The notes under the pieces were generated by a model that saw only the letters and a list, made by a program, of their open reading frames with translations, was not told where the DNA came from and did no database searches. From contig JAJDOA010000044.1 in the NCBI GenBank assembly GCA_022340405.1, positions 1 to 33,222 on the forward strand: 33,222 bases of DNA, given 5' to 3'. A program made the position numbers and the translations under genes. Below, one piece after another: positions 1 through 33,222 of the stretch (its first letter is position 1; each line of letters begins with the position of its first letter). The stretch is from Desulfobacteraceae bacterium (GTDB taxonomy: Bacteria > Desulfobacterota > Desulfobacteria > Desulfobacterales > JAJDOA01).

Positions 1-197
1 ACCGCCAGCTCCGACCCGTTGATGTGATCCACCCCCGGCCACTTATCGACCTCGTCGGACATGACCACCAGTCCTCCGGGAACGGCTTTATCGACGAGGA
101 CGGTGCGCAGCGCCGCCCGCATGGCGTAAATGCCGGCGGTCAGGCCGCCGGGGCCTCCACCGATGATGATGAGATCATAGATTTCCGATTCAGACAT
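1..197 (-). CDS. trxB: Thioredoxin reductase, N-terminal part (runs off the window)
   Basis: Only the first 65 codons are present; the gene continues beyond base 1. The protein opens with a beta strand followed by the FAD-binding Rossmann motif GGGPGG (residues 13-18), then a TAGIYAMRA helix and a PGG turn near residue 40, the usual start of thioredoxin reductase-type flavoproteins, which pass electrons from NAD(P)H to thioredoxin. The redox CxxC lies outside the window, so the exact subfamily (thioredoxin reductase versus a ferredoxin/flavin-linked relative) cannot be settled. The ATG at 197 has a GAGGT ribosome site five bases upstream. It lies 71 bp downstream of the S1-domain gene on the same strand and is probably co-transcribed with it. 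Confidence 0.85.
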   Translation of the reverse strand, partial: MSESEIYDLIIIGGGPGGLTAGIYAMRAALRTVLVDKAVPGGLVVMSDEVDKWPGVDHINGSELA

Positions 198-268
198 AAC
201 ATACCTCGTGGCTCGCTGTTTCGATGGCATCGGCATTCCGGTGTTCCAGGAAAGGCCGCCCTCCCGCG

Positions 269-1747
269 TCATTTTTTCCGTTCTTTACGATGCATGGCCT
301 GTTGCAGCTTCTCGGCCAGCAGGCCCATGGAGCGCCCCCCCTCTCCGGAGGAAGGAGAATACCGCTGCCAGTCTCCGGCCTCCTGGGCGTCACCGGGGCC
401 CAGCGTGATTTTTCGATCGGCGGGGTTGATTTCCTCCACCACCACAACCAGACGCTCCCCTTCTTTCAGCGATTCGATCCGGCCCGGATCGGAAAATCGA
501 TGGAGCTTGGACTTGGGCAACAGGCCGGTGATGCCCGGCTCCAGCCGAACGAAGAGGCCGAAAGGTTGCCTTTTCTCGACGGTCCCCGTTACGGTCCGTC
601 CCACGGTGTATTTGTCGGCAACCTGCGCCCACGGATCCCCTTCCGCATCGCGAATGCTCAGGGAAATCCTCCGCCTTTGGGCATCCACCTCCTTGACGGC
701 GACCGATACAAGCTGTCCGGCATGCACCACATCTTCGGGCTTGTTCACCCGGCGAACGTAGCTCATCTCGCTGACATGCACCAGCCCTTCCACACCGGGA
801 AAAATTTCCACAAAGGCCCCGAAATCCACGCAGCGGGTTACGGTTCCCTGCAGCCGATCCCCTTCCCGCACCTTTTCTCCGATATTCTCCCATGGATCGG
901 ACTGGAGCTGTTTTCGGGAGAGCGAAATTTTCATTTTTGCGGATTCCGGGTCCGTTTCGATGCTCTTGATCTGGACGCGGATGCGCTCTCCTGTCTGGAC
1001 GACGTCTTCGGGTCGGCCGACCCGGGACCAACCCAGTTCGGATACATGCACCATCCCCTCCACTCCCGGCACCAGCTCGACAAAAGCCCCGTAGGGCATG
1101 ATACGGGTCACAGTCCCCTCCAGGACATCCCCCTCTGCAGCCGTCTGGCGGAAGGCGGCGACGGCCGCTTCCTGCTCCCGCTCCAAGACCCTGCGCCGAG
1201 ACACCACGATGTTCCGCCCCCGGTTCTCGATGCGCTCGATGAGGAAATCGTAGGTTTCTCCCACAAAAGCTTCGGGGTTGTCCACATACCGGAGATCCAT
1301 CTGGCTCACCGGACAAAAGGCCTTTCGGTGCATCGTCTCCACGCGAAACCCACCCTTGCAGGTTTCGATAACCTTTCCCTGCACCGGGATCCCGGACTGC
1401 CGGGCCTGCTGGAGCTCCTCCACCCCCCCGGCGCCGGTCATCGCCCGTGACAGCCGGATTTCGGACTCGCTGGCCGCGACCACAAAGAGGGTCAGGTCGT
1501 CGCCGACGGCATAAGGAAGGTTTCCCTCTCCGTCGAGCAGTTCCTGGGCATCCACGGCGCCGTCGATCTTGGTCCCGGTGTCCACGAAAACGCTTTCATC
1601 GGAAATGGAGAGTATCTTTCCGTTCACCTGGTCGCCCACTCGGAGCGTTTCGCTCATCCGGTCGGTGTAGGATTCCAGCATCTGAGCGAAGTTTTCCTCC
1701 TCCTCGGGGGGGGTATCCTCCGGGCGGGTCTTTTCACCGTCGTTCAT
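269..1747 (-). CDS. S1 RNA-binding domain protein (ribosomal protein S1-like, five repeats)
   Basis: A 492-residue protein with an acidic N-terminus (DTPPEEEENF) followed by five S1 (OB-fold) repeats at about 37-101, 119-186, 206-279, 297-367 and 383-450. Repeats 3 and 4 carry the classic YGAFVEL...GVEGMVHVSEL and FGAFVEI...GVEGLVHVSEM cores. It should bind single-stranded RNA in the cytoplasm, probably acting with the ribosome like protein S1. It is shorter than the six-repeat E. coli S1, and many Desulfobacterota carry such additional S1-like proteins beside the housekeeping rpsA, so I give no symbol. I chose the ATG at 1747 because AGGAGG sits just upstream; an in-frame start at 1792 lacks one. 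The preceding aminotransferase gene ends 54 bp upstream, suggesting one transcript with trxB. Confidence 0.88.
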   Translation of the reverse strand: MNDGEKTRPEDTPPEEEENFAQMLESYTDRMSETLRVGDQVNGKILSISDESVFVDTGTKIDGAVDAQELLDGEGNLPYAVGDDLTLFVVAASESEIRLSRAMTGAGGVEELQQARQSGIPVQGKVIETCKGGFRVETMHRKAFCPVSQMDLRYVDNPEAFVGETYDFLIERIENRGRNIVVSRRRVLEREQEAAVAAFRQTAAEGDVLEGTVTRIMPYGAFVELVPGVEGMVHVSELGWSRVGRPEDVVQTGERIRVQIKSIETDPESAKMKISLSRKQLQSDPWENIGEKVREGDRLQGTVTRCVDFGAFVEIFPGVEGLVHVSEMSYVRRVNKPEDVVHAGQLVSVAVKEVDAQRRRISLSIRDAEGDPWAQVADKYTVGRTVTGTVEKRQPFGLFVRLEPGITGLLPKSKLHRFSDPGRIESLKEGERLVVVVEEINPADRKITLGPGDAQEAGDWQRYSPSSGEGGRSMGLLAEKLQQAMHRKERKK

Positions 1748-1801
1748 GGGTACTCCTCCTGATGGAAAACCGGAACCGGCGATAGGAGGCACCGGCCTCC
1801 T

Positions 1802-2641
1802 TCAGTGGGCGTCCGCGTAGCGCTCCGTATACCTCCGGAACGCCTCCATCAGACGCCGGGTGTTCGGTCCGGGAGAGCCGCTGCCGATGACGTTTTCGTC
1901 CACCTTCACGACCGGAACGACGCCCTTGCTGGTTCCGGTGATGAACACTTCCTCGGCGTCCATCAGCTCTTCTTTGTTCAAATCTCTGATATCGATAGGA
2001 AAAAGAGTTTCCGCGATCTCAAGGGTTACCCGCCGTGTGATGCCCGAAAGGATCCCCTTGCCAGGCGTGATCAGCATCCCGTCCCGAAACAGGAAAAGGT
2101 TGCTGGTGGTGCCTTCCTGCACCCGGTTTTCCCGATCGACATAGACGGCTTCCACCGCCTGGCACCGCCGGGCCTCCTCCAGAGCCATGGTGGCGGCCAG
2201 GTAGTTGATGCTTTTGGCATCGGTGATGAGCCGGTCGAAGTGGAAGGTGATGATCTTCACACCCGCGGAATACCAGCTGTCCGGAGGCGCTGCAAGCGGC
2301 GTGACCATCACCAGCAGGCGAGGTTTTCCCTGGGGTGTGAGAAAATCCGTGCTGGCGCCGCCGGTGGCGACGATGCGAATACCGGATTCTTCATGACGGT
2401 TGCGTCGAAGCGTCTCGTGAACGATGCGAATGATCTCCGCAGCGGCCCAGGGCAGTGTCAGCCCGATGCGCCGGGCCGAGTTCTCCAGTCGCTCGACGTG
2501 TTCCTCCAGATGAAAGGGCTTGCCGCGGTAAGTGCGGAGGAAATCGAAGACGCCGTAGCCCCGCAGTACGGCCAGGTCGTTGACGGGAATGCAGGCATCT
2601 GCGGCATCGACGAATTCGCCGTCCACATAGTAGACATCCAT
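1802..2641 (-). CDS. Class IV PLP aminotransferase (branched-chain or D-amino-acid type)
   Basis: A 279-residue fold-type IV aminotransferase. Visible family features are the N-terminal block LRGYGVFDFLRTYRGKPF (26-43), the HLEEHVERL helix, the PLP lysine in DAKSINYLA (K143) and the EGTTSNLFLF block with E176, which contacts the PLP ring nitrogen. Such enzymes transfer amino groups between branched-chain or D-amino acids and 2-oxo acids; lyases making 4-aminobenzoate (PabC) share the fold, so substrate cannot be read from sequence. The ATG at 2641 is chosen because homology begins there with MDVYYVDGEF; the open frame extends upstream without similarity and the ribosome site is weak. It is the first gene of a minus-strand run with the S1 protein and thioredoxin reductase, and is divergent from the redox cassette. 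Confidence 0.85.
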   Translation of the reverse strand: MDVYYVDGEFVDAADACIPVNDLAVLRGYGVFDFLRTYRGKPFHLEEHVERLENSARRIGLTLPWAAAEIIRIVHETLRRNRHEESGIRIVATGGASTDFLTPQGKPRLLVMVTPLAAPPDSWYSAGVKIITFHFDRLITDAKSINYLAATMALEEARRCQAVEAVYVDRENRVQEGTTSNLFLFRDGMLITPGKGILSGITRRVTLEIAETLFPIDIRDLNKEELMDAEEVFITGTSKGVVPVVKVDENVIGSGSPGPNTRRLMEAFRRYTERYADAH

Positions 2642-2845
2642 GGGAGTCAACCGTCCAGTTCCATCGTTGCGCGTGGGATCCGCCGCACAGTGGTCTTGCC
2701 GGCTCCCGGCGCATCCGGCACCCAGCTGCCTCTGTCCGTACGGTCGGAGCCGATCAGCACCGCCATACAGGCAACCCGCCCCCGTGTCAATGCGAAAGCC
2801 TATGTCGGCCGCGGGGATCCGCCGCAGGAGAGGATCAATTTTTCT

Positions 2846-2874
2846 TTGCTTTTGTCCCCGTTGTTTTTCATAAT
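2846..2874 (+). promoter_or_regulatory. Candidate sigma70 promoter for the 2882 gene (possibly leaderless)
   Basis: TTGCTT (2846-2851) and CATAAT (2869-2874) are separated by 17 bases. The -10 box ends seven bases before the ATG at 2882, so a transcript would start at or next to the start codon. The gene has no good ribosome site, which fits a leaderless message. The -35 box matches only three of six positions. The remaining divergent intergenic stretch (2642-2845) shows no other feature I can support. Confidence 0.35.
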
Positions 2875-2881
2875 ACGGGAA

Positions 2882-3925
2882 ATGGAACCGGCATTCCGAC
2901 GAACCCGACAGCGCCCCTCCAGCACGGAAACGATGGTGGGCATCCTGATTCTGGCGGTCCTGGCTGCTGTGGGGGCCGGGGTTCTTCACTCCCAGCAGAC
3001 CTTTCACCCCCCCGTGCAACTGAGCCGTTCCCTGCACGAATCGCCCCAGCGGAAAGATCCGCAGGGTGACCCCTCCGCAACGGTGCCCGGTTTGATCCAA
3101 TCGCCTCCATCGGGCATCGATTTGGTGGGAAAAACGGAGGCCTTTTCCCCCACGACGCTTTCGCAAAAAATCGACGGAAAGGCGGAACTGTACCTGTCCG
3201 CCGGCTTCCAGGGGCTGCGGACCCAGCGGTTCGCACCCGAGGGGGAGCGTTCGTGGTGGGCGGAGCTGTTCGCCTACGACATGGGCGGCAGCGCCAACGC
3301 CTTCTCCGTTTTCAGCACGCAGCAGCGCGACACGGGTCGGCCGGCCGACCTCGCCCGCTACGCCTACCATACCGAAAACGCGCTTTTTTTCATTCACGGG
3401 CCCTATTACGTCGAGGCGGTGGCCTCGACGGCTTCAGACGCCGTCCGGCAGGACTTGTCGAAAATGGCCCGGCGCTTCATGGAAGAAAATCCGGTCCGGA
3501 CGGAAGCGACGGCGTCGGAGATCCCCTCCCTGTTTCCGGAGCAGGGCCTCATCGAGCGGAGCATCGAGCGCATCGCTGCGGATGCATTCGGCTTCGACCG
3601 CCTCGACAACGTATATACGGCACGCTATCTCACGGCGGGGGGAGAGCAGACGCTGTTTCTGTCGCGCAGGACATCGCCCGACGAGGCCGCAGCGCTTGCC
3701 GATGCCTATATCGAATTTTTGCTGCAGTTCGGCGGAAAACGCCTTCGACCGGAGGCAGAGGGGGGCCGGCATGGGGACGTGGTCATCGTGGAAATACTGG
3801 GCGCCTTCGAGGCGGTATTTTCCCACGGACGCCACCTGGCCGGCGTGCACGAAGCTCCCTCGGCCGACGCGGCCGCGGAACTGGCGGAACGGATAGAACG
3901 GCGTCTGGAGAAGGGCCCCTCATGA
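2882..3925 (+). CDS. Membrane-anchored protein of unknown function (DUF6599-like)
   Basis: A 347-residue protein. A basic N-terminus (FRRTRQR) leads into one hydrophobic helix at about 18-36 (MVGILILAVLAAVGAG), so the bulk is probably anchored on the periplasmic side. The body has no cysteine cluster or recognised catalytic motif; segments such as LFAYDMGGSANAFSVFS and YYVEAV suggest a globular mixed fold. I think it resembles the DUF6599 group seen beside DUF362 and ferredoxin genes in anaerobes, but this is from memory and weak. Its TGA overlaps the next ATG (ATGA, 3922-3925), so translation of the DUF362 gene is coupled to it. The start at 2882 is the first plausible ATG after the divergent intergenic region; M18 is an alternative that would leave only the helix. 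Confidence 0.7.
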   Translation: MEPAFRRTRQRPSSTETMVGILILAVLAAVGAGVLHSQQTFHPPVQLSRSLHESPQRKDPQGDPSATVPGLIQSPPSGIDLVGKTEAFSPTTLSQKIDGKAELYLSAGFQGLRTQRFAPEGERSWWAELFAYDMGGSANAFSVFSTQQRDTGRPADLARYAYHTENALFFIHGPYYVEAVASTASDAVRQDLSKMARRFMEENPVRTEATASEIPSLFPEQGLIERSIERIAADAFGFDRLDNVYTARYLTAGGEQTLFLSRRTSPDEAAALADAYIEFLLQFGGKRLRPEAEGGRHGDVVIVEILGAFEAVFSHGRHLAGVHEAPSADAAAELAERIERRLEKGPS

Positions 3926-4911
3926 AAAAAGAAGACACCGCCGAGGCCATCGACCGCCGCGCCTTTCTGATCCGGGTCGCCAAAGCAGGGGCCTGCGCTG
4001 CGGCTACCGGTGCCGGAGCCTGGCTGCTGCACAAGGAGGAAGTTCGCACGCACACCGCAGAGGATGCCGGCGCCGCGATCCCCGATTATTCCCTGACCGG
4101 CCGGAAACCGGCCCTGGTGGTGGTCCGCGGAGCGAGCCGCGAGCGTACACTGCAGCGCGCCGTTTCGGGTCTCGGGGGCATTGAAACCTTCGTCTCACCG
4201 GGCGATCGCGTGTTGATCAAGGTGAACGCCGCGTTCGCTTCCCCGCCGTCGCTGTCGGCCACGTCCCACCCGGATCTCGTAGCCGCGGCGGTCCGGATGT
4301 GCCGTAAGGCGGGCGCCGCTTCGGTGTCCGTCACCGACAATCCGATCAACGACCCGGCCAGTTGTTTTGCCCTGACGGGGATCGAAGCGGCTGCGCGCTC
4401 GGCTGGAGCCGAAGTGATCCTGCCCCGCGAGAAGAGCTTTGCCGCCTATACGGTTCCGGGGGCGACCCTGATTCGGCGGTGGCCGGTGCTGATCGAACCC
4501 CTGCTGGCCGCCGACAAAGTCATCGGTTTGGCGCCGTTGAAGGATCACCACCGCAGCGGCGCTTCCATGACCCTGAAGAACTGGTACGGCCTGCTGGGAG
4601 GCAGAAGAAACATTTTCCACCAAGACGTGCACACCGTCATCAAGGAGTTGGCCATGATGATCCGCCCGACGCTGGTGGTGCTGGACGCCACCACTGCCAT
4701 GGTGAGCAACGGCCCCACGGGCGGATCACTCTCGGATCTGAAGCGGCTCGACACGCTGATTGCAGGCACCGATCCGGTGGCCGTGGACGCCTATGGCGCC
4801 CATCTTCTCGAAAGACCGATCGCCGAGCTGGCGTTCATCGCTCTGGCCGAACAGGCCGGGCTGGGCACCGCGGACTGGCGGTCGCTGCACCCGGATGTCA
4901 TGGACTTGTGA
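3922..4911 (+). CDS. Tat-exported DUF362 domain protein
   Basis: A 329-residue protein with a twin-arginine signal (DRRAFL at 11-16 followed by an Ala/Gly-rich hydrophobic stretch to about 35), so it is exported folded, typically with a cofactor. The rest matches the DUF362 fold: VLIKVN near residue 95, a phosphate-loop-like VTDNPINDP, DKVIGLAPLKDHH, the TLKNWYGLLGG block and the C-terminal GTDPVAVDAYGAHLL. DUF362 proteins occur widely in anaerobes, often with Fe-S domains; this one has no ferredoxin motif of its own, and the next gene supplies many. No activity is established, so no function is claimed. It overlaps its upstream neighbour by four bases and is followed by the polyferredoxin gene after 94 bp. 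Confidence 0.85.
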   Translation: MKKEDTAEAIDRRAFLIRVAKAGACAAATGAGAWLLHKEEVRTHTAEDAGAAIPDYSLTGRKPALVVVRGASRERTLQRAVSGLGGIETFVSPGDRVLIKVNAAFASPPSLSATSHPDLVAAAVRMCRKAGAASVSVTDNPINDPASCFALTGIEAAARSAGAEVILPREKSFAAYTVPGATLIRRWPVLIEPLLAADKVIGLAPLKDHHRSGASMTLKNWYGLLGGRRNIFHQDVHTVIKELAMMIRPTLVVLDATTAMVSNGPTGGSLSDLKRLDTLIAGTDPVAVDAYGAHLLERPIAELAFIALAEQAGLGTADWRSLHPDVMDL

Positions 4912-4970
4912 CCCTCCACCGGATTGGAAAGCAAGAGAGGCCGAGGATGCCCGATGGGGAAGGAATCCTG

Positions 4971-5033
4971 ATGAAAAGCACCGATAATGCAGTTGCGGTA
5001 ACGCCATGTCCATTCGAACGGTCCGCCGCATAA
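4971..5033 (+). CDS. Possible 20-codon leader ORF overlapping the polyferredoxin start
   Basis: An ATG at 4971 has a good ribosome site (AAGGA, six bases away) and opens a 20-residue frame ending at a TAA at 5031-5033. The polyferredoxin ATG at 5006 lies inside it in another frame and has no ribosome site of its own. The short frame could recruit ribosomes and couple translation. It has no similarity I recognise and may be chance. Confidence 0.22.
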   Translation: MKSTDNAVAVTPCPFERSAA

Positions 5034-6943
5034 GCCAGGTCTTTTTCCTGTTGCTGTTTCTGTGGTTCTGCGTGGCCATGAACCTCGGGGACCGGTGGTG
5101 GCAGCTTCGCGGCTGGCCGGTAAACTGGTTCCTGCACCTGGACCCGCTGGCCGCGCTGGCCACGGTGCTGACCACCGGCGTGCTCTACGCCGGATTGCTG
5201 TGGTCCGTGGTGTCCTTGGTTCTGACCCTGCTGCTGGGTCGGTTTTTCTGCGGGTGGCTCTGCCCCCTGGGGACCCTGCAGCAAGGAATCGGCTGGCTCG
5301 GGCAGCGGCACCGAACCCGGCAGCGACAGCTGGAGAAGAACCGACCGCACCGGGCCCAGTGCGTCAAGTACGTCCTTCTCACGGTGTTGCTGTCCGCGGC
5401 ATCCGTGGAACTGCTCAGGGCGGCGCTGCGCGCGCCGTGGGAGCACACGACGATCTTCGTGCCGGCTGCGGCGGCGGGCGTTCTCATGGCCCTGGCCGCG
5501 GCCGGCAGATCCGGAGGTCGAAAAACGGCGGTGGGCATCCTCCTGGCCACGGTGGTGTTGTGGGCCGCCCTCGGGGCCGTCGTCCCTTCCGGCGCCCTGG
5601 TGGCAGGCTCCCTGCACACCGGGCTGCTGGATCCGATTCCCCTGGCCTATCGATCGGTGAACCTGGTGCTGCTGCCTGCGGCGGATCATCAGCTCCAGAC
5701 GCTGTCTCCGGTTCCCCGCTACTATGCGGGTGCGGCCTTGATCGGAATGCTGTTTGCCTCGATATTGCTGTTTTCTCTCTGGATTCCACGGCTGTACTGC
5801 CGGTTCCTCTGCCCGCTGGGAGCGCTCTTCGGCGTTGTGGGGCGATACGCCGTGTGGCGCATCGGAAAAACCGGAGGCGCCTGCACCGACTGCAGGCAAT
5901 GCGACCGTTTTTGCGAGGGCGCCTGCGATCCGGCCGGCCGTATCCGCCAGGGAGAGTGCGTGCTGTGCGTCAACTGCCTGTCGGGGTGCCGCCAGGCCGA
6001 AATGGGTTACCGAACATCCGTATCGCAGGGGGGGGAGATCCTGTCTCCGGATCTCTCCCGGCGCGGGTTCCTGCTCTCGCTGGCTGCGGGGGCCTCGGCG
6101 ATACCCATGCTGCGCCTGGACGGCTCCCTGGCCGCCAACTGGCCGGCCGACAAGGTCCGCCCCCCCGGCGCCCTGATCGAGCCGGAATTTCTTCGCCGCT
6201 GCATCCAGTGCGGCCAGTGCATGCGCATCTGCCCGACCAATGTCCTCCAACCGGCGGGTCCATCCTTCGGGCTGGAGTCGCTATGGACCCCGGTTCTCAA
6301 CTTCCGCATCGGTTCCAGCGGTTGCCAGTTCCACTGCATCGCCTGCGGCCATCTCTGCCCGACAGGGGCCATCCGGCCGCTGGAGCTGGACGAGCGGATC
6401 GGGCGGGGGGAATACGCCCGGAAGGGGCCGATTCGCATCGGCACGGCCTTCGTGGACCGGGGCCGGTGCCTTCCCTGGTCCATGGACCGACCCTGCATCG
6501 TCTGCCAGGAAAACTGCCCGGTGTCCCCCAAGGCCATTACCACGATCGAGGATTTTCGGACGGCGATTGGAGGGGATCTGACCCTGCTTTCGGCCGATCC
6601 AACCGTGCTGGAGTTCCCTCCGGGGTCCCTGGAGACCGGACGCTTTGCCACCGGAGACTTCCGCGTCCGTGTGACGGGCCCGGCCGGTTCCCGTTTGCGA
6701 ACCATCGTGTCCAACACGGACCGCTTCGTCCAGATCACGGAATCCGATCCGTTGGATCCGGTCCCCGCAGCCGGGACGGTCGTCCAAATCCTGATCCGGC
6801 TGCAAAAACCCGTGGTGGAGCCGCATCGATGCATCGGATGCGGCGTCTGCGAACATGAGTGTCCGGTCAAGGGTCTGAGAGCCATCCGCATTACCGCCGA
6901 AAACGAAAGCCGGAATCCGGCACACGGGTTGCTGCTTTCCTGA
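5006..6943 (+). CDS. Fused NapH-like membrane protein / NapG-like polyferredoxin
   Basis: A 645-residue electron-transfer protein. Residues 1-285 form a NapH/CcoG-like membrane module with helices near 11-25, 48-78, 121-140, 150-166, 174-196 and 241-259, and two copies of the cytoplasmic motif CxxxCP (FFCGWLCPLG at 80-89, LYCRFLCPLG at 263-272). A Cys-rich segment follows (293-328). At 351-366 comes SRRGFLLSL plus a hydrophobic stretch, a Tat-like signal in mid-protein, then a NapG-like ferredoxin part with CIQCGQCMRICP (399-410), CQFHCIACGHLCP (440-452), CIVCQENCP (497-505) and CIGCGVCEHECP (609-620). It likely moves electrons from the quinone pool or cytoplasm to exported partners such as the neighbouring Tat proteins. 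The ATG at 5006 is the only plausible start, because a TAA lies in frame at 4985. Confidence 0.85.
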   Translation: MSIRTVRRISQVFFLLLFLWFCVAMNLGDRWWQLRGWPVNWFLHLDPLAALATVLTTGVLYAGLLWSVVSLVLTLLLGRFFCGWLCPLGTLQQGIGWLGQRHRTRQRQLEKNRPHRAQCVKYVLLTVLLSAASVELLRAALRAPWEHTTIFVPAAAAGVLMALAAAGRSGGRKTAVGILLATVVLWAALGAVVPSGALVAGSLHTGLLDPIPLAYRSVNLVLLPAADHQLQTLSPVPRYYAGAALIGMLFASILLFSLWIPRLYCRFLCPLGALFGVVGRYAVWRIGKTGGACTDCRQCDRFCEGACDPAGRIRQGECVLCVNCLSGCRQAEMGYRTSVSQGGEILSPDLSRRGFLLSLAAGASAIPMLRLDGSLAANWPADKVRPPGALIEPEFLRRCIQCGQCMRICPTNVLQPAGPSFGLESLWTPVLNFRIGSSGCQFHCIACGHLCPTGAIRPLELDERIGRGEYARKGPIRIGTAFVDRGRCLPWSMDRPCIVCQENCPVSPKAITTIEDFRTAIGGDLTLLSADPTVLEFPPGSLETGRFATGDFRVRVTGPAGSRLRTIVSNTDRFVQITESDPLDPVPAAGTVVQILIRLQKPVVEPHRCIGCGVCEHECPVKGLRAIRITAENESRNPAHGLLLS

Positions 6944-7061
6944 GACCGCAAATTTTTCGAGACAGGCGCATCCATTGCGCCATAGGGGGCGCAGCGCTCC
7001 GTAGGCGGGAACCATCGCGGCTTTTGGAATCGCAATTGTCAAATCAGAAGAGGAATTTCTC

Positions 7062-8273
7062 ATGAACCGAAAATCCAACACCGGCTGGACCCGAAGACAG
7101 TTTCTTCATACCGCAGGCGCCGCGGGTGTCGGCGCCGTCATCGGCGGGGACCGATCGACGCAGGCGGCGGAGGAGGAACCGGTACGGGTTCCCCGACGCC
7201 CGTTCGGCAGATCCGAAAAAATGGTGTCGATCCTCTCGTTGGGGGGAATGTTCGACATCCCAAACAACCAGCTCCTGATGCGCCAGGCCCATCGCTGGGG
7301 GGTTACCTACTGGGATACGGCCGACTGCTACGGCCGGGGTCGCAGTGAGGAGGGAATTGGTAAATATTTTTCGAAATTCCCGGAACATCGGGCCGACGTC
7401 TTTTTGGTGACCAAATCCGACGACCGCGATCCGGAGGGTATGAGCCGGCTGCTGGAACGCTCCCTGCGGCGCATGAACACCGATTTCATCGACCTGTACT
7501 TCGTGCACGGTGTTCGCAACGTTCGACGCGAAATCGACGACGAAACGCGGCGATGGGCGGAAAAGGCCAAGTCGGAAGGAAAGATCCGGCTGTTCGGCTT
7601 CTCCACCCACTCCAATATGGAATCTTGCCTGGCGGAGGCGGCCGGGATGGGGTGGATCGACGGGATCATGATGACCTACAACTACCGCCTGATGCACGAG
7701 ACGGCCATGGCCGAGGCGGTACAGGCCTGTACCGAAGCCGGCATCGGGCTGACGGCCATGAAGACCCAGGGAGGCGGGCCGGTGACCACCGAGAGCGAGT
7801 CCGAGCTCGAGATGGCGGGCCGGTTCGTGAAAAAGGGGTTTACCGACCGGCAGGCGCGGCTCAAGGCGGTGTGGGAGGACCGCCGCATCGCCTCGATCTG
7901 CTCCCAGATGCCGAACATGACGATCCTGATGGCCAACGTTGCCGCCGCCGTTGATCGGACCTCCCTGTCGATGGAAGACCGCCGCCTGCTGCAGCGGCAC
8001 GCCAGGGAGACGGCTTCGGGATATTGTTCCGGTTGCTCGGACATCTGTGAATCGGCCGTCGCCGGGAGGGTTCCCATCGGTGACATCCTGCGCTATGTCA
8101 TGTATTATCACGAGTACCGCGAGCCGGAGCTGGCCCGTTCCCTGTATCGGCAGCTGCCGGAGGCGGTGCGGTACCGGATCCGCAACGGCGACTTCACCCG
8201 GGCGGAGAACCGATGCCCGCGCAGCTTGCGCATCGGGGCCATCCTCCACGAAGCGGACCGGTTGCTTTCCTGA
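7062..8273 (+). CDS. Tat-exported aldo/keto reductase with C-terminal Cys cluster
   Basis: A 403-residue protein with a Tat signal (TRRQFLHTAG, 10-19; likely cut near AQA/AEE) and an aldo/keto reductase barrel. The catalytic tetrad is visible: D85 and Y90 in WDTADCY, K118 in LVTKSDD and H149 in YFVHG. The C-terminal extension carries C322, C325 and C329 (YCSGCSDIC) and a later C385, a spacing that could bind an Fe-S cluster, as in ferredoxin-tailed AKRs. Cytoplasmic AKRs use NADPH, which is not available outside, so this enzyme may instead draw electrons from the polyferredoxin encoded just upstream; that is inference. A ribosome site (AGAGGA) precedes the ATG. The 118-bp upstream gap holds a short hairpin (GCGCATCCATTGCGC) and no other gene. 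Confidence 0.88.
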   Translation: MNRKSNTGWTRRQFLHTAGAAGVGAVIGGDRSTQAAEEEPVRVPRRPFGRSEKMVSILSLGGMFDIPNNQLLMRQAHRWGVTYWDTADCYGRGRSEEGIGKYFSKFPEHRADVFLVTKSDDRDPEGMSRLLERSLRRMNTDFIDLYFVHGVRNVRREIDDETRRWAEKAKSEGKIRLFGFSTHSNMESCLAEAAGMGWIDGIMMTYNYRLMHETAMAEAVQACTEAGIGLTAMKTQGGGPVTTESESELEMAGRFVKKGFTDRQARLKAVWEDRRIASICSQMPNMTILMANVAAAVDRTSLSMEDRRLLQRHARETASGYCSGCSDICESAVAGRVPIGDILRYVMYYHEYREPELARSLYRQLPEAVRYRIRNGDFTRAENRCPRSLRIGAILHEADRLLS

Positions 8274-8288
8274 CGGAGCGCACAGAAG

Positions 8289-9014
8289 ATGTCACTGCGA
8301 AATGCAATCTACCCTGTTGTAGCGTGCTTGTGGCTGGCCGCGGTCCTGCTGGCGGGAGTCGCCGCCTGCACGTCGGACTCGGAAACGGCCACGGCACCCG
8401 AGCAGGAAGGCGGTGCGGCATCCTTCACCTTCTTGAACCTCGGGGTGAACACCCCTTTGAACGATGCGGTTCGAAAAAACCTGGAGTCCCATCTGGGCGA
8501 CGGCTACGCTGAAACCCGCGCCCCCGTCGATCTTACCCTGCGCCCCCGCGGTTTGCTGGAAAGCCGGATTCCAAAACTGTATGCCCTGCACCGGCGCTTT
8601 ATCAGCGATGTGGGTCACCGGGTGGAGCACAATATCACCCGCATCACCTATCGTTACCCGCGCCGGGAGGGTACGCCGTTCGTCTTTGTCCGAACGGTGT
8701 TTTCCAACTACAACCATCTTCCCCTGTACTTTCGCATCACGATGAACGAGGCTGGCGCTTCGGTGGTGGAAAAGCTGCGGGACAAGTATGGAAAGCCCGA
8801 CACCATCTCGATGCCGGGCGCAGAGGAAGTTTTCCACTGGGAAAAGAACGGAGATGCCCTGGTGGTGTCGCGAATGACCAACCGGTTGGGCAATCCAGAG
8901 TACGACGTGATGTTCTATTTCGTGAAAAACCTCACCGACCTGCTTGCCACCGAGGAAACCGAACGCCTCCGAAAGGAGGAAAAACTGCGCAAGGCCGGTG
9001 AAACGGCTTTCTAG
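8289..9014 (+). CDS. Hypothetical lipoprotein
   Basis: A 241-residue protein. Residues 1-26 are a lipoprotein signal ending in the lipobox VAAC (C27), so the mature protein should be lipid-anchored. The rest is soluble, with a charged C-terminal helix (ETERLRKEEKLRKAGE). It contains segments such as FVFVRTVFSNYNHLPLYFRIT and DKYGKPDTISMPGAEEVFHW, the latter reminiscent of small domains that judge a ratio or similarity, but I recognise no family. It begins 15 bp after the aldo/keto reductase stop and is the last gene of the plus-strand redox run, so it may be an outer- or inner-membrane tethered partner of that cassette. The start at 8289 follows CAGAAG, a weak ribosome site. Confidence 0.72.
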   Translation: MSLRNAIYPVVACLWLAAVLLAGVAACTSDSETATAPEQEGGAASFTFLNLGVNTPLNDAVRKNLESHLGDGYAETRAPVDLTLRPRGLLESRIPKLYALHRRFISDVGHRVEHNITRITYRYPRREGTPFVFVRTVFSNYNHLPLYFRITMNEAGASVVEKLRDKYGKPDTISMPGAEEVFHWEKNGDALVVSRMTNRLGNPEYDVMFYFVKNLTDLLATEETERLRKEEKLRKAGETAF

Positions 9015-9029
9015 AAGCTGTTTCTATAG

Positions 9030-9086
9030 CAATTGTCAAAAATATGTTCCGATTGGAATGGCCTTTTTCTTGTCTTTCGTAGGGGA
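9030..9086. repeat. Repeat B, copy 1
   Basis: About 57 bases strongly similar to 18565-18621. The shared core is TGTTCCGATTGGAATGG followed by a T-rich run. TTCC-GATT-GGAA can form a small hairpin. It fills the gap between convergent genes (lipoprotein and rhomboid protease), where a bidirectional terminator would be useful. Just upstream lies TAGAAGCTGTTTCTA (9013-9027), a sequence that recurs in part next to repeat A copy 3. Confidence 0.55.
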
Positions 9087-9935
9087 TCAACCCGCCAGGC
9101 GGATGGAAATGCCGGAGAAAACGGCCCAAGCGAGGGTCGCGGCGGTGGCCGCCACGCACGCAAATGCCAGCAGCCTGTGCAGCAGGTTTTCCCGCACCCG
9201 CTCCCCATAGCCGAGAACCATCCCCAAAATGGCCCCGGCGGCCATTCCGCCCCCATGCGCCCAGTTGTTGATTCCCGGCACAATGAAGCCGAAGAGAAAA
9301 ATCGTGATCGCCCACACCCCCACTTGGCGGTATACCGCCGTGCCGTAAACACCGCCCCGGCTCTTGCCGAAGTAGAGAATGGCCCCCATCAGGGAACAGA
9401 CCGCCGCCGAAGCGCCGATGGTGAAGACGACGCCTGCCAGGTAGGAGGCGAGAAACCCGATGGACCCGCCCAGCGTGTAGATAATCAGCATTCGGTAGCC
9501 GCCGTACTCTCTCGCGACGAAAGGGCTCAATTGGTAGAAGGCGATCATGTTGAAACCGATGTGCAGCAAATTGGCATGAAGCCAGTTGGCGGAAATCAGC
9601 GACCACCAGCGGTGGAACCGATCCACGGGGATGGTGCCGGTAGCCCCCAGCAGCAGCAGGCTCTGGTTGCTTGGCGCCAGGGCCGTCAGCGGGTTGAAGG
9701 AAGTGCCGCCCGATCCCGATTGGAGCAGTACCGACAGCAGGTACATGCCGACGTTGAGGATGATGACGGAGCGGATCAGACGGGCCGGGTCGCTGAAAAT
9801 GCGAAGCACGGGATGGCTCTTCCACCACGCGCCGGGACGCGAGAGGCCGCAGTAGGGACAGCGGGAATCGTCCAGACTGACCAGTCGTTGGCAGTTGGGG
9901 CAGAGTGTGGCGTTTCGTTTGGCAGATCGGTTCAT
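9087..9935 (-). CDS. Rhomboid family intramembrane serine protease with zinc-ribbon head
   Basis: A 282-residue integral membrane protease. The N-terminus has a zinc ribbon (C12, C15 and C26, C29: LCPNC...RCPYCG). After a first helix (about 55-72) come the rhomboid hallmarks NWLHANLLHIGFNM (117-130), the catalytic serine motif GASA (S176) and the partner histidine in NNWAHGGGMAAG (H227), so the catalytic dyad is intact. Rhomboids cut single-pass membrane substrates within the bilayer; none is known here. It begins 70 bp after hgcB on the same strand and may be co-transcribed with the mercury-methylation pair, but no functional link is established. The ATG at 9935 is chosen because the zinc ribbon starts there; the upstream extension of the frame lies over hgcB. 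Confidence 0.88.
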   Translation of the reverse strand: MNRSAKRNATLCPNCQRLVSLDDSRCPYCGLSRPGAWWKSHPVLRIFSDPARLIRSVIILNVGMYLLSVLLQSGSGGTSFNPLTALAPSNQSLLLLGATGTIPVDRFHRWWSLISANWLHANLLHIGFNMIAFYQLSPFVAREYGGYRMLIIYTLGGSIGFLASYLAGVVFTIGASAAVCSLMGAILYFGKSRGGVYGTAVYRQVGVWAITIFLFGFIVPGINNWAHGGGMAAGAILGMVLGYGERVRENLLHRLLAFACVAATAATLAWAVFSGISIRLAG

Positions 9936-10005
9936 GCGTTTTCCGGGCTGGCCCCCGGTCCCCTTTCGGATGGTCGTGACGGTGGCTGCGGCGCCGGCGG
10001 CGGGT

Positions 10006-10293
10006 TCAGCAGCAGGCGTCGCCGCAGGAGGCCGCTTCTTTTCCGCGCAGCCAGGTTTGAATGATGTACGCCGCGCAACCGACGCCGGGCGTGAGCCCGA
10101 TGGCATGCACCGGGCAGTTCACGGCGCAGGCGCCGCATTCCATACATCCGTCCCGGTCTCCAACCCGGGCTTTTTTCTCCTCCAGGGTGAAGACCCGGTG
10201 GGGGCACACCTGCACACAGGCGCCGCAGCCGATACAGGCTTCGGTGTCCACTTTCAGCGTCGTTACATCGGGCAGATATCGAAACGTTTCCAA
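10006..10293 (-). CDS. hgcB: HgcB, ferredoxin of mercury methylation
   Basis: A 95-residue ferredoxin with two 4Fe-4S motifs, CIGCGACVQVCP (20-31) and CMECGACAVNCP (50-61), a conserved extra cysteine in VGCAAYI (C73) and a vicinal pair at the very end (C94, C95). HgcB reduces the corrinoid of HgcA so that methyl transfer to Hg(II) can turn over, and its extra cysteines are thought to bind mercury. No ATG exists in frame. I chose the TTG at 10293, preceded by AAAGGA, because it places the extra cysteines at 73, 94 and 95, the numbering I recall for the characterised Desulfovibrio (Pseudodesulfovibrio) ND132 protein. A TTG at 10326 would overlap hgcA instead. The gene starts 22 bp after the hgcA stop. 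Confidence 0.95.
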   Translation of the reverse strand: METFRYLPDVTTLKVDTEACIGCGACVQVCPHRVFTLEEKKARVGDRDGCMECGACAVNCPVHAIGLTPGVGCAAYIIQTWLRGKEAASCGDACC

Positions 10294-10315
10294 TTCTCCG
10301 TATGTCCTTTCGGCT

Positions 10316-11566
10316 TCATGCGGCAAAGGGTGCCGCGATCCAGGCCGCAGTCCCCGCCAGCAAGCATAGCATCTGCAACGGAAGGGCCGTTCGCATTTCT
10401 TTTTCCACCCCGGAAGGGGATGTGTAGGGGGTGGAGCCGGTGAAGTTCATGGCCATGAAGGAGCCCACCGCGACCGTGGCGGCCAAGACCGCGGCCGCGT
10501 TGAGAAGCGGCGAGCCGGGAATGCCGGCAACAACCCACATGGCGAGGATTCCCGCTGGCAGGCTCGTGAAAAGCCCTTTCACTGAAAATCGCCGGGTCGG
10601 AAGCCACGGCAGAAGCGCCGGCATAGCCACAGCGCCGGCGAAAAGCCCCATCAGGCAGGCGAACACCAGCGCCCATCCCCTTGTCCATGCCTGGGAGATG
10701 GAAAAAACATCCGGACCGATGCCGGAAAGAAAAAACGCGGCCGCAACGGCCACCATAGCGGGCTTGACGGCCCCGGCCAGCTCCACCGGAACCAGAACCA
10801 GGCGCTCTGCAAGAGAGAACGTCACCGTTCGCATCTCCTCCGAGGCGATGTTGTCCGCCCGGAGAAATGCGGGGATGTCCGCAGCCCTCACCGGTCCCCA
10901 CACGACATGGAAGCCGCAGGCCTTCCGCACCTCGTGGGCGGAGACACCGGTGGCGGACAGCTGCGGCAGAATCAGCCGACGGTGGCGCACCACCCGGGTC
11001 AGGTCAACGGCGCCGACTCGCCGCACCACCTCCGATGTGGAAAAAAGAGCCTTTCCGGCTGCGCACCAGACATTGACACCCCTTGTGTCGAGAACGAGGA
11101 TCCAGGCGTCCACGCCCTTCAGTGCCCCGCGAAGGGAATCGAAGCTGAGTTTGTAATTGGCCGACGCCATAACCGGGGCATCGGAATTCGGCCGGCCCAC
11201 CGCATACAGCCCGGGGGCGACCCGATAGCGGCTGCGAATGATGCCGATGCGTGCGCCCGCCGCACCCACCCGGTCTCGAAAATCGAACCGGGTGCGAACA
11301 CGGGGGACGGCTCCTGCAGGGGTTTCCACAAACGCCTCCACAAAAGGGCAGATGCGGTATCCGGGCCTTTCGCAAGCAGCGCTGGGTGGTCCGGGCGGCG
11401 GTCCGCAGCAGACGTCCCCGGAGCAGGTTTCGTCGCTGGAGGCAGGAACCGTTGCGGTTTCCGCGCCGATGGTTGAGGCCCCGTGCATGGGAAAGGATGT
11501 CGTCGGAGAACAGGCTCCGTCCTGGCAGCAGCAGGGGGTATCGATGGGTTTCGGGGTTTCGGTCAT
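10316..11566 (-). CDS. hgcA: HgcA, corrinoid protein of mercury methylation
   Basis: A 416-residue protein. The diagnostic cap-helix motif NVWCAAGK is present (165-172), with C168 as the predicted lower axial ligand of the corrinoid cobalt. The corrinoid-binding domain (about 66-250) includes ANYKLSFDSLR, DAWILVLDTRG, the RRLILPQLSATGV block and WGPVRAADIPAFL. About five membrane helices follow (267-285, 297-318, 331-350, 355-373, 395-415), with the conserved NFTGSTPYTSPSGVEKEM loop at 374-391. With HgcB it makes methylmercury from Hg(II) using a methyl group from one-carbon metabolism. Residues 1-65 are an unusual extension with eight cysteines (C12-14, C19, C48, C53, C54, C65). The ATG at 11566 has AGGA eight bases upstream; 11575 is the alternative. 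Confidence 0.96.
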   Translation of the reverse strand: MTETPKPIDTPCCCQDGACSPTTSFPMHGASTIGAETATVPASSDETCSGDVCCGPPPGPPSAACERPGYRICPFVEAFVETPAGAVPRVRTRFDFRDRVGAAGARIGIIRSRYRVAPGLYAVGRPNSDAPVMASANYKLSFDSLRGALKGVDAWILVLDTRGVNVWCAAGKALFSTSEVVRRVGAVDLTRVVRHRRLILPQLSATGVSAHEVRKACGFHVVWGPVRAADIPAFLRADNIASEEMRTVTFSLAERLVLVPVELAGAVKPAMVAVAAAFFLSGIGPDVFSISQAWTRGWALVFACLMGLFAGAVAMPALLPWLPTRRFSVKGLFTSLPAGILAMWVVAGIPGSPLLNAAAVLAATVAVGSFMAMNFTGSTPYTSPSGVEKEMRTALPLQMLCLLAGTAAWIAAPFAA

Positions 11567-11573
11567 ACCTTTC

Positions 11574-11601
11574 ATCCTAAAGCGTCGTGACTTCCTGTCA
11601 A
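11574..11601 (-). promoter_or_regulatory. Candidate promoter of hgcA
   Basis: On the minus strand TTGACA (11596-11601) and TAGGAT (11574-11579) are 16 bases apart. The -10 box ends seven bases before the hgcA ATG, so transcription would begin at about the start codon, giving a nearly leaderless message. The AGGA proposed as ribosome site overlaps this -10 box, so only one of the two readings can hold for a given transcript. If real, hgcA can be expressed separately from the upstream WYL gene. Confidence 0.45.
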
Positions 11602-11672
11602 GCCGGCGCGGGAAAACAAGTGCCGGGCACCGAGCGGTTTGTGCGGCCGGCGTGCCGACGGCATTGCGTACC

Positions 11673-12665
11673 TCAGTTTCGCCCCGTCCGGGCATGATGG
11701 GCGGCAATGGCTTGTGCTTCCTTCTCGATCGACTCCCGAAGGGAAGCGGGCTCCAGGACGACGGCGTTGGCTCCCCAACTGAGCGCCCAGTGTTTCATGG
11801 CTTCGAGTCCGGCCACCCGCGCCTCGAAGATCACGGAGCCGTCGGCGCCCTCCGTGATCTTCTGGGTATCGTGCCACTTTTTTTCTCGGATGTAGCCCGC
11901 CGCGGGGGGGGTGAAACGAATGCGGACCGTGCAGGGTTCGCCCAGGTAGACGCCGAAGCTCTGGCGGATGCGCCTTTCGATGTCGAAATCCTCCGGCGCC
12001 TCGAAACTTTCTTCCAACCGCTTGAGGCTCCGGATCCGATCCAGCGCGAAGACCCGTATATCGCCGCGCACCCGGCAGAATCCGATCATGTAGAAAGCAT
12101 CGTCGAAGAACCAGATCTTGTACGGCGCGACCACCCGACGGGTCTCTTCGTCCCGGCTCATCACATGGTATCGGATGTCCAGGCATTTTCGCCTCTCGAT
12201 GGCCTCGCTGATCGATTCGATGAGATCCTGTACATCGCCGTGTTGCCGGTGCGGTCTGGGTGCGGCGACGATGCTCGCTTCCATGCGCTCCAAAAACTGC
12301 AAAACCGCTGGCTGCAGCGTGGACTTCACCTTGTCGAAAAGCGTGTCCAGCGATTCCTGGAAAACCCGTCCTTGCAGTGTTCGCAGCATGTGGCGGCTCA
12401 AGTACAGGGCGGTCAGTTCGGTCATATTCAGCGGAAGCGGGACGTGATGCTTGGCCGCATCAATGATCGCCCAGTGGTTCTTTCCCTCCCGGCGTTCCGT
12501 GTACAGGGGGAAGCCCGCCGCCTGCAACGCCTCCAGGTCGCGGTAGACCGTTCGGGGATGGCATTCGAGTGCTTCGGCCAGTTCGGCCACCGTCTTGCCC
12601 AGATGGGAAGACAGCAGCCGCTGGATGATTTTCCACTGGCGGCTGAGTTGATCCCCACGTGCCAT
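11673..12665 (-). CDS. WYL-domain transcriptional regulator (HTH-WYL)
   Basis: A 330-residue regulator. Residues 1-60 form a DeoR-like winged helix: LSRQWKIIQRLL, then the recognition region KTVAELAEALECHPRTVYRDLEALQ, then the wing PLYTERREGKNHWAI. The ligand-sensing WYL domain lies near 145-210 (RRVVAPYKIWFFDDAFYMIGFCR, with IWF in place of the name-giving triplet) and a C-terminal WCX-like extension follows. WYL regulators sense small ligands, often nucleotides or DNA damage products. It ends 106 bp before hgcA on the same strand, so it could control the mercury-methylation genes, but this is inference from position. The start at 12665 follows GGAG six bases upstream; a GTG at 12692 is less likely. 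The 250-bp stretch upstream (12666-12915) shows no gene. Confidence 0.88.
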   Translation of the reverse strand: MARGDQLSRQWKIIQRLLSSHLGKTVAELAEALECHPRTVYRDLEALQAAGFPLYTERREGKNHWAIIDAAKHHVPLPLNMTELTALYLSRHMLRTLQGRVFQESLDTLFDKVKSTLQPAVLQFLERMEASIVAAPRPHRQHGDVQDLIESISEAIERRKCLDIRYHVMSRDEETRRVVAPYKIWFFDDAFYMIGFCRVRGDIRVFALDRIRSLKRLEESFEAPEDFDIERRIRQSFGVYLGEPCTVRIRFTPPAAGYIREKKWHDTQKITEGADGSVIFEARVAGLEAMKHWALSWGANAVVLEPASLRESIEKEAQAIAAHHARTGRN

Positions 12666-12915
12666 GATCTTCTCCACATTTGCATCCACCACGACCCTGC
12701 GGCCCCGACTCCGAATGCCTCACGATGGAAACCGGCCGGCGTTTGGGGCGATATGAGGCGGGCGGTGCGGGCGCAGAAACACTCCCCGCAACCGGTGCAG
12801 GAGGGAGATCCTACGGTTGCAGAACCGGGGAACCTGTATGGCCACACCCGCGGAAACGGCCGGTTGCGGAGCGACCGAACGGAGGTACCAAACCGAGAAG
12901 CGATTTCGGTCGGGA

Positions 12916-13203
12916 CTACTGGTACTCGTAGATCTCGTAGGTGGTCTCTTCACCAAGCAATTCGTCGATGCGTCCCTGAATCTCCTGTCTCTCTTTGCTG
13001 AGCACCCAGGTTCGCCAGCTTTCGACGGACTGCCATGTGCTGATCACCAGACTCTGTCCGAGCACATCCACCCGATCCAGCGTTTCGCCGGAAATGTATC
13101 CGGGCTGAATCATCGTCAGAGCGCGCAAATGCTTGAGCAGCTTGCTCAACTCCTCGGATTTGTGTCCCGGCACCTTCCGCTTGATGAGGATCTTGACGGC
13201 CAT
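12916..13203 (-). CDS. Antibiotic biosynthesis monooxygenase (ABM)-fold small protein
   Basis: A 95-residue protein of the dimeric alpha/beta-barrel ABM superfamily: an opening strand (MAVKILIKRKV), a helix (SEELSKLLKHLRALTM), the PGYISGETLDRVD strand and LVISTWQSVESWRTWVLSKERQEIQGRI, the signature of this fold. Members include quinone oxidases, heme-degrading enzymes and many proteins of unknown role; no catalytic residue identifies the substrate. AGGAGG stands five bases before the ATG. The gene starts 36 bp from the end of a 215-bp hairpin repeat, which therefore lies in its promoter or 5' region. Only small soluble cytoplasmic function can be inferred. Confidence 0.82.
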   Translation of the reverse strand: MAVKILIKRKVPGHKSEELSKLLKHLRALTMIQPGYISGETLDRVDVLGQSLVISTWQSVESWRTWVLSKERQEIQGRIDELLGEETTYEIYEYQ

Positions 13204-13239
13204 GTCTGCCTCCTTTGCGGTTGGCTGGTTTACGACTTG

Positions 13240-13454
13240 TAGAAGCGATCTCAAAATTCGGATTTTCGTTCCCCGGGGTAAACCCGGGATCTTCGACAAG
13301 GTCAAGGAGGATCCGAGTTTCCAGCCGCCCCGGTTGCACCGGGATCCGCGACAGTCATACGGCTGGTTTTTAAGGACTGGAAACGAGGACCCGACATCGA
13401 GATTTACCCGCCCCTGGCGGGTTGGGCGAAAAGACAATTTTGAGATCGCTTCTA
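13240..13454. repeat. Repeat A, copy 1 (MITE-like, perfect 19-bp terminal inverted repeats)
   Basis: The ends TAGAAGCGATCTCAAAATT (13240-13258) and its exact complement at 13436-13454 bracket 215 bases without a supported gene. Inside, GAGTTTCCAG and CTGGAAAC pair again, so a long interrupted hairpin can form, decorated with small G/C stems such as CCCGGGGTAAACCCGGG. The layout matches copy 2 at 30716-30859, which lacks two of the G/C stems. No target-site duplication is obvious. The next 365 bases (13455-13819) hold no gene I can support, only a weak hairpin (TCCGCA...TGCGGA near 13626-13646). Confidence 0.8.
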
Positions 13455-13819
13455 GAAAATTGTGCGGAATTTTCCGTTATCTGTCAAGGAGTTGTTCCCT
13501 AACATGCAAAAAAGGCGTCGTCCGAGAAAAAAAGCCTGCCAAAATGTCGAAGACCAAGCGCTCTCCAAAAGTCACCGGTGCTGACGATGTTCGGTCCGGA
13601 GGACTTCCGCCGCTTTTTGTTTTCCGCATTTGCCTTTTGCGGACGGTTTTTCGGCAATCCGGTTCGAAGCGATGCTGCCGGTTGCCCCTCCGTCGCGGAT
13701 TTTCCCGGAAGAGAGTCCGCCGCCATTTTTTCCTCCGGGTGTGACCGGATCTGTCAAACGCCTGCTGTAGAGTCGAAGTCACGATTGGAGAAAATCCCCT
13801 GCAAGGAAAGGGAAAAACC

Positions 13820-14005
13820 ATGGTGAGACACGTCGAAGAAGATTCCTACTCGGACAGGCTGGAGTACCACGGCTGCAACGTGATCGAGCGGGTGCGCACC
13901 CATCGTTTTCACTCCGAGGTCGTGCACGACTGGATGGTGTTCGATTCCGTGGAAGAGGCCGAGGATTATTTCAACGAGCACGGCTGGCCGCTTCCGCAGG
14001 CATGA
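13820..14005 (+). CDS. Small conserved-looking hypothetical protein
   Basis: A 61-residue acidic protein with no signal peptide or membrane helix. Its sequence (HGCNVIERVRTHRF, then HDWMVFDSVEEAEDYFNEH) looks like a compact alpha/beta domain and ends in PLPQA. AAGGAAAGGG stands upstream of the ATG, giving a good ribosome site. The TGA overlaps the ATG of the following micro-gene (ATGA at 14002-14005), a typical sign of translational coupling between real genes. I recognise no family. It is convergent with the transglutaminase gene and stands alone on the plus strand with its partner. Confidence 0.65.
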   Translation: MVRHVEEDSYSDRLEYHGCNVIERVRTHRFHSEVVHDWMVFDSVEEAEDYFNEHGWPLPQA

Positions 14006-14103
14006 ACATGACCCGATGGGCGGAAATGGCGCTGGACGCCCTGATGATGGTGCTGCTGCTGGCGATGGCCGTCGGGGTGACCCTGGTTTACGGGCTGCCG
14101 TGA
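14002..14103 (+). CDS. 33-residue single-helix membrane micro-protein
   Basis: Starts inside the stop of the preceding small gene (ATGA) and encodes MNMTRWAEMALDALMMVLL followed by further hydrophobic residues, ending GLP. Nearly all of it from residue 9 to 30 is hydrophobic, so it would be a single membrane helix. The last 16 bases overlap the 3' end of the convergent transglutaminase gene. Coupling and composition support a real gene, but no homologue is known to me. Confidence 0.5.
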   Translation: MNMTRWAEMALDALMMVLLLAMAVGVTLVYGLP

Positions 14104-16106
14104 ACCGGGGTTTTTGGGGGGCGGAACCGCCGCACCGTCTTTTTCAGGCGGCGGAGGTGATATTCCGGATCCTTCGAGGCGTACCGTACCGCCACATAGT
14201 CCTGCGTCACCCGGCGAACGGTCTCGGAAAGATCCGGCCGTGTGCTGGTCACGATTTTGGCAAAGGCCACAGGCCCCTGATGCGGACTCCGCTCGATACC
14301 GACATCCGAGAGGCGGCGGCAGAACTGACGGTAGAGCCGCTGCACGGGGTCTTCGTGAACCGATTTCCGCTTTCGGATGCGCAGGAAAAAGAACAGGCCG
14401 TACAGCGCGGCCAGTCCGGCGACGGCGAGCACGGCCCAGGCCACCGCCTTCCACCGGGAGGCGTCCAGTCCGAAGGTATTGTACAGCATTCTCTGGCGGA
14501 AATAGTCATAGCCCAGCACCCATTTCTGCCAGCGGTTGTTGATGAGATCCAAACCGAAGAGCAGTGGTTTCCAATACTTGCTCAGCGGTCCCAGATAGGG
14601 GTTGCTGAAAAGGGCCTCGCGCTCCTCCGGGGTCAATGCCGCCGCCGTTCCCTGTTCGATACGTGCGGGCATGACCACGGACGTGGGATCCACGCGGGTC
14701 CACCCCCTCTCTTCCAGCCAGACCTCCACCCACGCATGGGCGTCAGACTGACGCACGATCAAGTAGTCGCCGTATGGGTTCCGTTCTCCGCCGAGATACC
14801 CTCCCACCACACGGGAAGGAATCCCGGCGGCACGCATCAAGAAAGCGAAAGCCGAAGCATAATGCTCGCAATACCCTCTTCGGGTATCGAAGAGCAGGGC
14901 GTCGATGGGTTCCTCCTTGGTTTCGGGCACCTGGAGCGAATAGACGAAGCGATTGCCGGCCAGAAAGGCGAGGGCCGCGTCGATGATCTCCTGCGGTGAG
15001 GAAAAATCGCGGGCCCACTGCTCCGCCAGGGCCCGCGATTTCGGATTGCCCTGCGGTGGAAGCCTTCGGGTGCGCAATCGCTCCCATCCCTGCAAGGGCC
15101 CGGTTCGGTATTGCAGGTACGACTTCAGCCGGTACTGATATGTGGCGTTCACTTTTCGCCATCGAATCAGCGTGTGATCGGCCAGTGGAATGCTGCCGAT
15201 GGGGTCGCTGAAGGGAATATCGAGGCCGAAGACCCAGCGCTGGCCGTGCGGTTCCAGAATGATGGAGTAGGACACGGTCTGGGCGCCCGTGGGATCCGTC
15301 CCTCTCCGGGGCGCACGGGAGGCCCGATACCATCGTTTCCCGTCGAAGTCCTGGAAAACGATCCCCCGCCAGTACAACCGGTCCGCCGGGGGGATGGACC
15401 CGTCGAATTCCACACGGAAGGCGATTTCCTGGTTCTGCACCAGGCGACTGACGCTGCCCGGCCGGATCTCGTCGCTGAGTCCGGTGGTGCCGGTGGACGC
15501 CTTGGGCGATCCCCACAGGCCGCTTGGAAGCCGCGGAAACACCAGAAACAGAATCGCCGCCAGCGGCAGGGCCTGCAGCAGGATGCGGCCCGACAGCCGC
15601 AGATGGGAAAGAAAAGGGCCGTCGGGGTTGTTGATCTGAATGAGCACGGCCGATGTAACCAGCACCGAGGCAAACATGTACAGCGCCATGAACAGATCGT
15701 TGTTGTACAGCAGGTTGGTGATGACGAGAAAGTAGGCCAGAAAGAGCGTGATCATCCGATCGCGGTGGGTCCGGATCTCCAGGGGTTTCAGCCCGAGCAT
15801 GATGGTGAGAAGCCCCACACCTACATCCAGGTCGAAGGAAAACCCGTAAAGGAACAACCCGCCGAACAGACCTGCAACCGTCAGCGCAATCCGTGTGCCG
15901 GGCTGCGGGCCGGCCCGCCCCCTCCGCTCCACCCAGTCTGCCCAGATCCACAGCAGCAGGCACCAGGCCACAACCCAGATGGGGAGTCGTCCGGCATGGG
16001 GGGCGATGGCCACCACCAGCGCCAGAATGACCTGCCGAAGCAGGCGGCTGCCGGGTCTTCCGCCCCAAAGAAGTTTGGCGAAGGGATCGGTGAGCGATGC
16101 GTTCAT
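14088..16106 (-). CDS. TgpA-like membrane transglutaminase (DUF3488 / transglutaminase core / DUF4129)
   Basis: A 672-residue membrane protein. Residues 1-190 hold about six to seven helices (DUF3488 region). A large extracytoplasmic part follows, with a transglutaminase-like core whose catalytic triad is visible: C413 in RRGYCEHYASAF, H457 in SDAHAWVEVW and D473 in WTRVDP. A further helix (about 562-585) and a cytoplasmic tail (DUF4129-like, to 672) complete the usual architecture. The role in the cell is not established for the family; some members are essential envelope proteins. Its ATG overlaps the stop of the DUF58 gene by four bases, and MoxR, DUF58 and transglutaminase genes form the classic three-gene set. 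Confidence 0.92.
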   Translation of the reverse strand: MNASLTDPFAKLLWGGRPGSRLLRQVILALVVAIAPHAGRLPIWVVAWCLLLWIWADWVERRGRAGPQPGTRIALTVAGLFGGLFLYGFSFDLDVGVGLLTIMLGLKPLEIRTHRDRMITLFLAYFLVITNLLYNNDLFMALYMFASVLVTSAVLIQINNPDGPFLSHLRLSGRILLQALPLAAILFLVFPRLPSGLWGSPKASTGTTGLSDEIRPGSVSRLVQNQEIAFRVEFDGSIPPADRLYWRGIVFQDFDGKRWYRASRAPRRGTDPTGAQTVSYSIILEPHGQRWVFGLDIPFSDPIGSIPLADHTLIRWRKVNATYQYRLKSYLQYRTGPLQGWERLRTRRLPPQGNPKSRALAEQWARDFSSPQEIIDAALAFLAGNRFVYSLQVPETKEEPIDALLFDTRRGYCEHYASAFAFLMRAAGIPSRVVGGYLGGERNPYGDYLIVRQSDAHAWVEVWLEERGWTRVDPTSVVMPARIEQGTAAALTPEEREALFSNPYLGPLSKYWKPLLFGLDLINNRWQKWVLGYDYFRQRMLYNTFGLDASRWKAVAWAVLAVAGLAALYGLFFFLRIRKRKSVHEDPVQRLYRQFCRRLSDVGIERSPHQGPVAFAKIVTSTRPDLSETVRRVTQDYVAVRYASKDPEYHLRRLKKTVRRFRPPKTPVHGSP

Positions 16107-17104
16107 TTCCGTCCCGAAAACTCCCCTGCGCTTTGTCGACCGGCGTTCTTTGGCTGCGCGGAAGCGGAATCCAGTCCATAGAGGGCGAGCGTTTCCAGGC
16201 AGCGCCGGCGATGCCGTTCTCCGCGACCGGGCTCAACGATGCCGGACGGAAGCCGCAGGCCGTATTTCATTCGACTTCGATGGCCCTGCTGCACCATGTC
16301 GCAAAGCCTGGACAACTTCGTTTCCACGTCGGGTTCGGGAAGGGCGTACCAGTCGAAAAGCGGTGAGATGCCCTCTTCGCCCGCAAATTGCTTGACCATC
16401 AGGCCCCGGCCCCGTGAAAAGGCTTTCCAGGAGACCCGATGCAGGCTGTCACCCGGCTGGTATCCGCGCATGCCGGTGAAATCCTCAGCGCCGGTGCCGG
16501 AAGGCTTTCCCCCGGCCCCGGGATCCCGTGCGTCACCGGCCGTAACCAGCGGCCCCGGAAGGGGTTTCGGATACACCAGACACGCGGCGTCGCTCCGGTA
16601 ATGCGTCCAGGCGCGGAACAGACCGAAGGGATAAACGCTGGACAGGACCACCGTCTCCAGCGGCTTCCTACCCCGATGCCGTGTGGGGACCGGCAGCGAG
16701 GCGGAGGCGCTGTTGTCCGGGCAAACACGCAGATCCCGGGCCCTGCCGGATGAAACGGCCAGGTGCACCGCTTCGGCGCAGCGCGATGCGCGGAGCCGGC
16801 ACTCGAACAGGGCCGGCTGGCCGGCAAAAACGGGAGCACAGCGGACGCCGTCGACGCGCACACCGGCAAGATTGTGGTGGGTGTGCACCGCGGAGACCAG
16901 CACTAGGCTCCCCAGCAGGAAGGTCAAAAGAAATCCCATGTTGTTTCCGTAGTTGGCGGAGCCCATCAGCATGGTCAGCAGGACGACGAGAAAAATGGCT
17001 CCGTAGCGCGTGGGGAAAACGTAAATGCGTCTGGCACGGTTTCGGCTGCCGAATCGGAAGCTAGCCGGAAGCGGAATTCCCGGCATTTTCAGAAGTTCGT
17101 CCAT
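16103..17104 (-). CDS. DUF58 domain protein
   Basis: A 333-residue protein with two hydrophobic helices near the N-terminus (about 34-50 and 57-74: GAIFLVVLLTMLMG, FLLTFLLGSLVLVSAV) followed by a soluble region. The DUF58 core is seen as SSVYPFGLFRAW (about 163-174), PGDSLHRVSWKAFSRGRGLMVKQF (about 233-256) and EEGISPLFDWY. DUF58 proteins work with MoxR ATPases, probably as adaptor or scaffold, sometimes with a von Willebrand A-like fold; the exact action is unknown. The stop overlaps the transglutaminase ATG by four bases. The MoxR gene ends 103 bp upstream. The ATG at 17104 is chosen over longer frames because the family similarity starts there. Confidence 0.88.
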   Translation of the reverse strand: MDELLKMPGIPLPASFRFGSRNRARRIYVFPTRYGAIFLVVLLTMLMGSANYGNNMGFLLTFLLGSLVLVSAVHTHHNLAGVRVDGVRCAPVFAGQPALFECRLRASRCAEAVHLAVSSGRARDLRVCPDNSASASLPVPTRHRGRKPLETVVLSSVYPFGLFRAWTHYRSDAACLVYPKPLPGPLVTAGDARDPGAGGKPSGTGAEDFTGMRGYQPGDSLHRVSWKAFSRGRGLMVKQFAGEEGISPLFDWYALPEPDVETKLSRLCDMVQQGHRSRMKYGLRLPSGIVEPGRGERHRRRCLETLALYGLDSASAQPKNAGRQSAGEFSGRK

Positions 17105-17207
17105 TCGCCGATGACCTCTGCTCGTTTGAAGACTCCCCGCCGTTGCGGTTCCCGGGATTTCCGCTTCGCTCCAACAAGCGGCGGGGAATGCGCTCGCTGG
17201 CGCCGGA

Positions 17208-18161
17208 TCAGGGAACCGGAACGGAGCGGAAGATGGCGGCCAGCCGTTCCGCTGGTATCTCGGCGAAATGCTCCGCAGAGCGCAGCCGGTGACCGACAAC
17301 CCATGGAAAAACGGTCTGCAAATCTTCGGGCAGCCCGAATTTACGGCCGTTGAGATACGCCCATGTACGGGTGGCCCGCAGCAGCGCCAGACCGGCCCTG
17401 GGCGAGAGCCCCACCGCAAAATGCTCCGAGCGCCGCGTGAAGTCCAATAAATCCTGAGCATAATCCAGAAGGGCGTCCGACAGGTGCACGCCGGCGGCCC
17501 GCCGCTGGATGTTGAGCACGTCCGGGGGTTCGAGGCAGGAGGCTGTGTCATCGAAGATCGTCTTGGCATCGCCTTGCTGCAACAGCAATTTTTCCGATGC
17601 ACGGTCCGGATATCCCAGCGTGATCCGCATGAGAAAGCGGTCGAGCTGGGATTCGGGCAGCGGAAAGGTTCCGGACTGCTCCAGCGGATTCTGGGTGGCG
17701 ATCACGAAAAAAGGGGGTTCCAGCGGACGCGTGCTGCCCTCTGTCGTCACCTGACGCTCCTCCATGGCTTCCAGCAGCGCGCTCTGGGTCTTTGGGGTGG
17801 CCCGGTTGATCTCGTCGGCCAGGAGGACCTGGGTGAAAATCGGCCCGGGGTGGAATACGAAGCGGCCCGTTTTTTGTTCGAACACCGACGTTCCGAGAAT
17901 GTCGCCGGGAAGCATATCGCTGGTGAACTGGACGCGTCGAAACTGCAGGCCGAGACAGCGCGACAGCACCTTGGCGAGGGTTGTCTTGCCGATTCCCGGA
18001 AGATCTTCGATAAGAAGATGCCCCTCCGAGAAAAGGCATGTCAGCGCCAGACGGATCTGGCGCTCTTTACCCAGGACGATTCCACCGATCTGTTCGACGA
18101 TGGCGTCGAATTTTTCTTTCACACCCGAATCGCCGAAGGGTCGTTTCAGCGCCGTTGCCAT
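17208..18161 (-). CDS. MoxR-family AAA+ ATPase
   Basis: A 317-residue AAA+ ATPase. Walker A is LPGIGKTT (54-61), Walker B is LLADEINR (113-120, D116/E117), followed by the family blocks TPKTQSALLEAMEE, the sensor 1 ATQNPLEQ, FPLPESQLDRFLMR and the C-terminal SPRAGLALLRATRTWA. MoxR ATPases act as chaperones that remodel or load cofactors into partner proteins, typically encoded beside DUF58 and transglutaminase or von Willebrand A genes, as here. The start at 18161 has GGAA seven bases upstream and places the protein at normal family length; the frame upstream is not conserved. It is the first gene of the three-gene set. Confidence 0.93.
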   Translation of the reverse strand: MATALKRPFGDSGVKEKFDAIVEQIGGIVLGKERQIRLALTCLFSEGHLLIEDLPGIGKTTLAKVLSRCLGLQFRRVQFTSDMLPGDILGTSVFEQKTGRFVFHPGPIFTQVLLADEINRATPKTQSALLEAMEERQVTTEGSTRPLEPPFFVIATQNPLEQSGTFPLPESQLDRFLMRITLGYPDRASEKLLLQQGDAKTIFDDTASCLEPPDVLNIQRRAAGVHLSDALLDYAQDLLDFTRRSEHFAVGLSPRAGLALLRATRTWAYLNGRKFGLPEDLQTVFPWVVGHRLRSAEHFAEIPAERLAAIFRSVPVP

Positions 18162-18229
18162 TGGGATGTTCCGTTTCCTGTGGTTTCGGCGTCCATCCGG
18201 TTCACGGCGGGCGCCGGTGTTGATAACGA

Positions 18230-18478
18230 TTAGCGACGGGTTCGGCAGAAGCAGCCGGACGAAGGAGACCGAAGCGGCGTCCGGCCAGAGGGCCAAAGCC
18301 CGGATGAGTCCACTCCTGTGTCGCCTCCTGCCGCATGCGAACGGCATACACTGCAGCGGTCGTCCGCGCAGTTCTGGCAGGAAAAGCAGTCCCGGCATGG
18401 ATGCTTCTTCGTTTGTGCCGAAGCGTCTTCCGGTACGTATACTTTTCCACAAAGACCGGAAATTCTCACAAACGGCAT
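18230..18478 (-). CDS. Small cysteine-rich protein, possible metal binder
   Basis: An 82-residue frame starting MPFVRISGLCGKVYVPE, with a dense cluster of cysteines at about 28-43: CRDCFSCQNCADDRCSVC, i.e. C-x2-C-x2-C-x2-C-x4-C-x2-C. The first 48 or so residues look like a genuine compact zinc or iron-sulfur binding protein; I believe similar short proteins occur in other Desulfobacterota, but from memory only. The C-terminal 30 residues are low-grade and may not be conserved. The start at 18478 has GGGAG ten bases upstream. It stands between the MoxR gene (68 bp downstream, same strand) and repeat B copy 2 upstream. Function unknown. Confidence 0.55.
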   Translation of the reverse strand: MPFVRISGLCGKVYVPEDASAQTKKHPCRDCFSCQNCADDRCSVCRSHAAGGDTGVDSSGLWPSGRTPLRSPSSGCFCRTRR

Positions 18479-18564
18479 CTTGGATCGTCTCCCTTTTCCA
18501 TCGCAGTCCGCAATTCCAAGAGGCACCGGAATCGAATCTCCGGCGCAAAGCGCCTTCCCTGACA

Positions 18565-18621
18565 CATTTGCCAAAAGCATGTTCCGATTGGAATGGACTT
18601 TTTTGCCCTTCGCAGGAGATG
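18565..18621. repeat. Repeat B, copy 2
   Basis: Matches 9030-9086 over about 57 bases, with an identical stretch TGTTCCGATTGGAATGG and then a T-run. It lies 3' of the glycosyltransferase gene and 5' of the Cys-rich gene (both minus strand), so it may terminate or attenuate transcription. The rest of 18479-18731 shows nothing else. Confidence 0.55.
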
Positions 18622-18731
18622 GGTTCAAACGAAGGGCATTCCGGAGACGGAACGGAATTCTGGCAATCGCTAGAGATTTATAAGATAGCGACGGAATGGC
18701 AAGGAGGCAAGTAATGGGGCAAGCCGTGCGT

Positions 18732-20096
18732 TCAGACCGCCGATACCTGCATGCGGTAGCCTGCGGCGTCCGCTGTTTCCGTGCAGGAGGCTGTCCCTTG
18801 GCTTTTCGGCGGCAGGGGCGACAGAAGGGGCACTTCCCCGTCGCCGAGCAATTCCGTTAGCAGTCCGTTCATCTGCCGGCGAAACGTGGTGTAGGAGAAA
18901 TGACGACGGGCAACGCTGTAGTTGGTTTCCACCATCTGCTCCCGGCGATCCCGAGACGACAACAGTTCCCGTACGAGGGCAACGGTGTGCCTGTTCAAGA
19001 AGCCGTCCATGACGGCCAGATCGAATCCCAGCGGTTCGATGTCCCGGACGAAGGTGGTGTAGCGGTTGATGAGCATCGGTTTCCGGAAGTAGATCGCCTC
19101 CAGAAACGCGTTGCCAAAGCCTTCGCAAAGGCTGGGGTAGGTGATGAAATCGGCATGGGGATACACGTCCCAGAGGGAATAGCGGGAGCAGCGGGACAGG
19201 GAGGTCCAGGGGCCCGCCACCGGCGCCGGGACCAGCCGAAGATCCACCCCGTGCTCGGCGGCGAAGTCCATCAGCCATTCGGCATATTCCATTCCCTCGT
19301 CGCCGGCCGGGTGGGAGACCACCAGTTTGTTGGCCGGATCCCCGAGGGCATGGAGCAGCTCCACGGCGTGCTCGATCCCCTTGCGTTGAACGATTCGAGT
19401 GGGCTGCAGGATCATGCGCTCGTGCGGTTTCAGCCCGATGGACTCACGGAAGCAACGGGTTCTCCGATTGTCGGGTTCCGGCGGGTTTTCGAAGTCCAGC
19501 ACGTTGGGCACCACCACCGCGGAGATGCCCGCACGATGGGCCAGGAGTTCCCGTGCTTCGGAGTTGATGACCACATGCCGGAGGTTGGGAAGGTTGGGCG
19601 GAAAAGCCATGCGCAAGTAGTCGTTGACGGCGTTCACCGAATAGCGAAGGCGTTCCCAGTGAAAATCGTGGTTGTGGGAAATGGTGGGGATCTGGGTTTC
19701 GGCCACCGTCTCGGTCAGCGCAAGCCCGAGTGGCACGTGCATCGGGATGGTGAGCACGTTTTCGGCGATGAGAAGCTGGATGTCGAAGCGGCGAACGAAA
19801 TGATGAAGCTCCCGTTTGAGCAGCGAGCGCAAGCGATGGATTTCCCGGGTGACGGCGGGGTGCCGAAGGGAACTTCCGAAAATGCGCTCATTGATCCACT
19901 GGTTGTCTTCATGCTGGAAGTGGGCTTGGGCGACGAGGTGGGATCGTTCCGGATCCCGGTCCAGCTCGCCGGCAAACCAGTAGCAGCTGTAACCGTTTTC
20001 CTCCAACACGGAAGCCCATTTACAGGACTCCAGGGAAACCCCGTCGGTGCCGGCGAATCTCGTGGAGACAAATCCGATCCTTTTTTCCGTGGGCAT
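18732..20096 (-). CDS. GT-B fold glycosyltransferase (family 4-like)
   Basis: A 454-residue retaining-type GT-B glycosyltransferase. The N-terminal Rossmann half begins IGFVSTRFAGTDGVSLE with the acceptor-side glycine loop, and NHDFHWER lies near 142-149. The donor half has QPTRIVQRKGIE (231-242) and the sugar-nucleotide site YPSLCEGFGNAFLEA (320-334) with the E-x7-E pair E325 and E333. It transfers a sugar from an activated donor, probably onto a glycan, lipid or small osmolyte; the acceptor cannot be read from sequence. A sigma70-like promoter lies about 105 bases upstream. The ATG at 20096 follows AAGGTG. It is downstream of the radical SAM gene on the same strand, with 199 bp between them. 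Confidence 0.87.
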   Translation of the reverse strand: MPTEKRIGFVSTRFAGTDGVSLESCKWASVLEENGYSCYWFAGELDRDPERSHLVAQAHFQHEDNQWINERIFGSSLRHPAVTREIHRLRSLLKRELHHFVRRFDIQLLIAENVLTIPMHVPLGLALTETVAETQIPTISHNHDFHWERLRYSVNAVNDYLRMAFPPNLPNLRHVVINSEARELLAHRAGISAVVVPNVLDFENPPEPDNRRTRCFRESIGLKPHERMILQPTRIVQRKGIEHAVELLHALGDPANKLVVSHPAGDEGMEYAEWLMDFAAEHGVDLRLVPAPVAGPWTSLSRCSRYSLWDVYPHADFITYPSLCEGFGNAFLEAIYFRKPMLINRYTTFVRDIEPLGFDLAVMDGFLNRHTVALVRELLSSRDRREQMVETNYSVARRHFSYTTFRRQMNGLLTELLGDGEVPLLSPLPPKSQGTASCTETADAAGYRMQVSAV

Positions 20097-20201
20097 GGCC
20101 GGTCACCTTGATGGACCGCGCGACTCCTGCGGATCGGAAGGAGGACGCACGGCCGGCAATCGGAGTGGAAAGAGGCTGGATCGCCCGGAATCGGTTCCCC
20201 C

Positions 20202-20228
20202 ATAATACAAGATATTGGTGTCTGTCAA
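20202..20228 (-). promoter_or_regulatory. Candidate sigma70 promoter of the glycosyltransferase
   Basis: On the minus strand, perfect TTGACA (20223-20228) and TATTAT (20202-20207) are separated by 15 bases, two shorter than the optimum. Transcription would start near 20195, leaving a leader of about 100 bases. This suggests the glycosyltransferase has its own promoter within the 199-bp gap after the radical SAM gene; I see no other gene there. Confidence 0.5.
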
Positions 20229-20295
20229 CCAAAACCATTCTATATCCTGTGGTATGGCGGCTTATTGGGTGCCAGAGGACTTGGGGCCGGATCCT

Positions 20296-22194
20296 TCAGA
20301 AAGCCTGATTCGGCGCCAAGCGGCTACGGCGCCGTACCGCCAGGCTGAGGTGTCGGCCGTTTTCCGAGAACATGAGCTTCTTTTCCTCCATCAGGGACAG
20401 GTAGGACCGGATGCTGCCGCTGTGCAACCGGGAAAACCGTTTTTCGATCTCCGCCAGCGAGCGGTGCTCCCGGCAGAACAGATAGATGTCCCGGCTGGCA
20501 CCCACCAGACGGTGCTGATCGGCAGGCGCATCCGGATGCCTCCGGTGCAGGAGGAGAAAGGTGCCGCCGTCGCGAAACCCCAGAACGGGTTCTCCCGGCA
20601 CTTGGCGCATCATCCTTTCGTAACGGTCGGTCCAGCGGTGCACGGCCCGGTAGACCGGCCGCCACAACTTCCGCTGCCGCACGCGGTCTCCCCGATACGA
20701 CAACAGCGGAAACCGTAACCGGCGCACAAGCTCGGCCGGTAGCAGGTGCCGGTAGTGGGGATGATTGAACACGGAGCGGACGCCGTAGGCCTCGGGGTGT
20801 CGGGATACCGCACTCCCCCTGCCCAGCCAGAACGGTACGATGTGCAGCGGGCGATACACCCGGGCGAAAGGCAGCACGCGAAGGGTTTCGGCCACGTCGT
20901 CTGCATCGCTTCCAGGAAAGTGGACGATGAGGTTGGCACGGTTGGCGATGCCGAGCTCTTCGCAGATTTTCATGATCTGCAGGCTCTGAATCGCCGTGGT
21001 ACCCTTGTTGAGCTTGTGCAGCAAGGAAGTGCTCAGCGCCTCGATCCCGGTCTGCACCTCTTCCACGCCTGCCCGGCGCAGGGCCGCGAGTTCCTGCCGG
21101 CTCACCGACGGCCGGATTTCGGCAAACAGGGAGTAGTCGCTTCCGTCCTCACCCAGCGGAGAGAAGGTTTCTACAATGCCGTCGGGCGGAAGTGCATTGT
21201 CCATGAAAGCCGCCGAGAGAACCCGATGCCGTGCACTGAGGTGGCGGAGCTCGGATCGGACGCGTTTTGCGCTTTTTGCCCGGTAGCCCTCCCACTGCAG
21301 GTTCAGGTTGCAGAAAGCGCATCCCCTTCCGGTCCCTGCGGCGTCCTTTTTTCGCCACCAGCAGCCGCGGGAGGCTTCAAGGCACAGTGTCGGGAAAAAC
21401 CGGTCGGCGGGCGGCAAACCGGCCAGGGTATGGAAATAATCGTCGAAATCCGGTGGGGGAAGTTCGTCCAGTCGGCGAATCTGTTCGAAGCCTCCCCTGC
21501 CGGCAACCCCCTCGGGGGTGCGAGCGAACAGCCCCGGAACCTCTTCGGGATCCGTCGCTCTCCCGGGCCGTCGGAGCCAGTCCACCAGCCGTGCCAAGGG
21601 TCTTTCCCCCTCTCCGACAACGGCGAAGTCCACCTCGGGCAAAGCGGTGAGCCAGTCCCGGACGAACGCCTCGTTGAGAAAAGATCCCCCGATCACGATT
21701 TTCAAGTGCGGATGGCGACGGCGCACGTAACGGACGGCATACAGCGTCGCCGTCAGCTGGCAGAGGCAGACGGAAAACCCCGCCAGGTCGTATCCGGACC
21801 AGTCGATCGCCTCCAACGCAGCATCGGTGGCCGAGCGCACCCGCCGGCACAGCGCGGGGAAATCCACGCTTTGCAGCTTCCGCCTGCCGGCAGACTCCTT
21901 CCGAAACACCGCCTGCGCTCGATCGGCCTTGTCCGGAAACAGCAGCGCCGCGTATACGCTCTCGGCCGGCCAGGTGCGTCGGGACACCTGCCGGTAGTCG
22001 TCATACCCGACCGACTGCGCCACCGTCAGGTAGAGATGGGCGGCATCCACCGTCAGCCCGGGATGCCGGTGCCGCAGATAGGCCTTCAGGGTGCCGAGTT
22101 GAATGGAGGGCCGGGTCACCATCGGCCACGGCATGGAAACCAGGATCACCCCCCGAAGCGGTTGGGACCGTTCAGTGGCTTTCGGATGGGTCAT
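20296..22194 (-). CDS. B12-binding-type radical SAM protein (RiPP-maturation rSAM 1-like)
   Basis: A 632-residue protein. Residues 1-240 form a cobalamin-binding-like domain (GVILVSMPWPMVTRPSIQLGTL; GYDLAGFSVCLCQL; HLKIVIGGSF; VDFAVVGEGE), lacking the DxHxxG motif. The radical SAM core follows with the cluster cysteines C278, C292 and C295 in SRGCWW...GCAFCNL. The spacing C-x13-C-x2-C is longer than the C-x7-C-x2-C I recall for the RiPP-maturation radical SAM 1 group that otherwise fits best (SRGCWW, YRAKSAKRV, TGIEALSTSLLHKLNKGTTAIQSLQ). Members usually C-methylate precursor peptides; I found no precursor nearby. The gene starts inside the end of the upstream membrane-protein gene (23-base overlap), suggesting the pair acts together. 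Confidence 0.85.
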   Translation of the reverse strand: MTHPKATERSQPLRGVILVSMPWPMVTRPSIQLGTLKAYLRHRHPGLTVDAAHLYLTVAQSVGYDDYRQVSRRTWPAESVYAALLFPDKADRAQAVFRKESAGRRKLQSVDFPALCRRVRSATDAALEAIDWSGYDLAGFSVCLCQLTATLYAVRYVRRRHPHLKIVIGGSFLNEAFVRDWLTALPEVDFAVVGEGERPLARLVDWLRRPGRATDPEEVPGLFARTPEGVAGRGGFEQIRRLDELPPPDFDDYFHTLAGLPPADRFFPTLCLEASRGCWWRKKDAAGTGRGCAFCNLNLQWEGYRAKSAKRVRSELRHLSARHRVLSAAFMDNALPPDGIVETFSPLGEDGSDYSLFAEIRPSVSRQELAALRRAGVEEVQTGIEALSTSLLHKLNKGTTAIQSLQIMKICEELGIANRANLIVHFPGSDADDVAETLRVLPFARVYRPLHIVPFWLGRGSAVSRHPEAYGVRSVFNHPHYRHLLPAELVRRLRFPLLSYRGDRVRQRKLWRPVYRAVHRWTDRYERMMRQVPGEPVLGFRDGGTFLLLHRRHPDAPADQHRLVGASRDIYLFCREHRSLAEIEKRFSRLHSGSIRSYLSLMEEKKLMFSENGRHLSLAVRRRSRLAPNQAF

Positions 22195-23296
22195 GGGCGT
22201 ATCCGTCGAAAAGAGAGCCTTTGGCGAAACGCCGGCTCACCGCGTCCGCCACGGCCATGCATTCCAGACCAAATGGCAGATAGCCGGCGAATCCCAGCAG
22301 CGGCATCTCGAAGATGGTAAACCGTTCGACATAGGGAACGCTGTACTGCCATCGGGCGAGGCTGTGGTAGTTCCACATCTCCCAGAACAGGCCGCAGACA
22401 AGGGCCGCAACGGCGGAACTCACCACCACGCGCCAATCTCCCCGCGCCAGATCGGAAAAGACGTGTCGCTGACGAAACAGCGCCTGGACAGATACCACGA
22501 TCAGCAACGGTGAAACCCACAGCAGCGGAAACAGCAGATCCGGCCAGATGCCGATTCCCCAAAGACCTGCACCGGCTGCCGCCAGCACGGCCCAGCACAG
22601 CAGGCGGGGGCGGGCGATAGCGATGGGCACAAAGTGCCCGAAGGCCCGGTCCAGCCGCGGCCGGTGCCGGATCCAGTCCCATGTGCTCGCCACCGCCGGC
22701 AGCACCGTCGAAAAGGAAAGGGTCGCCAGGGCGAAGTACATCCAAGGCCCGTATCGGGAGCCGGAATAGTACCAGTTCTGAACGAAACGGTTGAGGAACT
22801 CGAAAAACCACCAAAAGGCCGCGCTGACCGGAAACAGCGCCGCCAGTAGCCCCGTTCGGTGGGTGAGCAAACATTTTCCGCTGCTCCGGTGGGCGAGGGC
22901 ATTCACCACAACGATGTAGGAAAGCCACAGACCCGTGAAGGTGTGGGGCTGGAGGGCGGAAAACCACGGAAACCGGCTCCAGGCCAAAACCCAGGCCACG
23001 GCGGCGCTTCCCACCCCGGCCCATCCCCACCAGGGGAACAGCCGGGGCTCGGCGCGGCTTGGCCCCGGACGTCGGCTCCGAAACCACCGCACCAGAAACG
23101 GCGTCACCACCGCTCCGATGAAGGCGGCGTAGGCTGCGAACACCGACCAGCGAAAGGGGGTGTGACGGACAAATTCCGTCTGGGGTGGAAACTGCAAATA
23201 GGGCCCCGGCGGAATTCCCGCACTGTACAGCCCCGCCAGGGGAAGCCCCAGCAGCATGAGGGTCAATGTGACGATCAGCACCGCCGTTTGCGGCAA
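22172..23296 (-). CDS. Polytopic membrane protein of unknown function
   Basis: A 374-residue protein with about ten hydrophobic helices (first near 4-26: AVLIVTLTLMLLGLPLAGLYSAG). Conserved-looking aromatic motifs are AFWWFFEFLNRFVQNWYY in the middle and WEMWNYHSLARWQYSVPY with FEMPLLGFAGYLPFGLE near the C-terminus; charged and aromatic residues inside helices hint at a cofactor or lipid-like substrate, but I do not recognise the family. The start is a TTG at 23296 with an AAGGAG six bases upstream; no ATG fits. The end overlaps the radical SAM gene by 23 bases, so the two are translationally linked. The upstream ppdK stop is at 23405, leaving a 108-bp gap. Confidence 0.75.
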   Translation of the reverse strand: MPQTAVLIVTLTLMLLGLPLAGLYSAGIPPGPYLQFPPQTEFVRHTPFRWSVFAAYAAFIGAVVTPFLVRWFRSRRPGPSRAEPRLFPWWGWAGVGSAAVAWVLAWSRFPWFSALQPHTFTGLWLSYIVVVNALAHRSSGKCLLTHRTGLLAALFPVSAAFWWFFEFLNRFVQNWYYSGSRYGPWMYFALATLSFSTVLPAVASTWDWIRHRPRLDRAFGHFVPIAIARPRLLCWAVLAAAGAGLWGIGIWPDLLFPLLWVSPLLIVVSVQALFRQRHVFSDLARGDWRVVVSSAVAALVCGLFWEMWNYHSLARWQYSVPYVERFTIFEMPLLGFAGYLPFGLECMAVADAVSRRFAKGSLFDGYAHDPSESH

Positions 23297-23404
23297 AGCA
23301 CACTCCTTGGCTGGCCGTCGGTGCCGCCGTAGGAAAGCCCCGCTATGCAGCGGCTCCGGCCAACCGTACCGCCGTCCCGCCTTTCGGGGCACTCCGGCGC
23401 GCAA

Positions 23405-26146
23405 CTAGGACCCGTTGCCCCTTTTCTCTTCGATGGCGGCGTGAGCCGCCGCCAGCCGGGCGATGGGCACCCGGAACGGTGAGCAGGAAACGTAGCTGAG
23501 ACCCAACTGGTGGCACAACTGAATGGACTGGGGCTCCCCTCCGTGTTCACCGCAGATACCGCACTCCAGATCGGACTTTACGGATCGGCCCTTCTCCACC
23601 GCCATGGCCATCAGAGCTCCCACGCCCTCGGCGTCGAGTGTGGCGAAGGGGTTGTCGTTCAGAATCTCTTCTTCCAGATAGATGAGAAGAAATCCCGCCT
23701 CCGCATCGTCCCGGGAAATGCCGAAGGTGGTCTGGGTCAGGTCGTTCGTGCCGAAGGAGAAGAAGTCGGCGTGGGCCGCAATCTGATCGGCGGTGATGGC
23801 GGCCCGGGGGATTTCGATCATGGTCCCGATCTTGTACGGAACCTCGATGTCCTTCTCCTGCATGACTTTTCGGGCTTCGGCTTCCAGCACTTCCCGTTGT
23901 TTCTTCATCTCGTTGACATGGCTGGTAAGCGGTATCATCACCTCTGGATGGACGTCCACCCCGTCTTTGGCAACAAGGCAGGCCGCCTCGAAAATGGCGC
24001 GCACCTGCATCAGGGTCAGTTCCGGCACCTGAATGCCCAGCCGAACGCCCCGAAGACCCAGCATGGGATTCTGCTCGTGCAAACTTTCGGCGCGGCTGAG
24101 TATCTGCTCCTTGGCCTTGACCTGTTCGATGAGCGCGTCCACCTCCTCGAGGTCGGCGGCATGCTGGAGCCGGATCTTCAGATCGGCCAGCTCCCGCAGC
24201 AGGTCCACATGATTGGGAAGAAACTCGTGCAGCGGCGGGTCAATGAGCCGGATGATCACCGGAAGCCCGTCCATGGCCTGGAACAGACCGATGAAATCCT
24301 CTCGCTGAAAGGGCAGCAGGGCGTCCAGGGCCTGCCGGCGCTCGACGGGTAGATTCGTCATGATCATCTTCTGCACGATGGGCAGTCGTTCGCTCTCGAA
24401 GAACATGTGCTCGGTTCGGCACAACCCGATGCCTTGGGCGCCGTACTCCCTGGCCCGCTCCGCGTCACGGGGGTAATCGGCGTTGGCCCAGACCCCCAGG
24501 ACCCGGAAGGTGTCGGCCCACTCCAGCAGCTTCATCAGCCACGGGTCCCGGATGTCGGGCACCATCGTGTCGATCTTTCCGACGTATACCTCTCCGGTCG
24601 TACCGTCCAGCGAGATCCACTCCCCTTCGCGGATGACCCTGTCGTCCACCGTCATCTGACGCCTTCCGATATCGATATGCAGAGCCGAAACCCCCACCAC
24701 CGCAGGTTTTCCAAACTGGCGCGCCACCAGGGCCGCGTGGCTGGTCCTTCCCCCACGGCTGGTGAGAATCCCCTCGGCGGCCAGCATCCCGTGCACGTCG
24801 TCGGGCTTGGTCTCCGGGCGGACCATGATCACTTCCTTGTCCTCCTTTTTCGCCCAGCTTTCGGCCAGATCGGCGTCGAAGGCCACCACGCCCACCGCCG
24901 CCCCCGGGGACACGTTGAGGCCTCTGGCCAGCAGGTCTCCCCGCTGCCGAACTGCTTTGACGGCTTCTCCGTCGAACTGCGGGTGCAGGAAAAAATCCAC
25001 CTGTTCCGGCGTGACCCGCATCACGGCTTCCTCTTTGGAGATCAGGCCTTCGTCGCCCATTTCCACGGCAATGCGAACGGCGGCCTGGGCCGTTCGCTTG
25101 CCGCTGCGGGTCTGGAGCATCCACAACTTGCCCTTCTCCACCGTGAACTCCATGTCCTGCATCTCGCGGTAATGGGTTTCCAGGATCCTGGCGATGCGCG
25201 TGAACTCCTCCCAGACCTCGGGCATGTCCTCTTTCATTTCCCAGACATCGCGTGTGGTCCGGATTCCCGCCACCACGTCTTCTCCCTGGGCATTGGTCAG
25301 AAAATCGCCTTCGATCCGGTTTTCGCCGGTCGAAGCGTTTCGCGTCATGGCCACGCCGGTGGCGCTGTCTTCGCCCATGTTGCCGAAGACCATGGTGACG
25401 ATGTTGACGGCCGTGCCAAGGTCGTGGGCGATGCCGGCGGCATTGCGGTAGTCCACCGCCCGCTTTCCGTTCCAGCTTTTGAACACCGCCTCGGTGGCCA
25501 TGAACAGCTGCTCGAGGGCGTCCTGGGGAAACGCGCGATGGGTATGCCTGCGGAAGAGTTGCTTGAAGGTTTCGGTGACCGACTGCCAATCTTCGGCCGA
25601 AAGTTGGGTATCGCTTTCCACACCGGCCTTTTTCCGGGCGGCGGCGAGCACCTCCTCGAAGGGTTCGTCCGGGATGCCCATGACCACGCTGCCGAACATC
25701 TGGATCAGTCGACGGTAGGCGTCGTATACGAAGCGGGGATCGCCGGTGAGCCGGGTCATGGCTTCCGCGGTTTTGTCGTTGAGTCCGATGTTGAGGACGG
25801 TGTCCATCATACCCGGCATGGAAAACTTCGCTCCCGACCGACAGGATACGAGAAGCGGATTCTCCGTTCCTCCGAAAACCTTGCCGGTTTTCTCCTCCAG
25901 GTTCTGGAGCGCCTCGAATACCTGCTCCCGCAGCCCGTCGGGGAAATGATTCCGCCCGGCCAGGTAAGCATTGCACGCTTCGGTGGTGACAATGAACCCC
26001 GGCGGAACCGGAAGACCAATACGCACCATTTCCGCAAGGTTGGCCCCCTTGCCTCCGAAAAGCCCCACGACGTCTTCCCATCGCCCGCCCACGGCTTCCT
26101 GCGCTTTATCGACGTCCGCAAATCGATACACCCACTGTTTCATCAT
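23405..26146 (-). CDS. ppdK: Pyruvate, phosphate dikinase
   Basis: A 913-residue PEP-synthesising enzyme interconverting pyruvate, ATP and phosphate with PEP, AMP and PPi. The N-terminal ATP-grasp region shows GGKGANLAEM (31-40) and NPLLVSCRSGAKFSMPGMMDTVLN (96-119). The swivelling phosphohistidine domain has TSRGGRTSHAALVARQ with the catalytic H470. The C-terminal PEP/pyruvate barrel shows GIGLCRTEHMFF and ECGICGEHGGEP with the catalytic cysteine. Length is about normal for the family. GGGGAG precedes a double ATG (26146 and 26143); either may be used. It has its own sigma70-like promoter. In strict anaerobes it serves gluconeogenesis or a reversible glycolytic step. Confidence 0.97.
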   Translation of the reverse strand: MMKQWVYRFADVDKAQEAVGGRWEDVVGLFGGKGANLAEMVRIGLPVPPGFIVTTEACNAYLAGRNHFPDGLREQVFEALQNLEEKTGKVFGGTENPLLVSCRSGAKFSMPGMMDTVLNIGLNDKTAEAMTRLTGDPRFVYDAYRRLIQMFGSVVMGIPDEPFEEVLAAARKKAGVESDTQLSAEDWQSVTETFKQLFRRHTHRAFPQDALEQLFMATEAVFKSWNGKRAVDYRNAAGIAHDLGTAVNIVTMVFGNMGEDSATGVAMTRNASTGENRIEGDFLTNAQGEDVVAGIRTTRDVWEMKEDMPEVWEEFTRIARILETHYREMQDMEFTVEKGKLWMLQTRSGKRTAQAAVRIAVEMGDEGLISKEEAVMRVTPEQVDFFLHPQFDGEAVKAVRQRGDLLARGLNVSPGAAVGVVAFDADLAESWAKKEDKEVIMVRPETKPDDVHGMLAAEGILTSRGGRTSHAALVARQFGKPAVVGVSALHIDIGRRQMTVDDRVIREGEWISLDGTTGEVYVGKIDTMVPDIRDPWLMKLLEWADTFRVLGVWANADYPRDAERAREYGAQGIGLCRTEHMFFESERLPIVQKMIMTNLPVERRQALDALLPFQREDFIGLFQAMDGLPVIIRLIDPPLHEFLPNHVDLLRELADLKIRLQHAADLEEVDALIEQVKAKEQILSRAESLHEQNPMLGLRGVRLGIQVPELTLMQVRAIFEAACLVAKDGVDVHPEVMIPLTSHVNEMKKQREVLEAEARKVMQEKDIEVPYKIGTMIEIPRAAITADQIAAHADFFSFGTNDLTQTTFGISRDDAEAGFLLIYLEEEILNDNPFATLDAEGVGALMAMAVEKGRSVKSDLECGICGEHGGEPQSIQLCHQLGLSYVSCSPFRVPIARLAAAHAAIEEKRGNGS

Positions 26147-26195
26147 GATCTCCCCCTTCTTTTCGGATCAACATCTGGCATGACTCCAAAAAGAT

Positions 26196-26225
26196 AGTAT
26201 AAGGGTATCGGCGGCCTGTTGACAA
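26196..26225 (-). promoter_or_regulatory. Sigma70 promoter of ppdK
   Basis: On the minus strand TTGTCA (26220-26225) and TATACT (26196-26201) are spaced by 18 bases, about 50 bases upstream of the ppdK start codon. Both boxes match the consensus in five of six positions. The divergent transporter gene starts on the other side, so regulators here could affect both. Confidence 0.6.
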
Positions 26226-26309
26226 ATTTTTTCCACCTTGACGGAACCGCGGCAGGCCGGTATCGTCCGCTTTTGCCCGAGGCGGCACGGAAAAACAGGA
26301 GCATTCTTG

Positions 26310-27218
26310 ATGAAAACCCGCACCCTCAAGGCCGACGCTTTGTTGATGGTCACGGCCATGATTTGGGGCTTTGCGTTCGTGGCCCAGCGGATCGGCATGG
26401 AGCATGTGGGGCCGTTTACTTTCAACGGCGTGCGGTTTGCCTTGGGCTGCCTGTCTCTGCTGCCGCTGCTACTGCGCGGAAACTCCCGCAACACGCCCCC
26501 CGGGCATCGGCTGCCGGCCGATGCCGCGGTGCTGCTGAAGGCCGGTGCGGCCGCAGGCATGGCACTCTTCATGGGAGCGTCCCTGCAGCAGGTGGGGTTG
26601 GTGTACACCACGGCGGGCAAGGCGGGCTTCATCACCGGTCTGTATGTGGTCATCGTCCCGCTGCTCGGACTGTTTTGGCGCCAGCAGCCGGACGCCGGCA
26701 CCTGGCTCGGAGCCGCGCTGGCCGCCGTCGGGCTCTATCTGCTCAGCGTCACCGGATCCTTCACGATTCAAATCGGAGACCTGCTGGAGCTGTTGGGGGC
26801 CTTTTTCTGGGCCGGCCACGTGCTGATCATCGGCCACTATTCACCCCGTATCGATGCCGTGCGTCTGGCGTTCGTTCAGTACGCGGCCTGCTCGCTGCTG
26901 AGTCTGCTCACAGCCGCCGCCGTTGAAACCATCACGATGCAAGGCCTCATCGGAGCGGCCGCTCCGATTTTCTACGGGGGCGTTCTTTCGGTGGGCGTGG
27001 CCTACACCCTTCAGGTCGTGGCGCAAAAGCACGCCCATCCGGCCCACGCCGCGATTTTGCTGAGCATGGAAGCGGTATTCGCCGCCTTGGGGGGTTGGAT
27101 GCTTCTGGAGGAGACGCTGTCCTTGCGGGGCATGGTGGGGTGCGGGCTCATGCTGGCGGGAATGCTGTTGTCCCAGTTGGACGCCTATCTGTTCAGACCC
27201 CGTCGTCTGCCGGCCTGA
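26310..27218 (+). CDS. EamA/DMT-family transporter
   Basis: A 302-residue membrane protein with two EamA repeats and about ten helices, the usual length for the drug/metabolite transporter superfamily. The first repeat shows MIWGFAFVAQRIGMEHVGPFTFNGVRF (about 15-41) and TTAGKAGFITGLYVVIVPLLG; the second shows GAFFWAGHVLIIGHYS and AAILLSMEAVFAALGGWMLLEE. Such carriers export metabolites, often amino acids or amines; the substrate is unknown. The ATG at 26310 has AGGAG nine bases upstream and begins with the usual short cytoplasmic KTRTLK; an in-frame start at 26238 is less likely. It is divergent from ppdK. The 201-bp stretch after it, before cutA, shows no gene or clear terminator. Confidence 0.9.
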   Translation: MKTRTLKADALLMVTAMIWGFAFVAQRIGMEHVGPFTFNGVRFALGCLSLLPLLLRGNSRNTPPGHRLPADAAVLLKAGAAAGMALFMGASLQQVGLVYTTAGKAGFITGLYVVIVPLLGLFWRQQPDAGTWLGAALAAVGLYLLSVTGSFTIQIGDLLELLGAFFWAGHVLIIGHYSPRIDAVRLAFVQYAACSLLSLLTAAAVETITMQGLIGAAAPIFYGGVLSVGVAYTLQVVAQKHAHPAHAAILLSMEAVFAALGGWMLLEETLSLRGMVGCGLMLAGMLLSQLDAYLFRPRRLPA

Positions 27219-27419
27219 CCGCGGCTTTCCGCAAGGGGCAGCGGTGCCTATGCCGGTTTTGCGTCGCAGGGGCTTTCACTTTGCTCAGAATGCCTTATAT
27301 TGAGAAATTACGGACGGCCTGCACGGAGGGAAAAACGCCCGGTTTGCAGCGTGGATGGAAATGACGTACGTTCGAGCAACCCCTTTGCGGCTGCTGAGGG
27401 GTGGTGGGAGGTGGAGCGG

Positions 27420-27755
27420 ATGAAAGTCGTGTTCGTTTACATGACGGCGGGCAGCGCCGAAGAGGCGCGGGCCATCGGCAGCGCTCTAGTGGCCTCCGGT
27501 CTGGCGGCGTGCGTCAACATCGTCGAGTCCATGAAATCCATCTACCGATGGGAGGGAAAAATCCAGGAGGACAACGAGGTGGTGATGATCGCCAAGACCA
27601 CCGACGGACGGTTGCCGGAGCTGACGGAAAAGGTCCGCTCCCTGCACAGCTACGATTGCCCCTGTGTGGTGGCGCTGCCGGCCGAGGGGGGGAACCCTGA
27701 ATTCCTGGCCTGGATTGTCGAACAGGTGGAGCGGACGCCCGCATCCGAGAAATAG
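27420..27755 (+). CDS. cutA: Divalent cation tolerance protein CutA
   Basis: A 111-residue PII-like trimeric protein. The family features are the opening strand VVFVYMTAGSAEEARAIGSALV, the helix-strand ACVNIVESMKSIYRWEGKI, EVVMIAKTTDGRLPELTEKV and the C-terminal LHSYDCPCVVALPAEGGNPEFLAWI. CutA has been tied to copper tolerance in E. coli, but its molecular role is unclear. The ATG at 27420 is chosen because GGAGG lies eight bases before it and homology begins there. It is 71 bp upstream of iscU on the same strand. Confidence 0.95.
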   Translation: MKVVFVYMTAGSAEEARAIGSALVASGLAACVNIVESMKSIYRWEGKIQEDNEVVMIAKTTDGRLPELTEKVRSLHSYDCPCVVALPAEGGNPEFLAWIVEQVERTPASEK

Positions 27756-27826
27756 GCCCGGACGAATTCCCGCAAACCCGGCAACCCGATGAACCCGCGC
27801 GCGGGACAAGACAGGAGGATAAGAAG

Positions 27827-28342
27827 ATGATGTACAACAAGACCGTGATGGACCACTTTCGAAACCCAAGGAACGTCGGGGTCATCGAGGATGCGAACGG
27901 CGTCGGAGAAGTGGGCAATCCGCTGTGCGGTGACATGATGACCATCTATCTCAAGATTGATAACGACCGCATCGAGGACATCAAGTTCCAGACCTTCGGT
28001 TGTGGTTCGGCCATCGCCGTGTCCAGCATGCTCACCGAGATCGCCAAGGGCAAATCCATCGAAGAAGCCAAGAATATCACCAACAAGGACGTGGCCGAAG
28101 CGCTTGAGGGACTGCCGAAAAACAAGCTGCACTGCTCGAATCTTGGAGCGGATGCCCTTCAGATGGCCATCAAGAACTATGAAAACCGCAAAGCCGGCGT
28201 CGAGACCCCGGAGCCTGTCCGGAAGGACAAGCACGAACACAACCACGGAGACGCGTGCTACTGCCCGTATTGCGACGTGGAGGTGAGCGAAGGGGCGTCC
28301 TTTTGCGAGGCCTGCCAGAGGGACCTGGACGAGGAACACTGA
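27827..28342 (+). CDS. iscU: IscU/NifU-type Fe-S scaffold with C-terminal zinc ribbon
   Basis: A 171-residue protein. Residues 1-125 are an IscU scaffold with the three cluster cysteines C34 (NPLCGD, with D36), C59 (FGCGSA) and C103 (LHCSNL). Beyond the normal IscU end is a His-rich linker (KHEHNHGD, about 135-142) and a zinc-ribbon-like pair CPYC (146-149) and CEAC (160-163), an uncommon tail. The scaffold receives sulfur and iron to build Fe-S clusters in the cytoplasm. AGGAGG precedes the double ATG by eight bases (27827; 27830 is possible). The desulfurase-like gene follows after 24 bp, so the two form an operon. No IscR, HscA or ferredoxin gene accompanies them. Confidence 0.93.
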   Translation: MMYNKTVMDHFRNPRNVGVIEDANGVGEVGNPLCGDMMTIYLKIDNDRIEDIKFQTFGCGSAIAVSSMLTEIAKGKSIEEAKNITNKDVAEALEGLPKNKLHCSNLGADALQMAIKNYENRKAGVETPEPVRKDKHEHNHGDACYCPYCDVEVSEGASFCEACQRDLDEEH

Positions 28343-28366
28343 TTCCGGTTGGAAAGGGAAAATGGA

Positions 28367-29539
28367 ATGCGCATCGTTAATTTGGACCACATTTCTTCCA
28401 ATCCCCTGCTTCCGGAAGTGAAGCAGGCGATGATCGAAGCCATCGAAAAAGACTACGCCAATCCCTCCAGCCAGCACCAGCGGGGAGAAGAGGCCGCCCA
28501 GGCCTTGGCCGATGCGAGAGCGTCGGTGGCGGCCCTGATCGGAGCCGAATCGCCCAAGGAAATTATATTCACATCCGGCGGCACCGAATCGGACAACCAC
28601 GCCATCAAGGGCATCGCCCTGGCCAACGCCAAAAAGGGAAAGCACATCGTCACCTCCAATATCGAGCACAATGCCGTCATTCGAAGCTTGCGGCGCCTGA
28701 AGGGGCAGGGGTATACGCTGACTTCCCTGGGCGTGGACGAAACCGGTCGGGTCAACCCTTCGGATGTGGCCGATGCGATCACCGACGAGACGATCCTCGT
28801 TTCCGTCATGCACAGCAACAACGAGACCGGAACCATCCAGCCCGTCGAGGAGATCGGCGCAATCTGCAGAGAGCGGAAGGTGATCTTTCACACCGATGCG
28901 GTGGATTCGGTGGGGGTGGTTCCTTTCGACGTCAAGGAGATGAAAGCGGACGTGGTGAGTTTCGCCTCCAACCCCTTTTACGGTCCCGTCGGCGTTGGCG
29001 GCCTGTACGTCCGACGAGGAACGATGATCTGGCCGCTGCTGGACGGTGGTGTCCAGGAGCACAACAAACGAGGGGGAACGGAAAATCTCATCGGCATCAT
29101 CGGAATGGGCGTGGCCGCGGAAAAGGCCCGCACCGACATGGAGCAACGCCTGACCCATTTAAAGGGGCTCCGCGACCGGCTGCTTACAGGACTTCCCGAA
29201 CACATCGACGAGTACATCATCAACACCCACCCGGAACACAGTCTTCCCAATCTGATTTCCATTTCGGTCCAGTACATCGAGGGCGAGAGCGTGATGCTCA
29301 TGCTCGACGACGAAAACATCGCCGTCTCCACACGGTCCGCATGTGCCACAGGATCGCTGCGGGCTTCCCACGTGCTGCTTTCCCTGGGTTTGAGTCATTC
29401 GGATGCACAGGGAACGCTGGTGATCTCCTACGGCATCGACAACACAGAGGAGGACGTGGACCGGTTTGTGGCCTCGCTGGGCAAGGTGGTGAAGACGCTG
29501 CGGGATATATCGCCGCTGTATAAAAAAACACACTCGTGA
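28367..29539 (+). CDS. NifS/IscS-like cysteine desulfurase lacking the PLP lysine
   Basis: A 390-residue class V aminotransferase-fold protein. It retains FTSGGTESDNHAIKG (68-82), SNIEHNAV (97-104), HSNNETG, HTDAVDSVG (175-183), RGGTEN and the cysteine loop STRSACATGSL (C326 as persulfide cysteine). The canonical Schiff-base motif S-x-H-K-x-x-GP reads ASNPFYGP here (200-207): His is Asn202 and the lysine is Pro203. The Gln that normally lies in DAVQ is Asp180. A free-standing PLP enzyme should not work this way, so it may bind PLP differently, use another sulfur source, or be structural. A. fulgidus IscS is a known case lacking this lysine. Start ATG at 28367; the gene follows iscU and overlaps the next gene by four bases. 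Confidence 0.92.
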   Translation: MRIVNLDHISSNPLLPEVKQAMIEAIEKDYANPSSQHQRGEEAAQALADARASVAALIGAESPKEIIFTSGGTESDNHAIKGIALANAKKGKHIVTSNIEHNAVIRSLRRLKGQGYTLTSLGVDETGRVNPSDVADAITDETILVSVMHSNNETGTIQPVEEIGAICRERKVIFHTDAVDSVGVVPFDVKEMKADVVSFASNPFYGPVGVGGLYVRRGTMIWPLLDGGVQEHNKRGGTENLIGIIGMGVAAEKARTDMEQRLTHLKGLRDRLLTGLPEHIDEYIINTHPEHSLPNLISISVQYIEGESVMLMLDDENIAVSTRSACATGSLRASHVLLSLGLSHSDAQGTLVISYGIDNTEEDVDRFVASLGKVVKTLRDISPLYKKTHS

Positions 29540-30672
29540 ACATCGCCTGCTTCGTCAGCGCCCACGGATTCGGCCATGCCACGCGCACGGCGGCTGTGAT
29601 GGCGGCCCTGCACCACCGGCGTCCGGCGGTGCGCTTCGAGATCTACTCGGAAGCCCCTGCCTGGCTTTTTGAAGAGTCGGTGGGTGCAGGCCTCACCGTG
29701 CACCACGCGGTGAGAACCGACGTCGGACTCGTCCAGAAATCCCCCTTGGAGGAGGACCTGCCGGGCACCGTTGCGGCGCTGGAGGATTTTCTCCCCTTTT
29801 CCACCGCCCGGGTAGAGGCGCTGACACGGCAGGTTCTCGCCGCCGACTGCCGTCTCGTTCTCTGCGACATCTCTCCGTTGGGGATCGCCGTGGCCGAGGC
29901 CGCCGGCCTGCCCTCGGTTCTGGTGGAGAACTTCACCTGGGACTGGATCTACGAGGGTTACTTTCAGAGAGAGGCCGGGTTGCGGGAACCGGCCCGGTAC
30001 CTGCAGAGGCTGTTTTCATCGGCCGATCTCCACATTCAAACCGAACCCGTGTGCCGCCCCGAACCCGCCGCCATTAGGGTGGCCGAGCCCGTGTCCCGCC
30101 GCCCCAGGCAAAGCGCTGCCATCGTGAAGGCCCAGTTGGGTATCGCGGAGGCCGACAAGATGGTCCTGCTGACCGTGGGTGGGGTAGCCTACCGATGGGA
30201 GGGGCTGCACCGCCTGCAAGGGCTGTCGGGTGTTGTTTTCGTGGTGCCGGGCGCCGCCCCGGCCTTCGAGCGCAGAGACAACCTCGTCGCCATCCCCCAA
30301 CGCTCCGGCTTTTATCACCCCGACCTCGTGGCCGCCGCCGACGCGGTGGTGGGAAAGCTCGGCTATTCCACGCTGGCCGAAACCTACCAAGCCGGCGTAC
30401 CCTTTGCCTTCCTCGCACGGCAGGGGTTCCGGGAGACCGCCCCCCTGGCCTCCTTTGCCGAGAAAAAAATGGGCGCCATCCGTCTCCCCGACGACGCACT
30501 GGAAGACGGAGGCTGGCTGGAGGCTCTGCCGGGGCTTCTGGAAAGGTCCCCGGACGCAAAGGGGCCCGGAAACGGCGACGATGCCGTAGCGGAGATATTG
30601 GCATCCAAACTGCCCCTGGAAACGCCCCCCAGCGGATTGAACAAGACCGGATTGCAATCGTCCCCTCATTGA
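29536..30672 (+). CDS. GT-B-like glycosyltransferase-fold protein
   Basis: A 378-residue protein with a GT-B-like fold resembling family 28/MurG-type transferases and the N-terminal half of sugar kinases of the arabinokinase type. It opens with CFVSAHGFGHATRTAAVM, whose AHGFGH loop is typical, and the second half has LLTVGGVAYRW (about 214-224) and KLGYSTLAETYQAGVPFAFLAR, the donor-side block. Substrates are unknown. The start is a GTG at 29536 that overlaps the desulfurase TGA (GTGA), so translation is coupled to iscU-nifS, although no functional link is obvious. The C-terminal tail after about 345 is low-complexity. The 218-bp gap to msrA holds repeat A copy 2. Confidence 0.75.
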   Translation: MNIACFVSAHGFGHATRTAAVMAALHHRRPAVRFEIYSEAPAWLFEESVGAGLTVHHAVRTDVGLVQKSPLEEDLPGTVAALEDFLPFSTARVEALTRQVLAADCRLVLCDISPLGIAVAEAAGLPSVLVENFTWDWIYEGYFQREAGLREPARYLQRLFSSADLHIQTEPVCRPEPAAIRVAEPVSRRPRQSAAIVKAQLGIAEADKMVLLTVGGVAYRWEGLHRLQGLSGVVFVVPGAAPAFERRDNLVAIPQRSGFYHPDLVAAADAVVGKLGYSTLAETYQAGVPFAFLARQGFRETAPLASFAEKKMGAIRLPDDALEDGGWLEALPGLLERSPDAKGPGNGDDAVAEILASKLPLETPPSGLNKTGLQSSPH

Positions 30673-30715
30673 CCGGCCATACCATCGGCCCTATCTTGAA
30701 CCGTATGAACAGCCC

Positions 30716-30859
30716 AGAAGCCATCTCAAAATTCGGATTTTCGTTCAAGGTCAAGGAGGATCCGAGTTTTCAACCGGAAGAATACTGCTGTATTTCGAGG
30801 ATTGAAAACGAGAACCCGACGCCGAGACGGGGCGAAAAGACCATTTTGAGATGGCTTCT
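30716..30859. repeat. Repeat A, copy 2 (MITE-like, perfect 17-bp terminal inverted repeats)
   Basis: The ends AGAAGCCATCTCAAAAT (30716-30732) and its exact complement (30843-30859) enclose 144 bases similar to repeat A copy 1: CGGATTTTCGTTC, AAGGTCAAGGAGGATCCGAG and GAAAACGAGAACCCGA are shared, while the G/C-stem inserts of copy 1 are missing. Where copy 1 has GCGATC in both arms, this one has GCCATC in both, so pairing is kept. It sits directly before msrA. Confidence 0.82.
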
Positions 30860-30890
30860 ATGCAAACGACTTGTTTCCCCTGCGCTCGCA

Positions 30891-31649
30891 ATGACCGCCG
30901 CCTTGTGGATTGGGCTGTGCGGTTGCGTCGGGGAGCCGACCGCCCGGCAGGCGCACGAAGCCGGGCCCAGCGAGGTAGCCATGACCGTTCCTGCCATCGA
31001 CGAGGCCGCACCGGCCGTTTTCGAAACTGCCAGCTTCGGGCTTGGGTGATTCTGGGGTGAGGAATCCCGGTTCGGGATTATCGAAGGGGTGATTCGAACG
31101 CGTGTGGGGTATGCCGGCGGCCGGGCCCAAAACCCTACCTACCGGCGGATCGGCGACCACACCGAAACGGTGCAGGTCGACTTCGACCCCGCCCGGATAT
31201 CCTACGCCGCTCTATTGGAGGTGTTCTGGAGCGCCCACACCCCCACCGACCGGGCCCGCTCCGGCCAGTACATGCGGGCCGTGTTCTACTACGACGAAGA
31301 GCAGCAAAAAATCGCTCTCCGGTCCAAGGCCGCATTGGAAGAAAAACTCGGTCGGACCGTTCACACGCCCATTTTGCCGATTCGATCCTTCACTGCGGCG
31401 GAGGAATACCACCAGAAATACCTGCTCAAGCACCAGACGGACATTCTGCGGGAAATGCAGCGCATCTATCCCCGGCATGAGGAGTTCGTAGACTCGACGG
31501 CCGTGGCCCGCCTGAACGGCTATGCCGGAGGGTTCGGAACCGAGGAGCAGCTGGCCCGGGAAATCGGGAGCCTGGGGTTGAGCGCCGCGGCGCAGAAGGC
31601 GCTGGAGGAACGGGTGCGCCGTAGGTCCGGCCGGGGATTGTTCAACTAG
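30891..31649 (+). CDS. msrA: Selenocysteine-containing peptide methionine sulfoxide reductase MsrA, exported
   Basis: The frame runs through one in-frame TGA (31047-31049) placed exactly where MsrA has its catalytic cysteine: FGLG-TGA-FWGEESRF compared with the usual GGCFWG. Downstream family features are intact: VGYAGG, NPTYRRIGDHTETVQVDFDP, EEYHQKYL and the C-terminal NGYAGG. No other stop lies in the frame, giving 252 residues with Sec53. MsrA reduces methionine-S-sulfoxide. No cysteine follows the Sec, so a resolving cysteine is absent. The N-terminus is hydrophobic with a lipobox-like LCGC, suggesting export. The ATG at 30891 has a poor ribosome site; a TTG at 30846, inside the end of repeat A, would give a better signal peptide (RWLLCKRLVSPALA added). 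Confidence 0.88.
31063..31079 (+). promoter_or_regulatory. Candidate bacterial SECIS hairpin of msrA
   Basis: AATCCC (31063-31068) pairs with GGGATT (31074-31079) around the loop GGTTC; one further G-C pair would shrink the loop to GTT. The loop begins 19 bases after the TGA, within the range usual for bacterial SECIS elements, and starts with G as expected. It would recruit SelB to insert selenocysteine. The stem lies in the coding frame. Confidence 0.7.
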
Positions 31650-31650
31650 G

Positions 31651-31731
31651 GGCTGTTTCTACATTGTCTTTTGGCCCAATCTCGGCGTCGGGTCCTCGTT
31701 TCTATTCCTCGAAACACGGGCCATCCTTCCG
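31651..31731. repeat. Repeat A, copy 3 (half element, inverted)
   Basis: The reverse complement matches the right half of copy 2: TTTCGAGGA, then AAACGAGGACCCGACGCCGAG, then AAAAGACAAT. After this the usual end (TTTTGAGATGGCTTCT) is replaced by GTAGAAACAGC. There is no left half, so it cannot form the full hairpin. It fills the whole gap between the convergent msrA and rhodanese genes and touches the latter's stop codon. Confidence 0.65.
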
Positions 31732-32331
31732 TCAGGGAAAGTACACCAGCTCCCGCTCCAATTTGTAGGTCCAGGGCGCTCCGGAATTCTTCCAGCCGTT
31801 GACGACCCGCTTGCCGTTGTCGTCGCTGGCGGGATCTCTCAGCGAATCACCCTCGAACCCGTCGATGATGTTGTACACCTTCTGAAATCCCGCCTGGGCC
31901 AGCCGGTTGACGGCCGCGGCGCTTCTACCCCCGGAGCGGCACATGACCAGAATGGTGTCGGACTCCTTGTATCGTGCTTTCACATCCGCGATGAAATTAT
32001 CGTTGAGCGGCATGTCCGGCCTCAATGTCACCGGATCCACTGTATTCTTCAGGAATGTGAACGGAATATTGACGGCCATGGGGGCATGGCCGACGAAAAT
32101 GTATTCCGCCGGGGTCCGCACGTCGAGAATGTGGACCGTGTCCGGGCTTTCGGACCATTTCTCCCACGCCTGACGTGCGCTCAGGTACAGATGCAAAAGG
32201 GTCTGCTTGCTTTCGGGAACGGGCATGTCCGCCCAAGCGGTGGATCGACACCCGATCGCCAGAAAGGCGACCAGAACCCACAGGAAAAATCGAGCCCTGT
32301 TGTTGAGGAGGCTTTTTTGTATTGGCAGCAT
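31732..32331 (-). CDS. Rhodanese-domain lipoprotein
   Basis: A 199-residue exported protein. The N-terminus has a basic region (KSLLNNRAR) and a hydrophobic stretch ending FLAIGC, a lipobox with C28; cleavage after AWA (near 34) is an alternative. A single rhodanese domain follows: VHILDVRTPAEYIFVGHAPMAVNIP (66-90) and the active-site loop MCRSGGRS with C131, then the domain end NIIDGFEGD. Rhodaneses carry sulfane sulfur as persulfide, here probably in the periplasm. The tail (NGWKNSGAPWTYKLE) resembles that of periplasmic rhodaneses in sulfate reducers. The ATG at 32331 has AAGGAG five bases upstream; the ATG at 32367 lacks a ribosome site. It follows the cupin remnant and AhpD-like gene on the same strand. 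Confidence 0.9.
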   Translation of the reverse strand: MLPIQKSLLNNRARFFLWVLVAFLAIGCRSTAWADMPVPESKQTLLHLYLSARQAWEKWSESPDTVHILDVRTPAEYIFVGHAPMAVNIPFTFLKNTVDPVTLRPDMPLNDNFIADVKARYKESDTILVMCRSGGRSAAAVNRLAQAGFQKVYNIIDGFEGDSLRDPASDDNGKRVVNGWKNSGAPWTYKLERELVYFP

Positions 32332-32369
32332 ACCGACTCCTTGTGGACTTGTCGTTTTGTATGGCAATC

Positions 32370-32467
32370 ATGAAATGATAGTCGTTCATTTGGGCAATGA
32401 TTTTGGGTGCCCAGTGTTCAGAGAACTTGGAGAGCTTTTCCTGAAGATTGATGGGCTCGAGGGCCAT
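32370..32467 (-). pseudogene. Truncated cupin-domain gene remnant
   Basis: From an ATG at 32467 with a fine ribosome site (GGAGG, five bases away) a frame reads MALEPINLQEKLSKFSEHW and then APKIIAQMNDYHF, the standard N-terminus of small cupin proteins. The similarity stops after about 33 codons, just before the rhodanese gene, and the frame then runs on over that gene as unrelated sequence. The cupin barrel with its metal-binding histidines is missing, so this looks like a deletion remnant. It lies between the AhpD-like gene and the rhodanese gene. Confidence 0.55.
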
Positions 32468-32540
32468 ATTTTCCTCCATCCCTTTATCGGAAAACGGTGA
32501 ATCCGAGGGAAGCGTGCTGGATGCGCCCTTAAAGCGATGG

Positions 32541-32900
32541 TCATGGCTGCGTTTGGATCCATCCCTTTTCTTGCAGATAATCCGCGACGACCAATGCTTT
32601 GCTCCAGGCAAGTGTGCCTCCCATGCTTACGGCAACGGCACATACCTCGAAAATTTCGGCTGGCGTCGCACCCAATTCCAATGCCTTGGATGTCTGCGAG
32701 ATCATGCAGTCCTTGCACCCTGCCTGCACGGCCACAGCCAGTGACATCAACCTTTTCGTTTTGCGATCCAAGGCGCCTTCGCAGTAAACCGCGCTTTTGA
32801 CCGGGCCGTAGTACGCCTCGGAAAGATCGGGCATCTGCTCCTTGGATAGATCAAACAGTTCCCACATTTTTTCTTCGTATTGCAGGATCGACTCGCGCAT
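32541..32900 (-). CDS. Carboxymuconolactone decarboxylase / AhpD-like protein
   Basis: A 119-residue all-helical protein of the AhpD-like fold. The redox motif is in AVQAGCKDCMISQTSKAL, with C62 and C65 as CxxC; the position where AhpD proteins usually have a helping histidine three residues on is Gln69. The ELGATPAEIFEVCAVAV block after it is typical of the family. Members act as alkylhydroperoxidases or thiol reductants, and many in anaerobes are of unknown substrate. The ATG at 32900 has AAGGAG nine bases upstream; the ATG at 32939 lies in the upstream gene's 3' end and lacks homology. Neighbours (cupin remnant, rhodanese) suggest a small thiol or oxidative-stress operon. Confidence 0.88.
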   Translation of the reverse strand: MRESILQYEEKMWELFDLSKEQMPDLSEAYYGPVKSAVYCEGALDRKTKRLMSLAVAVQAGCKDCMISQTSKALELGATPAEIFEVCAVAVSMGGTLAWSKALVVADYLQEKGWIQTQP

Positions 32901-32935
32901 CGATTTCGACTCCTTTTCACCTTTTTGAAATCGCT

Positions 32936-33222
32936 TCACGTATCTTCCGGAGCCTTTGCACCGGATTCGTACAAGAAATCAAAAAAGTCACAAGCCGAGC
33001 CGCCGGTAAAGATCAGATAGTAGCAGAAATTTTCAATGGAACCGAATTGGCCCGGATGCGGAATGTACAGAAACGCCAACGACATGAATGATAGCAAAGC
33101 AAGCAGGTTCAGCAGTTCGATGTTCCGGTCCATGAACATGGAAACCTTGACGGCCAGAGAGAGAAGGAACCAGAGAATCACCAATGCCGAAAAGGATGGT
33201 GCGATGGCCCAGGACGAGTCAT
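32936..33222 (-). CDS. Membrane protein, C-terminal part (runs off the window)
   Basis: The frame is open to the window edge, so the start is not visible. The 95 codons present contain two or three hydrophobic helices (ALVILWFLLSLAVKV and LLALLSFMSLAFLYI) and a later segment (ENFCYYLIFTGGSACDFF), then a short polar tail ending PEDT. No family is recognised. It precedes the AhpD-like gene by 35 bp on the same strand and is probably the upstream member of that operon. A TTG at 33184 could be a start but would cut the first helix. Confidence 0.6.
   Translation of the reverse strand, partial: DSSWAIAPSFSALVILWFLLSLAVKVSMFMDRNIELLNLLALLSFMSLAFLYIPHPGQFGSIENFCYYLIFTGGSACDFFDFLYESGAKAPEDT

Follow-up and report, generated by a model that had tools for sequence, protein, structure and literature searches.

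The stretch of DNA analysed here (the window) comprises 33,222 nucleotides of contig JAJDOA010000044.1 from a Desulfobacteraceae bacterium, and encodes an IscU scaffold protein followed on the same strand by a protein of the IscS family (Table 1). The iscS frame runs from ATG to TGA without an internal stop. The AF2 model of its product, built from an input of 84 sequences, has a pLDDT of 93.6 and a pTM of 0.92, with the Cys loop (residues 325–330) as the only part below 50. The model has the IscS/NFS1 fold, with TM scores of 0.89–0.96 across the top 30 structure matches, and NFS1 and the IscS proteins of E. coli and A. fulgidus are among its matches (TM about 0.9 or above).

Table 1. Features of the iscU-iscS pair in the window
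Feature	Position	Strand	Evidence
IscU scaffold, 171 aa	27827..28342	+	Pfam NifU_N, E 1.3e-52; above NCBIfam TIGR03419 cut-off; stop 24 nt before iscS ATG
IscU C-terminal zinc-ribbon-like tail, CYCPYC-x10-CxxC	28256..28321	+	Weak match to Pfam PF13240, E 7e-4, under cut-off
Lysine-less IscS (type A), 390 aa	28367..29539	+	Pfam Aminotran_5 (PF00266), E 8.9e-75
Asp180 at the PLP-contact site Gln183 of E. coli IscS	28904..28906	+	Alignment; Asp in 67/71 type A
ASNPFYGP, aa 200–207, Asn-Pro for PLP His205-Lys206	28964..28987	+	Alignment to E. coli IscS
TRSACATGS persulfide-Cys loop; Cys326 at 29342–29344	29330..29356	+	Loop alignment
Val352 (motif GTLVISYG) at the substrate-binding Arg354 site	29420..29422	+	Alignment

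Neither hscA, hscB, iscA nor fdx was found beside the pair in the window, where the neighbours are EamA, CutA and an ORF without assignment. In this the pair resembles the MIS/IscSU2 minimal systems, which also consist of two genes, IscS and IscU, with no chaperones or carrier alongside; the published account of MIS, however, includes an active cysteine desulfurase (PMC12192291, in excerpt), whereas the window pair lacks the residues for one. An ORF at 29536–30672 overlaps the iscS stop by 4 nt; it is glycosyltransferase-like by eye, has no Pfam match, and no counterpart beside iscS was found within the short flanks searched in relatives. A rhodanese that looks exported is encoded at 31735–32367, not adjacent to iscU-iscS.

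In the pairwise alignment, SFSGHKIYGP of E. coli IscS corresponds to SFASNPFYGP in the window protein, and the full set of changes is His205 to Asn, Lys206 to Pro, Gln183 to Asp, Ser203 to Ala and Arg354 to Val, with Cys328 kept. The preliminary description of this DNA had read Asn-Pro in place of the His-Lys motif, Asp for the Gln of DAVQ, and a retained persulfide Cys326 with its loop, all of which the alignment reproduces, while a second catalytic loss, that of Arg354, had been overlooked. Its argument that the four base changes separating AAC CCC from CAC AAG make a sequencing slip unlikely can be put more strongly, as sequencing or assembly error is excluded by the 71 distinct relatives described below, in all of which the lysine is missing. 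The change of Ser203 to Ala was rejected as part of the signature, because it is also found in 30/30 distinct canonical sequences of the group termed type D. The window protein falls below every curated NCBIfam desulfurase cut-off (best TIGR03402, 451.6 bits against 530.75), which is weak evidence, since L001, a canonical desulfurase of the same genome, is likewise under the cut-off (466.0 bits).

The type A subfamily and other lysine-less IscS proteins

A similarity search found the subfamily of the window protein, termed type A, in 67 of 291 genomes of the class, with 61–77% identity and the next relatives at 45%. Class genomes, together with relatives on other genome contigs, gave 71 distinct type A sequences. 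The His205 site is Asn in all 71, and the Lys206 site is occupied by seven different residues (Pro in 29, Thr in 24, Ser and Arg in 6 each, Gln in 3, Ala in 2 and Gly in 1). Homologues all with lysine, which the preliminary description had named as evidence against its reading, are thus not what is found, lysine being present in 0/71. At the Arg354 site there is Val in 60, Ile in 5, Leu in 4 and Met in 1, with one row unreadable. The persulfide Cys is present in 71/71, as are Thr76, His104, Asn155 and Asp180. The third position before the Cys is basic in all type A proteins (Arg in 59 and Lys in 12 of 71), and is Gly in 135/135 lysine-bearing and in 39/39 readable other lysine-less sequences. 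The C-terminal SPL of IscS is found in 70/71 type A sequences versus 0/30 of canonical type D, and type A retains the longer SPLY motif; an SPL-type C-terminal motif docks IscU. Across 16 type A pairs, some of which are the same genome twice, dN/dS was 0.038–0.178. These values and the open frames reject a pseudogene, and the stops flagged in 6 type A rows came to 0 within the aligned proteins.

Of 97 type A loci (among them window copies and genomes that occur more than once), 95 have iscU immediately upstream in the same orientation; the other two are at contig edges. The cluster-site residues of IscU (Y3, C37, D39, C63, H105 and C106) are retained in every covered type A row. In the short flanks, iscU is the only conserved neighbour; of EamA, CutA, the ORF after iscS and MsrA only CutA recurred, at one locus. 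Among 68 distinct IscU tails of type A, 64 have the form CxCxxC-x(9-13)-CxxC; this His-preceded, Cys-rich, zinc-ribbon-like tail is missing from the IscU proteins that we examined in canonical groups. It does not mark lysine-less pairs in general: outside type A it occurs in 7 of the 26 type B loci that have iscU, and in no other group.

That all the 44–46% relatives in the class are canonical also proved wrong. A second lysine-less lineage, type B, occurs in 18 of the 291 genomes, and has the motif SGxSLGAPKG, Ser or Ala at the Lys site and Thr76 changed to Ala (type B loci L160–L162, L164, L166, L167, L169–L171, L178, L187, L191 and L234–L251). Here iscU is downstream, sometimes several hundred bp off, and three genomes (G221, G263 and G267) carry both types.

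We compared 111 distinct sequences without the lysine and 135 with it; they were collected by similarity searches from a small number of queries and are not a census. Neither Gln183 nor Arg354 is kept in any of the 111 lysine-less sequences (the Arg column being readable in 108), while both are kept in 135/135 lysine-bearing ones; Cys328 is retained in every readable sequence, 110/110 among the lysine-less ones. Lys206, Gln183 and Arg354 are therefore lost or kept together, with no exception where readable. Database records place the lysine-less proteins in six phyla: Desulfobacterota (types A and B), Aquificota, Planctomycetota, Chloroflexota (Dehalococcoidales), Verrucomicrobiota and Nitrospirota. 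In a 96-row tree, from which the six signature columns had been removed, the 39 bacterial lysine-less rows form one clade (97 bootstrap / 95 SH-aLRT), which persists (95) when about 100 pocket columns are left out. Branches of the lysine-less sequences are long, and the tree model is designed against long-branch attraction, though not immune to it. Joining A. fulgidus IscS to the bacterial clade is not rejected (p-AU 0.504); the free tree has two changes.

The preliminary description had cited A. fulgidus IscS as a precedent, and rightly so. In this protein (IscS2; PDB 4eb5, 4eb7, 4hvk, and D199K in 4r5f) the Lys is replaced and His205 is Asn (SSNDIYGP), Gln183 and Arg354 are lost, the Cys is kept, and there is a paired IscU of 153 aa. 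It differs from type A in being archaeal, 40–42% identical by structure search, and in having Gly instead of Arg/Lys before the Cys. M. acetivorans IscS1 is similarly reported to lack the catalytic lysine and to lie in an iscSU cluster, but it is archaeal and insoluble alone (PMC7585200, in excerpt; compared by description only). A third case is the Aquificota-type IscS-IscU complex of PDB 9wfy, where Lys, Gln and Arg are lost (TAHLMYGP) and the Cys kept, as in type A, whereas Thr76 and Asn155 are lost as well. Aquificaceae relatives of the 9wfy IscS fall inside the bacterial lysine-less clade, and no iscU was seen beside the gene in 14/14 Aquificota-type loci (one at a contig edge).

Desulfurases and Fe-S systems of the host genomes

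The preliminary description had proposed looking for a further, canonical desulfurase. The window genome (4.0 Mb, 93.7% complete) has one: L001, on contig C309, with the His-Lys, Gln, Arg and Cys all intact. No scaffold gene was found beside it, and no SufB/D was found in this genome, in a search whose control matched 14/14. Two divergent NifU_N proteins are encoded, neither with an adjacent NifS. A divergent NifU_N protein without NifS on contig C300 (L121) lies near an Mrp/NBP35-like ATPase, by ORF reading, and may serve these anaerobes as an additional Fe-S carrier. Loci L004 and L005 (contigs C154 and C156) appear to be one lysine-bearing class-V aminotransferase (AWKWLTGPIG) split over two contig ends, which from its sequence looks like an epimerase/SufS-like relative.

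Among the 67 type A genomes of the class, 11 have SufB/D, versus 128 of the remaining 224 (Fisher p 2e-9, a value that ignores shared ancestry). A canonical NifS, termed type C, is found in 43 of the 67 (E at most 1e-130) and is missing in 24, 17 of which also lack SufB/D. We scanned 16 genomes with the Aminotran_5 profile, and the strong matches were recovered as loci and read by sequence. Four genomes have as strong members only type A and phosphoserine aminotransferase, a count of matches stronger than E 8e-11; they contain no lysine-bearing class-V desulfurase among these strong members, and no SufB/D. Their completeness is 99% (G007), 93% (G053), 99% with 6% contamination (G277) and 97% (G038, in which the type A gene is truncated at the end of a contig). 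G038, G053 and G277 are three species of one genus (g29), and G007 belongs to another family. All four carry dsrA, which does not discriminate type A hosts, its cut-off being passed by 248 of 291 class genomes. Three further genomes with the same pattern were kept out of the firm set: G138 and G191 because their congeners G069 and G010 have a canonical desulfurase, so that incompleteness is possible, and G133 because it is 91% complete. In G103 and G208 no canonical desulfurase was seen and SufB/D is present. The sole strong family member in six Aquificaceae genomes is lysine-less, counting strong matches in genomes for which completeness is not given.

A possible IscU partner supplied with sulfide

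In type A IscS the lysine, glutamine and arginine have been lost together, while purifying selection has maintained the fold, the Cys loop, the SPLY motif and the iscU neighbour. Reaction with cysteine is very unlikely, judging from the sequences, because Lys206 and Gln183, which are needed in E. coli IscS, are gone; the K206A and Q183E variants of the E. coli enzyme have no desulfurase activity (PMC9978102, in excerpt). Loss of the Arg would by itself prove little, because the R354K variant matches the wild type in activity (same excerpt). The pocket may still hold PLP or a different ligand, because Thr76, His104, Asn155 and Asp180 are kept in all type A proteins. Excerpts of the same report describe E. 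coli K206A as inactive yet retaining some PLP, and a figure legend (PMC9769115) shows PLP in A. fulgidus 4EB5, the Lys to Asp protein.

We consider it probable that type A IscS is not a desulfurase and is instead dedicated to the neighbouring IscU, which it docks and to which it lends its Cys, the sulfur coming from inorganic sulfide. The type A dimer would bind IscU, and Cys326 would swing into the IscU assembly site, where it might act as a transient ligand or as carrier of one sulfur, like Cys321 of A. fulgidus IscS. The sulfur would be the sulfide that sulfate reducers make in quantity, not cysteine, and the basic residue beside Cys326 might, more speculatively, hold the thiolate, HS− or a persulfide. 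Excerpted reports offer precedents: Cys321 of A. fulgidus IscS completes the ligation of a [2Fe-2S] cluster on IscU (PMC9769115), the A. fulgidus protein has no desulfurase activity (PMC7585200), and the authors of the latter report proposed for it and for M. acetivorans IscS1 a ligand role without sulfur supply. In anaerobic E. coli H2S rescues the deletion of iscS and not that of iscU (PMC13015791, in excerpt), and in M. jannaschii sulfide is the sulfur source of SMS (PMC12192291, in excerpt). SMS (SmsCB) resembles the pathway proposed here in assembling Fe-S clusters without a desulfurase and with sulfur from sulfide (same excerpt), and differs in its scaffold, SufB/C, SufB/D being missing in the window genome and in most type A genomes.

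The preliminary description had suggested that sulfide-rich anaerobes use such a pair with inorganic sulfide or another donor, keeping the desulfurase as a scaffold. The loss of the active-site residues and the conservation of the Cys loop and of the IscU partner agree with this, whereas L001 in the window genome would, taken alone, permit supply in trans. Cysteine-derived supply is indeed possible in most hosts, because 43 of the 67 type A genomes encode type C and the window genome encodes L001. The persulfide would then be relayed from a canonical type C NifS or a type D protein such as L001 to Cys326, and from there to IscU; type D, which lacks an SPL-type C-terminal motif (30/30), would need an adaptor. 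Such a relay is nevertheless the unlikelier account: the six Aquificaceae genomes have a single strong family member, which is lysine-less. Moreover, the four dsrA-bearing genomes of 93–99% completeness without a canonical desulfurase or SufB/D indicate that a desulfurase in trans is not the general answer, and they favour sulfide or another non-cysteine donor. Type A as the only such protein in a few sulfate reducers suggests that clusters are built from sulfide there. The donor could also be a sulfane-sulfur carrier (a rhodanese, a TusA/Dsr-type protein or polysulfide), from which Cys326 would pass sulfur to IscU with neither cysteine nor free sulfide involved. The strictly conserved Cys loop with its basic residue is what persulfide handling would lead one to expect, but no carrier is linked to iscU-iscS among the neighbours tested, the window rhodanese being non-adjacent and apparently exported, and we regard this route as rather doubtful.

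Two further readings concern the protein itself. That it has remained a PLP enzyme, with non-covalent PLP and a shifted catalytic base, carrying out desulfuration or another reaction, would fit the invariant PLP-contact residues and the PLP in 4EB5; the variation of the Lys site among seven residues, the absence of Gln183 and Arg354 and the inactive E. coli variants make it improbable. Least credible is a copy that is decaying or solely regulatory and takes no part in cluster making, to which the loss of catalytic residues and the canonical NifS-NifU also present in 43/67 hosts might point. Such a copy would be hard to reconcile with dN/dS of 0.04–0.18, with 61–77% identity across 67 genomes, with an invariant Asn at the 205 site and an invariant Cys328, or with the strict iscU linkage and the status of sole IscS in several genomes.

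A wider version of the sulfide-fed, Cys-lending role is that an ancient monophyletic bacterial branch of IscS abandoned cysteine chemistry and turned into a PLP-independent co-scaffold dedicated to IscU, making clusters from environmental or respiratory sulfide, and that some sulfate reducers and Aquificota rely on this 'sulfide ISC' pair alone, without a class-V desulfurase. We put this forward tentatively, as somewhat short of an even chance. If true, it would be the ISC-type counterpart of the sulfide-fed SMS. It bears on how Fe-S clusters are assembled in anaerobes that live in sulfide and on whether cysteine desulfurases have always been needed, a question of which genomes whose only IscS lacks the residues for the cysteine reaction are a direct test.

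Lysine-less IscS proteins of A. fulgidus and M. acetivorans and the Aquificota-type complex in the PDB are already known; the bacterial lysine-less clade, its three-residue signature and its use as sole IscS are new, as no publication on any of these was found in a search that most subscription papers lay outside. Lysine-less IscS scores as a cysteine desulfurase in family searches, and pathway reconstructions may consequently be wrong for sulfate reducers, anammox planctomycetes and Aquificota. Proteins in which Lys206, Gln183 and Arg354 are all gone and Cys328 is kept can be re-annotated by that rule. Our literature search found no publication on 9wfy and its variants. PDB entries 9wfy, 9wfe, 9wfb, 9wf8, 9wew, 9wer and 9wep hold 406-aa 'cysteine desulfurase' chains that vary at PLP-pocket positions, and from these differences the variants 9wep–9wfe look like an engineered, stepwise reconstruction of the PLP site, from a lysine-less parent of Aquificota type to a form with His-Lys, Gln and Arg.
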